Of a DNA stretch of 64,000 nt, positions 1 through 64,000 are shown one piece after another. The notes below the pieces were generated by a model, which did no database searches, was not told the DNA's origin, and saw only the letters and a list, made by a program, of their open reading frames with translations. Source of the stretch: Spirochaetaceae bacterium. Its GTDB lineage: Bacteria > Spirochaetota > Leptospiria > Leptospirales > Leptonemataceae. The DNA lies in NCBI GenBank assembly GCA_002730875.1, contig PCBI01000016.1, positions 1-64,000 on the forward strand, read 5' to 3'. The position numbers and the translations under genes were made by a program. How positions within the stretch are numbered: the stretch's first letter is position 1; every line of letters starts with the position of its first letter.

Positions 1-1
1 C

Positions 2-184
2 TGGGAATCTGAAATGGCAAAAGAGAACCACGCGTTCGTCATGACGTCCTCCCAGTCAAATGAAGATGCTCAGCATTTCTACAGAAAACTCGGTTATGCT
101 GATTCTGGGTCCCTCAATCTTCCGGGGGAACCCGTTGAGCTACTCTTTATCAAAGACCTTAGGAAACTCGGCAACAGCGCCTAA
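2..184 (+). CDS. GNAT-family N-acetyltransferase, C-terminal part (gene starts outside the window)
   Basis: The frame is open from base 2 to a TAA at 182-184 and gives about 60 residues. It contains the C-terminal GNAT signature: a beta strand ending in FVMTSSQSNEDA, then HFYRKLGYADSG (the alpha4/FYxKLGF segment) and a last strand, VELLFIKDL. GNAT enzymes transfer an acetyl group from acetyl-CoA to an amine; the substrate cannot be read from this fragment. The stop codon lies inside the first heptamer of the following attC site (GCC TAA C), which is typical of a cassette gene. A longer open frame starting at 60 in another register runs through the attC site and is not a gene. Confidence 0.8.
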   Translation, partial: WESEMAKENHAFVMTSSQSNEDAQHFYRKLGYADSGSLNLPGEPVELLFIKDLRKLGNSA

Positions 185-356
185 CTGCACTTTAAGCGCT
201 GCGGGCTCGCTTCGCTCGCTCCTCGAGTTTTCGCGCTTTTTTGTCCGGAGGGTGCTCGGCCAGACGGCCGCTGAAGCTGCAATCCCTGCTCTCCCCAAAA
301 TCTGTTCGGCCTGGCCTGGTTGCAGCCGCGCTTTCGCTTAAAGACCTACGTTAGGC
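179..356 (+). repeat. attC recombination site 1 (178 bp)
   Basis: It starts with GCCTAAC (179-185) and ends with GTTAGGC (350-356). Adjacent L-boxes CTTTAAGCG and CGCTTAAAG are complementary. The interior shares a block with sites 2144-2383 and 3506-3780 (GCTCGCTTCGCTCGCTCCTC, then CGGCCGCTGAAGCTG, GGCCTGGCCT and TGCAGCCGCG). This is the best preserved site of the array. Confidence 0.82.
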
Positions 357-392
357 GAAAGTGCGGCCTTCCGTAGCATTGAATCCAGAATT

Positions 393-1199
393 ATGCTCAT
401 CATCGAGATCAAGAATAGATTACATTCGCTACCAATAGTGAACTACATCTTTGTGGCGGCCCTCGTGGTTTTCGGTCTCGTGACGAGGGTTTCCTTCGGG
501 GAATCAGAACTGGAAGCCTACGCATTTGAGCCGGCCGATCCAAAGCTCTGGCAACTATTGATATCTCCCTTCTTACATGCTGGTCCTATTGCGCTTTTCT
601 ACAATGTTTTTCACTTATTTTTCTATGGTGACAATGTGGAGAATATATTTGGGTCAATTAGATATCCTTTCATATACCTTGTTTGCGGAGTTGCCGGGCT
701 TCTCGTCTATTGGTATATCTATCCTTATTCCGCCGCTTCCATCGTCGGCTCTTCGGCTTCTGTTGCTGGAATAATGGGAGCATACTTGGTGTTCTTCCCG
801 AATGCGCCGGTCCGCATAGTCGGGCAAATGCGTACAACCAAGATTGATACCCCCACTCGATTCTACATCGGATTTATTGCTTGGATCGCTATCTATCTCT
901 TTCTCGATGCAGCCTTTCAGATGTCGAGCAATGGCCGTGAAGGAAGCCTTTACATCGTCATTACTGGCCTGGTATCCGGAATATTAATAGGGGCTATTGC
1001 CCGGAAGCTCGGCCTCGTCCGTCTGCACCTCCAAGCATTCCAGAATCAATCCTCCACTCCAGGAAAACAGATCTGCCCACAATGCTATTCTGAACTCGAC
1101 ATCATTAAATCTGGTGCCTCGTACTGTGAGCATTGCCATTCTTGGATCGTAGCCGGGGCAAAGGGAACTCGAGTTCTCTCGCTCAAGCGGAAGCCTTAG
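393..1199 (+). CDS. Rhomboid-like membrane protein with C-terminal zinc ribbon; probably proteolytically inactive
   Basis: The 268-residue protein has six or so membrane segments and the rhomboid layout. The TM2 region FLHAG...YNVFHLFFYGDNVE (residues 60-83) keeps the Asn and the GDNVE turn. GSSASVAGIMGAYLVFFP (119-136) holds the nucleophile serine at about S121. The TM6 segment that normally carries the catalytic His (AHxGGFxxG) reads IVITGLVSG (188-196), with Val in the His position. The HxxxN histidine before N71 is Ala67. The serine-histidine dyad is therefore incomplete, as in rhomboid pseudoproteases. The C-terminus carries CPQC (228-231) and CEHC (245-248), a zinc-ribbon-like pair. The gene is a cassette; its start lies 36 bp after attC 1 and its stop overlaps the next attC-like site. 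Confidence 0.8.
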   Translation: MLIIEIKNRLHSLPIVNYIFVAALVVFGLVTRVSFGESELEAYAFEPADPKLWQLLISPFLHAGPIALFYNVFHLFFYGDNVENIFGSIRYPFIYLVCGVAGLLVYWYIYPYSAASIVGSSASVAGIMGAYLVFFPNAPVRIVGQMRTTKIDTPTRFYIGFIAWIAIYLFLDAAFQMSSNGREGSLYIVITGLVSGILIGAIARKLGLVRLHLQAFQNQSSTPGKQICPQCYSELDIIKSGASYCEHCHSWIVAGAKGTRVLSLKRKP

Positions 1200-1353
1200 A
1201 TTCAAGGCCGTACCGGGCCAGATCATGGCCGCACCTTCGCCGAACTGCAGCCATGCTTTGGGGGTATTTATGGCGCACGGCTGCAGACGCGCTTGGAAAC
1301 CAAAGCGCGCGCCACAAAAGGCGCTCGACTTCGCTAAAGGACATACATTATGC
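1193..1353 (+). repeat. attC-like site 2, degenerate
   Basis: The first heptamer reads GCCTTAG (1193-1199, containing the rhomboid gene's stop) and the last reads ATTATGC (1347-1353), each a decayed form of GCCTAAC and GTTAGGC. Between them, blocks of the family core are recognisable (CTGCAGCCATGC, CGGCTGCAGACGC, GCGCGCCACAAAAGGCGC, CTTCGCTAAAGGACATAC). It probably no longer recombines efficiently. Confidence 0.55.
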
Positions 1354-1427
1354 TAAATCCGCGAATTGAGGTTTCTGAGAAAATACGAAATTGACGGTCA
1401 TGCAGGCCAGTTCCCTATTGAACCCAG

Positions 1428-2120
1428 ATGGAAAATGACAGATCCCTCCGCTCTTTGGCAAAATACGGCGGTTTTCTTCTCGCCTTTAGTGCTGGATTTG
1501 TGAATATTTCTGCCCTGGCCGGTTTTTTCGGAATCCCTGTTAGCCATCTGACCGGGACTATTTCCAAGTTCTCGTTGAAACTTTCGGAAGCTCAATTCCG
1601 ATCGGCAATATTGCTCGCTGTTGTTGCCGTTAGCTTCCTGATTGGAGCCACCTTCTCCGGATACTTTATCGGCAGCTCAGATCTTAAATTTGGTCGAAAA
1701 TACGGGATAGTTCTGATCGCTCAAAGCGCTATCATACTTTCAGCTATACCTCTTTTCTCCGTGCAATCTATCTGGGCCGAGTATGCCCTTGCCTTTTCCT
1801 CGGGAATGCAGAATGCCCTGGCAACCACCTTCAGTGGCGCCATTATTAGGAGCACACATCTAACGGGCATTATTACCGATATTGGAGTCATCCTGGGAAC
1901 TTCCTTAAGGGCCAGGCGACTACTTTCTACCTGGCATCTCAGTATCCACCTCGCAATCCTCTCTGGATTCATCGCCGGCAGCCTTGTTGGATACATTTCA
2001 TTCAATGCTTTTTCAATCTTCTCGCTTCTTTTGCCGGCGGCTCTCAACTTTCTACTCGGTGCCATCTACTATATCTGGCGGGCTACAGTCGAAAAAAGCC
2101 AACGCTCTCATGACCTCTAG
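1428..2120 (+). CDS. DUF1275 (YoaK-like) family membrane protein
   Basis: The 230-residue, very hydrophobic protein has about six transmembrane segments and the DUF1275 signatures: FSAGFVNISALAGFFGIPVS and THLTGTISK-type sequence near the N-terminus, FSSGMQNALATTFSGAIIRS in the middle, then THLTGIITDIGV. Members of this family are inner-membrane proteins without an established substrate. It is the only gene between attC-like sites 2 and 3, so I read it as cassette cargo. The start ATG is the first in frame; upstream Shine-Dalgarno sequence is weak. Confidence 0.82.
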   Translation: MENDRSLRSLAKYGGFLLAFSAGFVNISALAGFFGIPVSHLTGTISKFSLKLSEAQFRSAILLAVVAVSFLIGATFSGYFIGSSDLKFGRKYGIVLIAQSAIILSAIPLFSVQSIWAEYALAFSSGMQNALATTFSGAIIRSTHLTGIITDIGVILGTSLRARRLLSTWHLSIHLAILSGFIAGSLVGYISFNAFSIFSLLLPAALNFLLGAIYYIWRATVEKSQRSHDL

Positions 2121-2143
2121 CTCAGGCCTAATTGGCGGACTTC

Positions 2144-2383
2144 GCCTAACTGCACTTTAAGCGCTGCGGGCTCGCTTCGCTCGCTCCTCGGGTTTTTATG
2201 CCCGGGGGGTCTCGGCCGACGGCCGCTGAAGCTGAAATCCCTGCTCTTGCCCCTTTCTCTTCGGCCTGGCCTCGTTGCAGCCGCGCGATTTGGGGATGTT
2301 AGAATGCGCGGCTGCAAACGCCGCTCAAGTGAAGTTGCGCGCCCCAGAAGGCCCGCAACTTCACTCAAAGACGTAAGTTAGAA
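2144..2383 (+). repeat. attC recombination site 3 (240 bp)
   Basis: It starts with GCCTAAC (2144-2150) and ends with GTTAGAA (2377-2383); the last base departs from the RRRY consensus. L-box CTTTAAGCG and the imperfect partner ACTCAAAG flank the core. The core repeats the CTCGCTTCGCTCGCTCCTCG block of site 1 and then carries an extra stretch with the inverted pair GAAGTTGCGCG / CGCAACTTC, which lengthens the stem. Confidence 0.78.
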
Positions 2384-2426
2384 AAAAGTCCGCCGGTCCA
2401 TCCTGCTTAGGAGCTAAAGATTTCAA

Positions 2427-3485
2427 ATGAAAGCTAGAAAATTTATCCTTCCAATTCTGCCCTTCCTGCTCATAAGCATAGTCTGGTATTTGCAATTCTC
2501 ATACACACCAGCGTTCCGCTCGGTTGCCGGCTTTGAGTCTGTCTCCGAGATCGCTGAAGTGGAAATAAACGGAACCAGGCAATTCCTGGTAATCAGGGGG
2601 GCGGACCGCAAGTCACCACTACTTCTCGTGCTCCATGGTGGTCCCGGCACACCCTTAACCCCACTCATGCGAAAACACAATGCGGATCTTGAAAGAGAAT
2701 TTGTGGTCGTTTACTGGGAACAAAGAGGTGCCGGAAAATCCTACTCCCTCTTCATGGAACTCCATCCATTCACGCTGGATCAATATGTAGAAGATACAAG
2801 AGCGGTAACCAACTACCTATTGGACAGATTCCAGCGACGGAAGCTGCTGCTATTGGGGCATTCCTGGGGATCTCTGGTCGGACTTACGGCGGCGCACCAC
2901 TACCCGGATCTGTATCGCGCATACATTGGCGTTGGGCAGAACATTGACTTTGTCAGGCAAGAATCACTGGCCTATTCCTTTACCATGGAGAAGGCGAAGC
3001 ACGCTAACGATGAGGAGGCTCTGAATACCCTTAAGGAAATTGGCCCACCGCAACACGGCCGGTATCCCACGGGCGAACAGGCCATTCGCAAACAACGTAG
3101 CATCCTCGCCCGCTACAATGGGGACAGCTTTCGTTACAATATCGAACAGGCGTACACAAGAGCCGTTATCGAATGCACCGAGTACTCGTGGTTCGAAAAG
3201 GCTCTCTTTACCCGGGGTATTCAAAAGAGCTTGCAAGCTGCAGAGCAGGGTCTTCAACCATACAATCTATTTGAAACAGTACCCCAGGTAAAAGTTCCAG
3301 TCTATTTCGTCACCGGTCGCCATGATGCAAATGCAGCGCCCCAATTGGTCAGCGAATACTTTCAGAAGCTTCGTGCCCCAAAAAAAGAACTACTCTGGCT
3401 GGAGAATTCTGCCCATTATCCAATGCTGGATGAGCCAGAGGCATTTCATAGAATTCTCCTAAATATTTCCGAAGCATCTAAATAG
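2427..3485 (+). CDS. Alpha/beta hydrolase, proline-iminopeptidase-like, membrane-anchored
   Basis: The 352-residue protein begins with a basic, hydrophobic N-terminal segment (residues 4-24) that should act as a signal anchor. The catalytic domain has HGGPG (70-74, oxyanion hole), WEQRGAGKS (97-105), GHSWGS with nucleophile S146, an acidic member in TGRHD and a histidine in NSAHYPM near the C-terminus. HGGPG plus GHSWG is typical of the prolyl-aminopeptidase/tricorn-interacting F1 group, which cleaves small peptides or esters; the real substrate is unknown. The ATG has an AGGAG-like site (2409-2414). It is the single gene of its cassette. Confidence 0.8.
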   Translation: MKARKFILPILPFLLISIVWYLQFSYTPAFRSVAGFESVSEIAEVEINGTRQFLVIRGADRKSPLLLVLHGGPGTPLTPLMRKHNADLEREFVVVYWEQRGAGKSYSLFMELHPFTLDQYVEDTRAVTNYLLDRFQRRKLLLLGHSWGSLVGLTAAHHYPDLYRAYIGVGQNIDFVRQESLAYSFTMEKAKHANDEEALNTLKEIGPPQHGRYPTGEQAIRKQRSILARYNGDSFRYNIEQAYTRAVIECTEYSWFEKALFTRGIQKSLQAAEQGLQPYNLFETVPQVKVPVYFVTGRHDANAAPQLVSEYFQKLRAPKKELLWLENSAHYPMLDEPEAFHRILLNISEASK

Positions 3486-3505
3486 CTAAAGCCTGGCGCA
3501 ACTTC

Positions 3506-3780
3506 GTCTAACTGCAGTCTAAGCGCCGCGGGCCTCGTTATTGTTTTGACTCCCCGGTTTTTTGGTGCCTTTATGCTCGGAGGGTGCTCTTATTCCCGAA
3601 GGGGGCTCGGCCGACGACCGCTAAAGCCGACAACCATTGGATTGCTCCAATCTATACGGGGCCTGGCCGCATCGTGACCACGCAGTTTGCGGATAGTAGA
3701 ATGCGCTACGGCAAGCGCCTCTCAAACCAAATTGCGCGTCGCAGAAGGCGCGCAACTGCGCTTAAAGACGTACGTTAGGC
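3506..3780 (+). repeat. attC recombination site 4 (275 bp, longest)
   Basis: It starts with GTCTAAC (3506-3512) and ends with GTTAGGC (3774-3780). The inner pair CGCGCGTCGCAGAAGGCGCGCAA-like region and CGCTTAAAGACGTAC precede the final heptamer. Compared with site 1 it carries extra sequence in the middle (about 3536-3700). Much longer than the 57-141 bp range usually quoted for attC sites. Confidence 0.75.
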
Positions 3781-3836
3781 GAAATCAATGCAAGCTTTCG
3801 CTTGTGTTAGGGGGGCATAAGTGGAAGATTGTCACC

Positions 3837-4298
3837 ATGTTTCAGGTTTCACCCGTTGCAACAATTAAGAACAAACGAAGTCGCCCTGAAGACGACAATT
3901 GGAGCAATTTCCCGTCCGTCATTGAACTTCTGGGCCATGTGTCCTCCGAGACCATACTGGGCCTAGACGCATTCTCGCACATTGAGGTTATATTCCTTTT
4001 TCATCTCGTATCAGAGGACACCATAGTCCTGACCGCAGAGCACCCTCGAGAAAATCCCGATTGGCCCAGAGTGGGAATATTCGCACAGAGAAAGAAATCT
4101 CGACCAAATAGAATTGGATCCACAATCTGCCGTATTGAGCAAGTGGCTGAAAGAAGTATTTCCGTCAGGGGTCTCGATGCCATCGATCAGACTCCCGTTC
4201 TCGATATAAAACCGGTAATGAAGGAATTTTTGCCGGATCGCAATACACAAATCAAGCAGCCATCCTGGTCTACGGAGCTCATGCTGGATTACTGGTAA
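3837..4298 (+). CDS. TrmO-like (TsaA/YaeB family) tRNA N6-threonylcarbamoyladenosine methyltransferase homologue
   Basis: The 153-residue protein shows the TrmO/UPF0066 beta-barrel signatures: GLDAFSHIEVIFLFH (about 41-55), HPRENPDWPRVGIFAQR, the hallmark SRPNRIGSTICRIE, and GLDAIDQTPVLDIKP near the C-terminus. TrmO proteins use S-adenosylmethionine to methylate t6A in tRNA anticodon loops; this copy lacks the C-terminal extension of the enterobacterial enzyme, so a different target is possible. I chose ATG 3837 because the homology begins there (FQVSPVATI); the open frame continues upstream into attC 4. Single gene of its cassette. Confidence 0.8.
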   Translation: MFQVSPVATIKNKRSRPEDDNWSNFPSVIELLGHVSSETILGLDAFSHIEVIFLFHLVSEDTIVLTAEHPRENPDWPRVGIFAQRKKSRPNRIGSTICRIEQVAERSISVRGLDAIDQTPVLDIKPVMKEFLPDRNTQIKQPSWSTELMLDYW

Positions 4299-4331
4299 AA
4301 CCTGGACTTCCCTGAAAGACACAGGTTAGAC
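4299..4331 (+). repeat. attC site remnant (3' end only)
   Basis: Only the 3' tail of the family is left: CTTCCCTGAAAGACACAGGTT followed by the heptamer GTTAGAC (4325-4331). The 5' half and core are missing. A short inverted pair AACCTG/CAGGTT spans the remnant, so a miniature hairpin may still form. The TrmO-like and following gene are thus separated by only 58 bp. Confidence 0.6.
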
Positions 4332-4356
4332 GAAAGCGTGCCAGGTTGCAAAAGAA

Positions 4357-4818
4357 ATGCAAACAGAGCGGTCCATAGCAAATCATACGGCACTCATTTG
4401 GAAGGATAAGCATATTCCCGACTCTCACAGCCTGATCTCCGCAATATTCTCAATGGTTCAGGGAAATGCCCTCGCGGTTCTGAGCTTTGATAGTGCGCCC
4501 TTTCGCCCATCGGACGAGGAAAAAGAACAAGGCTGGACCACCGTGGAAAAAGCATCAGTAATCCCCACTCTCGAGACCATCGATCAAGTCCCCCTGGCCG
4601 ATTTTACTGAACTCATGTTCTTCGAAACACAACCAGACACTCTACCCGAGCCTTTGGTCAACGAACATGGATTTGACCCAACGGTGGCCAACTGGGATGC
4701 TCACATAATTCTACGACTGCGTTCAATAAATCCGAAACTCTGGATTCTAGATGGCGACACGATTTCGACAATCTGCCGAGATGCAGGGATCCTCCAACTA
4801 CTGCGCTCTATTCGATAA
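4357..4818 (+). CDS. Hypothetical cassette protein
   Basis: A 153-residue soluble protein that I do not recognise. It is slightly acidic, with no signal peptide or membrane segment. The middle (SVIPTLETIDQVPLADFTELMFFE) and the end (WDAHIILRLRSINPKLWILDGDTISTICRDAG) look like well-formed beta/alpha structure. It lies between two truncated attC remnants on the same strand as its neighbours. Codon use looks like the rest of the array. The end LQLLRSIR is followed by the next attC heptamer 13 bp after the stop. Confidence 0.65.
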   Translation: MQTERSIANHTALIWKDKHIPDSHSLISAIFSMVQGNALAVLSFDSAPFRPSDEEKEQGWTTVEKASVIPTLETIDQVPLADFTELMFFETQPDTLPEPLVNEHGFDPTVANWDAHIILRLRSINPKLWILDGDTISTICRDAGILQLLRSIR

Positions 4819-4831
4819 AGGGCCCGCCTTC

Positions 4832-4866
4832 GCCTAACGTACGTTTTTAAGCGCATTTCGCGCAAC
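4832..4866 (+). repeat. attC site remnant (5' end only)
   Basis: It starts with GCCTAAC (4832-4838) followed by GTACGTTTTTAAGCGC. This is nearly the exact reverse complement of the 3' end of site 4 (GCGCTTAAAGACGTAC + GTTAGGC). The core and 3' half are absent, and the next gene starts 10 bp later, so the two flanking cassettes are effectively fused. Confidence 0.6.
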
Positions 4867-4876
4867 AGGATACCAA

Positions 4877-5824
4877 ATGAAGTCCAGGATTCAGAAGCTC
4901 CTCACTATCACTCCAGATCAAATCCGATTTTCGCTATTCATAGCCCTTACGATAAGCATAAGCATAGTAGCTGTGCGCTTCATAAACCTTGGTTACGCTG
5001 GCTATCCTGCCGAACCATTTCTCAGGCTTGAGACCGGCAGTAAGCCATTCTACTTTGCATTAATAGGGACACCCAACGCATTCAGGTTCATATTCACCAA
5101 TCACATGATGCAATACTATGCCCTACCTGGACTTCTGCCGTTTTTCTTTCTGTTGTCTCCTTATAGATTCTTAATCAATGACTTCCATGGACGCGTTGCT
5201 TCTTTCTTTCTGATTGTGACATCAGCTATTACGCTGGCTCATTTTGCCTCGTATCATTCAGAACTCGGTACCGGCTACTGGGAGAACCCTCTCCTGAAAA
5301 TCACCTTGCTGATCCTCTCTGTCCCAGCTCTAATCTACTATGTATTGCTCTTCTTTAGTGGATTGATTGTATTCTCCAAGCACGAGATATCCTGGGAGGT
5401 AGTTCAGTCTAACCTGAAGAAGCACCTATCGCGCTATTTGATCCTGTTCCTGATACTCCTTACAGCGTTTAAGGCATACCATGATTTAGGTACCGAGCTT
5501 CTCAGATACTGGGACTCTCTCTACTTGCTCCTCTTAATGTCCCTTCCTGCTGTCTTACTAAGTTTCCTACCGGCGTTCTACTATTTTCAATCGCTGTCAG
5601 GTAAGAATACCTCTTCCAGCTTGCGACTCACTCCATGCCTTCTGGCAATATTAATGATTTATTCCGCTTCTACGGTCGTATTTGGCATTCTGTATTCCAT
5701 TCTCTCCCAGGAGAGTGCCAGCACCGCCCTATTGGTCGTCCATCTGATCCTATTCTATTTGGTTTACTCTGTATTTAGCTCTTATGCTCTTGTACTAACT
5801 CACAACGCGGGTGCACAAGAATAG
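4877..5824 (+). CDS. Polytopic membrane protein of unknown function
   Basis: The 315-residue protein has about seven hydrophobic segments (for example residues 16-35, 75-95, 105-125, 140-165, 188-205, 215-240, 255-275, 283-305) and short polar loops. I recognise no family motif. Long hydrophobic runs such as LLLLMSLPAVLLSFLPAFYY argue for a real integral membrane protein. It is the single gene between a truncated attC on the left and a fuller site on the right. The ATG follows an AACAGGAT stretch with only a weak ribosome-binding site. Confidence 0.65.
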   Translation: MKSRIQKLLTITPDQIRFSLFIALTISISIVAVRFINLGYAGYPAEPFLRLETGSKPFYFALIGTPNAFRFIFTNHMMQYYALPGLLPFFFLLSPYRFLINDFHGRVASFFLIVTSAITLAHFASYHSELGTGYWENPLLKITLLILSVPALIYYVLLFFSGLIVFSKHEISWEVVQSNLKKHLSRYLILFLILLTAFKAYHDLGTELLRYWDSLYLLLLMSLPAVLLSFLPAFYYFQSLSGKNTSSSLRLTPCLLAILMIYSASTVVFGILYSILSQESASTALLVVHLILFYLVYSVFSSYALVLTHNAGAQE

Positions 5825-5993
5825 ACATATTGACCAGCGACACAGCCGAAACGTTTTCCATTTGCGCGAAGAAGGCCTGGCTCTCGCCACAGCCGCGCTT
5901 ATCGGGCACGTCAGGGGACGCGGCTGGGAACGCGCGGCGGCAAAAATGGAGCAGTCCAGGGCGCGCAACTTCGCGTGAAAAAATACGTTAGGC
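5825..5993 (+). repeat. attC recombination site 7, 5' heptamer decayed
   Basis: The 3' end is intact: CGCGCAACTTCGCGTG, then GTTAGGC at 5987-5993. The core pair CACAGCCGCGC / GACGCGGCTG is present. No clear RYYYAAC heptamer follows the preceding stop codon, so the 5' boundary is approximate. Confidence 0.6.
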
Positions 5994-6017
5994 GTAATGC
6001 GCCGATAAGGGAAGAAA

Positions 6018-6596
6018 TTGAGACCTGAGCTAAATAGAGAAACTGACCCCGAAGTCTTCATAAATTTCTATTGGTTGAAGGAAGAACTGATCGCATTCTG
6101 TAAGTATCACTCTATTCCGACCGGGGGTAAAAAGCAAGTCTTGACTCAGCGGATCTACTCCTATCTAAAAACAGGAGTCCCACCATTACATCCAAAGACT
6201 TCTATAAAAAGGACTACTAAATCGAATGCTCCCCTCTCCCTCAGTTCACGGATCCCGGAAGGATATAAGAATGATCAGCGCCACAGAGAGTTCTTCAAGG
6301 CCGAAATCGGTGATCATTTTGCGTTCAATGTCCGCTTTATGGATTGGATGAAAAACAATCCCGGAAAGACTTACAAAGCAGCGGTATCCGAATGGAAAAG
6401 AATCGACCAGGAAAGAAGGAACGGAAGGCGCAATCCGATAGCGCCCCAATTCGAGTACAATCAGTACACACGAGATTTCTTTCGAGCGAATCCTGGTGCC
6501 TCCAGAGTTCAAGCTGTGAAATGCTGGAAATATAAAAAGTCATTACCGGGCCACAATCGCTATGAACAGGATGATCTCATTGCTCTCAATGATTAA
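6018..6596 (+). CDS. SAP-domain protein (DUF6434-like)
   Basis: The 192-residue protein starts at a TTG 24 bp after attC 7, with AAGGGAAG upstream. The N-terminal part (residues 17-52, FYWLKEELIAFCKYHSIP then GGKKQVLTQRIYSYLKTG) is a SAP helix-extended-helix domain, a DNA/RNA-binding fold. The C-terminal half has repeated REFFKAEIGDHFAFN and TRDFFRANPGASRVQA motifs with WMKNNPGKTYKAAVSEWKRI, matching the DUF6434-type partner domain as I remember it. A nucleic-acid-binding role is likely but the function is unknown. Last clearly delimited cassette gene. Confidence 0.72.
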   Translation: MRPELNRETDPEVFINFYWLKEELIAFCKYHSIPTGGKKQVLTQRIYSYLKTGVPPLHPKTSIKRTTKSNAPLSLSSRIPEGYKNDQRHREFFKAEIGDHFAFNVRFMDWMKNNPGKTYKAAVSEWKRIDQERRNGRRNPIAPQFEYNQYTRDFFRANPGASRVQAVKCWKYKKSLPGHNRYEQDDLIALND

Positions 6597-6639
6597 GGTT
6601 TCTTTCAGCAGATAAAGAAAGGAGAATTCCTGGAGGCAT

Positions 6640-6800
6640 TTCGACAAACCGGGCTTTAAGCGTGGCGAACTCACTTAGCTCCCTCCTCGTTTTTTTCCCC
6701 TCCGCCCGCAGAGTGCTTTTTTGCCGAAGGGTGCCCGGCCCACAACAGCTGACGCTGAATCTGAGATACCTTATGCGGTGTGGCCGCGTCGAGACAGTTT
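6640..6800 (+). repeat. attC-like site 8, decayed
   Basis: The block CGGGCTTTAAGCGTGGCGAA, CTCCCTCCTCG, GCAGAGTGCTTTTTTGCCGAAGGGTGCCCGGCC, CAGCTGACGCTGAATCTG aligns with the first 110 bp of site 1. The first heptamer is decayed (GACAAAC) and no GTTRRRY is found downstream. Confidence 0.5.
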
Positions 6801-7107
6801 TCTCCGGCCTTAAATCGCGGAACCTGGCGAAGAGGCGGACTATCCTGGTGACCTGGGAGACAGATTCAACCCCATTCGAAATGTTATCGAGGAGAGCAGA
6901 AACCGGAGCCAATCGCTTCAAAGCAACAAGGACCGCTAATTCCAGCCAGGGCCCCGGGCCCGCTCCCCATTTGACTTCTGTTTGGAGCCTGGACGGCTGA
7001 TTGAAATACACAATGAACCCGGTCTCCATACTCAAGAAAGACTCTTGTCTCCAGGAAAGCCAACCCCGGAGAGGGCCCCAGGTTGGCCAGGCTATATGGG
7101 ATACTTA
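6801..7107. other. Intergenic stretch without a recognisable gene
   Basis: About 300 bp between the decayed attC-like site and the next lipoprotein gene. Open frames here are short and show no homology that I recognise. It may hold an eroded cassette. Confidence 0.4.
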
Positions 7108-7515
7108 ATGAAGCAGCACTCATGTAGACGCCCCGAGCTCGAGTTAGTGACTGGAAACTCGGTTGGCCGCTGTCTCCTTTCCTTGTTCCTGCTTGCAGGC
7201 CTGAATTGCGCAACAAGCGAAATACGGATCGACGGAACCTTCGAACACAGAGAGACTGGCGGATATATAGTCTTTGCGCCAGACGGCTCTTTTTACTATT
7301 CTCTCGATGTTTCTGCGCCCGAATCCGGCGAACGGCCACAGAATCTGGGGTACTACAGGTTTCGGGACTATGCTCAGCGAGAGCCGGATCTTACGTTGCG
7401 GGCGGCGCATGCGGGTCTGTTCAAAATCGTGTTTAGCGAGGACCGTACTCAACTCACCGTCTACTTCCTTCTTCAACAGAAGCCTCCGCGCATTTATGTA
7501 TTGCAACAGCACTGA
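7108..7515 (+). CDS. Small lipoprotein of unknown function
   Basis: The 135-residue protein has an N-terminal signal (about residues 15-33) ending in LFLLAGLNC, a usable spirochaete-type lipobox. The mature part reads as beta-rich: GTFEHRETGGYIVFAPDGSFYYS, then a YYRFRDYAQREPDLTL segment and VYFLLQQKPPRIYVLQ, resembling small lipocalin-like or copper-resistance-like domains only in pattern. I chose ATG 7108; the frame stays open upstream to 6982 but that extension gives no signal peptide. It has no close operon partner. Confidence 0.6.
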   Translation: MKQHSCRRPELELVTGNSVGRCLLSLFLLAGLNCATSEIRIDGTFEHRETGGYIVFAPDGSFYYSLDVSAPESGERPQNLGYYRFRDYAQREPDLTLRAAHAGLFKIVFSEDRTQLTVYFLLQQKPPRIYVLQQH

Positions 7516-7744
7516 AATCTGAGCGCCAGAAACCCGGGGTTGTTCTCCTCCGGGAGCGGCGACCTTGATTCTGACCTGCATTCTTTTTGATTCTCTGAGC
7601 CATTCGGCCATCTCGGAACCGGATAAACAATTTGCTGCGCAACCTCCTTGATGAATTTTCTACTGGCGCTCTTCTCAGCGCCTGCCCAGAGTTACGAATC
7701 AGATTCGAACCAGATTCTAGAGCAAAGTTATTCCCGGCGCTAAT

Positions 7745-8383
7745 GTGACCCCATTCGAAACCGAAAGCTACCACAGTCAATTACAGGGATGGCCAACCTC
7801 CGGTAAGCATATAATGGCTCATTACGATGATGAATCCATTGTTGTCTACCAGGCCTATAACCCGGCCATTGCCGATTTTGCTGTGACCAATCAGCGATTC
7901 GGCGGTCCTTTTAGCTTTAGCAGGATGAGTTGGATCAAATCCAATTTCCTCTGGATGATGTACCGTTGCGGATGGGCTACGAAGGAGAACCAGGAAAGGG
8001 TTCTTGCAGTAAGAATCTCTCGCACTGGTTTTGATCAGCTTCTGCATCAGGCGGTGCATTCTGCTTTTCTGGTTTCGGCTTACCCTGACAAAGATACCTG
8101 GCAAGACCTTGTTGGCAGAGGAGATGTCCGGTTGCAGTGGGATCCGGATCACGATCCATACGGCGCACCGCAACAGCGCCGGGCGATTCAGCTGGGCCTA
8201 CGTCGATCGATGCTCGCAGCCTACGCCACTGATTGGATCATAGCAATCTCCGACATCACGGGATTTGTTCATGACCAGAGAACACATGTTCAGAAGCGCA
8301 ACCTGGATAAACTCCAGTTACCGCTGGAACGGGAGTACTCGATGCCGCCGTCCGAGGCCCGAAACCGCCTCTTCGCCAACTGA
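7745..8383 (+). CDS. DUF4291 family protein
   Basis: The 212-residue protein carries the DUF4291 signatures: DDESIVVYQAYNPAIADFAV, then RFGGPFSFSRMSWIKSNFLWMMYRCGW, a KENQERVLAVRI strand, VRLQWDPDHDPYG, and RRAIQLGLR with ITGFVHDQR near the end. The family is widespread, about 190-210 residues, and without an established activity. GTG 7745 is the furthest start; ATG 7814 (before AHYDDESIVV) is also possible because homology begins there. Downstream is a collapsed attC-like remnant (8394-8418), suggesting that it arrived as a cassette. Confidence 0.8.
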   Translation: MTPFETESYHSQLQGWPTSGKHIMAHYDDESIVVYQAYNPAIADFAVTNQRFGGPFSFSRMSWIKSNFLWMMYRCGWATKENQERVLAVRISRTGFDQLLHQAVHSAFLVSAYPDKDTWQDLVGRGDVRLQWDPDHDPYGAPQQRRAIQLGLRRSMLAAYATDWIIAISDITGFVHDQRTHVQKRNLDKLQLPLEREYSMPPSEARNRLFAN

Positions 8384-8393
8384 TTTGCTGAAA

Positions 8394-8418
8394 TTCGTCT
8401 GAATGCACTTCCGACGAA
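8394..8418 (+). repeat. Collapsed attC-like remnant
   Basis: TTCGTCTGAATGCACTT differs by two bases from the 5' end of the array's attC sites (TTCGTCTAACTGCA/GCACTT forms), and is followed at once by CCGACGAAAGC, which resembles the 3' end (TTAGACGAAAGC). The two ends form the inverted pair TTCGTC/GACGAA with the whole core deleted. Confidence 0.45.
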
Positions 8419-8446
8419 AGCTTTACAAGAACCAGGAGTAAAAACC

Positions 8447-8998
8447 GTGGCCCTGATCATTCAAGATGAAGACGGAAATATTGAGTCCACGTGCTGTCTC
8501 TGTGGAGAAATACTTTGCGAGCCTTTCTACGCAACGTCCCATTTCATTGCGGACTCCAATCATCCTTTGTTTGAATTCAGCGATGCGCCCATGCATTGGT
8601 CATGCTATGCTTTGTGGCCAGATCAGACCGCATTTGCAGATTTACTGTTTCAGACGAAAGCCCAGAACGCCGCCAACGATGAACTCTGGACGGTCATCTT
8701 TCAGAATCAGACTGCTCTGGTCACCTATGGCAGGGCCGTGGCAGAATTGGATGTATTGCTACGGAAGTCAGGTAGTAGCTTCAGAGTACACCGGGACAAT
8801 TGGAGAAACTGGTGTGAATCCGATTGGCCGCGCGATGTTTCGCATTCCCTGGAAGCGAGAGCGCTATCGGAAGCCCTTCCCCTATTGAAGGACATCACTC
8901 TGCCGCCCCGCGATCTCCGCGCTGAAGCCCGCCTTTCCGATCTCCTGAAAAAGCTGCTAAAGCAAAGCGAAGGATGTTCAGGTAATGATAGCATCTAA
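8447..8998 (+). CDS. Hypothetical protein with a Cys-rich N-terminal metal site
   Basis: The 183-residue soluble protein starts at a GTG preceded by a good AGGAG (8432-8436). Near the N-terminus are CCLCGEILCEPFYATSH (about residues 16-32) and MHWSCYALWP (about 49-58), giving CxxC plus H/C ligands that could bind zinc, like an HNH-type or treble-clef cap, but no nuclease residues stand out. The C-terminal half is helical. The last codons overlap the next lipoprotein gene by 14 bp. Function not recognised. Confidence 0.6.
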   Translation: MALIIQDEDGNIESTCCLCGEILCEPFYATSHFIADSNHPLFEFSDAPMHWSCYALWPDQTAFADLLFQTKAQNAANDELWTVIFQNQTALVTYGRAVAELDVLLRKSGSSFRVHRDNWRNWCESDWPRDVSHSLEARALSEALPLLKDITLPPRDLRAEARLSDLLKKLLKQSEGCSGNDSI

Positions 8999-9641
8999 AA
9001 TGTACACAAAGAGTCTCGGGCTTTGTTTTCTGGTTGCGACTGTGGTCGCATCCTGCGCCCTTCCGGGAAGCGCTATGGGAACCCTTCGCATTCGCGGGAC
9101 CTTTGTAGAATCGCCTTCCCGGGGTTCTACAATCATCATAACTCTACCGGCGATGTACGGGCTGGGATCCAGCGATCGGATCCTGGGCGACGCTGGTATG
9201 TTTGGCCACGAGGACAGAACCTGGCGTCTGGAAGCTGATGAAAACGGGGTGTTCTCAGTCGCAAGCATTGATACTGTCTACCATGCGACCATTTGCATTC
9301 TGCCCCCTCTCGGGGCCTTCCCGAAACATCCACCTTTACCGTTCTATTTGATTCGCTTCCCGCAGAATGACCGGGAAGTATACGTGGTGGAGCCCCTGGA
9401 AGGAAAACCAGTTTATAGAGTCCTGGACTACGGGAGCAAGACGGAGATCCCGCGCTCCCGGGCTCAATGGATACTCCTGGACCTGAGCTATGGCCTCATT
9501 GATGACGGACGAGGCTGGCTTTTGACTTTTTCCGTTGCACGCAACGCGCAAACCAGGATGCAAACCGATGGGAGCCGGGCCAATTCGCCATCAGGGTCAG
9601 GCAGTCAGCCGCTATTCTGGAACCTAAACGATGATCATTAG
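8985..9641 (+). CDS. Lipoprotein of unknown function
   Basis: The 218-residue protein has a signal peptide with lipobox VVASC (Cys about residue 24), followed by a beta-rich mature region: GTLRIRGTFVESPSRGSTIIITLP, WRLEADENGVFSVASID, TICILPPLGAFPKHPPLPF, VYVVEPLEGKPVYRVLDYG. The pattern suggests a carboxypeptidase-regulatory-like or transthyretin-like domain (polar strand pairs, DENGVFSV), but I cannot assign a family. ATG 9000 is an alternative start. It overlaps the preceding gene by 14 bp and the following acetyltransferase gene by 11 bp, so the three are probably co-transcribed. Confidence 0.65.
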   Translation: MIASKMYTKSLGLCFLVATVVASCALPGSAMGTLRIRGTFVESPSRGSTIIITLPAMYGLGSSDRILGDAGMFGHEDRTWRLEADENGVFSVASIDTVYHATICILPPLGAFPKHPPLPFYLIRFPQNDREVYVVEPLEGKPVYRVLDYGSKTEIPRSRAQWILLDLSYGLIDDGRGWLLTFSVARNAQTRMQTDGSRANSPSGSGSQPLFWNLNDDH

Positions 9642-10149
9642 AAAGGAGACACCGGCAAACTATGAACAGGTTTACCGGCTCGTTAAAGAGGCATTTTCGA
9701 CCTCCCCGCACTCTGAAGGCGACGAACAGGATTATCTAAATGAACTGCGAAATAGCGAAAGCTTCCTACCGGAGCTATCTCTGGTAACGGAGTCGGATAG
9801 CGGTCAGATAATTGGACAGGTTGTACTGACCAGAATGCAAGTTAGTACTTCGCAGGGAGCTTACCCGGCCCTGCTCCTGTCTCCAATCTCGGTGCTCCCG
9901 GCATTCTTTCGACGGGGCGTTGCGCGCCGAATGTTAAAAACAGCCATTGTCGAGGCCGACAGAATGGGATACTCCGCTATCTTCCTTTGCGGCGATCCTG
10001 CCATCTATTCCCGCCTCGGGTTTCGCCCGTCCTTCGAGTTCGGGATACGACATATCAAGGATTACACCGGGAATGCAACCTGGTGTATGGCTCTTGAAAT
10101 ACAACCTGGTTCCTTGCAAGAGGTAAACGGCACCGTAGATATTGTGTGA
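9631..10149 (+). CDS. GNAT-family N-acetyltransferase (YhbS-like)
   Basis: The 172-residue protein starts MIIRKETPANYEQVYRLVKEAF and has the YhbS-type GNAT core: LLLSPISVLPAFFRRGVARRML (acetyl-CoA pyrophosphate loop, Q/RxxGxG/A variant with RRGVAR, about residues 80-101), then AIFLCGDPAIYSRLGFRPSF. It should transfer acetyl from acetyl-CoA to a small-molecule or protein amine; the substrate is unknown. Its start overlaps the end of the upstream lipoprotein gene by 11 bp. It is unrelated in detail to the GNAT fragment at the left edge. Confidence 0.82.
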   Translation: MIIRKETPANYEQVYRLVKEAFSTSPHSEGDEQDYLNELRNSESFLPELSLVTESDSGQIIGQVVLTRMQVSTSQGAYPALLLSPISVLPAFFRRGVARRMLKTAIVEADRMGYSAIFLCGDPAIYSRLGFRPSFEFGIRHIKDYTGNATWCMALEIQPGSLQEVNGTVDIV

Positions 10150-10295
10150 AACAAGATTTCGCAACCACAGCTGAGTTCGGCTGACCGAAAAAGGCGCAGA
10201 CGCGAAACCGGACTTTACAGATTAATGTGCGGGAAAAAGACTATGTATCCGGAATTACACTGTAGCTCCGGAACACCAGGCCGGAGCGTCTATTC

Positions 10296-10940
10296 ATGGA
10301 TTCGTCATTTTCATTGGGTTTCAGAACTTCCATCATTCTAATAGTTCTTGAATTGGCGTACATTGTTGCCCTTTCTATGGGACTTGCCTTTCTTCCAACC
10401 CCGGAATCACCCATACAGGATCCCTGGTTCACCGCCATGGAGCTTTTAATTCTGAGCATTGCGCCTGCTCTTGTTGTGCTCATGACTGCTTTGTATACTA
10501 CCGCAGACCCGCAAAAGAAGCCGTTCGCACTCGTATCCGTCTTTTTCATGTTGGCTGTTTGCATCATCACAACATGTCTTCATTTTTCTATTCTGGTTCT
10601 TTCCCGACACGAAGCTTTTCAAGGAGCCCCCTGGGGCGAAGTCATCTTTCCTTTTAAATGGCCTTCGGTCGCTTATGCCCTGGATATCGTGGCCTGGGAC
10701 GTTTTCTGGCCGCTCTCTATGTTCTTTGCTGCCCTTGCCATGGGGACCGCACGTCTGGAAAAGGGAATCAAGGCCCTCATGCTTCTCAGCGCTTTCCTTT
10801 CGGCCGTTGGACTGCTAGGTGTCGTCACCGGAAACATGAGCCACCGAAACATTGGGATCGTAGGCTATGTTCCTGTATTCATGGCAATACTGATCCTGCT
10901 TTCCTTTTACTTCAGAAAGCCTGCTCGCGCAAACGCATGA
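10296..10940 (+). CDS. Integral membrane protein of unknown function
   Basis: The 214-residue protein has about six transmembrane segments (near residues 10-30, 48-68, 80-103, 128-150, 158-178 and 185-207). The order and lengths are reminiscent of small unassigned DUF4386-type membrane proteins, but I see no diagnostic motif. A polar loop with EAFQGAPWGEVIFPFKWPS lies on one side. It has its own gap of 146 bp upstream, which contains nothing I recognise. The stop codon overlaps the ATG (10937) of the remnant that follows. Confidence 0.6.
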   Translation: MDSSFSLGFRTSIILIVLELAYIVALSMGLAFLPTPESPIQDPWFTAMELLILSIAPALVVLMTALYTTADPQKKPFALVSVFFMLAVCIITTCLHFSILVLSRHEAFQGAPWGEVIFPFKWPSVAYALDIVAWDVFWPLSMFFAALAMGTARLEKGIKALMLLSAFLSAVGLLGVVTGNMSHRNIGIVGYVPVFMAILILLSFYFRKPARANA

Positions 10941-11193
10941 AATTCATGAAAACCCTGGAACTGATTGCCGAACGGTTTCGCCGGGTCCTGGTGCATGGAC
11001 TGGCTCATGTCCCTCACTTGAGTATAATGACGTGCCATGGGCCGTATTTGGAATTGGAAATTGGATCGCAGACTATTTTCAGTTCACGCAAGATGTACGG
11101 ACAAACAACATGTTTTCCTACATCGTCGCACTGGCTATAGTGATGGCCCTTTTGGCGTTGTTACATTGGCTCATCAAGCCCCGGAAGCAGTAA
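10937..11193 (+). pseudogene. Broken membrane-protein gene fragment
   Basis: Two reading frames give a plausible single protein end. From ATG 10937, MKFMKTLELIAERFRRVLVH continues to about 11015. A different frame then reads DVPWAVFGIGNWIADYF and MFSYIVALAIVMALLALLHW, ending in IKPRKQ and TAA (11191-11193). The second part is a clean transmembrane tail, loosely like the last helix of NuoL/antiporter-type subunits. A frameshift around 11015-11030 would join the parts. Alternatively GTG 11032 starts a 53-residue membrane peptide. Confidence 0.35.
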
Positions 11194-11218
11194 GATGCGT
11201 GAGTAAGGGCCCCGGGGA

Positions 11219-11818
11219 TCACAGGGAACCCAGGATCAGATCGAAACCAGGCTTCACCTTCTCCAGATCCTCAACGGCGATCTGATTGATTACAAAGATC
11301 TCCGCTCCTTGCGATCTCACAAAGAAGAAATCTCGGACATGGGGAACCTCTTCACCGAGCAGGACAATGGAAAAGCGTTCCCGAATCCCTTTCAGGGTTT
11401 GCTCGCCTGTATCGTGCTCAATCTCCAGGAAATCTCCATCAACGATTTCTCCCACGGGCGTCTGGTCTTTGGCCCCGGCCGAAAAGTGCGCGGCAAATTC
11501 CGCCAAAGGCCAGGAATCGCCGCCTGGCATAAATTGCAAAATGGTCAGGGCATTACCCGGACTCTCAATGAAGAGGTAACGGTAACCGTTCTCGCTGGCA
11601 TCCTCGGTTACCTTCCAGTTATCCGGAATGAGCAAGCTCAAGCCATCCCTGGAATAAGGCTTTGGGTTGGAGACATCCGCTGCAGGCTCGCAGGCAGCAA
11701 TGCACACGGCGATCATCGTGGCGCCCAGAACTCCAAATAAGCGACTGATCCGGCGCTTTTTTTGGGAACTCCTGCCTCGGATTGGTTTCGAAAAGCGATT
11801 GCTGTCTCTGCGCTGCAT
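11219..11818 (-). CDS. Lipoprotein with a PsbP/DcrB-like domain
   Basis: The 199-residue protein has a very basic N-terminus, a hydrophobic segment and the lipobox CIAAC (Cys about residue 43). The mature part, SRDGLSLLIPDNWKVTED, then YLFIESPGNALTILQFMPG, and RDFFFVRSQGAEIFVINQIAVEDL, follows the pattern of Mog1/PsbP/DcrB-like domains (opening with DGLSLLIPDNWK). A role in the envelope is likely; the partner is unknown. It is the only minus-strand gene in the first 19 kb, so it interrupts the otherwise uniform orientation. GGG about 7 bp upstream supports ATG 11818. Confidence 0.62.
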   Translation of the reverse strand: MQRRDSNRFSKPIRGRSSQKKRRISRLFGVLGATMIAVCIAACEPAADVSNPKPYSRDGLSLLIPDNWKVTEDASENGYRYLFIESPGNALTILQFMPGGDSWPLAEFAAHFSAGAKDQTPVGEIVDGDFLEIEHDTGEQTLKGIRERFSIVLLGEEVPHVRDFFFVRSQGAEIFVINQIAVEDLEKVKPGFDLILGSL

Positions 11819-11948
11819 AGTGTAACCCTGAATTGAGATGAGTCAATTTCGTAGACTCCGAGCCAGCAAAAACAGGGTCTATGGTTCCGGGCCAGTAATT
11901 TCCTGGATGTGAGTCCAGAAATCCGATCCGTTCGAGAGCAAAAATAGC

Positions 11949-12202
11949 ATGAAATCTTTAACAAAAGGAGCGGCGACGGTTGCCCTCTCCGCCCTCGGGT
12001 GCTGCAGCCAGGCATCAGAGACGTCGTCTTTGGAGGACCCAGGCGGTTATGCAAATCGTTCCCGGGGTTCGACTCGCTTTCCCGGTTTCAGATGCAGGGG
12101 ATGGCAGCTGCAAAAAGCGACTACTGCCCCGGGACACAGAACACTTCCGCCCCTGAAGAAGTTGCGCCTGCACGCATTGTGAATCCCAGACAGCGCCCAT
12201 GA
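11949..12202 (+). pseudogene. Frameshifted small lipoprotein gene
   Basis: ATG 11949 opens a signal-peptide-like sequence (MKSLTKGAATVALSALGCCS, lipobox ALGC) and continues with SQASETSSLEDPGGYANRS. After about 12050 a second frame carries the natural-looking tail (FQMQGMAAAKSDYCPGTQNT then SAPEEVAPARIVNPRQRP) to the stop at 12200-12202. The first frame becomes Arg-rich and ends at 12182. A one-base indel near 12050 would explain this. The second frame's stop overlaps the ATG of the next gene. Confidence 0.4.
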
Positions 12203-12720
12203 GCCATCAATTATCGCCAGAACAATACTCTAGAATTCTGGAGTTGCTAGCCCTGGAAGTTACCGAGCATACAGATTCAAAGGATTACAGCGACCTGGCT
12301 CTCTTTCTTCTGGACACGGGCTACGATTCGCTGAACTGTCGGATCATTGCGGGTATGCAATCCGACTACAAAGTGGAAATAGAGCCCTACTTCAGGGGCC
12401 TGCTCGAAGAGACCGGCCTGGCCGATCTACAATATAAGGATGATTATCTGATTCGCTTTCTGGCAGGCACCTATTGTAGACAGGTCCTGGATAAAGAGAT
12501 TCTTCCGCAAGAGGCGTTGCCTAAATTTCACTCGCTCTGGCTGGCGGCCGACTTCGATCGCCTCTATGTGCGGTTCGTAGAAATCATGGATGCCATTGAG
12601 CTGCTCGATGAGGGCTATTCTCTCCTGGAAGGACTGGGCAAAGATAACATAGACGAATTCATAGTAGGCACATGTCAGGAGCTGTTGACAGAAATCGCCG
12701 CAATGGACCAGCGAATGTGA
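12199..12720 (+). CDS. Hypothetical acidic helical protein
   Basis: The 173-residue soluble protein is acidic (many Glu/Asp) and almost entirely helical by pattern, for example SPEQYSRILELLALEVTEHT, LIRFLAGTYCRQVLDKEIL and MDAIELLDEGYSLLEGLG. No signal peptide or motif is recognised. It looks like small immunity-type or adaptor proteins in composition only. It is 26 bp from the next gene, and that gene overlaps the ADP-ribosylglycohydrolase gene, so the three probably form one transcription unit. Confidence 0.6.
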   Translation: MSHQLSPEQYSRILELLALEVTEHTDSKDYSDLALFLLDTGYDSLNCRIIAGMQSDYKVEIEPYFRGLLEETGLADLQYKDDYLIRFLAGTYCRQVLDKEILPQEALPKFHSLWLAADFDRLYVRFVEIMDAIELLDEGYSLLEGLGKDNIDEFIVGTCQELLTEIAAMDQRM

Positions 12721-12746
12721 AAGCTTTCAGCTTAACCAAAACGAAA

Positions 12747-13037
12747 ATGAATAGCAAAGAAAGCCGTCGATTATCCAGATCCCCCGAAGCGGTGCAGGCC
12801 CTCGTGAAGCTTCTGGGATCGGGCTGGATCGTTGAACACAGCTCTCGTGACTTTCGCGGTTGGCGGGCAACCTTGACGCATGAAAACAACAGACTGAACG
12901 TGGAATTCGAGTTGGGCCTGAGCGTTTATTGCGAAACGCATGGAGAGCAGATCTGGCCCGTGCCAGGGGCAACAGAAGATGCCGGACTGGAAGCAATAGC
13001 CACATGCATACTGAAACACACAGGTAATCATCAATGA
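12747..13037 (+). CDS. Hypothetical small protein coupled to the ADP-ribosylglycohydrolase
   Basis: The 96-residue protein (MNSKESRRLSRSPEAVQALV...) has an N-terminal helix, a Trp-rich middle (SGWIVEHSSRDFRGWRATLT) and strand-like VEFELGLSVYCETHGEQIWP. No family is recognised. I chose ATG 12747 because the upstream extension to 12672 overlaps the previous gene. Its TGA overlaps the next ATG (ATGA at 13034-13037), a strong sign of translational coupling to the ADP-ribosylglycohydrolase. Confidence 0.55.
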   Translation: MNSKESRRLSRSPEAVQALVKLLGSGWIVEHSSRDFRGWRATLTHENNRLNVEFELGLSVYCETHGEQIWPVPGATEDAGLEAIATCILKHTGNHQ

Positions 13038-13945
13038 CCTCTGCCTTCTTGGATCGCGCCGCCGGCTGCCTGGTGGGACTGGCCTGCGGCGATGCCGTGG
13101 GCACCACTCTGGAGTTTCACGAACCAGGTAGCTTTGAGCCCATAACAGACATGATTGGCGGAGGTCCCTTCTCGTTGGAACCTGGCCAGTGGACCGACGA
13201 TACGTCCATGGCGCTCTGTCTGGCCGAAAGCTTATTTCACTGTAACGGCTTCAATGCAGAGAACCAGATGAACCGGTACTGCAACTGGATGCACTATGGA
13301 ATACCCAGTTCCACCGGCACCGCATTTGACATCGGCAATACAGTGCGAGCAGCCCTGCTGGAATACGAAAGGACGGGCAATCCCTACTCTGGAAGCGCAG
13401 ATCCGCACACGGCGGGCAATGGATCCTTGATGCGACTGGCCCCGATACCGATCTTCTTCTTTCCTGACCTGGAAGCAATAATACGCTATTCCGGCGAAAG
13501 CTCTCGAACAACGCATGGCGCAGCGGAAGCAATAGAAGCCTGCCAGCTTTTTTCCGAATATCTCTTCAACGCTCTTTCCGGATATACCAGGGATCAAATT
13601 CTTATAAACAAAGCATTTCAGCCTGCGGAACCTAAATTACAAGAAATCTCAGGACGAAACTGGGACCTGGTTTCTGGTTCGGAAATTCGGGGCAGCGGCT
13701 ACGTGGTCAAGTCCCTGGAAGCCGCGCTCTGGTGTTTTGCGAGCACAAACTCATACGAAGAAGCAATCTTGAAAGCCGCAAACCTGGGAGACGATGCCGA
13801 TACCACAGGCGCTATTTGTGGCCAGATCGCCGGAGCGTACTACGGACTGTCCGGTATACCGACTGCCTGGAAGCAGCGCCTGCAGGACTACTCGATGATT
13901 GAAGGGATGGCGCACAGGCTCGTGAAATCCAGAGAGGCCCTGTAA
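13034..13945 (+). CDS. ADP-ribosylglycohydrolase family protein
   Basis: The 303-residue protein is a full-length member of the DraG/ARH family, which removes ADP-ribose from proteins or nucleic acids using two metal ions. Visible motifs: AAGCLVGLACGDAVGTTLEF at the N-terminus, GQWTDDTSMALCLAESL (residues 51-67; metal-binding T-D-D), HTAGNGSLMRLAPIP, SRTTHGAAEAIEACQLF, and NLGDDADTTGAICGQIAGAYYG (about 250-271; second metal site). All expected acidic residues are present. Translationally coupled to the small gene upstream. Its counterpart transferase is not obvious; the DUF4291 gene 5 kb upstream is separate. Confidence 0.88.
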   Translation: MTSAFLDRAAGCLVGLACGDAVGTTLEFHEPGSFEPITDMIGGGPFSLEPGQWTDDTSMALCLAESLFHCNGFNAENQMNRYCNWMHYGIPSSTGTAFDIGNTVRAALLEYERTGNPYSGSADPHTAGNGSLMRLAPIPIFFFPDLEAIIRYSGESSRTTHGAAEAIEACQLFSEYLFNALSGYTRDQILINKAFQPAEPKLQEISGRNWDLVSGSEIRGSGYVVKSLEAALWCFASTNSYEEAILKAANLGDDADTTGAICGQIAGAYYGLSGIPTAWKQRLQDYSMIEGMAHRLVKSREAL

Positions 13946-14079
13946 CTCCTCTATCGCTGCCGACTCCTTTTCCGATATAAGGAGCGAAATCTTGAGATCT
14001 CTTATTTCCGGGGTAAGAGACGTACAGCCCCTGGGACCAGCCCAGTTGATTTGCGCTGAAGTGCGTGAGGGAGTTTTCA

Positions 14080-14781
14080 ATGAGATCAAGTTACTCCGGC
14101 TTTCCCAGCATCGCCATCATAGAGGATCTGGAACATGTATTCGGTTTTGAGATTTCAGATGAGGAGGCGGAAAATACCGGTACTGTTGAAGAAGTGTTGG
14201 CCCTCGTCAGCCGGCATGCCCCAGCCACCGGCAAAAAATGCGTGGCCCGAATCACCTTTTTCAGGGTTCGCGAAACCCTGGCCAATGTATTCAACTATAA
14301 TAGAGAGTCGCTCAAACTGGACACAAAAATCTGGGACTCTTTGCCCCCGGAAACCTGGCCGGAAAAGCGGGATCTAATCCGAAAGCACTTCGCACGAAGT
14401 ACTCTGCAGATCACCAGCACAGGAAGCGGGTGCGCCCTATCATTTCTGGCCTTTTTGCTTCCAATATTGAGTTCGATTATTGCGTACAATTTTCGCCTGG
14501 TTCCTATAATCATTCTGCCTGTCGGTTTCATTGTGGGCGTTCTGGCAACGTTCGCTGTCTGGGGTTTGCTCCCGCCTTCCTTCGCCCAACTCCCAAAAGA
14601 TGTAACTATGCGCGAATTGGTAGCTCAGACCCTGCTGGAAGAAATCGAGGCCGGGTCCCCCTATTCTGATAAGGATCTAATACTGGCTGTAAAAGCCATC
14701 ATCGCTTTGCACCTGGACCATCGACTGGAAGCTATAGAGTTACATCATCACCTCACCGATGATCTGGATATGACGGACTGA
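14080..14781 (+). CDS. Membrane protein with an acyl-carrier-protein-like N-terminal segment
   Basis: From ATG 14080 (GGGAG 7 bp upstream) the protein has 233 residues. Residues about 10-40, IAIIEDLEHVFGFEISDEEA then NTGTVEEVLALVSRH, match helices II-III of acyl carrier proteins (LEEEFGVEIPDEDAE...TVGDL). The DSL serine that would carry phosphopantetheine is not evident. A soluble linker follows, then two transmembrane segments (about 122-142 and 147-167) and a C-terminal helical part (MRELVAQTLLEEIEAG, IELHHHLTDDLDMTD) that may be a second ACP-like motif. The function is not known. It follows the ADP-ribosylglycohydrolase gene by 134 bp. Confidence 0.6.
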   Translation: MRSSYSGFPSIAIIEDLEHVFGFEISDEEAENTGTVEEVLALVSRHAPATGKKCVARITFFRVRETLANVFNYNRESLKLDTKIWDSLPPETWPEKRDLIRKHFARSTLQITSTGSGCALSFLAFLLPILSSIIAYNFRLVPIIILPVGFIVGVLATFAVWGLLPPSFAQLPKDVTMRELVAQTLLEEIEAGSPYSDKDLILAVKAIIALHLDHRLEAIELHHHLTDDLDMTD

Positions 14782-14919
14782 TACACCTTTCCGTCCAGCC
14801 AACATGCAAAGAGCGGACCCTTGCTCCTGGCAGGAGAATTCGGGCAAAAGCAGGCGCAATCCAGCGCAAAAAAATTTATAGAAATCTGGAATCTCTTATT
14901 TCTAATGGGATATACTATT

Positions 14920-15789
14920 ATGCTCAATGGTAAAAACATCCTTTATATAGCTTTGATTCTTCCTGGACTGCTTTTCGCCGAGGAAAACCGGGTTAAGATT
15001 ACGTCCTTCGGGCCCATGACAAAATCCGGCGTGTTCGCCTGGAATCTGATGGGTAAATCACAATCGCCGATCGCGCGAATCGAACTGAAGAGCCGCATAC
15101 TCCAGGCATCTATTAAGCCGGATGTTAAAGAGGATGGAAGCTTTGTTCATTTCCTGGAGGAAAGGCCGGACCAGGAGTTCTACTGGGTCTACTCGCCGGG
15201 CAACACAAGTTTCGATCTTCGCCTGAACATTGAATTTGAAGATGGCTCCACCGAGTCCCAGGAACTCTCTCTGTCCTTCGGGGAAAAATCCAAAACGTTG
15301 CTGGCTGCCCAGACCCCCATGTTCAGGAACCCGGTGCCCGATGAACCTCGAAAGCTTCCCTATCTGGCCCGCAACGGGAAGAGCTGGAAGATTATGAAGT
15401 GCAGCTTCATGAATGCCGCTACCTTTATATGTGAATATGTCCCTCAGTCCGATTCCATCTACGAGCCGGGCCAGCTCTACCGTTACATGCTAACCCGCGC
15501 CAGGCCGGGGATCGATCTTACCAAAATTCCAGATCGAATGAAGGCCAGTCTGGAGAATCAGGACTGCCAGGAGATCAAAATGTCGGTCCTGGAGTCCGAC
15601 GAATCTGGAATCCTGTTCGAGTGGTCCCATGCAGGCTGCAGCAATCCGCAGGTGCGGCCCACCCATGAGATTTCTCGCATGATCATCAAAGACTTCGGGG
15701 TTAAGACGTTTGGTTTCGCACAGTATGATCGACAGATTACGGCGGAAGAAAGACAGCGCATTATTGACATAATAGAAAGCGAAGACTGA
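14920..15789 (+). CDS. Secreted protein of unknown function
   Basis: From ATG 14920 the protein has 289 residues and a signal peptide (LNGKNILYIALILPGLLFAEE). The mature part is polar with beta-sandwich character: FLEERPDQEFYWVYSPGNTS, FDLRLNIEFEDGSTESQELS, MKCSFMNAATFICEYVPQSD. Cysteines are paired (about four), suggesting disulfides in the periplasm or outside. No family is recognised. The frame stays open upstream to 14821 without a better start. Confidence 0.6.
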   Translation: MLNGKNILYIALILPGLLFAEENRVKITSFGPMTKSGVFAWNLMGKSQSPIARIELKSRILQASIKPDVKEDGSFVHFLEERPDQEFYWVYSPGNTSFDLRLNIEFEDGSTESQELSLSFGEKSKTLLAAQTPMFRNPVPDEPRKLPYLARNGKSWKIMKCSFMNAATFICEYVPQSDSIYEPGQLYRYMLTRARPGIDLTKIPDRMKASLENQDCQEIKMSVLESDESGILFEWSHAGCSNPQVRPTHEISRMIIKDFGVKTFGFAQYDRQITAEERQRIIDIIESED

Positions 15790-15878
15790 GCGCCTGTGTC
15801 CCGGCCCTGATTTCTGGCGATGCGAAAAGCCGGAAAATCGGCTTGAAGACAATGTCTGCCGGGCTCCAATGACCGGTA

Positions 15879-16262
15879 ATGAAATCTCCTGCAGCAATTC
15901 TTTCAATGGACTCCTATGGAGGATTAATCGTCGGAGTCCTGACTCTGGCATTATACTCCTTCCTTACCGGATTCTACAACTGGTCTCTGGATTTTCTATT
16001 GTTCGTAGGTGTGGCCAACCTGGTTTATGGATGTTATTCAGGAATTCTTCTCTGGCGATTCAGACGCACGGGTGTCGTGTCTCTTGCTGGAGTCATTATT
16101 CTGGTCATCTTTAACAGTATCTGGGCCGGCCACTGCCTGACGCAGATCTGGTATCAGTGGGAAACCTGGACCTTTTTTGGAATCAATCATCTGGCACTGG
16201 AAGCCGCCTACGTAAGCTTTCTGGCCTTCGTGGAGTGTCGCTACGTTCTGCTCCGAGATTGA
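15879..16262 (+). CDS. Small four-helix membrane protein
   Basis: The 127-residue protein has four predicted transmembrane segments (about residues 13-32, 38-60, 66-88, 97-122) separated by short loops with RFRRTG and QIWYQWETWTF. No motif is recognised. It is preceded by 89 bp and followed by 125 bp without genes. Confidence 0.55.
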   Translation: MKSPAAILSMDSYGGLIVGVLTLALYSFLTGFYNWSLDFLLFVGVANLVYGCYSGILLWRFRRTGVVSLAGVIILVIFNSIWAGHCLTQIWYQWETWTFFGINHLALEAAYVSFLAFVECRYVLLRD

Positions 16263-16387
16263 TGATTGGTCGTTGATGTATATTAAGGCTTTCCCGTATA
16301 GGGAATCTCTGTCCAGTGTTCTCATGAATATGATTAAGTCAGAAACCAGGGGTAAGAAAACCAACATATCGCCCGAATAGGAATGAA

Positions 16388-16963
16388 ATGTATCGCCTGA
16401 GAGTCATTTCGATTATCCTCGTTATCACTGTAGGAGCGCATTGTACATCGACATACTCCCGCAACCGTTTTCGTGACCTTGCAGATATCGTAACACTAAC
16501 TATAGGCAGTTCAGTTGGCGCCAGCGTCAGAGCAGGCCCTTTAGCCGTGGGGGCGGAAATCAACGTTGGCCGATACTCGGCCGGGCTTCAGGGCGGCTAT
16601 TTCGGGACTTTCGACAGGGAAATCCCGTACATCCCCGCAGGTACATGCATTGCTTCGATTCCGGGCGGCGTGTTTTCCTCCATTTCGCATCAGCTTGTAG
16701 CACGGAAGAAGAGATTGCAATGCATTCTGGAAGGCAGGAACAAAGCGTACCGAAGAAGCAATTTTCCGCTTTATCAGTATGGCGCGGTGGGTTTCTCGGC
16801 TGGTATTCTGATAATCGGCATACGTTTCGAAATCAACTTTCTCGAAATCCTGGACCTGGGGGCAGGTCTGTTAGGATGGGATCCATTAAATGATGACGAT
16901 CCGGCAATTCGTGGCCGCCTGTTTAAGCAGGAAACGCTGGAAGAAAGGTGCAACCGAGAGTAA
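16388..16963 (+). CDS. Lipoprotein with glycine-rich repeats (paralogue of the fragment at 18.9 kb)
   Basis: The 191-residue protein has a signal peptide with lipobox VGAHC (Cys about residue 19). The mature part starts RNRFRDLADIVTLTIGSSVG, followed by glycine-rich beta strands (ASVRAGPLAVGAEINVGRYS, AGLQGGYFG) and ends in YGAVGFSAGILIIGIRFEIN plus FLEILDLGAGLLGWDPLNDD. The opening RDLxDIxT, strand-rich body and acidic tail resemble a lipoprotein family I associate with leptospires, but I cannot name it. A C-terminal fragment of a second copy lies at 18901-19176. Confidence 0.65.
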   Translation: MYRLRVISIILVITVGAHCTSTYSRNRFRDLADIVTLTIGSSVGASVRAGPLAVGAEINVGRYSAGLQGGYFGTFDREIPYIPAGTCIASIPGGVFSSISHQLVARKKRLQCILEGRNKAYRRSNFPLYQYGAVGFSAGILIIGIRFEINFLEILDLGAGLLGWDPLNDDDPAIRGRLFKQETLEERCNRE

Positions 16964-17113
16964 GGACGCGGCGGTCGAAAATGATCCTGCCAACGGAATT
17001 GGGCCCGAGCCTGTTTTCAAAACCTGGCCTTCCGTAGACGATCCTGAAGCTGCAATCAAAGCAGCACTGGCTGGATGGCATACTTCCTTATGATTCGCTA
17101 TTACAACAATCAT

Positions 17114-17773
17114 ATGAATCGACGCGCTAACGGATGCCACGGGCTCGCAAGAGTGGAGGCTGGATCGTCCGGGCCGTTAAAGGCAGGGTCAGCCAGGCAT
17201 CAGCTTGCCAGAGTAGTATCTTTCATTCTGACGATTCAGGCACTGTGGCTCATTTTTCCTTTTGCGTCCGAGCCAAAGGAACCGGCCTTCGACTTTGAGC
17301 GAATTCCTGAGGCGGATTCCCGCAAGCCGCGATATATTTCGAGCAATGACGGTACCCGTTTAGCGCTCTACAAGTATGATACGACGTCCCCGAAGTCCGT
17401 AGTTCTATTATTGCACGGGGGCGGCGCCCATGCGAATGCCGGTTACCAGCCGTTGCTGAGCGACCTGGCCACCAATGCCAGAATGCGCATTTACGCCCTG
17501 TAAAAGGATTCATTGCTAATAACGGGAATCTCGCCGGAGATGGCCCAGGCATTGACACCGTCTTCACCGGCGGAACAAATCCGAGCTTTGAAGGCTCCTG
17601 TTCATTTCTTTATTGGCGAAAAAGATCAACTCATCGACCCGCATAAGCTGATGGTTTACTATGAGGAGCTCAAGCCGTCGACGAAAGCTGACTCAAGCTT
17701 TACAGAAATTCCTGGCGCAGACCATTTGTCGATTCTGGGGGCTGGCACAACTATCTCTCGAAAAATAGACTAG
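17114..17773 (+). pseudogene. Alpha/beta hydrolase pseudogene with a central deletion
   Basis: The N-terminal part (ATG 17114) has a membrane segment, SSNDGTRLALYKYDTTSPKS, VVLLLHGGGAHANAGYQPLL (oxyanion loop HGGG), and reaches MRIYAL followed by TAA (17501-17503). In the same frame the sequence continues to a C-terminal hydrolase end: LKAPVHFFIGEKDQLIDPHK (acid residue) and FTEIPGADHLSILG (histidine). The roughly 90-100 residues in between, with the GxSxG nucleophile, are missing. The product cannot be an active hydrolase. Confidence 0.72.
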
Positions 17774-17873
17774 TCCAGGTGGCATTCGGCCATTTAGTGA
17801 GGGCGCAGAAACCTGTTGCCTGGCTGGCCTGGAGCCCATTTCGGTCGAGCACGGGTAAAGGGAAGAAAAACCA

Positions 17874-18821
17874 ATGATCAAGACAATTCACAGATTAGTA
17901 TTGACTTTGCCTATCCTCTACGCTTTGCCGGCCACAGTAATGTCGGAGTCTCCGGGACCCGGGCATCATGATGTACACTATCCGCTGAGCACTTTCAAGT
18001 ACTTCCGTCAGAATGTCGTAGTTGCCGGAAAGGATGCAGACATCAATTTTGACGCTCGATTCATTCGTTTCCGAGCCGTTGTGACCTATCTCGGCGAATA
18101 TAGACCTCTGAGCAAATCCAAGAAAGAGAAGTTTGATCTGCTGGATAACATCAATGTTCTGCACGGAAAGATACATTTTTTCAACTACGAAGTACTCATT
18201 CGCGATGAAGGCGGACGGGAATTCTGGATTCCAGCCAATCGACTGCTGGCAGAAAGGATCGATGAGGCCATAGATGAGGGTGAGGATTTTACCGCAATGC
18301 TAACCTATCTGGGTTGCTGCTACGAAGAGGATGAGCGAATTCTAAACATGAACCGGGTTGACCTGGGAAAGCCTGAAAGGATTCCCCGGCACACATGTTT
18401 TACCGACGAGCTCCTGGGAGTCAAAGTAGGGGCTGATTTTACAGAGAGTTTCGAGCAGCTGGAAGAACGGTACGGCCCGCCGTTTAGCCGTTCCCTGAAC
18501 GAGAAAAAACAGGATGTAGCGGTATTCCCAGTGGATGAAGAGACTAAAACAGCGATCTATCTGCGAAACGGGGGCCCGGAGTACGCGGACACAGTGAGTT
18601 CGATCCAACTTTCCACCTATAATCAGGGCGAAATGAAATTCTACAAGGACCTGCACCTGGGAGCCACAAAACAGGAGGCAGAAGCGATTCTGGGGACTCC
18701 ACTATCTGTCAGGACGGACACAAAATTTCCCATACTCTATCAGAAAGGATCTTACTGTTCCTTCGAAATGAAGGATGGCAAAATATTCTCAGTCTTCGTT
18801 TCGGAGGACCCTCATTACTGA
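17874..18821 (+). CDS. Secreted protein with a BamE/SmpA-like C-terminal motif
   Basis: The 315-residue protein has an N-terminal signal peptide (LVLTLPILYALPATVMSES). ATG 17874 is preceded by AAGGGAAG (17858-17865). Two segments resemble the BamE/SmpA pattern (LGVKVGADFTESFEQLEERYG, shown in part, and LHLGATKQEAEAILGTP), which is common in envelope proteins. The middle contains LTYLGCCYEEDERILNMNRV. A periplasmic function is likely; the substrate or partner is not known. Not obviously coupled to its neighbours, which are both broken genes. Confidence 0.62.
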   Translation: MIKTIHRLVLTLPILYALPATVMSESPGPGHHDVHYPLSTFKYFRQNVVVAGKDADINFDARFIRFRAVVTYLGEYRPLSKSKKEKFDLLDNINVLHGKIHFFNYEVLIRDEGGREFWIPANRLLAERIDEAIDEGEDFTAMLTYLGCCYEEDERILNMNRVDLGKPERIPRHTCFTDELLGVKVGADFTESFEQLEERYGPPFSRSLNEKKQDVAVFPVDEETKTAIYLRNGGPEYADTVSSIQLSTYNQGEMKFYKDLHLGATKQEAEAILGTPLSVRTDTKFPILYQKGSYCSFEMKDGKIFSVFVSEDPHY

Positions 18822-18900
18822 GAGCCGAAAGTCGGATCTTTCCGGGACTCACCACGCCGGAGGTCTCACACGCAGATTGCACAGTTTCGCTACTCTATGA

Positions 18901-19176
18901 GATTTCGCAAAACAGACAACGGTAGCCCATTATTGCATCGTCCCGCCGGGAATCGGGCTCGGCGAATGGCCGCCGCATCGCCCTGGCGCGGTGGGTATCT
19001 CGGCAGGGCTATTCCTATTTTCATTTCGCATAGAAGCCAATTTCATCGAAGCTCTGGACTTTGCCGTTGGTATTCTGGGTCTGGATCTACTGGACGATGA
19101 TGATTGGTCCAAAGAGGCGGGTTTGTTCGAAACTCCGTCCCCGGGAAGCGATTGCGAAGATTACGGCGAAGATTAG
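18901..19176 (+). pseudogene. C-terminal fragment of a lipoprotein related to the one at 16.4 kb
   Basis: The open frame has no usable start and reads HYCIVPPGIGLGEWPPHRPG, then AVGISAGLFLFSFRIEANFI, EALDFAVGILGLDLLDDDDW and an acidic tail to TAG. This matches the C-terminal third of the 16388-16963 product (AVGFSAGILIIGIRFEINFL / EILDLGAGLLGWDPLNDDD). The N-terminal signal and glycine-rich body are missing. It is a decayed second copy flanking the same gene block. Confidence 0.65.
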
Positions 19177-19300
19177 GTTTTTTTGCGACCATCTGTTGTA
19201 TGCACAAACAACTTAAGACCCACGCCAGGCCGCTAGAGAGCGATCTTTTTCGACGAATTCCATGGCGCCAGAAGTCCATTGTAGGAGGTCTACAGGGAAT

Positions 19301-19334
19301 AAAAAAGCCCGCCTCTTGCGAGACGGGCTCTTTT
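19301..19334 (-). terminator. Rho-independent terminator of the phasin gene
   Basis: Read on the minus strand: stem AGCCCGTCTC, loop GCAA, stem GAGGCGGGCT, then six T residues. It lies 54 bp after the phasin stop. A-rich sequence on the other side makes it weakly bidirectional. Confidence 0.8.
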
Positions 19335-19387
19335 ACCGATGGTAGCGTTCTGGCCTTTGGCCAACGCCTTCGAGTCATACCGGCTAC

Positions 19388-19834
19388 TTAAACTCCTGGA
19401 GTAGGTGCAGCAGGCTTGCGCGGCGCCGAAGCAGGCTTGGCCTGTCCTCCGCTGGGCTGCCCTGCAATATTGCCGGCCTTCTCCTGAATCAATTTGGAAA
19501 GCTCATCCATTTTGGTGTTCAGATCGGCAATTCGCTCTTCGCCTACGAAGCTCTTGATTTGCTCGAATACTTGAGAGTAATTCTTCTGCGCTTCTTCAAT
19601 GATGGCTTTCAGGTTTCCCTCTGCCTTCTCTGAAACATCTTTCACTCCCTTCAAGGTTTGATCCAGACTGTTTCGTAGTTTCACTGCAGTTTCGGAACTG
19701 TCCTGAGCACCTTTGCTCTTCAGATCCTCAAAAGACTTCTGTAGAGTGGACAGAAAACCCTGAAGATTCTCTTCCCCCGCTTTGTATAGTCCAATACCTG
19801 CGTTCACCAGATCCTGTAATTGCTTGTTATCCAT
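19388..19834 (-). CDS. Phasin-like coiled-coil protein
   Basis: The 148-residue protein is almost wholly helical with heptad character from residue 1 to 115 (LVNAGIGLYKAGEENLQGFL, SLDQTLKGVKDVSEKAEGNL, IEEAQKNYSQVFEQIKSFVG), then a low-complexity Ala/Pro/Lys tail. This is the layout of phasins (PhaF/PhaI type), small proteins that coat polyhydroxyalkanoate granules; related stand-alone proteins occur in leptospires where the role is less clear. The start is secured by a strong GGAGG 6 bp upstream of ATG, and a rho-independent terminator follows the gene. It is transcribed divergently from the dksA-like gene. Confidence 0.72.
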   Translation of the reverse strand: MDNKQLQDLVNAGIGLYKAGEENLQGFLSTLQKSFEDLKSKGAQDSSETAVKLRNSLDQTLKGVKDVSEKAEGNLKAIIEEAQKNYSQVFEQIKSFVGEERIADLNTKMDELSKLIQEKAGNIAGQPSGGQAKPASAPRKPAAPTPGV

Positions 19835-20225
19835 TTTGCCCTCCTGTTAGCGATTTAGTGCGTTGCACCAAATCATAATGCGCCGCACAATCTGTCAAAT
19901 GAATTTTATACAGTTCGGTAGAATTTTCACTCCCCGGTCTGAAATTCTCGCCGGCATTGCTCATTGGCGAGAATTCAGGAGAAGAATTCGGGGAAATAGC
20001 TCGGAGAGCAGTGTTTGCAGAGACTGCGGTAGCCCTGTGTAGGCTGGAATAAGGCCCGTTCTAACGAGCGCAATTGCTGCTTTTTTGCAGAAAAAACTTT
20101 ACGGTTGGATTGTTGCATCGTTTATGACGGGTTTTTCCCGTCCATAGGAACCAGGGAAACGAAGCAAAGGACTATCCGATTAATGCATCGGTTCCTATAC
20201 TGTGGCGGAAAGCAAAGGAACAAAT
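19835..20225. promoter_or_regulatory. Divergent promoter region between phasin and dksA-like genes, with inverted repeats
   Basis: A 391-bp gene-free stretch. It holds the hairpin GACGGG-TTTTT-CCCGTC (20126-20142) and the perfect 9-bp inverted pair ATAGGAACC (20144-20152) / GGTTCCTAT (20190-20198) just before the dksA-like gene. The second pair could fold in the dksA leader RNA. No clear -10/-35 pair could be fixed by eye. Confidence 0.35.
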
Positions 20226-20603
20226 ATGGATAAAAAGAAGCTGGCAAAGTACAAAGAGATGTTGCTCAAGTCTAAAGCTGAAATCTTGCACGAGATTGAG
20301 TTCGAGAATGAGAATATCATGTACAGCGAGCAAGGCGACCTGGTCGACATCGCCGATGTGGTGATCAACAACGAGATCATGAACCGACTGTCCGATATGG
20401 ACTTCGAGAAGATCAAGCTCATTGACCGGGCCCTGGAGAAAATCGAAGACGGTAGCTACGGAGTCTGTGAAGGCACAGGGAAAGCCATTCCGGAAGCTCG
20501 GCTGAACGCCATCCCATGGACCCCCTACACGGTGGAACATGCCGAACAGGTGGAGAAGCAGAAGAAAAAGGCCGCTCAGATAGAAAGCCAGGAACCAAAG
20601 TAA
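20226..20603 (+). CDS. DksA/TraR family regulator with degenerate zinc finger
   Basis: The 125-residue protein has the DksA coiled-coil body (KLAKYKEMLLKSKAEILHEI, ending in DMDFEKIKLIDRALEKIEDG) and the family motif YGVCEGTGKAIPEARLNAIP. In zinc-binding members this is CxxC...CxxC; here only the first Cys remains and the others are Thr, Thr/Val and His/Ala, so no C4 finger can form. DksA proteins enter the RNA polymerase secondary channel and tune transcription, often with ppGpp. ATG 20226 is favoured over the GTG at 20202 because AAGGAA lies 6 bp upstream. Confidence 0.82.
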   Translation: MDKKKLAKYKEMLLKSKAEILHEIEFENENIMYSEQGDLVDIADVVINNEIMNRLSDMDFEKIKLIDRALEKIEDGSYGVCEGTGKAIPEARLNAIPWTPYTVEHAEQVEKQKKKAAQIESQEPK

Positions 20604-20730
20604 CCGCTTCCCGGCGCCCATTCCCCTCGGGCGGGGACACCCGCCCATTCCATCCCCCTCTCCAGAAATCTATGAGTCGCATCCCGCTTAAGGGCCGTTC
20701 TCCGCTAAGAAATGGGCGGATAATGGATGA

Positions 20731-22736
<2,006 letters not shown>

Positions 22737-22737
<1 letters not shown>

Positions 22738-25331
22738 TGCCCAAGAGCAACGACCCACTGGATACTCCGGTAATGCGACAGTATCTGGACATGAAGTCCA
22801 GGTACCCGGATTGTATTCTGTTCTTCCGCATGGGGGACTTCTACGAGATGTTCCTTGACGATGCGAAGAAGGCTGCTCCCATAATGGACATTGCCCTCAC
22901 CCGCCGTCAGGGGGATGTGCCCATGGCCGGCGTTCCCTACCATAGCGTAGACACCTATCTGGCCCGGCTCGTAAATGCCGGCCTGCGCGTGGCCATAGCC
23001 GAGCAGAAACAGGATCCGGAAAACCCCAAACTAATGCAGCGCCAGGTGGTGCGTATTCTATCTCCGGGCACTCTTCTCGAAGAGGGACTCCTGCCCGGCG
23101 GAAACGCCAACTATCTAATGGCGCTGACGTTCAACGAAGATCGATGCGGCATCGCCCTGGCCGACATTTCCACCGGGGATTTCTTCTGTTACGAAACCCT
23201 GGCCGCCAACCAGCTAAATGGAATGGGGCCCGGGGATTTCATTGCCCGCTATCAACCAGGGGAAATCCTGCTGGCTTCTGATCGCCGGCAGGCTCTGGAC
23301 GGATTACGCGACGAAATCAAACAGCGCATACGTCCTCAGGAATCGTACAAAGCATCGATCTCCGAAGGAATTCGTCAGATCGAAAGTCGCTATCAGGCAA
23401 AGATCGAGGGTCTGGGCTTCCAACGGGACTCCCTGGCCGCCGGGGCCGTATCGCTCATTTTGCATTACATCGCCGAAGCTTTTCCTTCCCGCCCTCCTCA
23501 CTTGAAAGCGCCGGTACTTCGGGCGCCGGCGGCGGACTCCCTCATCCTGGACGAAAAAACCATACGCAATCTGGAGCTCGTGGAAAACCGAAACTCCGGA
23601 GCAACGCTTCTAAGCGTAATCGATGCAACCCGTGGGGCGCCCGGAAAAAGAGCGCTGCGAAAGAGACTGCTTTCCCCTTTTCGTTCGGTGGCGGAGATAG
23701 AGCAGTCGCAGAAGGCTGTCCGATCTCTCATTGACGGAGCCTCGCTGCCTTCGCTTTGCGACCAATTGGATCGAATCAGCGACCTGGAACGCATTTTGGG
23801 AAGAATGGAAAGCGGCAAGGTTACTCCCAGAGATTTTAGAAACATAATTCAGAGTATCCAGGCCGCCAGAAGCATTCAAGAGCAATTGGATTCGAACAGC
23901 GGGCTGGCAAACCTGCGAAATCGAGCGCCAGTGGCTGTAGATTCTTCGCTACAAGAATTGGCGGCATGGCTGGATGCCAACCTTCAGGAAGAACTGCCTG
24001 CCGTGTTTGGCAATGGACCGCTACTGAAAGAGGGCGTAGACAGCGAATTGGATGAAGCCCGGAAAGCTCGCACGGATGGGGCGCGGTGGATCCTGGAACT
24101 GGAATCCGCCGAGAAGAAGCGCACCGGTATCGCTTCCATGAAGATCAAATACAACCGTGTATCCGGCTACTTCATAGAGATCCCTAAATCCCAGGCAGCT
24201 CAGGCGCCGGAAGACTACGAAAGAAAGCAAACCCTGGTCAATGCCGAACGTTTCACCTTCGCGCCCCTAAAAGAGCTGGAACGTAAAATTCTTTCGGCCG
24301 ACGAAACTATTTCTCAGATCGAACAACGATACCTGGACGAACTCACGGAAAAGATTCTTGCGCAGTCCGGAAACATTCGCGAGCTCATGCAATCCATTTC
24401 CGAACTGGATGTTTGTCAGAGTCTGGCTACTATCGCCCGCCACCGTAACTGGTGTTTGCCGGATATCGCTGCCGATGGTAGCCTGGAGATTCGCGGCGGT
24501 AGGCACCCGGTGGTAGAAAAGCATCTACCTTCGGGCGAACAGTTCATTCCCAACGACACCTACCTGGACCAGGACCGGCAGAGCTTTGCCCTGATTACCG
24601 GGCCCAACATGGCGGGTAAATCCACCTACATTCGCCAGGTAGCGATTATCCAGATTCTGTTTCAGATGGGCGCCTTTGTTCCGGCCAGTAGCGCTCGGCT
24701 GAGCCCGGCAGACCGGGTGTTTACCCGCATCGGCGCCGGCGACGATCTAAGCCGTGGGGAATCCACTTTCTTTGTAGAAATGCTGGAAACGGCATCGATC
24801 TTGAATCAGCATACAAAGGATTCGCTGATCATTATGGATGAGATTGGTCGCGGCACATCGACCTACGATGGACTGGCCATTGCGCGAAGCGTAGCCGAGT
24901 ATCTCACCGAAAGAGAGCAAAGACCTCGTTGCCTTTTTGCCACCCATTATCATGAGCTCACTGATCTTGCGGATCGGCCGGGCATCTTCAACCTTACCGT
25001 GCAGGTAGAAGAACACGACGGAAAAGTAATCTTTCTGCGAAAAGTAATCCCCGGCAACGCCGATCGTTCCTACGGAATCCACGTGGCCCGGTTGGCGGGT
25101 ATACCATCGTCGGTGCTTCATCGAGCCGAAGGCATCCTGGCTGACCTGGAAAACCATAGCCTGCAGGTGCGGAAGAAAACCCTGGAGACGGAGCAAAGAA
25201 GCGCAGGAAAGTCCGACGCCGAAAAAACCAGGGGCGAGGAAAGGCCGTCCAGGTCAAAGGCCAGCCGAAGCGCTGCTGGTTCCGAAGCGAGTTCCGAAGA
25301 GCCTGAATCGGAGCAAATGGGCCTTTTCTAA
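22737..25331 (+). CDS. mutS: DNA mismatch repair protein MutS
   Basis: The 864-residue protein begins at a GTG whose first base is the last base of the gyrB stop. The mismatch-binding domain shows FFRMGDFYEMF (Phe-X-Glu wedge) near residues 30-40. The ATPase domain has TGPNMAGKSTYIRQ (Walker A), DDLSRGESTFFVEMLETA, IIMDEIGRGTSTYDG (Walker B) and FATHYHEL. The C-terminus is a charged low-complexity tail ending in QMGLF, a good beta-clamp-binding motif. MutS recognises mismatches and recruits MutL. Placement directly after gyrB implies co-expression. Confidence 0.96.
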
Positions 25332-25467
25332 CTTGTCCGCGAGCCCGACCTCGGGACCGGCCCCGGGGAAAACTAGCCTGAAAATCGGATCAGATGTCCG
25401 GCCGCTTTTTTTTGCTTTTCGGCACAGGGGCCCCGTTTAGAATTCTGCATCTGTTCGGGAGGCATCT

Positions 25468-26724
25468 ATGGCGATTACGAAGAAAGGACTGGGCTGGGAG
25501 CTACTACAATCCTGGCATATCTTGCTGACTCTGGTTCCCATGGGTCTTACCGGTTGGCTGGCCTTTCTTTATCAGTCCCTCAGGGCCCGCAAAATCAAGT
25601 GGTTTCTGGCGGCGGCTGTGTATCTGGCCTTTGTTGCCGGCTTTTTCTATCTCACCGAACAACCCTATCCAGGGATGGAAGATGGGGCCGAACGTCCCGG
25701 TCATCTGATGTGGCCTATTCTCGGCCTGGTAGCTGCCGCCTGGATCATTCCTATAATACATGCGCTGATTTCTCGAAAGGAGTATCTGCTGATTCTGGAA
25801 GCGCGCGGCGAAGCCAGCGATCAAAAAGGCGATCTGCTGCGAGCGGAGATTCAGTCCAAATACAAGGTATCGGACAACAAGATCGACGATACGCTGGTTC
25901 AATACAAAGAAGACGATTTAAGCGTCAAGGTATGTCGCCTGATCTGCAACACCTTTCCGTTTTCGCCGGATTTTGAGTACTACTTCAGCGTTGAGGGCGC
26001 GGTTAAGCGGCTGGATGCATCGGCGAGTCCACAGACCATCGCCAGGGCCAAAGAACTGGCCAAAGGCGACGATATGGTGCGCGCCGTAAAGGTGGCGTCC
26101 GCAGTGGATATTGCCGACGGCGGTCTGGGGGTTTTCACCGGAATCAAGAATGCGTACGATCATATCAAAAAGAAGGAAGGAATTCGCACCTTCGAGGCGG
26201 ATCCGCAGCAGGCGGCGGATGCTGGCATCAAGGCCATGACCATCGCCTATTTGATCGGAGATCTTTTCCCCGGTTCCATTCCGGAAAAGGTCCAAAGATT
26301 CTTTGAAACCCGGGCCGGTCAGGAAATGGCCGTGTATTTCGCAGGCGCGGAGATCGCTCTGCCCTTTACCGACAACCTGCTGGAAGGAGCCGGTAACTGG
26401 CTCAACCAGCTCCTAAATCAACAGGGCGATGCCGCAGAGAAGAAATTCGCGGAGTTCGCCGGCCAGGGTTCCATTTCCGAGGTAAAACAGATTCTTCAGA
26501 CATTTGGCGAAACCATGGACCGTACCCTGGTTCAGGTTAAGGGCTATCTGGATCCGTTCATGGATCGAGTTCAGGGTTCCCTGCCGGGCATTATGAATGC
26601 TGCGGACTCGGTAACCGGCGGCGCCGCAACAGCTCTGGATATGCTACCGATCTGGAAATTGCTGGGATCCCGGGTGGCCGCCGAAGCCTGTGCGTTACGG
26701 GCCATCCGCGGCTGGGACGACTAG
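25468..26724 (+). CDS. Membrane-anchored protein of unknown function
   Basis: The 418-residue protein starts after a strong GGGAGG. It has three hydrophobic segments in the first 110 residues (about 16-35, 43-62 and 83-103). A long soluble, mostly helical part follows: RAEIQSKYKVSDNKIDDTLV, IARAKELAKGDDMVRAVKVA, SAVDIADGGLGVFTGIKNAY, and a final region with amphipathic helices around LNQLLNQQGDAAEKKFAEF. I recognise no family. It sits between mutS and a convergent gene, with a hairpin terminator candidate after it. Confidence 0.65.
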   Translation: MAITKKGLGWELLQSWHILLTLVPMGLTGWLAFLYQSLRARKIKWFLAAAVYLAFVAGFFYLTEQPYPGMEDGAERPGHLMWPILGLVAAAWIIPIIHALISRKEYLLILEARGEASDQKGDLLRAEIQSKYKVSDNKIDDTLVQYKEDDLSVKVCRLICNTFPFSPDFEYYFSVEGAVKRLDASASPQTIARAKELAKGDDMVRAVKVASAVDIADGGLGVFTGIKNAYDHIKKKEGIRTFEADPQQAADAGIKAMTIAYLIGDLFPGSIPEKVQRFFETRAGQEMAVYFAGAEIALPFTDNLLEGAGNWLNQLLNQQGDAAEKKFAEFAGQGSISEVKQILQTFGETMDRTLVQVKGYLDPFMDRVQGSLPGIMNAADSVTGGAATALDMLPIWKLLGSRVAAEACALRAIRGWDD

Positions 26725-26824
26725 AAGTTAAAGGTACCCGGCATAGACTCGCGGAATAGACGGCAGGTTAAGGGCAGCGGCCTGGACCCGAAGTCTAAAC
26801 TGCAAAGTCAAGGCCAGAAGCCGT

Positions 26825-26858
26825 CGAAGTCCAGACCGAAAGTAAAGTCTGGACTTCG
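26825..26858. terminator. Hairpin between convergent genes
   Basis: Perfect 12-bp inverted repeat CGAAGTCCAGAC / GTCTGGACTTCG with the 10-base loop CGAAAGTAAA. It lies between the + strand gene ending at 26724 and the minus-strand gene ending at 26895. No T-tract follows, so it may be a barrier or processing hairpin instead of a classical terminator. Confidence 0.5.
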
Positions 26859-26894
26859 CGAAATGGCGAAAAGGGCAATGCAACAATCCACGCT

Positions 26895-27629
26895 TCAAAC
26901 CGCGCCGGACGGAAGCTCGTTTTCCAGCATTTCCACCACTCGTTGCATTTTCAATATGTGATTGTACAGATCGCCGGCGCTTCCCTCCTCTTCAACCCTG
27001 CTATGTAGTTCAAGTTGCGTCAGGGCCACTCCATCCTGGTTCCAGAGGCGCAGCGCCGCATCGCGACCAATCATATTCACTTCCCAGTCAGGAACCACCG
27101 ATACGTTGCCGCCGCTGGCCTGGGCCAGACTCATCAAAGCCTGTCGAGTTACGGGGGACAATCGACCGTACTTATTCTTTTGCTCGTCCAGGGACACTCC
27201 GGACAGATCGCCAATGTAAACCCCTGGATCCATCTCGGTCCAGCCTCCCACCGAACGGAGCATACTCTGACTCTCGGTAAAAACGCTTAGATAGAACGGA
27301 TCGTGCTCCGTCTCTCGAATCTTCAGTCGTATCTGCAAAGCCCGGTTACCCTTTTCAGTCATGGGTGAAGTCCAATCGTTGCCGGTGATCTGCACGTATT
27401 TGAATCCTATCTTTCGGCCATTCAAGCTGCCGCTAATGTAGGTTCGCTTTGCGATTATGAATGACTGCAGGTCGGGTATGTGCTGCTTCAAGTCCGCCAT
27501 AATTCCCGATAGCGCGCTGTGACGCGCATCCAACGTCCGGCGGGCCAGGGAAATCCCCAGAAATACGCCGCCAATCAACATAAAGAAAACCACTGTAAGA
27601 AGAACGATGATGGCTGTTTCCTGTGTCAT
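26895..27629 (-). CDS. Single-pass membrane protein of unknown function
   Basis: From the ATG at 27629 the 244-residue protein has one N-terminal transmembrane helix (AIIVLLTVVFFMLIGGVFLG) and a soluble domain with strands such as GRKIGFKYVQITGNDWTSPM, LQIRLKIRETEHDPFYLSVF, GNVSVVPDWEVNMIGRDAAL and a C-terminal helix (HILKMQRVVEMLENEL). The family is not recognised. The open frame extends to 27809, but the added part has no signal or similarity and I left it out. Confidence 0.6.
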   Translation of the reverse strand: MTQETAIIVLLTVVFFMLIGGVFLGISLARRTLDARHSALSGIMADLKQHIPDLQSFIIAKRTYISGSLNGRKIGFKYVQITGNDWTSPMTEKGNRALQIRLKIRETEHDPFYLSVFTESQSMLRSVGGWTEMDPGVYIGDLSGVSLDEQKNKYGRLSPVTRQALMSLAQASGGNVSVVPDWEVNMIGRDAALRLWNQDGVALTQLELHSRVEEEGSAGDLYNHILKMQRVVEMLENELPSGAV

Positions 27630-27934
27630 ACTCGGGAAAACCTGGCGGTTCCAAGAACAGTTGCAATCAAAACTCTGTTCGAATGCTTCCACCGGGGGCG
27701 CGCTTCTTGCCTTGCTGATGGCACTAACGGAAGTTTTGCCCAGGAGCCCGGGAAAGAAAACCGCTGGAATGAGAACCAGGATACCCCGGGCTTCGTCCAA
27801 GAGAGGCAATCCGACGATGGGCCTTCGGGCCCTTTTTTTGCGATTGAGTGCCAGAGCGCCGATTCATGGAATTTCAATCCGTTCCAGAGCAAAACCGAAC
27901 CAGAGCGAGAGGAAACCGCTCTAGCACTAACTTC
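27630..27934. other. Divergent intergenic region with an orphan plus-strand terminator
   Basis: About 305 bp between two divergent genes. It contains a terminator on the + strand (27819-27839) that no annotated + strand gene explains. Otherwise only short open frames without recognisable content. Confidence 0.4.
27819..27839 (+). terminator. Rho-independent terminator or attenuator upstream of a lipoprotein gene
   Basis: Stem GGGCC, loop TTCG, stem GGCCC, followed by seven T residues. It reads only on the + strand. It could end a small RNA or attenuate the leader of the lipoprotein gene at 27935. Confidence 0.7.
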
Positions 27935-28405
27935 ATGAGAAAGAATCTAAAACACAGGTTTCGAATTCGCAGCGCCAGCCTTCGGGCCAGGCTCCTGGTC
28001 GCCACCATTGCCCTCTTGCAGGTATCCCTTTCGGGCTGCCAGGAAGCCCCATCAAACAGAATCTGCACGCAAATAGGCTGCGGAGACATGGGACTGTCTG
28101 TAACCATCCACGACCTTCCCGACGGCGAGCACGAAGTAGCCCTCACCGCCGACGGCAAAACCCGTATACTGGAATGCGAATCCAGTATTGAGCGCACCGT
28201 TGAAGACAGAAGCACCAATACCGTAATGCATTCCGGAGGGCCCTGCGGCGTTTTTCTTCCGGGCAAATGGAAAGAGATAGAGGTTTCAGTGAATGGACGG
28301 TACCTGGGCCGCCACGAATTAGAGTACCGCGCCTATTATCCCAACGGCCCCCATTGCGCGCCGGAATGCCAGGGGGCCAGTCTGGAAATCGATTTTGAGG
28401 ATTAA
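27935..28405 (+). CDS. Cys-rich lipoprotein of unknown function
   Basis: The 156-residue protein has a basic N-terminus, a hydrophobic segment and lipobox SLSGC (Cys about residue 35). The mature part has six or more cysteines (ICTQIGCGDMGLSVTIHDLP, LECESSIE, SGGPCGVFLPGKW, GPHCAPECQGASLEI), pointing to disulfides in the envelope, and a beta-sandwich-like pattern (DLPDGEHEVALTADGK). I chose ATG 27935; the frame is open upstream to 27848 but the extra part has no function I can see. Confidence 0.62.
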   Translation: MRKNLKHRFRIRSASLRARLLVATIALLQVSLSGCQEAPSNRICTQIGCGDMGLSVTIHDLPDGEHEVALTADGKTRILECESSIERTVEDRSTNTVMHSGGPCGVFLPGKWKEIEVSVNGRYLGRHELEYRAYYPNGPHCAPECQGASLEIDFED

Positions 28406-28425
28406 GAAACTCGCGCTGCCATCGC

Positions 28426-29337
28426 TTAGTCCATCAGTTCAGCGGGTGCGCTGAATTCTTTCCAGGGCTGGTCTTCCGGAAAAAAAGGACGATAATTGTA
28501 TACGATTTTCCCTGCGCGGATGGCTGACCGGAAATCCTCATCCAGCTCCACATGGGGGAATCGGAACTGACGAATCTTCAATGGCCATACATTTCCGTCC
28601 ACTCGAAGCATGGCATCGTTTCCCGTACCGGCCAGCGCGTATATTCCCGGCTGAAGTTCAATCAGGCTCATGCTGTACAGGCTCATGGACATGGCCTCCG
28701 GTTCACCTTCCGAATACATGGCGGTATAGATTTCCAATTCTACGGTCTGACCGGTGCGAATATTAAAAACGGTGCCTGCTCCTGATGGTCCGGCATTCAC
28801 CCCGGAAACAACCAGGAGATGCTTGCCCAGGGGATACAGTCCGTAATTCACTTCCGGTTCTGCATCCAATCTATGGCGCTTAACGCTACCGTCCGGCAAG
28901 TGGCATACGATTTTCAGATGGTCTTCCCCGGTGGTGCCGGTCACTCGGCTTCCGTCATTGAGTACCACCGAGCTGCTTTCTCCGGGACTGAACATTTGTC
29001 GGTTCATGCTTTCAGGGCGGGAACTGGCAACAATTCGAGGATAGGAGATCTGATCTGTAGGGGATCCTTCTTTAATTTCTTCCGGGTTTCCGGATGCCGG
29101 GTTTTCCGCGCCGGGGGGCTCCGATGGCGCCGGTTGCATCAGCAGGCAGCCGGTAAAAGAGGTGGAAAGCAAAGCCATTGGAATCCAGGAAAAAGGACGA
29201 AAGTCAGCGCGGGCAAACTGCGGGTAATGTATCCAGGCTTGAGCTCCCGGCCGCACCCGGGCTTTCCTGGAATTCGCCTGCCCGGACTGCCGACGCCTGC
29301 CAGAAGCCTGAAATTGAAAGAAACGACTGAGAATCAT
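28426..29337 (-). CDS. Putative lipoprotein of unknown function
   Basis: From ATG 29337 (GGAG 7 bp upstream) the protein has 303 residues. The N-terminal 50 residues are unusually long and basic, followed by a hydrophobic stretch and STSFTGC, a lipobox-like end at about residue 64. The mature part is beta-rich: VVLNDGSRVTGTTGEDHLKI, HLLVVSGVNAGPSGAGTVFN, LIELQPGIYALAGTGNDAML, and ends in an acidic helix. The extended basic leader leaves the start uncertain. Function not recognised. Convergent with the Cys-rich lipoprotein gene, 20 bp away. Confidence 0.55.
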   Translation of the reverse strand: MILSRFFQFQASGRRRQSGQANSRKARVRPGAQAWIHYPQFARADFRPFSWIPMALLSTSFTGCLLMQPAPSEPPGAENPASGNPEEIKEGSPTDQISYPRIVASSRPESMNRQMFSPGESSSVVLNDGSRVTGTTGEDHLKIVCHLPDGSVKRHRLDAEPEVNYGLYPLGKHLLVVSGVNAGPSGAGTVFNIRTGQTVELEIYTAMYSEGEPEAMSMSLYSMSLIELQPGIYALAGTGNDAMLRVDGNVWPLKIRQFRFPHVELDEDFRSAIRAGKIVYNYRPFFPEDQPWKEFSAPAELMD

Positions 29338-29450
29338 ACTTGAACTCCATGCTAGATACTGGAGGCAGCCCCGAAAGGCGCCATGGTTGAGTGACTGAGG
29401 CACCGGCGGATTCCGTCCGTGGTCCTCGAACTCACGAGTGCGGGGCGGCT

Positions 29451-30512
29451 CTAGGCTTTGCTCCGGCTCTTCAAAAACTGATGCACTTCATCATCTTTCA
29501 AGGGGCTGGCCCAACCGAAGGCCTTGAAGAGAAGCGGAGCCCAGTACACAGCCCAGAGAATAATCAGAAAGTACCTAACAAAACGAACGATGCCTTCGAG
29601 CACTTCCCCTTCTACCTGAAACAGTAGTTTGGGCACTACACGAAAGAAACCAATACCGGCAAAACCAATAACGAATACGCCCAGGATCTTGAGCGGAGTC
29701 TTATGAAGGACAAAATGATTGGATCGCTCGGATAGCGCCAGAGCGGTTCCCAGTCCGGCCATGGTGGCTCCAATGGAAATGAATGTATCCAGGCTACGCG
29801 GATCGAAGGACTCCTTGAGCTTCGCCAGGTCCGCCGAATCCAGTCCCACGGCCATGGTGGACATGGTCTGCCAGTTGGCCGGATCTTCATGGTCTATGAG
29901 GCTCCTCAGGATTACCGCTACCAGAATGAGTACCAGCGATACGGCAAAACTGATCAGGATCTTTGGTCCGGTAGACTGCTTTTCGAACCAGGCGATAACG
30001 CCATCGGTAGTGCGAATGTAAACGTACAGGCAAATAGCGCCCAGAGCGATTCCACCGATGATATCCTGGGGGAAGTGCACTCCCAGAACCAGCCTGGAAA
30101 AACAAATCAAACAAATGAGGATGAAGGCGGCAGGGAAAACGATGGCGCCCTGCTGGCGAAAGACATAGGCCAGATAGCCCCATATGGTCACGGCATTCTG
30201 CGAGTGTCCGGAAGGTATACCATAACTGCTTTCGAATACGTATCCCTTGATTTCGGAACTCACCCAGTATGGTCGGGGCTCGGTGAGCCAGAGCTTGAAA
30301 AATGAGTTTGTGTAAGACGAAAAGAGCAGCATGCCCAGAAGTCGCACTCCGATGGCGGGCTGCACAAACCAGAAGAAGATGGGCACCAGAATGAAATAGA
30401 ATGTTTCATTTCCCAGGTAGGTTACCAGCTCAAAAGGGAGTATGGGTAGCCCCCAGGTTTGAATCTCGGCAACAATATCGCCGCCCCATTTCCAGATACC
30501 TTCTCCAAGCAT
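29451..30512 (-). CDS. PAP2-superfamily phosphatase (membrane)
   Basis: The 353-residue protein has about nine membrane segments and all three parts of the phosphatidic acid phosphatase signature: KLWLTEPRP (residues 73-81), PSGHSQNA (100-107) and SRLVLGVHFPQD (139-150). The catalytic His103 and His146 and Asp150 are present. Such enzymes remove phosphate from lipid phosphates (phosphatidate, undecaprenyl pyrophosphate and similar) at the membrane. The C-terminal 170 residues form an extra membrane domain not needed for catalysis; its role is unknown. Divergent from the inositol-phosphatase-like gene. Confidence 0.87.
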   Translation of the reverse strand: MLGEGIWKWGGDIVAEIQTWGLPILPFELVTYLGNETFYFILVPIFFWFVQPAIGVRLLGMLLFSSYTNSFFKLWLTEPRPYWVSSEIKGYVFESSYGIPSGHSQNAVTIWGYLAYVFRQQGAIVFPAAFILICLICFSRLVLGVHFPQDIIGGIALGAICLYVYIRTTDGVIAWFEKQSTGPKILISFAVSLVLILVAVILRSLIDHEDPANWQTMSTMAVGLDSADLAKLKESFDPRSLDTFISIGATMAGLGTALALSERSNHFVLHKTPLKILGVFVIGFAGIGFFRVVPKLLFQVEGEVLEGIVRFVRYFLIILWAVYWAPLLFKAFGWASPLKDDEVHQFLKSRSKA

Positions 30513-30594
30513 GGATGTATAGGGTGCGCCTTCCAGCTACTGTAAAGCAAAAACCGGACTTGATTTCCTGTAGCCGTTACGGTCCGTTGACAGC

Positions 30595-31437
30595 ATGCAT
30601 GGTAGCCAGATAGCGGAGTTCCCGCTGGAAGAGATACAGAAGCGCCTGGAATTGGCAAAGGAGCTGTTGCCTTCTCTGGGACAGAAGCTACTTCAAATTC
30701 AGCCGCAGCTGCATATTGAAAACTCCGCGAATTCCCGATCGGATCTGACTTTGATGAATCGGGCGGACCAGGAGATTGAAGGTCCACTGCTGGGTTCGCT
30801 AAGGGAGTCTTTTCCCGATGACACCTATCATGCTGAGATGGTAGACCCGGGAGGAGACCAGCTCGATTTCACCTGGTGGATCGATGCCGTGGACGGTACT
30901 CGTAATTTCATTCATGGACTTCCTTTCTATTGTATGTCTGTAGGGATCTCCTTTCGCGAGACCCCGGTGGCCGGCGCCGTCTATGTTCCGGTACTGGGCG
31001 AGATGTACTGGGCCATTTCCGGTTCCGGCGCTTTTAAGAACGATCAGCCTATCTCGGTATCCCGAATCGCTCAGATGGATCGATCCCTGGTGGCCACCGG
31101 GCTGCCTTACGAAAGAAAAGAAATCATCACTCGTTTAATCTCGGATATTTCCGCTTTCGTATCCAGCGGCACCGGTCTCCGTCGCACGGGCTCGGTGATT
31201 CTGGATCTGTGCTACGTGGCCGAAGGCCGGTTTGATGCTATGTGGGAACGGGGCGTAGATCCCTGGGATTGTTGCGCTGCCTCCGTCATTATCAAAGAAG
31301 CCGGCGGAAGGCTTTCCGGATTCTCCGGAGAAATCTTTCACATTAAACAGCAGGACCTGGTCGCCTCCAACGGAATACTGCATACCGAGATGCTGGAGAT
31401 TCTAAAACAGGCTCGAGAAATCGAAGGCATTAACTGA
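30595..31437 (+). CDS. Inositol monophosphatase family protein
   Basis: The 280-residue protein has the metal-dependent phosphatase signatures: WWIDAVDGTRNFIHGLPFYC (residues 94-113, motif DxVDGTxNF), a Glu at position 81 (HAEM; usual GEE motif altered) and GVDPWDCCAASVIIKEAGG near the C-terminus. The family removes phosphate from inositol phosphates, sugar phosphates or PAP (CysQ branch); the substrate cannot be fixed from sequence alone. Its neighbour is a PAP2 phosphatase gene in the opposite direction. Confidence 0.85.
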   Translation: MHGSQIAEFPLEEIQKRLELAKELLPSLGQKLLQIQPQLHIENSANSRSDLTLMNRADQEIEGPLLGSLRESFPDDTYHAEMVDPGGDQLDFTWWIDAVDGTRNFIHGLPFYCMSVGISFRETPVAGAVYVPVLGEMYWAISGSGAFKNDQPISVSRIAQMDRSLVATGLPYERKEIITRLISDISAFVSSGTGLRRTGSVILDLCYVAEGRFDAMWERGVDPWDCCAASVIIKEAGGRLSGFSGEIFHIKQQDLVASNGILHTEMLEILKQAREIEGIN

Positions 31438-31438
31438 A

Positions 31439-31516
31439 TCGGCAGCCTTTGGGCGACCACCCCATCGGCAGCTTCCAGGCGACCATGGATTCGGCGGCTT
31501 TCGGGAAACAACGAAC
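31439..31516. repeat. 26-bp degenerate tandem repeat (about three copies)
   Basis: Units start with TCGGCAGC at 31439 and 31465 and TCGGCGGC at 31491; the first two share TCGGCAGC...GGCGACCA. The repeat begins right after the stop of the inositol-phosphatase-like gene. Confidence 0.5.
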
Positions 31517-31614
31517 CGGCGATTTTTCAGCAGTCCAGGGCTAAGCCCCCGGGCGACTCGATACTGGAGATGGACGGGTCTACGTGCGAAAGCGCTCTAG
31601 TAGGATCCGAAAAC

Positions 31615-32160
31615 TTAATTCGTCGAATCGTCCCCGCGCTTTCGCTTCAAAGCATTCAAATGCCGGATTTCATGATAGGCCTGGATCCACATCCAATCCA
31701 TAAGATTCACGCCACCAAAGATAGCATGGGGAATACCGCGCTTCTGTAGATCCGATTTCGATTTGCCATCCAGCGCTTTTTCCGTTTTGTCCATGGCTTT
31801 CTGTAGATGCTCTTTGCAGGTAGCAAGATCCCAGTTTTCTTTCGGAATCACAACATCCGGGGCCTCGGCATTTCCCGTTTTCAGAATATCGCTTTCGTAG
31901 GCTTCGTAATCAAGGTCCTGACATTCATCGCCGGAAAGTCCGATTTTTCCCGCCATGATGGCCGGAAGGGCCCGGGCCATACTCCATTGAGTCAAATACA
32001 AATGTTCGGCAATCTGCGAGGGCGACCACCCCCCCGCTTCAGGGGCCGCGGCGAACTCCGCGTCCGGAATGGACTCCAGGTATTGCAGAACTTGCTGGCG
32101 GAAGTCCTTCCATTGATCCAGCATCTCCTGTGGACTGTTCACTTCTGTAGGATTGGCCAT
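31615..32160 (-). CDS. DinB-family protein
   Basis: From ATG 32160 the protein has 181 residues and the DinB/DUF664 four-helix-bundle pattern: GGWSPSQIAEHLYLTQWSMA (His53) and QAYHEIRHLNALKRKRG (His163, His167), which together bind a divalent metal. Family members include metal-dependent thiol S-transferases and many of unknown activity. The open frame extends far upstream, but homology starts at this Met. GGAG lies just before the start at a short distance. The start is 78 bp from the divergent RibD-like gene. Confidence 0.78.
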   Translation of the reverse strand: MANPTEVNSPQEMLDQWKDFRQQVLQYLESIPDAEFAAAPEAGGWSPSQIAEHLYLTQWSMARALPAIMAGKIGLSGDECQDLDYEAYESDILKTGNAEAPDVVIPKENWDLATCKEHLQKAMDKTEKALDGKSKSDLQKRGIPHAIFGGVNLMDWMWIQAYHEIRHLNALKRKRGDDSTN

Positions 32161-32238
32161 GACTCCAATAAAGAAAACCGGGAATGCGAGTATAGAACAA
32201 AAAGCTTTTGCCACAAACCGTGGAACGGATACTGACCC

Positions 32239-32877
32239 ATGCACGAGCCCACACTCACTGTAAATATGGCCATGACCCTGGATGGCAAAGTAATGCTTCC
32301 GGACGGTACCTGGCATGGACTGACCTCGGCAACGGATCGAAAAACCATGGATGAGTATAGAGCCCGGGCGCAGGCCTTGATAGTGGGCAGAAACTCCGTG
32401 GAAAAAGACAATCCGGTATTTGCGCTCAAGGATGGCAGGCCAGGTCCCCGCCCGGTCATGATCTGCCGCTCCCGATTGCCCCGTCCGGACCTCCGGTTCT
32501 TCCAGCATGAACCAATATTGTATACCAGCCCGGCCCTTGCTGAAAGTGCGGAAGGCCACAATCTCAGCAAGCAGGCCGAGGTTGTATGCGCTGTGGAACT
32601 GGAACCTACTTCGATCATCCGGGATCTAAGTAGTCGGGGCTACAACCGACTGCTGCTTGAGGGCGGTCCTGCATTGAACGCCGCTTTCTTTCGCCTGGAT
32701 CTGGTGGATACACTGCATATAACTATAGTTCCGTACATACTGGGAGATTCCTCCCTTCCCGGTATTGTGGATTCCGATAGCTGTTTACCGGATTTTAAGG
32801 AGCGTAGCTGGAAGTTAGTTCGTTGTGAAAGAATTGAAAACGAAATCTTTACAGAATACCGTCGGCAAAGAAAGTGA
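32239..32877 (+). CDS. RibD C-terminal/dihydrofolate-reductase-like oxidoreductase
   Basis: The 212-residue protein matches the reductase half of RibD: LTVNMAMTLDGKVMLPDG at the N-terminus, RARAQALIVGRNSVEKDNP, RLLLEGGPALNAAFFRLDLV and DTLHITIVPYILG. Those enzymes reduce a ribosylamino-pyrimidine with NADPH in riboflavin synthesis, but stand-alone copies act on other substrates. There is no deaminase domain and no other rib gene nearby. The stop lies 3 bp before the penicillin-acylase-family start, so the two are probably co-translated. Confidence 0.8.
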   Translation: MHEPTLTVNMAMTLDGKVMLPDGTWHGLTSATDRKTMDEYRARAQALIVGRNSVEKDNPVFALKDGRPGPRPVMICRSRLPRPDLRFFQHEPILYTSPALAESAEGHNLSKQAEVVCAVELEPTSIIRDLSSRGYNRLLLEGGPALNAAFFRLDLVDTLHITIVPYILGDSSLPGIVDSDSCLPDFKERSWKLVRCERIENEIFTEYRRQRK

Positions 32878-32880
32878 GCC

Positions 32881-35622
32881 ATGGTTCGTGAAAGGGTTCT
32901 GCCGGCAGTCTATATTGGCATTTCTGTACTGATTGTTATTCTCCTTTCTGTCTACGGAATCCTGGTTTTCAGACTACCCTCCTACAACGGCTCCCTGAAA
33001 ACAAAACACGTCACTGCCGAGGTTCAGATACACCGGGACCGCTCCGGCATGCCGCACATAATCGCTTCCTCGGATGAAGACGCTTATTTTGGTCTGGGTT
33101 ATGCCATGGCTCAGGATCGTCTGTTTCAGATGGATCTGCTTCGCCGGGCTGCCACCGGTCGCCTGGCCGAAGTTCTGGGACCGGAGCTTCTGAAGACAGA
33201 CATCCTGTTTCGCACAATCACAGCTCCCATCCCGGCCACAAAGATCTATGCGGAGATGCCGGAGGAAGTCAGAAATGCTGTGTTGGCATTCAGCAAAGGT
33301 GTTAACCTGGCCATGGAGCGGGAATCCCGTCCGGTGGAATTCCTGCTGCTGGGCTATTCGCCGGAGCCCTGGAAGCCCGAGGACTCCCTTTCGGCGCTCT
33401 ATATCATGTCCTGGGATCTAAGTCCGGCCTTTTCGCAGGAAATACTATTTCACATAATCCAGCAGCGATTGGGGCCAATAAGCGCAGGTATTCTTTTCAG
33501 CGAATACGTAGATCGCGGTCCGGACATTCTTACCGGCATGCAGGCCTCCGCCTATCGTCCTGATAATGAATTGTTCGCCAGGGATGATCCGGCACCGGGC
33601 CTGCGCGAAGTGGAATTGCTGGAAGCGGAGCTTACGGAAAGCCAGATTTCGCACAGGCAAGAATCGCTCCCCGGGATTTCGCATCCAATGGCTACGCGCG
33701 CTCAAGAATCCCACGCTCAGGTGTTCCGGACTTCCACGGGAAGTGTATGGGAAAAGCTGTGGGCCGCTGCGGTTCCAGGGGATAAAATGAATGCAACGAC
33801 TCCGGGGGCGAAAACAGAAAAAGACGAAGTGTTGGAGACCAGATTACGATATGCGCTGCGGGCCCATCAACTATTCGAATCCATAGCCGGAAGCCCCGGG
33901 GCCGGCGCTTCCAACAACTGGGTGATTTCGCCGGACAAATCGGCCACCGGAACAGCGGTAGTGGCCAACGATATGCACCTGGGTCACGGAATACCGGGTA
34001 TCTGGTATCAGGCGCACTTAATCAGTCCGGATCTTAACGTTACAGGAGTGATGCTTCCCGGGGTTCCTTTTGTGGTAGCCGGGGGCAACGAGCACACGGC
34101 CCGCGGATTCACAAATGTAATGCTGGACGATATTGATTTTTATAGAGAAAAACTGGATCCCGATAATCCGGACCGCGTAATGTATCGCAACCGCTACGTG
34201 GATATCGAGACTATCAAAACAACCATTCAGGTCAAGGGAGAGGACCCGGTAGAGCATACCATTCGCATCACACCTCATGGGCCAATCATAACGGATATTC
34301 ATCCCTTGCTGCGCAAAGAGGCGGATCATCTGGACGCATCGAGTATCCGCGATTCCCTGCAGGGAGAGGCCATCTCAATACGGTGGACTCTCTATGATCA
34401 CACGGACGCCGCCCTGGGCCTGTACAGGGCCAATCGAGCCAGATCTATAAAGGACATCGAAAAGGCCCTGGAGAATTTCAAGATACCCGCGCAGAACTGG
34501 GTTTATGCGGACTCCGAAGGGAACATCGGCTATACGGCGGCGGCGGGTATTCCTGTTCGACAGGGATTCAGCGGCCAGGGACTTCTAAGGGGCTGGGATG
34601 GAAGTCAGGAATGGAACGGCTACGTTCCCACCGCCAGACAGCCATCCGTGCGAAATCCCAAGGAAGGATGGATTGCCTCCGCCAACAACAGGCATTCGGA
34701 GAACTTCCCCTACACCATCTCCAATTACTATGCCAGCCCCGATCGATATCAAAGAATCCAGCAGCTTCTAAACACCACCGACGGCCTGGACCGAAAAGAT
34801 CATCAGCGGTTACAGATGGATGTGTTTAACTTCCAGGCGCGGAATCTAATGCCCTACTTCCGCCAAGCACTGGATCTTCCCTTTCCGCAAACCGACGATC
34901 GCTGGACGGACCAGAACCTGGAAAAGGCCCGAAACCTGCTTCTGGACTGGAATCTGCAGAATGATCGCAGTTCCAGCGGCGCTGTTGTTTATCACTATTT
35001 TCTGATAACGTTAGTTAAAAACATATTTGAACCGGTGATAGGTTCGGATCTGTTTCCTTACTATGCTTCCAATCGCTATACAATGTTCAATACTTTGCAG
35101 AACATCCTTCGTAGTCCCGAGCATCCGTTCTATGAAAAAGGCAAGCTAAGCCGGAATGAAATAATCAGAAAATCCTTTGAACAGGCAATACGAACTCTGT
35201 TGAACAAGCATTCCACGGCCACAGAAGTCCGCTGGGCCGACATCCACAGCCTGGAATACAAGCATCCTTTTGGAAGAGATTCCGCCTTGTTGGGATACTT
35301 TTTCAACCGGGGCCCCTTCCCTATCGATGGTTCCTGGAGCACCGTGGCTCCGGCAGGGTTCAAGATCCAGGACCTCGACTCCGCGGAATTCGCGGTAACG
35401 CATGGAGCTTCCCAACGAATGATCTATGACGTGGGCAACCCGGACGCATCGGTAACCGCCTTGCCCGGCGGCATTAGCGGTCAATTTCTGAGCCCCCACT
35501 ATGACGATCAGATCCAGGATTATATCGAAGGCGGTTACAGGGCTTCGCCGTTCAGGGAAGAAGAAGCCCGAAAACTGAGCAAGTATCTATTGGTTCTGCA
35601 ACCGGCAGACTCGAACGATTAA
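32881..35622 (+). CDS. Penicillin acylase family protein (Ntn hydrolase)
   Basis: The 913-residue protein has an N-terminal membrane/signal segment (LPAVYIGISVLIVILLSVYG) and the S45 layout. The alpha part opens with VQIHRDRSGMPHIIASSDEDAY-type sequence and FGLGYAMAQDRLFQMDLLRR. A spacer follows, then the beta part starts at Ser344 in AGASNNWVISP, where self-cleavage should expose the nucleophile. Further S45 motifs: ANDMHLGH and LPGVPFVVAGGNEHTARGFT. Members cleave amide bonds in beta-lactams, acyl-homoserine lactones or other acyl compounds in the periplasm. The alpha-plus-spacer length (343) is long. Co-transcribed with the RibD-like gene. Confidence 0.9.
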   Translation: MVRERVLPAVYIGISVLIVILLSVYGILVFRLPSYNGSLKTKHVTAEVQIHRDRSGMPHIIASSDEDAYFGLGYAMAQDRLFQMDLLRRAATGRLAEVLGPELLKTDILFRTITAPIPATKIYAEMPEEVRNAVLAFSKGVNLAMERESRPVEFLLLGYSPEPWKPEDSLSALYIMSWDLSPAFSQEILFHIIQQRLGPISAGILFSEYVDRGPDILTGMQASAYRPDNELFARDDPAPGLREVELLEAELTESQISHRQESLPGISHPMATRAQESHAQVFRTSTGSVWEKLWAAAVPGDKMNATTPGAKTEKDEVLETRLRYALRAHQLFESIAGSPGAGASNNWVISPDKSATGTAVVANDMHLGHGIPGIWYQAHLISPDLNVTGVMLPGVPFVVAGGNEHTARGFTNVMLDDIDFYREKLDPDNPDRVMYRNRYVDIETIKTTIQVKGEDPVEHTIRITPHGPIITDIHPLLRKEADHLDASSIRDSLQGEAISIRWTLYDHTDAALGLYRANRARSIKDIEKALENFKIPAQNWVYADSEGNIGYTAAAGIPVRQGFSGQGLLRGWDGSQEWNGYVPTARQPSVRNPKEGWIASANNRHSENFPYTISNYYASPDRYQRIQQLLNTTDGLDRKDHQRLQMDVFNFQARNLMPYFRQALDLPFPQTDDRWTDQNLEKARNLLLDWNLQNDRSSSGAVVYHYFLITLVKNIFEPVIGSDLFPYYASNRYTMFNTLQNILRSPEHPFYEKGKLSRNEIIRKSFEQAIRTLLNKHSTATEVRWADIHSLEYKHPFGRDSALLGYFFNRGPFPIDGSWSTVAPAGFKIQDLDSAEFAVTHGASQRMIYDVGNPDASVTALPGGISGQFLSPHYDDQIQDYIEGGYRASPFREEEARKLSKYLLVLQPADSND

Positions 35623-35829
35623 TCTCGGCGCCTCGGAAGCCATTGCAATCATGCTCAAATTGCTCAATAGACTGTCTTGAATCGTGCAGGATGCCCACAG
35701 GCAAGGCATCCCATGGTTTCCAATGGTCTTGCAGGCGAAGCCCGGAAGTTCAGCCCGGCCCCTCTTTCGTGGGCCAGCCGGCAGTTTAGCCATTAACTGT
35801 CCAGAGCCGGGCGAAGTCTGGCGCTACAC

Positions 35830-36618
35830 TTGACACTGCCCGGGCATAAAAATACCTTCAACAAGGTGAAGGCTTCAGGTTTCTCAGTTACCGGTCTTGT
35901 GCGAAGTAGAAACGAGGATTCAGCGCTTATCGAAAGCACGCTGGTGCAGGATGCTAGTTTTCGACTACACTCTGTTGAACTCCAAACCCCGGGATGGATT
36001 GCAGTTGCGGACGGGCTGGGAGGCCATGCGCACGGGAACGTGGCCAGCCAGACTTTGCTATATTCGCTTATCTCAGAAGACCCTCCCTTCAAAAACCAGG
36101 AGGACCTGAACGAATTCGGCGCATTTCTATCCGCCAAACTGGTGGAAAAATCTAGAGAGCTTCATGACAGCGATACAATGGCCTCTACGTTCACCGGCTT
36201 GTACATCACCGAGGACCATATACACTTGATCCATTGCGGCGATTGCCGGGCTTATAGAGTGGATCGGGACGATGAGTCCCATGCGCTGCTAACCATTGAT
36301 CATACTATGGTCTTCCAGGACTATTTACGGGGCGAATTGTTCCTGGAACAGGTGCGCACCCATCCAATGAAAAACCGGCTTACCCGATGTATACAGGCCA
36401 GGGAAGAGATTCCGCAGTTGGACCATAAATCCTTTCCGCTAAAGAAAGGCATGCGATTCCTGCTGGTAAGCGACGGAATATGGGAGTCCATGCATCATGA
36501 ACAATTGATGCGACAAACAAAGGACGGCCCGATTCAAGAATGCTGCGAGAGCGTGTACAGGAGCTACTGGGAATCCGGAGCCCGGGATAACGGCAGCCTG
36601 GTACTGCTAGAAACCTGA
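35830..36618 (+). CDS. PP2C-family serine/threonine protein phosphatase
   Basis: The 262-residue protein has the ordered PP2C motifs: GLVRSRNEDSALIE (about 22-35), WIAVADGLGGHAHGNVAS (metal-binding Asp in ADGLGG), MASTFTGLYI, HCGDCRAYRVD, LLVSDGIWESM and ARDNGSLVLLE. It should dephosphorylate Ser/Thr residues with Mn/Mg ions; a partner kinase is not adjacent. No membrane segment. The start is uncertain: I used TTG 35830, but GTG 35865 is possible and no ATG precedes the homology. Confidence 0.85.
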   Translation: MTLPGHKNTFNKVKASGFSVTGLVRSRNEDSALIESTLVQDASFRLHSVELQTPGWIAVADGLGGHAHGNVASQTLLYSLISEDPPFKNQEDLNEFGAFLSAKLVEKSRELHDSDTMASTFTGLYITEDHIHLIHCGDCRAYRVDRDDESHALLTIDHTMVFQDYLRGELFLEQVRTHPMKNRLTRCIQAREEIPQLDHKSFPLKKGMRFLLVSDGIWESMHHEQLMRQTKDGPIQECCESVYRSYWESGARDNGSLVLLET

Positions 36619-36662
36619 GAGGCTATACGGCAGGACAGCTTCTGGTTCGGGTTGACGACGAT

Positions 36663-37319
36663 TCACCCACCGGAAGAAAGCAATCGTTCCACAAACAGGG
36701 CTTCCCATACGGTTTCGGCCACCAGGGCCATGCCTCGAGCGTTGGGATGTACTCCATCGGGCAGGCAGAGCTCCGAATTCAACATCACCCCTTCCAGAAA
36801 GAAAGGCAGTAGCTCCACTTGAAATTCGCTTTCCAACCGGTCAAAGATGGCTTCGAACCGCCTGGCTCGGTCAGGATCCATGCCCGGAAGCGCAGGCATC
36901 CTTGCCACGAAGATCTGAATGGCCGGATTGGATCTTCGGGCGTCCTCTATGATTTTCCCAAAGTGGTTATAAGAAAACTCGGGATCTGTCTGATTGAACA
37001 GGTCGTTGGCGCCCAGAAAGACTACCAGGTAATCCACCGGTGCATGTTTCTTCAGCAACGGGCCGAGTCGATAGTAGGCATCCATCACCGTATCGCCGCT
37101 AATGCCTCCATTCACCACTTTCCAGGATCGCTCTTGATTTTCCAGTTTCCGCTGAATAATCGCCGGAAAGGATTGATCCGGCAACAGGCCATAACCTTCG
37201 GTAAAGCTATCGCCCAGAAATAGAATCGTAGGTTGCATGAAGTAATCCTTGATAGAACAGCCAGCGATGAGCGCAAGGAGGGCCAAAGTGACGGTACGAA
37301 CGCCCAGTCCGCGACACAT
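36663..37319 (-). CDS. SGNH/GDSL-type lipase-esterase, lipoprotein (TesA-like)
   Basis: The 218-residue protein has a short signal peptide with lipobox LIAGC (Cys21) and the SGNH blocks: LFLGDSFTEGYGL (Ser38), NGGISGDTVMDA, VVFLGANDLF and LPDGVHPNARGMALVA (Asp/His). This is the arylesterase/lysophospholipase group related to TesA (thioesterase I), which cleaves esters or acyl chains in the envelope. The blocks are complete, so it should be active. It is divergent from nothing obvious upstream; the lipoyl-protein gene follows on the same strand 50 bp further right. Confidence 0.85.
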   Translation of the reverse strand: MCRGLGVRTVTLALLALIAGCSIKDYFMQPTILFLGDSFTEGYGLLPDQSFPAIIQRKLENQERSWKVVNGGISGDTVMDAYYRLGPLLKKHAPVDYLVVFLGANDLFNQTDPEFSYNHFGKIIEDARRSNPAIQIFVARMPALPGMDPDRARRFEAIFDRLESEFQVELLPFFLEGVMLNSELCLPDGVHPNARGMALVAETVWEALFVERLLSSGG

Positions 37320-37367
37320 GAGATCAGATCCGGTCTCTATGATTCGAACCCCGCAATAAGACCGAAG

Positions 37368-37610
37368 TCAGGGAGTTTCCAGAATGGCCAGGGTATCGCC
37401 CACGTTTACGGATTCGCCGGATTTTTTCAGAATGGTCTTCAGGACTCCTTTTTCGGGACTCTCCAGCGGAAAGGCGGCCTTGTCGGTCACCAGTTCACAG
37501 AGCTCCTGGCTTTCGTCGACCTGGGTTCCTTCTTCCACGTTCCAGCCCACAACCTCAATTTTCTCTGCATCTCCAATGTCGGGCACCATTAGCGGTATTT
37601 CACGAGCCAT
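37368..37610 (-). CDS. Stand-alone lipoyl/biotinyl domain protein
   Basis: The 80-residue protein is a single complete lipoyl domain: MVPDIGDAEKIEVVGWNVEE opens it, LVTDKAAFPL carries the acceptor Lys44 (DKA context typical of lipoylation rather than the MKM of biotin), and KSGESVNVGDTLAILE closes it. In 2-oxoacid dehydrogenases this domain is fused to the E2 acyltransferase; here no E1, E2 or E3 gene is adjacent. It probably serves as a mobile carrier for a separate complex or is a remnant; which is unknown. The stop is 49 bp before the arylesterase-like gene on the same strand. Confidence 0.82.
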   Translation of the reverse strand: MAREIPLMVPDIGDAEKIEVVGWNVEEGTQVDESQELCELVTDKAAFPLESPEKGVLKTILKKSGESVNVGDTLAILETP

Positions 37611-37699
37611 AGAACGATACCGCTATGGCCGCATGCAATTGCAACAGCAAAACTCCGATTCCCATTGATTTCCTCTATGCTATTGATTATCCTGGTAGT

Positions 37700-38683
37700 A
37701 TGAATCGCCTCCCCGTACCCACCGACGATCAGCTGAGAGACACCCTTTCGGCCACCATGATGCCCCATGACCTGGAGCAGGCTCTGCCGCTTATCCATGA
37801 AATCAATGAGCTGAAAAAAGCGAAAAACGCCGTCATCCTGGGCCATAACTACATGACTCCGGACGTGTATCATGGCGTGAGCGACTATGTGGGGGATTCC
37901 CTGGGACTGGCCCGACTCTCGGCAGAAACGCAGGCAGACATTGTCCTTTTTAATGGCGTCCATTTCATGGCCGAAACCGCCAAAGTGCTGAACCCCACTA
38001 GAAAAGTGCTCATCGCCGATCCCGAAGCCGGTTGTTCGCTGGCCGAAAGCATTACTCGCAAAGATGTTCAGGAGCTCAAGAAGAAGTTCCCGGGGGTGCC
38101 AGTAGTAACCTACGTAAACTGCTCGGCCGAGGTTAAAGCAGAAACAGACATTTGTTGCACCAGCGCCAATGCATTGAAGGTCATCGAAAGCCTGCCTGAT
38201 GATACCATCATCTTTCTACCGGATGCCTATCTGGCGAAGAACATGCAGCAACAGACAAAAAAGCGGCTCATCGCCTGGGAAAACGGCAAGTGTATGGTCC
38301 ATGAGCTGTATTCCGGCGATGACGTTCGCGACATGCGACGTCAGTTTCCGGACCTGGTTGTCATCAGCCACCCGGAATGCGATACAGATGTTACCGAAGC
38401 TTCAGACTTTGCCGGCTCCACTTCGCAGATGGAGGACTTCATCCGAAACAGTCATCAGAAAAACATCATGCTGCTTACCGAGTGCTCCATGGGAGATAAT
38501 CTGCGGCACAAGTTTCCGGATCGGCACTTCATTTCCACATGCCATACCTGTCCGCATATGAAAAAAATCACGCTGACCAAAGTGCGGGACGCCTTAGTAA
38601 AAGAACAATTTGAGATCCATCTCAGCGATGAGATCATAGAAAAGGCCCGAAAATCCGTAGAAAGAATGATTGAAATCGGGTAG
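37700..38683 (+). CDS. nadA: Quinolinate synthase
   Basis: The 327-residue protein (from ATG 37700; open to 37625) matches Nad[96 protein letters not shown] and [11 protein letters not shown]. Three conserved cysteines (in YVNCSAE, in HPECDTD and in HTCPHM) should hold a [4Fe-4S] cluster. It condenses iminoaspartate with dihydroxyacetone phosphate to quinolinate for NAD synthesis. The next step, nadC, is 13 kb away (50935-51813) on the other strand. Upstream it runs back to back with the lipoyl-protein gene. Confidence 0.93.
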
Positions 38684-38790
38684 GCCTTATCAGATCCTGC
38701 TGCCGTTGCGGTTTGCGGGACTCACTTTATCAAACGCCCCGGAAACCTGTAGCCAGGACAAATAGAGCGCAGTCAGGATACGAATCGAGT

Positions 38791-41538
38791 ATGGAACAAA
38801 TCAAGAAATATACACTACCCATTGTGATCGGAATCGGGTTACTATTGCTGCTATCGTTTAGCACAATCAGTAACTACTATCTGGATTATCAATGGTACAA
38901 ATCTCAGAAGCTGGGTAGCCTGTTTTTCACCTATTTCTGGCTCAATTTGCTGCCTTTTCTGGGCGGTTTCCTGCTTGCTCTCCTTTTCTATCTTCCTGTT
39001 TACAAGTTCAACACAAAGAGCCTTCGCCTATTATTCTCGGAGGGGATGTTTACAAAAGGATGGAACTATCTATTTGCGGCCATTCCCTTTGTGGCCGCTT
39101 TTCTGTTTCATGGCCCATCGGCCGTAACTCTATCGGATTCCATTCCTCTGTTTTTTTACGGATCTAACGCTGGCGTGGCGGATCCAATTCTGGGCGTAGA
39201 TGTTAGCTTTTACATGTTTGATCTTCCATTTTACAAGGGAATCATCCACTATTTTCAGATTCTCATCATCGCTCTGGTGATCTACAGCGCCGCCATGTTT
39301 TACCTACCTGTACAGGCTGCGGGCATTTCCGGGAAACTGCACTACAAAGACGCTTTGATTTTCCGAATCACGGTTCTGGGCTCCGTGCTCGGTGCTCTGT
39401 TTCTGGCCGTTCTGGCAGTGGATTTCTGGCTGGACAGTTACGAATTGATCACCACCGGCACATCTAGCACTGTGGCGGGAGCCGCTTATACGGACGCCAA
39501 CTTCACTCTGTACGGTTATCGCATCCTTTCCATAATCTCCGCGCTGGCGGCTCTGGTAGCCCTGTTCGCGCTTATTCGAAAGTCCTACAAAACAGCAGCC
39601 ATTGCCGTGGTTTCGGTTTTTGCGCTGTACATTGTAGGGGTTCGTCTGGTACCTTTTCTGATTCAATCGCTGCAGGTTAATCCGAACGAATTGACCATGG
39701 AAGAGCCTTACATTGAACACAGCATCGCCTACACGCGAAAAGGCTATGGACTGGACAAAGTAAAGCGAAGCAATTTTGAACCAGGCCAGGGAATTGACCC
39801 GCAAACCGTGCAGAGAAACCAGGAGTTGATCTCCAATATCCGACTCTGGGACTATCGTCCGCTGAAAGCCACCTTCAAGCAACTCCAGGAGATTCGACCG
39901 TACTACGAATTCGCCGACGTGGATGTGGATCGTTACCGTATCAACGGCCAGCTACGTCAGGTAATGCTCAGCGCCAGAGAGCTCAACGCATCGGAATTGT
40001 CGTCGCACGTACAGAAGAACTGGATCCCCATGAAGCTTCAATACACCCACGGCTACGGGGTAGTGATGAGTCCTACAAACCGTGTCACCGAGGACGGCTT
40101 GCCGGAGCTATGGATCAAGAACTTCCCGCCAGAAATCAAGCAGGAAGGATTGCCCGAGTTCACGGAACCGCGCATCTATTACGGAGAAATCCAGGAAAGC
40201 TACGTGGTCGTCAACACCGGCATGAACGAGATCGACTATCCGGCCGGACAGGAGTTCGCCGAAACGCGGTATGCCGGCGATGGGGGGATACCACTCGGTT
40301 CGGGCCTGCATCGGTTACTGATTTCATGGCCCTTTGATACCTACAAGCTCTTAACGGCCGATGCCGTTAAGAGCGAAAGCCGGTTACTCATTCGCCGAAA
40401 CATTCACGAAGCTGTGCGACGACTGGCCCCTTTTCTGGAGTTTGATGACGATGCCTATCCAGTAATTGGCAAAGACGGCAAGCTCTATTGGATCATCGAC
40501 GCCTACACGACCTCCAGTCGCTATCCGTACAGCGCCCGAATCAATCCGGACTTCCTGTCTTCTTTATCCAACCGACTGAATCTGCGCCGTTTTGGCGGAA
40601 TCAACTACATTCGAAACTCGGTGAAAGTAGTGATCGACGCCTACAATGGTCAGGTGGGAATGTTTGCCCTTGACGAACAGGATCCCGTAATCAGGGCCTA
40701 CAAAGAGTTCCTGCCGGAACTTATCCAGCCCATGGACCAATTCCCGGCATTTCTCAAGCCCCATCTGCGGTATCCGGAAGCCATATTCATGATCCAGGCC
40801 TCCATTTATACGGACTACCATATGCAGGATCCGCAGGTCTTCTATAACCGGGAGGATCGATGGGAAATATCCCAGGAACTGTACAACAAGAACAAACAGA
40901 TGGTGGAGCCCTACTACGCTATTATCAAACTACCCGGCGAAGAAGAACCGGAAACGGTAATTATGCTACCCTTCATTCCCAAGAACAAACAAAACCTGGT
41001 TTCCTGGATGGGCGTGCGTTGCGATGTGGACCGGGGCCTGGGCGAGATCCTGGTTTTCGACTTTCCCCGTTCCCGCCAGATTTACGGCCCAATGCAGATT
41101 GAAGCCCGAATCGACCAGGATGCGGAGATTTCGCCCCAGCTTTCGCTATGGGATCAGCAGGGTTCCTCGGTGATTCGCGGCAATCTTCTGGTCCTACCCA
41201 TTGAAGATGAGCTCGTTTATGTAGAACCGCTCTATTTACAGTCCGATGAGAGCCCCTTTCCGGAACTCAAGCGAGTCATTGTGGCCAGCGGAACAAGCAT
41301 TGCCATGCGAAGCACTCTGCAGGAAGCCATTGAAGCCGTAGCGCGAAATCGCACCGGAACGGATCAGCCCGGGGCGGAGGATGCTCCTTCGGTGGCGGTG
41401 GATCCGAAACAACTGGTTCGCCAGGCAAAGGAATCTCTGCGACAGGCCAAATCGGCCGCCGGGCGCGGAGACTGGGAGCAGTTCGGAAAGTTTATGGATG
41501 AACTGGAAAGATCCCTGGACCGGATTCCATCCAATTGA
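38791..41538 (+). CDS. UPF0182 family membrane protein
   Basis: The 915-residue protein matches UPF0182: six or seven N-terminal transmembrane segments within the first 290 residues (YTLPIVIGIGLLLLLSFST, FLGGFLLALLFYLPVYKF, ILIIALVIYSAAMFYLPV and others), then a large soluble domain with IEHSIAYTRKGYGLDKVKRS, NIRLWDYRPLKATFKQLQEI, TNRVTEDGLPELWIKNFPPE, EPRIYYGEIQESYVVVNTG and MLPFIPKNKQNLVSWMGVRC. The family is conserved in several phyla and has no established function. A charged C-terminal helix follows. ATG 38791 chosen; the open frame starts at 38713. Confidence 0.88.
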   Translation: MEQIKKYTLPIVIGIGLLLLLSFSTISNYYLDYQWYKSQKLGSLFFTYFWLNLLPFLGGFLLALLFYLPVYKFNTKSLRLLFSEGMFTKGWNYLFAAIPFVAAFLFHGPSAVTLSDSIPLFFYGSNAGVADPILGVDVSFYMFDLPFYKGIIHYFQILIIALVIYSAAMFYLPVQAAGISGKLHYKDALIFRITVLGSVLGALFLAVLAVDFWLDSYELITTGTSSTVAGAAYTDANFTLYGYRILSIISALAALVALFALIRKSYKTAAIAVVSVFALYIVGVRLVPFLIQSLQVNPNELTMEEPYIEHSIAYTRKGYGLDKVKRSNFEPGQGIDPQTVQRNQELISNIRLWDYRPLKATFKQLQEIRPYYEFADVDVDRYRINGQLRQVMLSARELNASELSSHVQKNWIPMKLQYTHGYGVVMSPTNRVTEDGLPELWIKNFPPEIKQEGLPEFTEPRIYYGEIQESYVVVNTGMNEIDYPAGQEFAETRYAGDGGIPLGSGLHRLLISWPFDTYKLLTADAVKSESRLLIRRNIHEAVRRLAPFLEFDDDAYPVIGKDGKLYWIIDAYTTSSRYPYSARINPDFLSSLSNRLNLRRFGGINYIRNSVKVVIDAYNGQVGMFALDEQDPVIRAYKEFLPELIQPMDQFPAFLKPHLRYPEAIFMIQASIYTDYHMQDPQVFYNREDRWEISQELYNKNKQMVEPYYAIIKLPGEEEPETVIMLPFIPKNKQNLVSWMGVRCDVDRGLGEILVFDFPRSRQIYGPMQIEARIDQDAEISPQLSLWDQQGSSVIRGNLLVLPIEDELVYVEPLYLQSDESPFPELKRVIVASGTSIAMRSTLQEAIEAVARNRTGTDQPGAEDAPSVAVDPKQLVRQAKESLRQAKSAAGRGDWEQFGKFMDELERSLDRIPSN

Positions 41539-41639
41539 TTTCGTAGAGTTGCGGGCCGTTTGAAGCACTTCGATTTACCATCGCCTGGTAGGCACAGAAA
41601 GGCCTGTCTTATTATTCAGATTCAGAGGAGAACAGGAAT

Positions 41640-42122
41640 TTGGAAATTCGCATAGGACAGGGCATTGACTTCCACAGGCTTATCGAAGATGAGAAACGGC
41701 CTCTAATGCTGGGCGGCGTGGAGATTCCTGGATCGCTGGCTCTAAAAGGTCATAGCGATGCGGACGTTATCCTCCATGCAATTACCGATGCCATCCTGGG
41801 AGCCCTGGGTCTGGGAGATCTGGGAGAGTTTTTTCCCGACACGGACCCTGCATTCAAAAACGCCGACTCCAGCGTACTTCTGGAAACGGCCCTTCAGGAG
41901 ATGCGAAAGAGAAGCTACCGGGTCAATAATGTGGATCTAACGGTGATGGGTGAACGCCCAAAACTGGCCCCATATCGAGCGCAGATCAAAAAAAAAGTAG
42001 CCTCCTTGCTTGCAATTGCAGAAGAAAGCACAGGAATCAAGGCCACCACAACAGAAAAAATGGGTTTCCTTGGCCGATCCGAAGGCCTGGGATGTATGGC
42101 AGTGATTCTGCTCGTTCAATAA
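41640..42122 (+). CDS. ispF: 2-C-methyl-D-erythritol 2,4-cyclodiphosphate synthase
   Basis: The 160-residue protein starts at TTG with AGGAG upstream. It has the IspF signatures: RIGQGIDFHRL (Asp10, His12 metal ligands), LKGHSDADVILHAITDAILG (Asp40, Asp42, His46), DLGEFFPDTDP, NNVDLTVMGERPKLAPYRAQ and KATTTEKMGFLGRSEGLGCM. It catalyses the fifth step of the MEP isoprenoid pathway with a zinc ion, as a trimer. IspD, often next to or fused with IspF, is not here. The next gene starts about 170 bp downstream. Confidence 0.95.
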   Translation: MEIRIGQGIDFHRLIEDEKRPLMLGGVEIPGSLALKGHSDADVILHAITDAILGALGLGDLGEFFPDTDPAFKNADSSVLLETALQEMRKRSYRVNNVDLTVMGERPKLAPYRAQIKKKVASLLAIAEESTGIKATTTEKMGFLGRSEGLGCMAVILLVQ

Positions 42123-42293
42123 TTACCTGGCAAGTCCCGAAATAAAAAAAGGGACGGAACGAGCTACCGAGGGCTGATGCGCAATTGCACCTATATCAAT
42201 ATTCGAGCCCGGCGAGGTTCGTCGCCGATGCATCTCTTCCAGGAGACTCCTCGGATATTTACCGCCCCCGTTGTATCTGGCCGTTCCCGATTC

Positions 42294-44546
42294 ATGCGGC
42301 CTTTCTCCTTTCGCCCGTTGGGTTTCTCCAGCCAGAGGCAACGCCTATCGTTTCGCGCAATAATACTGCTTCTGACCGTTTTGTCCCTCACTGCCTGCAA
42401 CAGAGAAAACTCCGCCTATACGAAGATAGATCTGAACGAACAACCGGCTCGCGTAGCGCCAGGACTGGTGGATCCTCAAGCCACGGATAACCCTGGCTGG
42501 GTTCGCATTCCGGCCGCCAACCCCGACCAGCAACGACCGCTAAGACTGCATTCCCTGGGCTTGCCCGGAATACCGGAACGAAAACCGGTACAATGGTGGG
42601 ATCGCCCCATGGAAGACTTTTCGGTGGAAATCTGTTTTTCTGTGGATCAGAAGCAACTGGAAAAGCTTACATCGCCGGCCCTGCATCTGGCTCATATAGG
42701 CGAAAAGTGGGCCATCCACTTAAACGGAACAAAGCTCATGAGCAATCTGGAGGCCCCGGAATCGCGAAGCCGAAGAAACCTGATATTTCCGTTGGATGTG
42801 CGGCTCTTCCAGGAGGGCAGCAATTGCCTTCTGTTTCACATACGAGGAGATCCTGTGAATATGGAAACCGGCCTCTATTATGGGGGGCCCTATCGCATCA
42901 TTGAATACCAGGCGATCGTAGAAGACAAATCCGAAGCCATCAAGCTTTCTTTGATCAGTATCTATCTGGCCATCGGTTTGTTTCATACGCTTTTCTTTTT
43001 GCAGAAGAAGAGAGATCGATATAACGTCTACTTCGGGCTGTTTTCCGGCATCATGGCGCTCTGGCTGTTTTCCCGGTCGTCGTTGATTTATTCGGTGATT
43101 CCGCAGTACCCCATCACTTTGCGCCTGGAGTTGCTCGCTCTATTTCTGCTGCTGCCGTCCTTTGCCTCTTTTGTGCAATCGGCCCAGGGCGGAGTACACG
43201 TCTGGTTCATGCGGACTCTGTGGATCAGCCATGGTCTGTTTCTCCTCCTGCTTTTGTGGCCCTCGGTAAACCTGCTTCAGGATCTGATTACCTGGTGGCG
43301 TGTACTGGCAATACTGTTCCTGTTCTACTTTCTGATCATCATTCCGATGCGATTCTGGCGCTATGTAAGGCTCTTTCAGCTCCGCTACCAAACCCTGGAG
43401 TCAATGAAGAAGGCCATTCTGAATACGGTGCCGGGTAACCTGCTCATTGGCACTGTGGTGGTGGTCCTGGCCGGCATTTTCGACATCGTGAACGCTTCCC
43501 AGGGCCGCGGCAATCAAGGTATCATTGAATACGTTTTTTTGATTTTCGTCGGTGGCTCGGCGCTGCGAATCGCGAACAGGCTTTATTTCCTGAATGACAT
43601 GGTGGAAAACCTGAACCGCAAGTTACGCCACAACCTTTCCGTCTTGAACGAAACCAACACCAGGCTACGCACTTCGGAACGGCGCTACCGCCACTTGATC
43701 GATGGCTCCAGGGACATCATACTCTCCCTGGATTCCCGGGGCACCATACTTCTGGCCAGTCGGGCCTGCCGGGTGGAACTGGGCATAGGGCCGGAAGACC
43801 TGGAAGGAAAGAATATTGAATCACTGATCCACGGAGATCCGGCGGATCAGTTCAGAACCCTGGAGTTCTTTCGAGAACGATTCGAGGTATTCCGCAAAGA
43901 GAAAGAAAATCTTCAGATGAAGATACCTGTGCGTACCCGGAGCGAAAGCCAGCCCGCGCAGTTTCAACTCACTCTGCAAAAAATGCAGGGGGATGAGCAC
44001 TGGGAAATCCTGGGTCGACTGATGCCGCTGAAGGAAGACTACTTGCTGCAATTCCTGGAGCAGGAGCAGCTCACTTTCAGCATGGGAAATGAGCTCATCG
44101 CCGTGGAAGAACTGTCCCAGCGACTGGTCCGAAACCTGCCCAGATATATTGATGCCTCCCAGGCCGGCATGATTCGAATCGGACTCAGGGAAATTCTGAT
44201 AAATGCCATCGAACACGGTAACCTGGCCATAAGTTTCGAAGAAAAAAGCAGGGAGCTTTCCACCGGTAACTACAGCGATTTTATCATTCTGCGACAGAGC
44301 GACCCCCGATACCGGGACCGCCGGGTTACCGTGGACTACAATCTGGACTCAAACGGCGTAGTGTACCGCATTCAGGATCAAGGAAAAGGGTTCGACCATC
44401 ACTCCATGAGCGGAAAATTATCGGTTTCCCCCAGCGAAGAGCTCCCCCTTCATGGTAGAGGAATTATGATTACCAGGAATGCGTTTGACCTCGTGGAATA
44501 TAACGAAAAAGGTAATGAAGTGAGGCTGCTGAAGTACTTCCGGTAG
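42294..44546 (+). CDS. 7TMR-DISM sensor lipoprotein with PAS and RsbW-like ATPase domains
   Basis: From ATG 42294 the protein has about 750 residues. It has a signal with lipobox SLTAC, a 7TMR-DISMED2-type extracellular jelly-roll domain (about 40-230; FSVEICFSVDQKQLEKLTSP), seven transmembrane segments (about 240-440), a PAS domain (RYRHLIDGSRDIILSLDSRG and following) and a C-terminal GHKL ATPase: GLREILINAIEHGN (N box), YRIQDQGKGFDHHSM (G1) and LPLHGRGIMITRNAFD (G2). No HisKA phosphoacceptor His is present, so it should act like RsbW-type serine kinases on an anti-sigma antagonist and not as a classical histidine kinase. ATG 42177 is an alternative start. Confidence 0.8.
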   Translation: MRPFSFRPLGFSSQRQRLSFRAIILLLTVLSLTACNRENSAYTKIDLNEQPARVAPGLVDPQATDNPGWVRIPAANPDQQRPLRLHSLGLPGIPERKPVQWWDRPMEDFSVEICFSVDQKQLEKLTSPALHLAHIGEKWAIHLNGTKLMSNLEAPESRSRRNLIFPLDVRLFQEGSNCLLFHIRGDPVNMETGLYYGGPYRIIEYQAIVEDKSEAIKLSLISIYLAIGLFHTLFFLQKKRDRYNVYFGLFSGIMALWLFSRSSLIYSVIPQYPITLRLELLALFLLLPSFASFVQSAQGGVHVWFMRTLWISHGLFLLLLLWPSVNLLQDLITWWRVLAILFLFYFLIIIPMRFWRYVRLFQLRYQTLESMKKAILNTVPGNLLIGTVVVVLAGIFDIVNASQGRGNQGIIEYVFLIFVGGSALRIANRLYFLNDMVENLNRKLRHNLSVLNETNTRLRTSERRYRHLIDGSRDIILSLDSRGTILLASRACRVELGIGPEDLEGKNIESLIHGDPADQFRTLEFFRERFEVFRKEKENLQMKIPVRTRSESQPAQFQLTLQKMQGDEHWEILGRLMPLKEDYLLQFLEQEQLTFSMGNELIAVEELSQRLVRNLPRYIDASQAGMIRIGLREILINAIEHGNLAISFEEKSRELSTGNYSDFIILRQSDPRYRDRRVTVDYNLDSNGVVYRIQDQGKGFDHHSMSGKLSVSPSEELPLHGRGIMITRNAFDLVEYNEKGNEVRLLKYFR

Positions 44547-44595
44547 AAGTAGCGTTGCTCTTTTTTGCCCGTCCGGTTTCTCGTGGGACGGAGTT

Positions 44596-44928
44596 ATGCA
44601 GGAGAGATTCATTGTGGAGATGAGACAAAAGGATACGTTAAAAAGCCCCCAGACCCAGGGGCACGAATGGACTTTTCTGAGCAATCACTCGCATGTGCTG
44701 CTCTGCCTGTACCGTGATCCAGACATGCGCCTACGGGATGTGGCTCAACTGGTGAATATCACGGAACGCGCGGTACAGGGCATTGTTCTGGATCTGGAGG
44801 AGGCCGGAGTGCTGCGTCGGATCAAGCAAGGCAGACGGAATCGGTACGAAATCTATCTGGATCGCAGCCTGAGGCATCCCCTGGAAGAGCATATCCCGGT
44901 AGGAAAGCTTCTGGACCTGCTGAAATAA
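44596..44928 (+). CDS. Winged-helix transcriptional regulator
   Basis: The 110-residue protein has a MarR/ArsR-like winged helix: SNHSHVLLCLYRDPDMRLRD, VAQLVNITERAVQGIVLDLE (recognition helix TERAVQGIVLDL) and EAGVLRRIKQGRRNRYEIYL (wing). The basic wing RIKQGRRNRY should contact DNA. No sensor domain. It lies 49 bp after the sensor-kinase gene in the same direction, so it may be part of its output path; that is only inferred from position. Confidence 0.75.
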   Translation: MQERFIVEMRQKDTLKSPQTQGHEWTFLSNHSHVLLCLYRDPDMRLRDVAQLVNITERAVQGIVLDLEEAGVLRRIKQGRRNRYEIYLDRSLRHPLEEHIPVGKLLDLLK

Positions 44929-44964
44929 TCTGATCCCGAGCGTCTATCTGCCGTCTATCTCAGT

Positions 44965-45525
44965 ATGCAGCGTGTAGCGGTTTCTCTGGCCTTACTATTC
45001 TTGCCGGCCTATCTGTCCTGCCTCGGGCCCGACATCCAGCAGCGCCGGGTTCAAATCCAGGAGCCCGGACCGGATCAACCTCCGCACATCTCTACCGAAG
45101 AATCGGAAAACAGCGACCCCAGGCCGCCTACCGCCGAAGTCCGGCTCAGCTTCCAGGAAAAGCAATTTGTGGATCTGGTGAATGCACACCGCCAGAAAGT
45201 TGGTTGTAGTCCCTTAAAGCTAAACACAAAACTACAGAAGCTGGCCGAAGAGCATTCCAGGGATATGGCCGTACGCGATTTCTTCTCGCATACAAATCCG
45301 GACGGGGAGTCCCCGTTCGATCGGATGAAAAACCTGGGGATTCGCTATTCCATCGCAGCAGAAAACATCGCCTACGGACAACGTTCGGCCCGGGAAGTAC
45401 TCCAGAGCTGGCTGAGCAGCAGCGGTCATCGAAGAAATATTGAAAACTGTAGACTGAAAGAACATGGAATCGGCCATTTTCTCGAAACCAACCACTGGAC
45501 CCACGTCTTCGCCACCACACGTTGA
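44965..45525 (+). CDS. CAP (SCP/PR-1) domain lipoprotein
   Basis: The 186-residue protein has a signal with lipobox AYLSC (Cys19), an acidic proline-rich linker and a CAP domain: FVDLVNAHRQKVGCSPLKLN, LQKLAEEHSRDMAVRDFFSH, IAAENIAYGQRSAREVLQSW and SSGHRRNIENC. The cavity His and Glu residues (EHSRDMA, AENIAYG, GHRRNI) are present. Bacterial CAP proteins are envelope proteins of mostly unknown binding or hydrolase activity. It lies 36 bp after the regulator gene on the same strand. Confidence 0.85.
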   Translation: MQRVAVSLALLFLPAYLSCLGPDIQQRRVQIQEPGPDQPPHISTEESENSDPRPPTAEVRLSFQEKQFVDLVNAHRQKVGCSPLKLNTKLQKLAEEHSRDMAVRDFFSHTNPDGESPFDRMKNLGIRYSIAAENIAYGQRSAREVLQSWLSSSGHRRNIENCRLKEHGIGHFLETNHWTHVFATTR

Positions 45526-45662
45526 TGCAAGTTCCGGCCCACTAGCAGTCCCGGTATCCATCACCGCGGCCTATCCACCGCGGCCTATCGAGCCTGAATT
45601 CAGGTCTGCTCCCTGTTACTTTTCACTTGAGCCCAATACCCGGCGTATTCAGGCTGGGGTAT

Positions 45663-46712
45663 ATGGAACAAAGACAGCTGGGAAGAACCGATCTAAAGGT
45701 TAGTATTGCCTGCCTGGGCACCATGACCTACGGAAACCAGAATACGGAAGTAGAAGGACATGCTCAGCTGGATCGTGCACTGGAAGCGGGAATCAACTTC
45801 ATCGATACCGCCGAGATGTATGCGGTCCCCCCTTCCCCGGACACGTACGGAAAAACAGAGAGCATAATCGGTAACTGGCTGGCAAGCCGACCGGGCATGC
45901 GCGAAAAGATCGTTCTGGCTACTAAAGTTTCCGGTCGCGGTCTGCGATGGGTGCGGGACGGCAATGCAATTATCGATCGAAAAAACATACTGGCAGCCGT
46001 TGAGGATTCGCTCAAGCGATTGAAGACCGATTATATAGATCTGTATCAGCTACACTGGCCCAACCGTCCCTTCTATCACTTTGGCGGTTACTGGAGATTC
46101 TCGCCTTCCGGCGAAGATACGGCTAAAGTCACCGAAAACCTGCATGAAGTACTGCAAACCCTGGGCGAACTGGTACAGCAGGGCAAGATTCGGCATGCCG
46201 GGTTATCTAACGAAAGCGCCTGGGGCACAATGAAATATCTGGAACTGGCAGAAAGGTTTTCGCTTCCACGGATGGCCAGCATTCAAAACGAATATAGCCT
46301 GCTCTACCGACTATTCGAGCCTGACCTGGCCGAAGTTGCCGTACGTGAAGATGTGTCGCTGTTGGCCTATTCGCCCCTGGCCACCGGAATGCTAACCGGA
46401 AAATATAGAAATGGCAAAATCCCGGAAGGTAGCCGGTGGAAGATTCAGTCCAGCCGGCACAACCAGCGAAACACTCCCCAGGCCCATGCGGCGGTGGAAG
46501 CCTACCTCGAACTAAGCAAGAGGCACGATGTTCCGCTAAACCATTTGTCGCTGGCATTTGCCCATCAGAAGTATTTCATGACCTCGGTAATCATTGGCGC
46601 CACTACAATGGAGCAGCTGAATTCAGACCTGGAAGCATTCCACCTCAAACTCTCCAACGATATCATGAAGGAGATCGAGCAAGTCCGCAGGGATCATCCC
46701 ATCCCTTTTTGA
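45663..46712 (+). CDS. Aldo/keto reductase (Tas-like)
   Basis: The 349-residue protein has the catalytic tetrad of the superfamily: GINFIDTAEMYAV (Asp, Tyr), KIVLATKVSGRG (Lys) and DLYQLHWPNRP (His), on a TIM barrel with LSNESAWGTMKYLELAERF and IIGATTMEQLNSDLEAF (cofactor end). The insertion between strands and YGKTESIIGNWL fit the Tas/YajO group. It reduces aldehydes or ketones with NADPH; the substrate is not known. ATG 45663 is the first Met with family similarity (MEQRQLGRTDLKVS). Confidence 0.88.
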   Translation: MEQRQLGRTDLKVSIACLGTMTYGNQNTEVEGHAQLDRALEAGINFIDTAEMYAVPPSPDTYGKTESIIGNWLASRPGMREKIVLATKVSGRGLRWVRDGNAIIDRKNILAAVEDSLKRLKTDYIDLYQLHWPNRPFYHFGGYWRFSPSGEDTAKVTENLHEVLQTLGELVQQGKIRHAGLSNESAWGTMKYLELAERFSLPRMASIQNEYSLLYRLFEPDLAEVAVREDVSLLAYSPLATGMLTGKYRNGKIPEGSRWKIQSSRHNQRNTPQAHAAVEAYLELSKRHDVPLNHLSLAFAHQKYFMTSVIIGATTMEQLNSDLEAFHLKLSNDIMKEIEQVRRDHPIPF

Positions 46713-46752
46713 CATGCTAATATAACCACGCCCCACCAGGATCCCAATATTC

Positions 46753-47598
46753 ATGGAAAGTAAAGATTTCAAAGGTCGGTTCCGGTATTTCTTCAAGGAC
46801 AATAACAGGGAGCAGACGATTCTGCTTCTAAGCGGTTTTCAGGATACGGGCCGCGGTTTCTACTTCCTGGAAGATTATCTGTCCGAGAAATTCAATCTGA
46901 TCGCGCCGGATTGGCGAGGGCATGGCGATTCGCCGCATCTACCGGAAGGATGGTTCTATTCCTCGGGGATGCTTCTTGCGGATTTCGTGCAGTTCACCGG
47001 CGAAATTGTGGAAGGCCCCTATCATATCCTGGCCCACAGCATGGGCTCGGCCCTGGCCGCCAGACATGCCGGTCTGGTGGGCCAGGAAGTTCAATCTCTG
47101 GTCCTGATCGAGGGCTTTTCCGGTCGCTGGCCTGCCGAAAAGGAAGCGGACCGGATGACCGACTGGGTGCGAAAACTAAGAAAGGAAAGGCCTCCGCGAG
47201 AAAGCCGAATGCCATCCCTAAAGGCTGCCCGGGAATTACTGGCCCGGGCTCACCCGAGGACACCGGAAGAGAATCGGGCCATTCTAGCCGAGCTTTGGAC
47301 GAATGAAAAGGACGGTGGCTTTACCTGGAAACACGATCCGGCATTGCGAAGTCGGATGCTGCCCATACCTTTCCCGCCGGATCTGAGCCGAGAGTTATGG
47401 AGCAGAATTCAATGCCCGACCCTCTTTGTGTACGGCAAGCACAGTCCTCTGAAACCGCCGGATGATCAGATCCAGGAGATACTCTCCCACTTCAGGCGCC
47501 TGAAATCCGTGGAACTGGAAAGCGGGCATAACCCCCATCAGGAAATGCCAGAAACCATGATTTCGGTGCTGGAAGAGTTCTACCGGGAATCCCTGTAA
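46753..47598 (+). CDS. Alpha/beta hydrolase
   Basis: The 281-residue cytoplasmic protein has the hydrolase core: LLLSGFQDTGRGFYFLED (oxyanion region), APDWRGHGDS (51-60), HILAHSMGSALAARHAG with nucleophile Ser96, FVYGKHSPLKPP (acid region) and VELESGHNPHQEMPE (His). No signal peptide. The cap region is rich in Arg/Glu. Related enzymes cleave esters or C-C bonds; the substrate is unknown. It follows the aldo/keto reductase gene by 40 bp in the same direction. Confidence 0.82.
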   Translation: MESKDFKGRFRYFFKDNNREQTILLLSGFQDTGRGFYFLEDYLSEKFNLIAPDWRGHGDSPHLPEGWFYSSGMLLADFVQFTGEIVEGPYHILAHSMGSALAARHAGLVGQEVQSLVLIEGFSGRWPAEKEADRMTDWVRKLRKERPPRESRMPSLKAARELLARAHPRTPEENRAILAELWTNEKDGGFTWKHDPALRSRMLPIPFPPDLSRELWSRIQCPTLFVYGKHSPLKPPDDQIQEILSHFRRLKSVELESGHNPHQEMPETMISVLEEFYRESL

Positions 47599-47879
47599 GA
47601 CACTCCTTACAGGAAAGCGGTCCAACAGAATGCGCCTGAAGCCACCGTAGTGACTTCCGAATGCACTGCACCGGCCTGGCCAAAGTGAGCTTACGGCCCA
47701 GATGAGCCCTGAAGACACGAACCGGGGCGCCATAGCGCTCTAATCATTTGGGCATAGTCGCCGAGAAATACTCTTTGTTCGCTTTTTTTTAGCGAAATGG
47801 GAGTTGTAAACCGGATGGCCCTGGCGAAAAATATGCTAACCTGAACCGACGCGGGCGTCTAATTTTCAGGTAGGCCGAT

Positions 47880-48881
47880 ATGAAATCCTTTAACATGCAT
47901 CCCGGACCAAATGCAAACCTGTCGAAAACCGCTCCTGGAGCTCCTCGATTTTTTGTAGCTGCATTTCTGGTTTCGGTTCTGATCTCATGCCATGCGGCTC
48001 CCTCGGTAAATCGCTCCGGACTTCCTGGAGATATGGAGGAGTTATCGCTAAGCATTCAGGACATGAAACGAACGGCCCGGATCTATGTTCCCGCCGGCTA
48101 CAATAAACAGAAGTTGCCGGTAATCGTCCTGCTCCACGGTTCAGGGAGCGATGGATATTCGGTGGCCAGACAGTCAGGAATGAGCCTGGCGGCTCAACAG
48201 AGAGGATTCATCGTAGTGTACCCCGATGCACTCCCTCTGGATCCGCAAAAGCCCGCCAGCGCGCAGAACCCGCGGGTGTGGGCGGACGGAACAGGCCGAG
48301 GCTTTGCCGGTGAGAATCCCGAGAATGATGTGATATTCATTCGTGGTCTATTGAACCGCATCTTTGAAGATTTGCCCGCGGATCCCGATCAGGTGCACAT
48401 TGCCGGGTTTTCTAACGGCGGCTCCATGACTTTTCGCCTTGCCCGGGAACTTCCGGAGCTGTTTCGACGCATCGCCGTTGTGGCCGGAGTGTCCTGGCTG
48501 GAGCACATGGAAGGAGACAAGCAGGACCTGCTCTACATTACGGCCCGACAGGACTCCGTCATTCCTCCTAACAAGGAAATCAGCAAGCTTCCTCATTCCA
48601 CAGTAGATCGCAGCACTTCCGTAAGTCGAACGCTCATGCAATGGATGGATCAATGCCGATCGTCGCGAGATGCATCGGTTCTGTATCTACCAAGAGAGCT
48701 ACAGAAGCGAACCCAACACTTTGATTGTAACGACCGCGTTGTGCAGTATCTAGAATTGCCGCGCACGGCCCATGTATGGCCAGGTGGTCAGGACGATCCG
48801 GTGGGCGAGCTGAATGCTACTACATACATTGTAAGATTTCTACTGGATGGAAAAAGACAGTCCCATGCTCTGGGACTATGA
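47880..48881 (+). CDS. Lipoprotein esterase of the LpqC/polyhydroxybutyrate depolymerase type
   Basis: The 333-residue protein has a signal with lipobox VLISC, then VIVLLHGSGSDGYSVARQSG (oxyanion), AQQRGFIVVYPDAL, DPDQVHIAGFSNGGSMTFRL (nucleophile Ser in GFSNGG), YITARQDSVIPPNK (Asp) and RTAHVWPGGQDDP (His). This pattern is that of extracellular feruloyl-esterase/PHB-depolymerase-like enzymes. It would act in the envelope. The last codons overlap the next gene's ATG (ATGA), so the two are translationally coupled. Confidence 0.82.
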   Translation: MKSFNMHPGPNANLSKTAPGAPRFFVAAFLVSVLISCHAAPSVNRSGLPGDMEELSLSIQDMKRTARIYVPAGYNKQKLPVIVLLHGSGSDGYSVARQSGMSLAAQQRGFIVVYPDALPLDPQKPASAQNPRVWADGTGRGFAGENPENDVIFIRGLLNRIFEDLPADPDQVHIAGFSNGGSMTFRLARELPELFRRIAVVAGVSWLEHMEGDKQDLLYITARQDSVIPPNKEISKLPHSTVDRSTSVSRTLMQWMDQCRSSRDASVLYLPRELQKRTQHFDCNDRVVQYLELPRTAHVWPGGQDDPVGELNATTYIVRFLLDGKRQSHALGL

Positions 48882-49714
48882 AATCGGTTCCTGTTCTGAG
48901 TTCCCTTATCGCAGCCGTTCTGGTGGCCGGCGCATCCTGGTTCTTGCATGATCATCTTGCCCAGAGGCAGTCCAGGGAAATCGCCGCGCATATAGAGGCC
49001 TTCAAGGATCAGGCTTACAAGACCGAGCGGTTCTACATAGAGAATTTACCCATCTACGAAGACTGGACCGCCCCCGAAAAGGAACGGGATCTTCGTAAGT
49101 TTCTACTAAAAGAGCACCTGGCCGTCGTAGAAAAAGCGGGTCTGGAGCCGGTGGGCAGCGCCGAAGAAATCCAGAACCTGGCGGCCAGTGGCAGTCTTGA
49201 AAACCTCAAGCAGGACAAGAGCACCCCCTACTACTTCTACAACGTTGGCAAGGAGTATCGCTATCTTCATCCGGCGGCGCACAAAGGACTTCTACTTCTT
49301 GCCGAAAGGTTTCAGCAGGTGTTGCACCGAAATCTGGAGGGAAAGGACGGCTTCAAGCCCGTGGTCATAAAGTTTGCCATCTCCTCCGCTTTGCGTCCGG
49401 TGCAATATCAGAAGAATCTGCGAAAACAGAATGCCAACGCTTCTTTTGTATCCTCGCACAGCTACGGACTCAGCTTTGATTTGTTTTACGACAGTTTTTA
49501 CGTTAACCTTCCCGAAAGCGAAGCTCCAGGAGCCATTCAGGAATCCATGGAGAACCTGAGGGTTCGCACGGGGTTTCTACTGGGCGCTTCTTTGCGCCGG
49601 CAGTTCCGAGCGGCGCTGGCCGAAACATTGCTTCAGCTTCAACGGGAAGGATTGCTGTATGCGATCTACGAAAGAAACCAGCGGTGCTACCACGTAACGA
49701 TCATACCGGATTAA
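48878..49714 (+). CDS. DUF5715/M15-like peptidase family protein
   Basis: From ATG 48878 the 278-residue protein has a signal anchor (VPVLSSLIAAVLVAGASWFL). The C-terminal half holds KFAISSALRPVQYQKNLRKQ, NANASFVSSHSYGLSFDLFY (SxHxxGxxxD, zinc ligands of D,D-carboxypeptidase-like M15 folds) and a final YAIYERNQRCYHVTII with the third His. I therefore infer a zinc-dependent cell-wall peptidase or a relative of unknown activity (DUF5715). Coupled by ATGA overlap to the esterase gene upstream. Confidence 0.75.
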   Translation: MKSVPVLSSLIAAVLVAGASWFLHDHLAQRQSREIAAHIEAFKDQAYKTERFYIENLPIYEDWTAPEKERDLRKFLLKEHLAVVEKAGLEPVGSAEEIQNLAASGSLENLKQDKSTPYYFYNVGKEYRYLHPAAHKGLLLLAERFQQVLHRNLEGKDGFKPVVIKFAISSALRPVQYQKNLRKQNANASFVSSHSYGLSFDLFYDSFYVNLPESEAPGAIQESMENLRVRTGFLLGASLRRQFRAALAETLLQLQREGLLYAIYERNQRCYHVTIIPD

Positions 49715-49915
49715 AGCAGTCCCGGAGGGCGGTTCCAATCTTTTCCATACAAAGGCGGAGTAGTTGAGCCTCGTTTTCCGGAACGGAACAGAGGCGTTGG
49801 AATTTCCGGTGGAATTGCCGTCGATTCTATCAGCTACTTTGAGACGAATTACGCAGGAATTGAAGCAGCTTTAGGACGCATCACAGAAGGCTTTCAGAAA
49901 CCGCAGGACGAATAA
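49715..49915 (+). pseudogene. Start-less open frame after the peptidase gene (possible remnant)
   Basis: Directly after the TAA of the peptidase gene, in the same frame, 66 codons stay open to TAA 49913-49915 and read like real protein: SFPYKGGVVEPRFPERNRGV, then GISGGIAVDSISYFETNYAG and IEAALGRITEGFQKPQDE. There is no ATG, GTG or TTG in frame. It may be the tail of a lost gene or an extension cut off by the stop. Confidence 0.35.
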
Positions 49916-50017
49916 CCGGGAGCTTCGCTAGCTGCTACGGGCAGCCAGAACACCCGAAAGACTTTCAAAAGATTAGGAGATGATCAGGGGGATGCTTCCC
50001 GGACTTGCGGCACTCTC

Positions 50018-50932
50018 TCAGGAATCCCCGGTGGAGCGATCCTTCAGCTTCTTCGCCTGGACCAGAAACTGCATGGCCTTTTCGGATTCGCCGGAAAAAA
50101 GATACATCAGGCTTAAATCCATCATATCTTTTGCATCATCCTTTAGCTCGGCCGTATCGAGTTTCTTGCCCGCAGCCCGGGCCCTTTTTCGCTCCTCGAT
50201 TTTCTGACGCAATGTCTTTGATCGGTCCTGGATTCGGTTCCGCACCCCTTCAAAGAAGACCCTGGATTCCTCATCGCTGGATTGACGGGCCTTCTGGACA
50301 TGATCGCCGAAGCTTGCATAGCCGGGAGACTCCTTGCTGAGTCGCTGCAACTCTTCGGTAGAGGTCTGATAGTCGCCGGTTTCCATCAGCAGCCCGGCCC
50401 GTAGGCCCAGCACGGTTTCATCCCCTGGCGCCTGCTTCAGGAATTGATCGCAAATACCCAGAGCCTCCGAATACTTCGCTCTTTCGGAAAGATTCAGAAG
50501 AAGCCCTAGAACGGCGATCCTGCTGCCGGGCTGGAGCTTCAGCGCATTCCTGAAGTATACCTCGGCCTTTTCGGGAAGCGACCGCGCTTCGTATACGTAG
50601 GCAAGCAATATGTGAGCCCGAAGAAAACGTGGATTAATCTTCAGACAGGCGATTAGATGAGCGCTGGCCGTTTCGTAATTCTTGCTCTGATAGTATTCGC
50701 TACCCAGATTGAAATGGACCGCTTCGTCCACACCCAGTTTCAGGGCTGCCTCGTAATAAGGAATGGAATCGGCCGGTCGCCTGAGTTTTCCGTAAACCCC
50801 GCCCAGATTCATTAATGCCGGTCTAAACCCGGGATTCTGTTGCAGCGATTTCTTGTACAACGCTATGGCATCGTCCAGTTTTCCGGACTTTTCGCGCTTC
50901 AAAGCTTCGTTGTACAGCTGCTTCTCGTTCAT
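50018..50932 (-). CDS. TPR-repeat protein
   Basis: The 304-residue protein is a series of tetratricopeptide repeats from residue 1 to about 215: YNEALKREKSGKLDDAIALY, ALMNLGGVYGKLRRPADSIP, FNLGSEYYQSKNYETASAHL, HILLAYVYEARSLPEKAEVY and CDQFLKQAPGDETVLGLRAG. A basic coiled-coil stretch (TLRQKIEERKRARAAGKKLD) follows and a last TPR-like pair. It is a protein-protein interaction scaffold without catalytic motif. The ATG lies 2 bp after the nadC stop, with its ribosome-binding site (GGAG) inside nadC. Confidence 0.82.
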   Translation of the reverse strand: MNEKQLYNEALKREKSGKLDDAIALYKKSLQQNPGFRPALMNLGGVYGKLRRPADSIPYYEAALKLGVDEAVHFNLGSEYYQSKNYETASAHLIACLKINPRFLRAHILLAYVYEARSLPEKAEVYFRNALKLQPGSRIAVLGLLLNLSERAKYSEALGICDQFLKQAPGDETVLGLRAGLLMETGDYQTSTEELQRLSKESPGYASFGDHVQKARQSSDEESRVFFEGVRNRIQDRSKTLRQKIEERKRARAAGKKLDTAELKDDAKDMMDLSLMYLFSGESEKAMQFLVQAKKLKDRSTGDS

Positions 50933-50934
50933 GA

Positions 50935-51813
50935 TTACTGCATCTCCAGGCTCAGATCCAGAAAACGAGTGGTATGAGTGATGTAGCCCATGCTTACGCC
51001 CAGGGGACCGGCATCCTTCAGATCCTTCAGCATATCCGGGGTCCAACCGCCGGACACTTCGATGCGAATTCCATCGGAGTATTCGCGGATTCGCCGGGCC
51101 GCCTCGCGGATCTGCTCGCCATTCATATTATCCAATAAAATTACATCCGGTTTTTGCTCCAGGGCTTCCTGCAACTGATCCAGACTGTCTATCTCCAGAT
51201 CTACGGGCAGATCGGGAAACTGGCTGCGAATCCGGCCGGCAGCTGCAGAGATGGAACCTGCGGCCTGCACATGGTTGTCCTTGATCATGGCCATGTCAGA
51301 CAGATGAATTCTATGGTTGGTCCCGCCGCCGCAGTATACGGCATATTTGGCAAGCTTGCGATAACCGGGTAACGTCTTTCGAGTATCCAGGATGTCTATT
51401 CCGTCGCCGGCCGCCTCCACGGCCTTTCGCACAGTGGTGGCAATACCGGAAAGATACTGCAGGAAGTTCAGGAAGGGTCTTTCCAGGCGGAGCAGTCCGC
51501 GTAGCGAACCGGAAAGCTGCATAAGCTTCTGTTCCTTTTCGAAGGATTCACCGTCCTTCAGATAGCTGTCCAGTGTGAGACTGTAGCCGGTTATTGTTTT
51601 AAACCGATCAAGCAAATGCAGGGATATCGCATTTCCGCAAAACACACCGGGCTCGCGGGGTATCAGCAGGGCGCTGGACGTCTGATCGGCGGAAAAGATC
51701 GCCTCCGAAGTAGGATCGCCGGCAGGGGCATCCTCCAGAATGGCCAGATCAATCAATCCCTGACAGTCCCGGAGTTCTATGGAATCTACGGGTTTTGTAT
51801 AATGCCGTCTCAA
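50935..51813 (-). CDS. nadC: Nicotinate-nucleotide pyrophosphorylase (carboxylating)
   Basis: The 292-residue protein matches NadC: LEDAPAGDPTSEAIF, LRLERPFLNFLQYLSGIATT, DTRKTLPGYRKLAKYAVYCG (phosphoribosyl-pyrophosphate site), GGTNHRIHLSDMAMIKDNHV, VDLEIDSLDQLQEALE, DVILLDNMNGEQIREA and IEVSGGWTPDMLKDLKDAG. It turns quinolinate and PRPP into nicotinate mononucleotide in NAD synthesis, using the product of nadA, which is encoded 13 kb to the left. It overlaps the upstream PDZ gene by 4 bp and is followed at once by the TPR gene. Confidence 0.95.
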   Translation of the reverse strand: MRRHYTKPVDSIELRDCQGLIDLAILEDAPAGDPTSEAIFSADQTSSALLIPREPGVFCGNAISLHLLDRFKTITGYSLTLDSYLKDGESFEKEQKLMQLSGSLRGLLRLERPFLNFLQYLSGIATTVRKAVEAAGDGIDILDTRKTLPGYRKLAKYAVYCGGGTNHRIHLSDMAMIKDNHVQAAGSISAAAGRIRSQFPDLPVDLEIDSLDQLQEALEQKPDVILLDNMNGEQIREAARRIREYSDGIRIEVSGGWTPDMLKDLKDAGPLGVSMGYITHTTRFLDLSLEMQ

Positions 51814-52229
51814 TTAGGATATCCAGGATTGCCGGAATACTGCTCTTTGTAGCGTTCGGGTAACGGGGCGAGAATAGCTTTTTTGAGCTGACGCTTTCCG
51901 TCCCGCTTCATGATCTCCACGCTTACCTCGTCGCCAGGATTCAAAGAAAGGATTCGCTTATTCAAGGTGTAGGTCCCCAGAACCGGATAGCCATTCGCCG
52001 TAACAATCAAATCCCCGATCTCCAGTCCGGCTTTCTCCGCGGGACTTCCGGGAAACACCTGCACAATGCGGACTCCCATGGCATCTTCCTGATACATGAT
52101 GCCAAGATAGGCTCGGCCCTGATTCTCGCTGGCGGGAGAGCTGACTTCGGGTTTCTCCGGCTCCACGGTCTTGCAATTCGAAATGCCCAGCAGGACCAGG
52201 GAGAGGGTCAGCACAAGGATACGGTTCAT
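51810..52229 (-). CDS. PDZ-domain lipoprotein
   Basis: The 139-residue protein has a signal with lipobox GISNC (Cys about 19), a short linker and one PDZ domain: AYLGIMYQEDAMGVRIVQVF, PGSPAEKAGLEIGDLIVTAN, GYPVLGTYTLNKRILSLNPG and DEVSVEIMKRDGKRQLK. There is no protease domain, unlike DegP-type proteins. It may be an envelope adaptor. Its stop overlaps the nadC start by 4 bp (ATGA), so it heads the PDZ-nadC-TPR operon. Confidence 0.85.
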   Translation of the reverse strand: MNRILVLTLSLVLLGISNCKTVEPEKPEVSSPASENQGRAYLGIMYQEDAMGVRIVQVFPGSPAEKAGLEIGDLIVTANGYPVLGTYTLNKRILSLNPGDEVSVEIMKRDGKRQLKKAILAPLPERYKEQYSGNPGYPN

Positions 52230-52330
52230 AGTATATTAAGGATCGACCTTTTTGGAAGGTTCCTTTACAGATGGAAACAGGGTCGGAAGACCGCATAAGG
52301 CAGAAATTGCATCTGCGCACTGGAGAGGGA

Positions 52331-52359
52331 TAAAAGAAGGGGGAACCAATGGCTCCCCC
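52331..52359 (-). terminator. Rho-independent terminator of the lysine-rich protein gene
   Basis: Read on the minus strand: GGGGGAGCC, loop ATT, GGTTCCCCC, then TTCTTTTA. It lies about 15 bp after the stop of the gene at 52374. One G-T pair is in the stem. Confidence 0.75.
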
Positions 52360-52373
52360 TTTCTATTGAAGAC

Positions 52374-52694
52374 TTATCGACGCTTTTTAGTCGCCTTTTT
52401 CTTTGCAGTCTTCTTTTTCGCTGCCTTTTTCTTAGAAGTTTTTTTCTTGGCTGCCTTCTTTTTACCGGCTTTTTTCTTGGAAGCGGCTTTCTTTTTCTTT
52501 TTTACCGCGTTCTTAACAGTGGCTTTCTTTCGAGCCATGCCAGGACGGGTCCACTTCTTTCGATAAGCCTGGTCAGAAATCTGCTTGGGCTTTAGGCCGT
52601 AAGCGGGAGCAATATCGCCAGGTTCTTTTCCCTGGGCATACTGCTTTTCGATTTCTCTTTGTTCTTTTTCGCTCAGGTCTGACCAATGTCTCAT
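52374..52694 (-). CDS. Lysine/alanine-rich histone H1-like protein with an N-terminal helix-turn-helix
   Basis: The 106-residue protein has two parts. Residues 1-50 (SDLSEKEQREIEKQYAQGKE, PGDIAPAYGLKPKQISDQAY) look like a helix-turn-helix of the terminase-small-subunit/resolvase type, with the recognition helix around LKPKQISDQAYRKKW. Residues 54-106 are a tail of about 60% Lys with repeated KKKAAKKKT-type units, as in eukaryotic H1 and bacterial H1-like proteins. It should bind DNA through both parts. The promoter region lies in the long gap to the right; a terminator follows the gene. Confidence 0.75.
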   Translation of the reverse strand: MRHWSDLSEKEQREIEKQYAQGKEPGDIAPAYGLKPKQISDQAYRKKWTRPGMARKKATVKNAVKKKKKAASKKKAGKKKAAKKKTSKKKAAKKKTAKKKATKKRR

Positions 52695-53183
52695 ATCGGG
52701 CTAACCTCTCTTTTAATTTTCCCGAAGGATAGACGCGTAAACGAAGCGAAGTCAATCAAATTTGTAATTCATCGCCCTTTAAGCGAAAAAAAATTGCAAA
52801 AATGGGCATTTTAACCCTGCGAAGACGATATCGCGCGCGATTTTCGCCTTCGCCTCGCCCTTTTGACGTCGAATCGCATCATACTGGTCTATCAAACTCT
52901 CAATATCGCCGGTTTAGAACAGTATGAACCAGTTGGAACGCCGCTTTGAAGACGCAGATGCTTTAGTTTTCGCGCCCGACGTTCAGTATTGCACTTTGCT
53001 TCCATCGGTCGTTCATTGTAACGCGGAATCGATGATAGCGGCACAGAAACTCGATGATAACCCAATAGCGGACCGACAGATACGTTGAACGGGCAAAGTC
53101 ACTGTAGCAAAGAAGCCACACCCTTCAACGGAGACGGCCAAGAAAGACTGGATTTTACAGCGTTTATTGGCCAACTGGAGTCC
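52695..53183. promoter_or_regulatory. Divergent intergenic region without a recognisable gene
   Basis: A 489-bp stretch between the lysine-rich gene (minus) and the biotin carboxylase gene (plus). It contains an A-rich run (52788-52801), and TTGACG at 52863-52868, but no matching -10 that I can place with confidence. Open frames here are short and unconvincing. Confidence 0.3.
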
Positions 53184-54695
53184 ATGAAGAACCTGAAGCG
53201 TATCCTGATCGCCAATCGAGGCGAAATAGCCGTTCGAATAATCAAAACAGTGAAGAAAATGGGGCTTACGTCCATCGTAGTCTATTCAGATGCGGACCGC
53301 AACAGTCTGGCCGTAAAGATGGCCGATGAATCCATTCATATTGGCGGTAGCAGCCCTTCGCAATCGTATCTGAACATTCCAGCCATTGTAGAAGCATGCC
53401 TTAAGACCGGAGCGGACGCGGTTCATCCAGGATATGGCTTTCTGTCCGAAAACGAGTCCTTTGCGCGCGCCCTGGAGGAGAACGGGATCGTTTTCATAGG
53501 TCCTACGCCGGAAACAATATCCGCTATGGGCAATAAGATCGAGGCAAGACGAATCATGGAAGCCCATGGAGTACCCGTAGTTCCAGGAAACAACGATTTG
53601 CCTTCCGATCCCGCCGCGATTGCCTCTATCGCATCCGAAATAGGCTATCCATTGCTCGTCAAGGCCCGTGCCGGAGGCGGAGGCCGGGGAATGCGCCTCA
53701 TACAGTCCGAAAAGGAGCTAATGGACGGAATCCAGTCCGCCCGGAGAGAGGCTGCCAGCGCTTTCGCCGACGATGGCGTCTTTCTGGAGAAGTTTGTAGA
53801 AACGCCGCGCCATATTGAGATACAGATATTCGGCGACGGTCAGGGAAACTGTATTCATCTATTTGAAAGAGAGTGTTCCATCCAGCGCAGACATCAGAAA
53901 ATCATAGAAGAAAGCCCTTCTCCGGCGCTGGGCCCCTCTGAACGAGCCTCCATTACTGAAGCGGCTCTCAAGGCGGGGCGCGCGGTAAACTACCGGGGCG
54001 CCGGCACCGTAGAGTTCGTATATTCCGATAGCACCAGAAGCTTCTATTTTCTGGAAATGAATACTCGGCTCCAGGTGGAGCATCCAGTGACCGAGGAGGT
54101 CACCGGCCGGGACCTGGTTCGGGATCAGATTCTCGTAGCCATGGACCCTTCTCACCTCCCCGATCAACGCGAAATAACTCAGAAAGGCCATTCTATGGAG
54201 GTAAGGCTCTATGCCGAAGATCCTTCCGAAGGCTTTATTCCGTCCGCCGGCAAAATCCATCGATTCAAGACGCCTTCCAGCCTTCGGGTAGACACCGGAG
54301 TAGAATCGGGTTCGGAAGTTTCGCTATTCTATGATCCCATGATTGCCAAGATCATCGCCACGGGGTCAAAAAGGGCCGAAACCATTGCCAATCTGCGGCA
54401 GGGACTGGATGATGTAGTGCTTTTTGGTCCCAGGAGCAATCTGGAGTACCTCAAATCCATATTGGAGAATCCACAGTTCCAATCCGGCGATTTCTCCACG
54501 GCTTTCATTGAAAAAGAGATGTCCGATTGGAAGCCCACCACCAGCGAAAGCACCCTGGAGCGGGCCCGAGCGGCGCTGGCCGTACTGTATTATGAGGGCG
54601 CCGGAAAAAGAAACCGGGCCAGAACGGGAGTCTGGGCTTCGGATAGCTTCCAGCTCTGGCAAAAAAGCCTGGCCGCAGAGAAAACCAGAGCATAA
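53184..54695 (+). CDS. Biotin carboxylase subunit of an acyl-CoA carboxylase
   Basis: The 503-residue protein (ATG 53184) has the biotin carboxylase domains: KRILIANRGEIAVRIIKTVK, VHPGYGFLSENESFARALEE, VKARAGGGGRGMRLI (ATP-grasp Gly loop), FVETPRHIEIQIFGDGQGN, FLEMNTRLQVEHPVTEEVTG and YAEDPSEGFIPSAGKIHRF. It carboxylates biotin on a carrier protein with ATP and bicarbonate. The C-terminal 50 residues exceed the usual AccC length (about 450), but no biotinyl domain (MKM) is attached, so it needs a separate carrier protein. No carboxyltransferase gene is adjacent; AccC and a propionyl/methylcrotonyl-type subunit are both possible. Confidence 0.88.
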   Translation: MKNLKRILIANRGEIAVRIIKTVKKMGLTSIVVYSDADRNSLAVKMADESIHIGGSSPSQSYLNIPAIVEACLKTGADAVHPGYGFLSENESFARALEENGIVFIGPTPETISAMGNKIEARRIMEAHGVPVVPGNNDLPSDPAAIASIASEIGYPLLVKARAGGGGRGMRLIQSEKELMDGIQSARREAASAFADDGVFLEKFVETPRHIEIQIFGDGQGNCIHLFERECSIQRRHQKIIEESPSPALGPSERASITEAALKAGRAVNYRGAGTVEFVYSDSTRSFYFLEMNTRLQVEHPVTEEVTGRDLVRDQILVAMDPSHLPDQREITQKGHSMEVRLYAEDPSEGFIPSAGKIHRFKTPSSLRVDTGVESGSEVSLFYDPMIAKIIATGSKRAETIANLRQGLDDVVLFGPRSNLEYLKSILENPQFQSGDFSTAFIEKEMSDWKPTTSESTLERARAALAVLYYEGAGKRNRARTGVWASDSFQLWQKSLAAEKTRA

Positions 54696-54727
54696 ATGGG
54701 CCCAACATAGCATTTTTGAGACCGGAC

Positions 54728-54824
54728 ACCGCAAAACGCGAAGCGTTTTGTGGCAATCAGGATGACGCACAAGGATGTGCTAATGTCGGCGGAAGCGCCG
54801 GACAGGAAGTCCAGAGCCGACGAG
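54728..54824. repeat. Intergenic direct repeat, copy A (97 bp)
   Basis: It opens with ACCGCAAAACGCGAAGCGTT (the palindrome-like AAAACGC-GAA-GCGTTTT), then CACAAGGATGTGCTAATGTC and ends GAGCCGACGAG. It is about 80% identical to copy B (54884-54973). Confidence 0.7.
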
Positions 54825-54883
54825 GCCGAGAGCGACCAGGATGTTTGTGAGGGCCAAAGGCCCGCACTGGATCTGACGAGCGT

Positions 54884-54973
54884 ACCGCAAAACGCGAAGC
54901 GTTTTGCCGCAGACAGGACGACGAACAAGGATGTTCTAGTGTCGGCGAAGACAGGAGGTCGAGAGCCGACGAG
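54884..54973. repeat. Intergenic direct repeat, copy B (90 bp)
   Basis: Same order of blocks as copy A: ACCGCAAAACGCGAAGCGTT, AACAAGGATGTTCTAGTGTC, GAGCCGACGAG. The 60 bp between the copies contains GGGCC-AAAGG-CCC, a short hairpin. Confidence 0.7.
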
Positions 54974-55004
54974 TCTGCAAGCGGCGAAGCCGCGCAGTAT
55001 TGTC

Positions 55005-55041
55005 ACGCTCGCCGGGATACAGGAGGTATCCCGGCGAGCGT
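55005..55041. promoter_or_regulatory. Perfect 16-bp hairpin upstream of the NSS transporter gene
   Basis: ACGCTCGCCGGGATAC (55005-55020), loop AGGAG, GTATCCCGGCGAGCGT (55026-55041). The stem is perfect, GC-rich, and ends 29 bp before the ATG of the transporter. No T-tract follows, so it is not a standard terminator; a leader structure or the end of the repeat family is more likely. Confidence 0.6.
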
Positions 55042-55070
55042 ACCTCTATAAAGGAACAAAAACGATTCTT

Positions 55071-56639
55071 ATGCAGAACAAAGAAAGATGGGGATCTAGA
55101 ATTGGAGTCATTCTGGCGGTCATGGGAAGCGCCATCGGCCTGGGAAATTTTCTAAGATTTCCAGGGCTGGCCGCAAAATACGAAGGAGGGGCTTTCATGA
55201 TCCCCTACTTCATCGCCCTGCTATTGCTCGGTCTACCCATCGCCTGGCTGGAATGGTCCATGGGCCGCTACGGAGGCGATAAGGGTTACCACTCCAGTCC
55301 GGGTATTTTCCGCGCGCTATGGAAGTGGAAAGGATCGCCCTACTTTGGTTTTCTGGGGCTGTTGGTGCCGGTGGGCATATACATGTATTATGTGTTCATC
55401 GAAGCCCTTTGCCTCTACTATGCCTTTCTTTATCTCACCGGAGGCCTGCCGGAGTTCAACGCACTGAGCGGCGGCACTCCCTTTAAGGATCTGTTCGCTG
55501 CGGCCACGGGCTCCGGCGGCGATGGAACCCTTTTTAGCGGATCCCACCCCATCCTTTTCTTTGTGCTGGTATGCTTTGTCCTGAACACGGGCATCATATA
55601 TAGAGGGCTTTCGAAAGGTATTGAGATAGTCACCCGGGTGGCAATACCCGTGCTCTTTGTCTGCGCGGTGCTTGTTCTGATTCGGGTTCTATCCCTGGGG
55701 GCCCCGGATCCGGTTAATTTTCCGGAAAGGAACGTGCTGGAGGGGCTCGGTTACATGTGGAACCCGGAACCCAGAAACAAGACCTTCATGGAATCCTTGC
55801 TGAACGCCGAAATGTGGATGGAAGCAGCAGGACAGGTGTTTTTCTCGCTCTCTGTGGGATTTGGAGTGATTATCACATACTCCAGCTACGTTCGTCGCAA
55901 TGAAGATGTGGTCCTTTCCGGCACCACGTCGGCATCGGGGAACATCTTTGCCGAGGTAGCCCTGGGTGGACTTATAACCATCCCCGCCGCTTTTATATTC
56001 CTGGGCCCTGCAGGAATCAGCGATTCCACCTTCGCTCTGGGATTTGAAACCCTGCCTCAGGTATTTCAGGCCATGCCGGTGGGTAATTTCTTCGGCTTTC
56101 TGTGGTTCTTTCTGCTCTTTCTGGCTGCCATTACCAGCTCACTTTCCATGCTACAGCCGGCCATAGCCTTCTTCGAAGAAGGTCTTGGCCTGGAAAGAAA
56201 GACATCGGTCACCTTTCTGGGGCTTATCACTCTCATAGGAACCGGTTTCGTTGCGTTCTTTTCTATGGAGAACAAGGGGCTGGGCTATATGGACTTCTGG
56301 GTAGGCACCTTTGCCATCTACTTGCTGGCCATGCTCCAGGTTCTGGTGGGCGGATGGTTCTTTGGCGCCGAAAAGGCTCTGGAGGAAGCGAACCGTGGCT
56401 CCTACTTAAAGTTGCCGCCATGGGTAGCGTGGATATGGCGTTATGTATCGCCGGCTTTTCTCATCCTGATTTTCATACTCTGGATCCAACAGGAGCTCCC
56501 CAAGAAGCTGGAGGCTCTGGAATCGGATGTGACCATGCAGCTTACTGTTACGTTTCTGGTAGTGCTTTCTGCATTCTTCCTGATACTCATCTCCGCCGCG
56601 CTGCGAAGGTGGCGTAAGCAGGAAAAGGAGGACCTATGA
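55071..56639 (+). CDS. Neurotransmitter:sodium symporter (NSS) family transporter
   Basis: The 522-residue protein starts RWGSRIGVILAVMGSAIGLG, with NFLRFP in TM1 (the unwound Na+/substrate site of LeuT-type carriers), AFMIPYFIALLLLGLPIAWL, EWSMGRYGG, a TM6-like FFSLSVGFGVIITYSSYV and ITSSLSMLQPAIAFFEE in TM8, about 12 membrane segments in all. It imports an amino acid or similar compound with sodium. I chose ATG 55071; the frame is open to 54750 through the repeats, but the family similarity starts here. Its stop overlaps the ATG of a small partner gene. Confidence 0.9.
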   Translation: MQNKERWGSRIGVILAVMGSAIGLGNFLRFPGLAAKYEGGAFMIPYFIALLLLGLPIAWLEWSMGRYGGDKGYHSSPGIFRALWKWKGSPYFGFLGLLVPVGIYMYYVFIEALCLYYAFLYLTGGLPEFNALSGGTPFKDLFAAATGSGGDGTLFSGSHPILFFVLVCFVLNTGIIYRGLSKGIEIVTRVAIPVLFVCAVLVLIRVLSLGAPDPVNFPERNVLEGLGYMWNPEPRNKTFMESLLNAEMWMEAAGQVFFSLSVGFGVIITYSSYVRRNEDVVLSGTTSASGNIFAEVALGGLITIPAAFIFLGPAGISDSTFALGFETLPQVFQAMPVGNFFGFLWFFLLFLAAITSSLSMLQPAIAFFEEGLGLERKTSVTFLGLITLIGTGFVAFFSMENKGLGYMDFWVGTFAIYLLAMLQVLVGGWFFGAEKALEEANRGSYLKLPPWVAWIWRYVSPAFLILIFILWIQQELPKKLEALESDVTMQLTVTFLVVLSAFFLILISAALRRWRKQEKEDL

Positions 56640-56794
56640 CCATCGGTGGTTGGATTGTAATGAGCCTTTCCGTGGGCTTTGTGAGCCTACTATTCGGCAG
56701 CACTCTGTACATGATTCTGCGGCAAAAGCCGGATCCAACAGAGCACATGCATTCTACAATGGAAGAGACACCAGACATGCATGGCGATGATTGA
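56636..56794 (+). CDS. Small single-pass protein next to the NSS transporter (MetS-like)
   Basis: A 52-residue protein: MTIGGWIVMSLSVGFVSLLF, GSTLYMILRQKPDPTEHMHS, TMEETPDMHGDD. One transmembrane helix (about 5-26) with a short polar tail. The ATG overlaps the transporter stop (ATGA at 56636-56639). Placement and topology match MetS, the small subunit of NSS transporters such as MetPS of Corynebacterium; the tail is rich in Met, His and Asp. Similarity is by arrangement and topology, not by a strong sequence match. It ends inside the start region of the enoyl-CoA hydratase gene. Confidence 0.65.
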   Translation: MTIGGWIVMSLSVGFVSLLFGSTLYMILRQKPDPTEHMHSTMEETPDMHGDD

Positions 56795-57587
56795 CCATAT
56801 GAGCGATTCTATCTCCTTAGAACAACTGTACGATGGTCAGATTGCCATCCTTTATCTGAATAATCCGGAATCAAAGAATTCCATGACCCTGGATATGGGA
56901 CTGAGCTTCCATCGCGAACTACATCGACTGGCCAGCGCCGATCCCATGCCCCGGGCGGTCATTATCACCGGCAAAAACGGACTGTTCTCCAGCGGCGGAG
57001 ACCTGGGGCTTTTGCGCTCTTTCATGGAAAAGAGTCAGAAGGATAACGAAGAATTCATGGAATCCTTTTATCGCCTCTTTCTGGAAGTGCGAAATATGCC
57101 CTTTCCGGTACTGGCTGCCGTAAACGGTCATGCGATTGGCGCAAGCCTGGCTCTTGCCCTGGCCTGCGACTTGCGATACTTTGTGCCGGACGGCAAGTAC
57201 GCCTTCAACTTTGTGCGAATCGGAATCCATCCGGGGATGGGTTCCAGCTTCCTTGCTCGAAGCGTAGCCGGTTTGCATCAGGCCCAGGAGTTACTGTTTA
57301 CTGGTAGACAGATTTCGGGACAGGAGGCCCTGCAACGAGGTCTTTGCCACGGCATTTACGATAAGGAAGATGTGCTGGAAAAGACCATTGAGGTGGCCCG
57401 GGAAATCGCCACAGCCGCCCCCCGGGCGGTGCGGGCGCTGAAGCAAGGCTTATATAGAGGAACTGATCTGGAAGCGACTCTAAAGTATGAGGCCGCAAGT
57501 CAGGCCGAAAACTATCTGACCGAGGATTTTCGGGAAGCCATGGATGCGATCCAGGAGAAGAGAAAGCCGGAGTATCGAGACCGTTAG
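56781..57587 (+). CDS. Enoyl-CoA hydratase/isomerase family protein
   Basis: The 268-residue protein has the crotonase fold signatures: IAILYLNNPESKNSMTLDMG, RAVIITGKNGLFSSGGDLGL (first oxyanion strand, SGGDL), PVLAAVNGHAIGASLALALA (second oxyanion, GHAIGAS), CDLRYFVPDGKYAFNFVRIG and HPGMGSSFLARSVAG. It acts on an acyl-CoA thioester (hydration, isomerisation or cleavage). The Glu pair of classical hydratases is not clear (HPGMGSS), so an isomerase-type role is possible. It overlaps the MetS-like gene by 14 bp; Met7 (56799) is an alternative start. Confidence 0.88.
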   Translation: MAMIDHMSDSISLEQLYDGQIAILYLNNPESKNSMTLDMGLSFHRELHRLASADPMPRAVIITGKNGLFSSGGDLGLLRSFMEKSQKDNEEFMESFYRLFLEVRNMPFPVLAAVNGHAIGASLALALACDLRYFVPDGKYAFNFVRIGIHPGMGSSFLARSVAGLHQAQELLFTGRQISGQEALQRGLCHGIYDKEDVLEKTIEVAREIATAAPRAVRALKQGLYRGTDLEATLKYEAASQAENYLTEDFREAMDAIQEKRKPEYRDR

Positions 57588-57700
57588 AGCCAGGGTCGCG
57601 GGTCCTGATGTGGTCCTCCGGCGCCGGCCCTCATGCGGTCCCGACATCGCTGTCCCATCGCTCAACTGGAATACCGATCTGAGGGCCGGAGCAATATCCG

Positions 57701-58561
57701 ATGAAAAAACTATCCGCCGCAATCATCACATTTAATGAAGAGAACAATATTCGGGACTGCATCGAGTCCTGTCTGCCCGTGGCAGATGAAATATTGATTC
57801 TGGACTCCCACAGCACCGACGAAACCGAAACCATTGCGCGATCCTACGACAACGTGCGATTCGAAACCAGAAACTTTGACGGTCATATAGAACAGAAGAA
57901 TGCCGCCATCGATCGCTGCAGCCACGAGTGGATTATTTCCCTGGATGCCGACGAGCGAATCTCGCCCCGACTGGCAGAAAGCCTGCAGGAGTTCAAGCAG
58001 AAGCCCGACGACGAAAACAACGGTTTCAAACTGGCCCGATTAACCTTCCATATGGGTCGATTTATTCGACATTCCGGCTGGTATCCGCAGCGAAGATACC
58101 GGCTGTTTCGCAAAGGAAAGGCCCGCTGGTCCGGCGAGAACCCTCACGACTTCGTGGAGATTGAAGGGCCCGGCGGCGTTCTAAAGGGCGATATCATACA
58201 TTACAGCTTCAAAGATTTGTCCCATCAAGTAGATACGGTAAACAAGTTCAGTTCGATTGTAGCGTTCACCCGGTTTCGCAAAGGGCGGCGATTCTCATGG
58301 CTTCCTGTGCTGTACAAGCCCTGGGGCAAATTCTGGGAAATCTACTTATTTAAACGAGGTTTCCTGGACGGTTTCCCCGGATTTGCCATAGCTGTGGCCT
58401 CGGCCTTTTCGACCTTTCTGAAATTCGCCAAAATCTACGAAATGGACCGTAAATTCATTGCTCGACCCTCCAATGTTCGCCTATCTTATGGAGAGAAAGA
58501 GAGTTCGGAACCCGCCATCCGCTTCCCGGGAAATGCAACCGAAGGTGATGCAAATGAATAA
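57701..58561 (+). CDS. Family 2 glycosyltransferase (WaaE/KdtX-like)
   Basis: The 286-residue protein has the GT2 core: LSAAIITFNEENNIRDCIES, VADEILILDSHSTDETETIA, FDGHIEQKNAAIDRCSHEW and ISLDADERISPRLAESLQEF (DAD-type nucleotide-sugar site), then WYPQRRYRLFRKGKARWSGE and HYSFKDLSHQVDTVNKFSSI, which fit the WaaE/KdtX group of lipopolysaccharide-core transferases. A membrane-associated C-terminus (GFPGFAIAVASAFSTFLKF) follows. It adds a sugar to a glycolipid or LPS core at the cytoplasmic face. It overlaps mltG by 8 bp. Confidence 0.9.
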   Translation: MKKLSAAIITFNEENNIRDCIESCLPVADEILILDSHSTDETETIARSYDNVRFETRNFDGHIEQKNAAIDRCSHEWIISLDADERISPRLAESLQEFKQKPDDENNGFKLARLTFHMGRFIRHSGWYPQRRYRLFRKGKARWSGENPHDFVEIEGPGGVLKGDIIHYSFKDLSHQVDTVNKFSSIVAFTRFRKGRRFSWLPVLYKPWGKFWEIYLFKRGFLDGFPGFAIAVASAFSTFLKFAKIYEMDRKFIARPSNVRLSYGEKESSEPAIRFPGNATEGDANE

Positions 58562-59555
58562 AGTAAAGGATCTACGTTATTGGGCAGGTGCCCTGGTATT
58601 TGTGGGCCTGGGGCTTATCCTCTACATGCAGTTTCTAAGCCCTTCCCGTCCGGCCGGCGATGGCTCCCAGGAAATTGTCTACGACCTGAAACACGGCTCC
58701 GGCGCCTACAGCGTGGCCCGGGATCTAAGCGAGGCGGGCATTATCCGCTCTCCGGATTATTTCAAGCTTTATATGCGACTCACCGGACTGCAGGACGAAC
58801 TCAAAGCCGGGTCCTATGAACTGAATGATGGCATGTCCACCCATGAGGTGGCAGAAGTGCTGACGGAAGGTCGTGTGCGCATGGTTCAGTTCACCATACC
58901 GGAAGGCTGGCACAATCGGCAAATCGCCAAACTGATGGTAGAACGAGGATTTGCCGAGAACGAAGAGCAGTTTCTGAAGCTTACGAAGGATCCGGCGATC
59001 CTGAAGAAGTTCCAGATTCCGGCAGATTCCACGGAAGGTTATCTTTTTCCGGAAACCTATACAATCAGCTATGGATACCCGCTGGAGAAAATCCATGAGG
59101 CGATGATTGCCAGATTCTTTGCCCAGCTGGAGAAGGCCAATCCTCCAGAGAACATCAGTCGTAAAGATCTGCATAAGAAGCTGATTCTGGCCTCCATTAT
59201 CGAAAGGGAAGCTGTCAAGAGAGAAGAACTCCCGCATATGTCCCGGGTCTTTCTGAACCGTCTGGACAAAGGAATGCGCCTGGAGTCCTGCGCCACCATC
59301 CAATATCTGCTACCCAAACCCCGGGAAAAGCTCTATGAAAAGGATCTGCAGATTCCCAGTCCTTACAATACCTACGAAAATGCAGGGATGCCACCGGGCC
59401 CGATTTCCAATCCGGGACTGCCGGCCCTTAAGGCTGCCTTCCATCCAGAGGAAGGCGATTTTCTATTCTTTGTACTCAAACCGGATGGCTCGCACCATTT
59501 CTCGAAAACCTTTCAAGAACATGTGAAAGCGAAACGAAAATATCTGGGCTCTTAA
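58554..59555 (+). CDS. mltG: Endolytic murein transglycosylase MltG (YceG-like)
   Basis: The 333-residue protein (ATG 58554, AAGGTG upstream inside the glycosyltransferase gene) has one N-terminal membrane helix (YWAGALVFVGLGLILYMQFL), a LysM-like part (ELNDGMSTHEVAEVLTEGRV, then FTIPEGWHNRQIAKLM) and the YceG catalytic domain: STEGYLFPETYTISYG, LILASIIEREAVKREELPHM (Glu in SIIEREA), SRVFLNRLDKGMRLESCATI and SPYNTYENAGMPPGPISNPG. It cuts nascent glycan strands in the periplasm. The overlap with the glycosyltransferase gene suggests shared expression. Confidence 0.92.
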   Translation: MNKVKDLRYWAGALVFVGLGLILYMQFLSPSRPAGDGSQEIVYDLKHGSGAYSVARDLSEAGIIRSPDYFKLYMRLTGLQDELKAGSYELNDGMSTHEVAEVLTEGRVRMVQFTIPEGWHNRQIAKLMVERGFAENEEQFLKLTKDPAILKKFQIPADSTEGYLFPETYTISYGYPLEKIHEAMIARFFAQLEKANPPENISRKDLHKKLILASIIEREAVKREELPHMSRVFLNRLDKGMRLESCATIQYLLPKPREKLYEKDLQIPSPYNTYENAGMPPGPISNPGLPALKAAFHPEEGDFLFFVLKPDGSHHFSKTFQEHVKAKRKYLGS

Positions 59556-59749
59556 ACCAGAGCGGCCCATTTCTTCGCTCTACCACTTTGTTGGGTGAAG
59601 AAGATTCCGGTAGGCCCCTTCCACCGCTTCCAGGACCGGGTTGCCGACCCCCCGGGCAGTGGCCGTGGGCCCCCGGGAATTGGTTGCAAGCAAAACAAAC
59701 AGGCCGATAATCAGAGTATGCCGGCACTATCCCCGGCTCAGAGGAAGCT

Positions 59750-60403
59750 TTGGCAGACAAGAAACCAGAAAAGAAACAGGCCCAGTCCGGCGACCTGCAA
59801 CGGATCCTGGACCAGCTCAAGCAGCTGGAGGATGAGAATGGGCGCTTGCAAAAAGAGGTTGAGAGCCGCAGAAAAGAGCGGGCCCGATTAATTCAGGACT
59901 TGAGAAACCAGCACAAACGAGCCGGAGAAAGAGTGAAGAGCCTGGATGCTCGACTTCAAGCTGGAACGGAAAAGCTAAAACAGCTGCAGGGTCTGGTAGC
60001 CAGACTCCGGGAGTTGCAGCAGCAGAAAGAAGCGCTTATCGAAAAACTGGCCATCCGTCTTCAAATGGGCCCACCCGCCGCCGCGACGGCCGGCCCCGAG
60101 AAAAAGCAAGCGGGACCAGCATCGGCCCCTGCGAACAAGGCCGCGCCATCGGCAAAGAATGCCTCTGCCAGCCCGGCCGGCAAGAAGGCCGCGGTCAAAA
60201 AGACCGCAACGAAAAAGAAAAGTGCAACCCCTGCTTCAAAACCCGCAGCCGAGCCGGCACCTGCAGCCAACGCTGCGCCTTCGGCCCCTCCGCACCTGGG
60301 AGATCTGAAGCAGCAACTGGGTGCTTTGCTCGATGATGTGAAAAACATGAAGCGCACACGGGTAAAACTGGAAAAGGAGATTGACCGTCTCAAGCGCGAC
60401 TAA
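59750..60403 (+). CDS. Coiled-coil protein with Ala/Lys/Pro-rich linker
   Basis: The 217-residue protein starts at TTG with AGGAAG upstream. Residues 15-105 form a long coiled coil (LQRILDQLKQLEDENGRLQK, LIQDLRNQHKRAGERVKSLD, LVARLRELQQQKEALIEKLA). A low-complexity Ala/Lys/Pro linker follows (about 108-180; GKKAAVKKTATKKKSATPAS) and a last helical part (LKQQLGALLDDVKNMKRTR, KLEKEIDRLKRD). No domain is recognised. It lies 17 bp before rplM and may share its transcript. Confidence 0.65.
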   Translation: MADKKPEKKQAQSGDLQRILDQLKQLEDENGRLQKEVESRRKERARLIQDLRNQHKRAGERVKSLDARLQAGTEKLKQLQGLVARLRELQQQKEALIEKLAIRLQMGPPAAATAGPEKKQAGPASAPANKAAPSAKNASASPAGKKAAVKKTATKKKSATPASKPAAEPAPAANAAPSAPPHLGDLKQQLGALLDDVKNMKRTRVKLEKEIDRLKRD

Positions 60404-60420
60404 ATCCTGTCCAGATCAGT

Positions 60421-60882
60421 ATGAGCCATCTATTGCCTACACAGAGAACCCCCCTTATCGGGGAGAAGAACATCACCAAGAAGTGGATCCTGGTGGATGC
60501 CGACGGTCAAAACCTGGGTCGTCTGGCCGCACAGATTGCCTACCGCCTGCGTGGTAAGCATCGTGTGGATTTCTCCACTCATCAGGATCTGGGAGACTTC
60601 GTGGTTGTGGTAAATGCAGAGAAGATCCAGGTAACCGGTAAGAAACTGGATCAGAAAATCTACCACAAGCACTCCGGTTACACCGGCGGTCTTACATCTA
60701 TGACTCTCCGTGAAAAACTGGATAAGAATCCAGTTTCGGCTCTGGAACTGGCAGTCCGTAGAATGCTGCCCAAAGGCTCTCTGGGGCGTAAGATGTTTCG
60801 CAACCTGAAAGTGTATGCTGGTACCGAGCATCCGCATCAGTCCCAGAAGCCGGAAAGCTGGACTCCTGCTCATCGAACCTGA
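60421..60882 (+). CDS. rplM: 50S ribosomal protein L13
   Basis: The 153-residue protein matches L13: KKWILVDADGQNLGRLAAQI, AYRLRGKHRVDFSTHQDLGD, FVVVVNAEKIQVTGKKLDQK, IYHKHSGYTGGLTSMTLREK, AVRRMLPKGSLGRKMFRNLK and VYAGTEHPHQSQKPE. It binds 23S rRNA early in large-subunit assembly. It is followed 23 bp later by rpsI, the classical rplM-rpsI operon order. Confidence 0.97.
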   Translation: MSHLLPTQRTPLIGEKNITKKWILVDADGQNLGRLAAQIAYRLRGKHRVDFSTHQDLGDFVVVVNAEKIQVTGKKLDQKIYHKHSGYTGGLTSMTLREKLDKNPVSALELAVRRMLPKGSLGRKMFRNLKVYAGTEHPHQSQKPESWTPAHRT

Positions 60883-60905
60883 AAAACGAATTCTTGAATA
60901 AGACT

Positions 60906-61298
60906 ATGGCAAGCACACAAACTACATACCTGGGAAGAAGAAAAACCTCTGTAGCACGACTGCAAATGAGTAGCGGCGAAGGACAGATCGTGGTAAACGG
61001 CAAACCTATCGAGCAGTACTTCACTGTTCCCCGCATGATGCAACATGCTACCGAAGGACTGAAGCTCTCCGGCAAAGAAGGCTCCGTGAACCTGCGGATC
61101 AACGTTCGTGGTGGCGGAATTAGCTCCCAATCCGGAGCCGTTCGTCTGGCCCTGGCCCGTGCCCTTCAGACAGAGAATCCACAATTAAGAGAACCCCTGA
61201 AAAAGGCCGGTCTTCTTACTCGAGATCCTCGAATGGTAGAACGTAAAAAATACGGTCTGCGCAAAGCACGAAGAGGAACACAGTTCTCCAAACGTTAA
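60906..61298 (+). CDS. rpsI: 30S ribosomal protein S9
   Basis: The 130-residue protein matches S9: TTYLGRRKTSVARLQMSSGE, GQIVVNGKPIEQYFTVPRMM, GGGISSQSGAVRLALARALQ and LTRDPRMVERKKYGLRKARR with the C-terminal QFSKR, whose Arg contacts P-site tRNA. ATG 60906 chosen over the in-frame TTG at 60894. Terminated by a strong hairpin at 61357. Confidence 0.97.
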   Translation: MASTQTTYLGRRKTSVARLQMSSGEGQIVVNGKPIEQYFTVPRMMQHATEGLKLSGKEGSVNLRINVRGGGISSQSGAVRLALARALQTENPQLREPLKKAGLLTRDPRMVERKKYGLRKARRGTQFSKR

Positions 61299-61356
61299 GG
61301 CCGATGGAAGGGAGCCAGAGAAGCAATTCGCGCTCCCGTTTCCGCCCTTTACAGCA

Positions 61357-61384
61357 AAAGCCGCATTCGAATGCGGCTTTTTTG
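61357..61384 (+). terminator. Rho-independent terminator of rplM-rpsI
   Basis: AAAGCCGCATTC / GAATGCGGCTTT, a perfect 24-bp palindrome (61357-61380) followed by TTT. The natural loop is at the centre. It is nearly symmetrical and may also work on the other strand. Confidence 0.88.
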
Positions 61385-61395
61385 CTTCCCTGGCA

Positions 61396-61410
61396 TGAGA
61401 CTGATTCTCA
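61396..61410. promoter_or_regulatory. Fur-box-like operator upstream of the feo operon
   Basis: TGAGACTGATTCTCA is a 5-5-5 palindrome (TGAGA/TCTCA). It matches the 7-1-7 Fur consensus TGATAATNATTATCA at 12 of 14 defined positions or near that. A TTGACG at 61418-61423 is a candidate -35 element; the -10 is unclear. It lies 55 bp before the first feo gene. Confidence 0.5.
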
Positions 61411-61464
61411 AAAAAATTTGACGCCAGGGGATCTCTGTCCTTTCTTGAAGGCATCGAGGTACAA

Positions 61465-61614
61465 ATGGCAATCTGGGAAATGGCAATCATCACTCTAATC
61501 GTCTCCGCTGCCGGAGGCTATCTTATTATGCGCGTTGTGAGTCTGTTTCGGCTGGCCAAAAAACCCACTTCCAGGTGCGCATCTTCCTGCGGTTGTAGCC
61601 ATGACTCTCGCTGA
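61465..61614 (+). CDS. FeoB-associated Cys-rich small membrane protein
   Basis: A 49-residue protein: MAIWEMAIITLIVSAAGGYL, IMRVVSLFRLAKKPTSRCAS, SCGCSHDSR. One transmembrane helix (about 6-26) and a tail with Cys-x3-Cys-x-Cys (CASSCGC), the layout of the small Cys-rich membrane proteins often found next to feoB. The tail may bind iron or an iron-sulfur cluster; that is inferred. It overlaps the feoA start by 14 bp. First gene of the feo operon here. Confidence 0.75.
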   Translation: MAIWEMAIITLIVSAAGGYLIMRVVSLFRLAKKPTSRCASSCGCSHDSR

Positions 61615-61831
61615 CCTTGAACCCGGCCAAACCGGAATCATTCACGACCTGGACGAAAACGATCCGTTCCTGTTTAGGCTCGCGGAACTGGGTTTTGTGC
61701 CGGGGGAGACTGTCGAGCTGCTGAAGCGTGCCCCCATGGGCGATCCCCTGGAAGTAAAGATCATGGACTCCGCCATGTGCATCCGTGCCGAGCAGGCAAG
61801 ACGTATCTTCATCGATTCCAGCCCCCTTTGA
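61601..61831 (+). CDS. feoA: Ferrous iron transport protein A
   Basis: The 76-residue protein is one FeoA (SH3-like) domain: MTLADLEPGQTGIIHDLDEN, FLFRLAELGFVPGETVELLK (LAELGFVPG hallmark), RAPMGDPLEVKIMDSAMCIR and AEQARRIFI. It is a cytoplasmic accessory of FeoB. It overlaps the Cys-rich gene upstream and lies 5 bp before feoB. Confidence 0.93.
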   Translation: MTLADLEPGQTGIIHDLDENDPFLFRLAELGFVPGETVELLKRAPMGDPLEVKIMDSAMCIRAEQARRIFIDSSPL

Positions 61832-61836
61832 AACAC

Positions 61837-64000
61837 ATGTCACAAATTGCATCCGCTCAAACCGTTAGAATAGCTCTCGTGGGTAATCCAAATACGGGCA
61901 AGACCAGCCTGTTCAACGTTCTCTGTGGAACGCGCCAGAAGACCGGCAATTATCCCGGGGTGACTGTAGAAAAGAAGATCGGACTGGTTCCTTCTTCGCA
62001 GTACAATCAGCATAGTTTTTCCGTCATTGATCTGCCAGGGCTGTACAGCCTTCGTCCCGCTTCGCCGGACGAACGGGTTTCTGCGAAGGTGCTTCTGGAT
62101 CGTATGGAAGGCGTAGAACGCCCGGGACATGTAGTCTTTGTGGCAGATGCCACCAATCTTCAGCGCAATCTCTACCTGTTTAGCCAGATCCGGGAACTGG
62201 ACGTTCCGGTCCTCGTGGCATTGACTATGACCGACCTGCTGGAAAAGTCGGGCCAGAATCTGGACGTAGAAGAGCTTCAAAAAGAGCTGGGCGTGCCTGT
62301 AGTCCCGGTAGTTGCCGGCGATGCGACCTCGGTGCAAAGCTTTCGCCGGAAGCTGGATCAGTTCGTAGATCAATCCCCCCTTCCCGAACAGCACCTTGCG
62401 TATGAAGCAAAGCTGGAATCGGTGCTGGATGAGTTTTTAAGGCAGGCCCGCGGCCATCATCAGATTAGTCGACAGGAAGCTCTGCAGCTTTTGATTTTTC
62501 CAGGCGACGAAAGACAATGGGAACCCAACGAGGCAGTGCTGGAACTTGCCGAGGACGCCATCGAAAAGCTGAAGGCGGCGGGGCTCCAAAGTCCCGGCGT
62601 GCTGACGCGAAACCGTTATTCCTGGTCCAGAGGGGTGACCGAAAAGGTAATCCAGCGCATTGGCAAAGCGCCCACTACATTCAGGGACCGAATGGACCGC
62701 TTCCTTACCGGCAAAGTAACGGGTTTTGCATCCTTTCTCGTCATTATGGCGGTGGTGTTTCAGTCCATATACGCCTGGGCCGGACCGTTAATGGATGGAA
62801 TCGAATGGATCTTTTCGGCTCTGGGCGAACTGGCCGGAAGCGGGCTTTCCGAATCTCCGGTTCTGCAATCGTTGCTGGTGGATGGCATACTTGCGGGGGT
62901 GGGCTCTGTACTTGTATTTCTGCCTCAGATCATGATTCTGTTCGCCTTCATTGCTATCCTGGAAGATTCCGGATATCTTGCCCGAACCGCGTTTATGATG
63001 GATCGACTGCTGGGCTGGACCGGTCTAAATGGTCGTTCCTTTATTCCGTTACTTTCCAGCTTCGCCTGCGCCATACCGGGTGTAATGTCGGCCCGGGTAA
63101 TTGGCGACGAAAGAGCGCGAAAGGCCACAATCCTGGTGGCTCCGCTCATGAGTTGCTCGGCGCGATTGCCGGTTTATGTTCTATTCATTGGCGCCTTTAT
63201 TGAACCGAGCTATGGTCCTTTATGGGCCGGAGCCATGCTGTTTTTCATGCATTTTTTGGGGCTGTTTGTGGCCCTTCCCGTTTCCTTCATTTTGAACCGC
63301 GGATTCCTGAAGACTCCGCCCTCGCCTTTCGTTCTGGAAATGCCTCCTTACCGCATGCCCATGGTAAAGAACGTGGCCATCCGGGTTTATGAGTCCGCAA
63401 AGAAATTCGTGGTTCGGGCCGGAACTGTCATCTTTGCCCTTAGTATCATAATCTGGGCGCTGAGCTATTTTCCCTCGCATAACCAGGAAATGGGCGCCAT
63501 AGAAGCCCGATACAGCTCGCTGATCGAGCAGGCACAGACTGCTGATGCCCGCGAAAGCGAACAGTCCCCGGAAGCGGCGGATAACGAGGAACTGGCCAAC
63601 GTAGAGACCTTGAAAGAACCAGGGGATTCAGCCATTCTCGAACCCGAAGAGCAGCCCACGAAAATCGAACAACTCCAGGCAGAAAAAGAGCGAGCTCTGG
63701 CCGGGGCCCGACTGGAAGGTTCCTACCTGGGGATGGCCGGCAAATGGGTCCAGCCAGCATTTGCCCCTCTGGGATTTGACTGGAAGCTCACCGTGGGCAT
63801 CCTTAGCGCCTTCCCCGCCCGAGAGGTAATCGTCTCCACTCTGGGAATCATCTATAACGCTCAGGACGAAGAGGAAGGACTGAAACTCAGTTTATCGTCT
63901 GCGAAGGATGAAGAAGGCAACTCGCTTTATGGACCTCTGCATGCAATAACCATGATGGTATTTTTTGCTCTATGTGCTCAATGTATGAGCACCCTGGTGG
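61837..64000 (+). CDS. feoB: Ferrous iron transporter B (5' part, runs off the window)
   Basis: The first 721 residues are visible. The G domain has ALVGNPNTGKTSLFN (residues 13-27, G1), TGNYPGVTVEKK (G2), VIDLPGLYSLRPASPDE (G3) and TMTDLL (G4 variant). Membrane segments start near residue 295, with Gate motifs LLVDGILAGVGSVLVFLPQI, LEDSGYLARTAFMMDRLLG and SCAIPGVMSAR-type AFACAIPGV, then APLMSCSARLPVYVLFIGAF. Between membrane segments (about residues 548-630) is an acidic insertion rich in Glu/Asp/Ala. FeoB imports Fe2+ through the inner membrane, driven by GTP. Likely under the Fur-like site upstream. Confidence 0.96.
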   Translation, partial: MSQIASAQTVRIALVGNPNTGKTSLFNVLCGTRQKTGNYPGVTVEKKIGLVPSSQYNQHSFSVIDLPGLYSLRPASPDERVSAKVLLDRMEGVERPGHVVFVADATNLQRNLYLFSQIRELDVPVLVALTMTDLLEKSGQNLDVEELQKELGVPVVPVVAGDATSVQSFRRKLDQFVDQSPLPEQHLAYEAKLESVLDEFLRQARGHHQISRQEALQLLIFPGDERQWEPNEAVLELAEDAIEKLKAAGLQSPGVLTRNRYSWSRGVTEKVIQRIGKAPTTFRDRMDRFLTGKVTGFASFLVIMAVVFQSIYAWAGPLMDGIEWIFSALGELAGSGLSESPVLQSLLVDGILAGVGSVLVFLPQIMILFAFIAILEDSGYLARTAFMMDRLLGWTGLNGRSFIPLLSSFACAIPGVMSARVIGDERARKATILVAPLMSCSARLPVYVLFIGAFIEPSYGPLWAGAMLFFMHFLGLFVALPVSFILNRGFLKTPPSPFVLEMPPYRMPMVKNVAIRVYESAKKFVVRAGTVIFALSIIIWALSYFPSHNQEMGAIEARYSSLIEQAQTADARESEQSPEAADNEELANVETLKEPGDSAILEPEEQPTKIEQLQAEKERALAGARLEGSYLGMAGKWVQPAFAPLGFDWKLTVGILSAFPAREVIVSTLGIIYNAQDEEEGLKLSLSSAKDEEGNSLYGPLHAITMMVFFALCAQCMSTLV

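Follow-up and report, generated by a model that had tools for sequence, protein, structure and literature searches.

We describe a spirochaetal gene cassette array, comparable to those by which resistance genes are disseminated, that is very probably the distal end of a chromosomal integron-like array, run by a XerA-type integrase devoid of the I2 domain and using the folded bottom strand of attC as its substrate. The case that the system works like an integron is strong: its cassettes are separated by attC sites with R''/R' and inner L boxes, as in canonical integrons, and they bear the exchange signature at G^TTRRRY. From sequence comparisons we infer that the recombinase moves the cassettes, that the substrate is single-stranded and that the system is active at present. 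This locus and its relatives would be best called I2-less integrons, a class whose integrase is of XerA type and has no I2. The array opens the window, that is, the whole stretch of 64,000 nucleotides that was analysed (C16:1-64000), whose first letter is also the first base of its contig in a 4.87 Mb genome of 20 contigs (G000).

Eight plus-strand genes lie within positions 1-6600, interleaved with a family of related plus-strand sites (A to H). The first gene is truncated by the contig end, so that only its 3' part is present (2-184, no Pfam match), and its stop codon falls within the R'' of site A (179-356, 178 bp; R'' GCCTAAC, L'' CTTTAAGCG, L' CGCTTAAAG, R' GTTAGGC). Then follow a gene for a rhomboid-family protease (393-1199, PF01694), the degenerate site B (1239-1353, GCCGAAC...ATTATGC), whose R'' complements the R' of site A at 9/10 bases, a DUF1275 membrane protein gene (1428-2120, PF06912), site C (2144-2383, GCCTAAC...GTTAGAA), an alpha/beta hydrolase gene (2427-3485, PF00561/PF12146) and site D (3506-3780, 275 bp, GTCTAAC...GTTAGGC). 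Further along are a gene for a TrmO-type tRNA methyltransferase (3789-4298, PF01980), the right-end remnant of site E (4295-4331, R' GTTAGAC), and two genes for unknown proteins without Pfam match (4357-4818 and 4877-5824). Between these two stands the left half of site F (4832-4855), with an R'' (GCCTAAC) that complements the R' of site E at 9/10 bases. Site G (5846-5993), with a degenerate R'' (CCGAAAC) and an intact R' GTTAGGC, precedes the last cassette gene, which encodes SAP and DUF6434 domains (6018-6596), and the decayed left half of site H (6643-6695) ends the array near 6700; the site scan of the 64 kb found no more sites across the remaining window.

An earlier note on this DNA had described single genes on one strand alternating with related sites, and the consensus scans agree with it, with 3 right-end matches in 64 kb against 0.02 in shuffles and 3 left-end matches against 0.00. 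Gene stops fall inside R'' or at most 47 bp from it and gene starts 8-75 bp past R', close to the heptamers as had been claimed, and the Pfam assignments confirm that the cargo genes are mutually unrelated. The claim that the sites are bounded by RYYYAAC and GTTRRRY holds for sites A and D, the only ones with both heptamers intact, and does not for B, C and E to H, in which at least one end is degenerate or missing; the right end alone is kept in E and G and the left end alone in F and H. With ~178-275 bp, the attC-like sites of this array are far longer than a typical attC, and an Rfam search of the window gave no match. Isolated attC-like copies also occur elsewhere in the genome, for example at C6:988722-988856. 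We read positions 1-6700 as the far end of a cassette array, decayed in part and with an attC family particular to it. A downstream array segment is what the earlier note had proposed; its tentative assignment to a spirochaete was also right, the host sharing its family with Leptonema illini.

The head of the array was found on another contig. A search of the same genome with the right-end motif gave a match on contig C20, whose last 4 kb hold an RND transporter gene, a tyrosine recombinase gene (C20:37605-38669, plus strand), a cassette-like ORF, an attI-like R' (GTTAGGCGGC) and then cassettes of the same attC family, one of them for a YbjQ-like protein, so that a cassette array starts downstream of the recombinase. 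Since C20 terminates inside an attC of the family found in the window and C16 starts within an array, both contig ends would most simply be parts of one array split by an assembly gap. With this recombinase at its head, the array does not stand in the integrase-free surroundings of a CALIN.

The recombinase has a tyrosine recombinase core (PF00589) and a SAM-like domain, the conserved R, K, H, R, H and Y positions and an N-terminal extension of ~65-80 residues. The earlier note expected an intI upstream, with an additional domain that separates patches II and III; no such gene was found, and in its place stands this protein. No canonical IntI over the TIGR02249 cut-off is encoded in any of the 22 family genomes, ours included, and the presence of a canonical IntI in our genome or its family was rejected on this ground; elsewhere in Spirochaetota, 52 of 393 genomes have an IntI over the cut-off. 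Profile, spacing and structural model all separate the array recombinase from the I2-bearing IntI of canonical integrons. The TIGR02249 match to it breaks into two parts, leaves out profile positions 172-240 and scores under the cut-off. Patch II and HxLRH are 58 residues apart (58-67 across I2-less proteins) against 99-103 in canonical IntI of Spirochaetota and other phyla, and the AlphaFold model (pLDDT 80) has no extra helix between these motifs. The best family model is NF040815 and the nearest solved structures are XerA 5hxy and IntI4 2a3v. The protein is a recombinase of XerA type that lacks the IntI-specific I2 domain. In a tree built with the insert columns excluded, canonical IntI form a single clade (support 100/99). 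The I2-less array recombinases fall outside this clade, within a larger group that excludes the XerC/XerD-type proteins of the same genomes (100/100); the recombinase of our array is therefore not a member of its own genome's XerC/XerD clade. Since the I2-less recombinases lie outside the IntI clade, the I2-less form did not arise by recent loss of the domain within IntI.

Movement of cassettes as circles that are cut at G^TTRRRY requires each R'' to be complementary to the R' of the preceding site, which is the start of the same cassette, and not to the R' of its own site. A strict caller requiring perfect heptamer complementarity within the site missed most sites, because R'' pairs with the previous R', and this led to the chain test. 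We scored the four variable bases of the R boxes in the near-complete relative G001 (4 contigs), which has ~25 sites in 27 kb, all on the plus strand and immediately 3' of the recombinase. Full agreement of R'' was found with the previous R' at 21 of 23 junctions, with the own R' at 6 of 24 and with the next R' at 2 of 23, and 21/23 was reached in 0 of 200,000 permutations. We take this pattern to be the trace left by circular cassettes that are cut at G^TTRRRY. In Leptonema illini, R'' and the previous R' agree at 9-10 of 10 bases. In our genome the attI-like R' on C20 complements the first R'' at 10/10 bases, and half of the testable junctions of the array (4/8) reach at least 9/10 (10, 9, 9, 9), with lower values at the four decayed junctions.

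Recombinase relatives were found in 10 of the 21 other family genomes (37-65% identity), one of them that of the type strain Leptonema illini 3055T, which is in culture and has its recombinase gene at C1:23041-24252. Eight genomes of the order (G000, G018, G004, G006, G021, G001, Leptonema illini and G023) show what would be expected of an attI: the first R' 3' of the recombinase has an 8-10 base complement in the first R'', one cassette further on. G008 has an I2-less relative without a visible array. Contigs end more often downstream of I2-less recombinases (17 vs 7, p = 0.06), which is suggestive only. The cassette gain or loss between relatives that the earlier note had envisaged is seen in the congener G018, where at the same locus the neighbouring RND gene is 90% identical, the recombinase 65%, and the cassettes are different. 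Gene order kept in distant relatives, which the note had set against an array, was not seen; the congener shares a single cassette gene of our array, SAP-DUF6434, in a 56% identical copy placed near an array end; the contig concerned is a different one, close to whose end the copy lies and on which the same attC family occurs. The locus is stable and its cassette content is variable.

We also found that such arrays extend beyond the spirochaetes. Among recombinase relatives taken from 84,980 species genomes, I2-less recombinases with an array immediately downstream occur in Bacteroidota, in Winogradskyella ursingii, Seonamhaeicola aphaedonensis, Algibacter onchidii and others, and in Rufibacter sp. 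SYSU D00344 at least 9 chained sites of 66-74 bp each lie directly downstream of an I2-less recombinase. Chained plus-strand sites near I2-less recombinases number 57 downstream (299 kb) versus 12 upstream (441 kb). None of the 19 genomes with I2-less relatives has an IntI over the TIGR02249 cut-off, which the control genome L116 does match. No array was seen with the rhizobial and sphingomonad I2-less XerA relatives, and L092 (Bacillota) and L080 (Peregrinibacteria), with weak array evidence, were left out of the argument. In Bacteroidetes proper, the IntegronFinder survey named one complete integron, that of Salinibacter ruber (PMC9024848).

The attC stems of canonical and I2-less loci, with sites found by chaining, were compared by an identical arm-alignment procedure. 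At least one bulge was present in 39 of 40 canonical stems, 29 of them with exactly two at the expected extrahelical positions, against 14 of 70 I2-less stems, so that the extrahelical bases of the canonical L-box stem, which I2 docks, are on the whole absent from the latter; in the Leptonema family these counts refer to the outer 9-11 bp of the stem, and a deeper extrahelical base would escape them. Majority-bulged loci are 13/14 and 4/20, respectively (Fisher p = 6e-5), and the L box of our own array is an uninterrupted 9-bp match. In the I2-less loci outside Leptonema, nearly all from Bacteroidota, the remaining mismatches have an A on the left arm and a G in the right complement in 78 cases and the reverse in 0, a direction consistent in 15 of 15 loci. 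Folded as the top strand, these positions are A.C mismatches, and folded as the bottom strand they are G.T wobbles; all are predicted to favour bottom-strand folding. By predicted stability, the bottom-strand hairpin exceeds that of the top strand at 65 of 70 sites and, counted by locus, at 18 of the 20 decided ones, the latter count being the safer since sites within one locus are related; stabilities were read for I2-less loci only, the array orientation of the canonical controls not being fixed.

These observations suggest a mechanism in which the integrase is most likely the I2-less XerA-type recombinase that heads the array. Cassettes would leave as circles at attC and enter at an attI just 3' of the recombinase gene; strands would be exchanged between the G and TTRRRY of the R box, and the folded bottom strand of attC would be the substrate. 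In the absence of the I2 helix and, mostly, of extrahelical bases, strand choice would be set in another way, probably through the asymmetry of the left and right spacers and through G.T wobbles that stabilise only the bottom hairpin. Certain features sit less well with this reading: within the window our array shows decay, an assembly gap divides it, some I2-less XerA relatives are arrayless, and the bulged minority of I2-less stems has to be accommodated.

Another explanation shares the recombinase half of this reading and disputes its single-strand half: the same I2-less recombinase would act in a Xer-like manner on palindromic duplex sites and exchange the second strand in the ordinary way, the hairpins being only inverted binding sites. 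We regard this as unlikely and still deserving real weight, given that both family model and fold place the recombinase nearest to XerA, that IntI retains an ancestral double-strand activity on attI (PMC4792948) and that without I2 no block to second-strand exchange is known (PMC7790495). However, the 78:0 direction of the A.C/G.T positions and the stabler bottom strand in 18/20 loci would be unexpected if the duplex alone mattered.

It is considerably less probable that the array is an orphan (CALIN) whose cassettes were placed by a canonical IntI, since lost or acting in trans, and that the adjoining recombinase is unrelated. CALINs, which have no intI, are frequent and have been interpreted as degraded integrons (PMC9024848), decay is evident at the end of our array, IntI exists in other Spirochaetota as given above, and for each array taken singly a canonical IntI may have acted in trans in the past. 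Yet the array is headed by an I2-less recombinase in several Bacteroidota as well as in eight genomes from the order, with no canonical IntI over the cut-off found in any of them, the attC stems of I2-less loci differ systematically from IntI-type stems, and the site is kept in G018 while its cassettes differ. As to ordinary dispersed palindromic intergenic repeats that resemble cassettes by coincidence, the isolated copy on C6 is what such repeats would give, but the pairing of R'' with the previous R', the single orientation and the adjacency of a recombinase are left unexplained by them, and the permutation test in G001 already contradicts this reading, to which we assign a negligible probability.

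The I2 domain is held to be the defining acquisition of integron integrases, and software defines integrons by it. Escudero et al. wrote that no other protein has I2 and that it opened the way to single-strand recombination (PMC7790495), and Messier and Roy (2001), as cited in PMC9668308, called it necessary for activity. Among spirochaetes, Wu et al. (2013) placed integrons in Treponema only (PMC3607928). In the open-licence literature, which was the scope of our search, we found no description of I2-less integrons in Leptonema, Leptospira, Turneriella or Bacteroidota. A recombinase without the part thought essential for folded cassette sites suggests a second, overlooked way to run an integron. 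We tentatively propose, as a possibility slightly less likely than not, that I2-less integrons are an ancient parallel lineage, perhaps preserving the state before I2, in which single-stranded attC hairpins devoid of extrahelical bases recombine with no I2 and strand choice relies on bottom-strand G.T wobbles and spacer asymmetry; I2 would then be dispensable for integron function. If an integrase lacking I2 does run cassette arrays, integrons have been under-counted, with whole lineages of Leptonema relatives and Bacteroidota involved, I2 is one solution among several, and the origin of integrons becomes testable with living intermediates. Because Leptonema illini can be grown in culture, the I2-less integrase hypothesis is open to direct test.

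Compared with known systems, the array resembles the canonical sedentary chromosomal integrons of Treponema and Vibrio in its single orientation, its RYYYAAC/GTTRRRY-type attC ends, the G^TT cut, the circle signature and the attI beside the integrase, and, as in Treponema, the integrase is co-oriented with the array (PMC3607928). It differs from them in an integrase without I2, with an extra N-terminal stretch and outside the IntI clade, and in attC sites mostly without extrahelical bases and often longer (up to 275 bp). With XerA and XerC/XerD the recombinase shares the same catalytic core without I2, as its best model and best PDB match indicate; in contrast to them, it heads cassettes, separates in the tree from the XerC/XerD-type proteins of its own genome and carries the N-terminal extension. 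Standard software would class these loci as CALIN or miss them because it requires an IntI-specific profile (PMC9668308), whereas, unlike in a CALIN, a non-IntI recombinase stands at the array head.

Cassettes that start with TTGACCAAAAT were found after the recombinase in two of the relatives' genomes, G005 and G007 (loci L053 and L056), and also within the array of a third, G001 (L047). Since the same start recurs in these three genomes, the sequences suggest that they represent one cassette type common to different genera. Also, an ORF-poor cassette, whose start lies near TTGGCCCTGTCGTGGAATGCACC, is common to G004 and G006, where it lies in the first kb past the recombinase (L051 and L054).

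In the genome under study, the array head on contig C20 (locus L014) contains a cassette-like ORF (L014:18671-19660) whose end resembles an attC; the recombinase lies on one side of it and the attI-like R' on the other. This ORF may be a cassette put in at a secondary site. Its attC presents an apparent break ahead of the R' box. The same contig carries a 72-bp tandem repeat in 5 copies within an open frame (L014:6417-6778). Isolated attC-like pieces of the array's own site family were also observed distant from the array, at C6:988722-988856 (L192). In Leptonema illini, CGCCCGACCG...AATACTCC-type repeats lie a few kb past the array (L048:15969-17391).

Regarding other lineages, no cassette arrays were seen at the rhizobial and sphingomonad XerA-type recombinases that lack the IntI-specific additional domain I2 (L095, L105-L110). 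A Candidatus Undinarchaeales contig (L061) ends immediately 3' of its I2-less recombinase gene; this recombinase (L061:10001-11059) is placed as sister of the clade of canonical, I2-bearing IntI, with support 99/97.

Follow-up and report, generated by a model that had tools for sequence, protein, structure and literature searches.

A cassette-borne bacterial rhomboid with a C-terminal zinc ribbon and a predicted pseudoprotease core

A gene near the start of the window (the whole stretch of DNA analysed, 64,000 nucleotides) was found to encode a protein, P0001, which the sequence and a predicted model together identify as a bacterial six-TM rhomboid with the fold and a ribbon retained and both catalytic-site histidines gone. 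Comparison with its relatives favours a reading of P0001 as a dead and fast-evolving rhomboid from a small family marked by a C-terminal ribbon.

Rhomboid fold and catalytic positions

The features that define the gene and its active-site region are as follows.

393..1199, + strand: cassette-borne rhomboid gene (268 aa, P0001); open reading frame, PF01694 E=2.1e-21, Foldseek match to GlpG with probability 1.00
591..593, + strand: Ala67 codon GCG at the HxxxN (GlpG His150) position, with Asn71 kept; alignment, His in 45/45 relatives
747..770, + strand: TM4 loop GSSASVAG, residues 119-126, with Ser121 at the nucleophile position; alignment, Ser in 45/45 relatives
957..959, + strand: Val189 codon GTC at the TM6 catalytic His position; alignment, His in 45/45 relatives

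The reading frame is complete, with 268 codons running from ATG to TAG. Alignment to the Pfam Rhomboid model, proposed in a preliminary description of this DNA, was readily obtained: PF01694 matched residues 51-203 with 77.1 bits against a curated cut-off of 22.6, which places P0001 within the rhomboid superfamily by sequence. Among solved structures, the search with P0001 detected GlpG of H. influenzae (E=4e-5) and, as weak matches, the inactive rhomboids iRhom1/2. The AlphaFold model (m5298989b5e70), predicted from a shallow input alignment of 15 sequences, contains six core TM helices at a mean pLDDT of 72, the TM blocks being mostly at ~73-97 and the poorly modelled tail with the ribbon region below 50. 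Comparison of this model with GlpG, the second check proposed, agreed as well. By Foldseek against the PDB, GlpG entries came first at a TM-score of ~0.7 (GlpG-normalised), and iRhom1/iRhom2 and Derlin-1 appeared lower in the list, indicating a predicted six-TM rhomboid fold.

For analysis of the catalytic positions, rhomboids were collected from genomes belonging to the bacterial family and phylum of P0001, two named relatives were added, and a non-redundant set of 45 (pairwise identity <80%) was taken. The HxxxN His, the TM4 GxS Ser and the TM6 His were each present in all 45, and at these columns P0001 carries Ala67, Ser121 and Val189, exactly the positions that the preliminary description had assigned. 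Judged against active rhomboid proteases of the MEROPS S54 type, the TM2 motif of P0001 reads A67-L-F-Y-N71 in place of HxxxN, the TM4 nucleophile motif is present as G119-S120-S121 (Ser121 codon TCG at 753-755), and the TM6 catalytic His is replaced by Val189. The serine loop, first thought to be kept, is kept only in part: the Ser and the first Gly are retained, but GASGA of the relatives is changed to GSSAS. The Gly that follows the Ser in 44 of the 45 relatives, equivalent to Gly202, is Ala122 in P0001.

Two other explanations of the lost histidines were rejected. Misalignment of TM6 was ruled out by a gap-free match between L006, a ribbon-bearing relative (HVAGFLAGMGMGWLARKRGLL), and P0001 (VITGLVSGILIGAIARKLGLV), which covers 15 residues in both proteins up to ARKxGL and is anchored by the conserved G192 and G196 and by ARKxGL itself. 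The changes from CAY to GCG and from CAY to GTC each need two or three base changes; as at least two are needed in each case, single-base sequencing errors are no explanation.

The histidines of P0001 are H11, H62, H74, H212, H247 and H249, with none between residues 75 and 211, and neither TM4 nor TM6 contains an acidic residue. H62 is the equivalent of the conserved H145 of GlpG. H74 lies three residues, one helical turn, past N71 and corresponds to GlpG W157, which we take to face the TM5 gate and not Ser201. By sequence register, no other histidine of P0001 appears placed to stand in for H189. Since His is absent from residues 75-211, the Ser-His dyad between TM4 and TM6 cannot form, and the canonical dyad is excluded on the grounds of sequence. 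We strongly infer that P0001 is proteolytically dead, without cleavage by the rhomboid Ser-His mechanism. One or more essential catalytic residues being absent from the sequence and the fold being kept in the model, the designation as pseudoprotease was borne out by the alignment, by the gap in histidines between 75 and 211 and by the rhomboid-fold model.

The ribbon, its relatives and the pattern of change

The C-terminal tail of P0001 carries one further feature.

1074..1136, + strand: Cys4 zinc ribbon C228/C231/C245/C248, predicted cytoplasmic; sequence, co-linear with the ribbons of L006 and L007

The motif reads C228-P-Q-C231...C245-E-H-C248, and Pfam ribbon matches on the tail were weak and below cut-off. 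The C terminus of rhomboids is in general cytoplasmic, and a tail with 8 K/R and 3 D/E agrees in charge with this location. When a ribbon-rhomboid profile was run over 393 genomes of the phylum, only three proteins matched through the ribbon end: P0001, L006 (G019, same genus, its N terminus cut off by a contig end) and L007 (G005, another genus of the same bacterial family). By its co-linear C-terminal Cys4 ribbon, P0001 fits the same ribbon-rhomboid family as L006 and L007. By BLASTP, P0001 was 30% identical to L006 over 212 columns (E=3e-31) and 32% identical to L007 over 136 columns, and L006 and L007 were 39% identical to each other. The tails of P0001 and L006 aligned without gaps (20/62 identical), with a score, leaving out the shared cysteines, above all of 100,000 shuffles. 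All three proteins share CPxC...CxxC followed by G-x-R-x-L, and the ARKxGL linker is common to P0001 and L006.

Unlike P0001, both L006 and L007 retain HxxxN, GASGAVSG and AHVxG, and by these motifs they should be active proteases. Also unlike P0001, they had no attC-like repeats noticed beside them. The ribbon, which the preliminary description had taken as added, is present as described but is not an addition, because the intact relatives L006 and L007 carry it too. As far as these sequences indicate, it is inherited, common to catalytically intact relatives and no novelty of the dead protein. Homologues with the same traits, in other words, were found for the ribbon but, in the genomes and records searched, not for the substitutions. 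Downstream of L006, a gene (L091:1490-2791, - strand) reads as a retropepsin-type aspartyl protease, with relatives in a single further genome of that family. Since this neighbour is absent from the genome of P0001, no ancestral chromosomal locus is available there for comparison of synteny.

Conservation in at least 80% of relatives was seen at 27 columns, of which P0001 keeps 16 and loses 11, against 8 lost by the next most divergent relative. The columns kept include H62, N71, G79, E83, G87, Y95 and G99 as well as G119, S121, G126, P136, G192 and G196. Six of the 11 losses (H67, A120, G122, A123, H189 and G191) lie in or beside the active site and five (T17, N24, M72, P116 and A155) were not counted as such, a grouping made post hoc for which no test statistic is claimed. 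In the rhomboid-domain tree with other dead proteins left out, the branch of P0001 was very long, 2.28 changes per site. The ribbon clade of P0001, L006 and L007 was not recovered in the rhomboid-domain tree, nor was it rejected (p-AU 0.35 and 0.16). P0001 instead joined two other dead rhomboids, L024 and L026 (support 89/99); in this grouping long branches are joined, and it may reflect long-branch attraction and is not decisive. No orthologue of P0001 with the same substitutions was found in the family and phylum genomes or by a wider contig scan, which relies on near-exact 8-residue words and could miss distant orthologues elsewhere.

The cassette array and possible routes of spread

The rhomboid gene lies at the edge of an array with attC-like repeats, which takes up the initial 6.7 kb of the window. 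The elements around the gene are as follows.

179..356, + strand: upstream attC-like site with matching R''(GCCTAAC)/R'(GTTAGGC) ends; repeat families D1, D3-D6
1194..1354, + strand: downstream attC-like site with decayed ends and approximate borders; D1 copy at 1320-1358
1428..2120, + strand: next cassette gene, DUF1275 membrane protein; PF06912 E=6e-27
2143..2388, + strand: next attC-like site; repeats, fold z = -4.5, copies elsewhere in the same genome and in the genus

The gene is thus located between attC-like sites within an array of such sites, and the other cassette genes encode the DUF1275 protein, an alpha/beta hydrolase, a TrmO-like protein and a SAP/DUF6434 protein. Functional-looking R''/R' ends were observed on one flank only. 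No other R''/R' pair in the window follows the strict pattern of the upstream site, the bottom strand of which pairs from one end to the other, with an overall folding energy no better than that of shuffles. The bottom strand of the downstream site has a strong internal fold (z=-3.35) and has lost R''/R' complementarity, so that excision of the rhomboid gene by itself looks unlikely today. The rhomboid gene and the DUF1275 gene that follows may now form one frozen unit. The earlier assignment to a mobile cassette holds for the attC-flanked position in the array, but with a decayed downstream attC the present-day mobility of the cassette is doubtful.

Three more genomes of the genus have similar repeats, and no rhomboid was found on their array-bearing contigs. 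In the genome of P0001 itself, repeats of this kind occur where contig C20 ends, ~0.6 kb past a tyrosine recombinase. This PF00589 recombinase of 354 aa (L089:1106-2170, + strand; G000:C20:37605-38669), encoded close to the repeats, matched the integron-integrase model TIGR02249 below cut-off and without positions 173-239, presumably where the IntI-specific patch is expected; the whole may be an integron run by such a patch-less recombinase. As the window begins at base 1 of contig C16, the adjoining of C20 and C16 is inferred.

A relation to phage had been considered possible in the preliminary description, and this was not upheld. Viral rhomboids do exist (L094-L115 and matches in BFVD, where the fold matches of P0001 are viral proteins named rhomboids), and those read have canonical residues. 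Four scans of IMG/VR viral contigs yielded neither a ribbon-bearing nor a dead rhomboid, phage records gave one weak partial match and no ribbon or dead homologue, and the only PHROG match was to the unnamed family phrog_16931, over the rhomboid domain (E=1.6e-9). A phage origin of P0001 was accordingly rejected. Seven IMG/VR proteins (L094, L096, L102, L103, L105, L106 and L109) are related rhomboids with canonical residues and a common K/R-rich N-terminal segment. Plasmid records yielded 11 rhomboids at ~30% identity, of which none had a match covering the ribbon and none was found to lack the histidines, and spread by plasmid was likewise set aside. PADLOC gave no match for the rhomboid gene or the four neighbouring cassette genes, and a role in a defence system was discarded.

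Possible function and comparison with known systems

We consider it about an even call that P0001 acts as a dead rhomboid holding or presenting membrane clients, with the ribbon docking a partner or sensing metal, after capture into the array. The rhomboid cavity or lateral gate would still bind TM segments of clients, which would be held or presented without being cut, and the cytoplasmic ribbon would dock a partner, perhaps FtsH or another AAA protease, or sense metal. By analogy, P0001 would then work like catalytically dead YqgP of B. subtilis, the nearest tested precedent for an adaptor role, or like Derlins or iRhoms; the binding or quality-control factor envisaged in the preliminary description is plausible in this sense. 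A chromosomal ribbon-rhomboid lineage is the probable source from which the integron-like array captured the gene, and because the downstream attC is decayed the cassette may now be fixed there. In favour of the adaptor, the reading frame is full-length despite ~70% divergence. Against it, Ser121 is kept although binding alone would not require it, and the very long branch is compatible with relaxed constraint. No partner gene linked to P0001 was found.

The main competing reading is relaxed constraint on the gene: a ribbon-rhomboid captured in the array would have been left unselected and would have lost active-site residues by drift, the frame being still open. We regard this as possible, if on balance unlikely. 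The very long branch among relatives, the loss of more conserved columns than in any other relative counted, some of them outside the active site (N24, M72, P116 and A155), the decayed downstream attC and the lack of a detected orthologue all fit with decay. Decay is harder to reconcile with 268 codons free of stops and frameshifts when the nearest ribbon relative is ~30% identical, with retention of the four ribbon cysteines, the TM segments and the structural glycines G79, G87, G119, G192 and G196, and with the many losses at the active site. The lack of a detected orthologue with the same substitutions also counts against the adaptor reading, as does the rhomboid-domain tree, which neither recovers nor rejects the ribbon clade.

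Improbable in our view is a competitive or dominant-negative decoy, in which P0001 would occupy clients or partners of the cell's own active rhomboids and lower their cleavage. The rhomboid fold is retained, the genome encodes besides P0001 the rhomboids L001, L002 and L004, in which the GASG and TM6 His motifs are present, and iRhoms are reported to inhibit rhomboid-dependent signalling (PMC3149277). However, the ribbon is missing from all three, and the assembly (~93% complete) yielded no ribbon-rhomboid with intact catalytic residues, leaving the decoy without a cognate active partner. An unusual dyad or other chemistry, in which Ser121 would take a base from H74 or a partner, is highly improbable: Ser121, Gly119 and Asn71 are kept and H74 stands on TM2 one turn beyond N71, but residues 75-211 offer no His and TM4 and TM6 no acidic residue, the W157 position presumably faces the gate, and the serine loop carries the changes G122A and A123S.

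Two other genera of the family yielded a further group of dead rhomboids: L024 (G007:C510:2965-4113, - strand, also numbered L117) and L026 (G009:C8:126516-127622, - strand, also L118), which are 36% identical to each other. In both, PF13453 and a second set of CxxC pairs lie N-terminal to a rhomboid domain (E ~1e-11) without the Ser and without the His of either HxxxN or TM6, and proteins of this type were full-length in only 2 of the 393 phylum genomes. Like P0001, they are bacterial, belong to the same family and combine a zinc ribbon with a rhomboid domain devoid of the dyad; they differ in the N-terminal place of the ribbon and in the loss of all three catalytic positions. Two further rhomboids, L023 (G006:C95) and L027 (G004:C83), keep the dyad, with HxxxN Asn changed to Cys and GTSG for GASG. 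That pseudoproteases arose more than once in one bacterial family, always ribbon-bearing, as metal-responsive and cassette-mobile non-cutting adaptors forming a counterpart of Derlins, is a proposal we hold to be rather unlikely.

In the open-licence literature, the role of rhomboid pseudoproteases is well studied in animals and yeast, where they are important, and seldom examined in bacteria. Natural rhomboid pseudoproteases are discussed for eukaryotes in three papers (PMC12615303, PMC3149277, PMC6451368), and eukaryotes are also the only organisms for which the rhombosortase paper speaks of them (PMC3237569); the rhomboids of mycobacteria have been considered active (PMC2989971). Open-licence searches for rhomboid plus zinc ribbon gave nothing relevant and those for rhomboid plus integron no rhomboid cassette in titles or abstracts, absences that are weak evidence. 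P0001, with Ser kept and both His lost, and its intact relatives with the same ribbon form a natural comparison, by which one may ask whether an adaptor function can outlive a protease function.

Among known systems, iRhoms and Derlins resemble P0001 in a rhomboid fold without the Ser-His dyad; they are eukaryotic and have other extra domains, and only the fold is common, no specific sequence kinship having been found. GlpG of E. coli and H. influenzae shares with P0001 the six-TM fold and the equivalents of Ser201, Asn154 and His145, whereas His254, His150 and Gly202 are replaced by Val189, Ala67 and Ala122, and GlpG has an N-terminal domain instead of the C-terminal ribbon. YqgP of B. subtilis, like P0001, joins a rhomboid core to a cytosolic metal-binding module. 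Its S288A mutant retained non-catalytic adaptor activity, and an adaptor role of the catalytically dead protein was shown with FtsH (PMC7231995), from which an adaptor role that predates loss of catalysis has been suggested. In contrast to P0001, YqgP is an active protease by nature, and it carries the metal-binding module as an N-terminal globular domain whereas the ribbon of P0001 is C-terminal.
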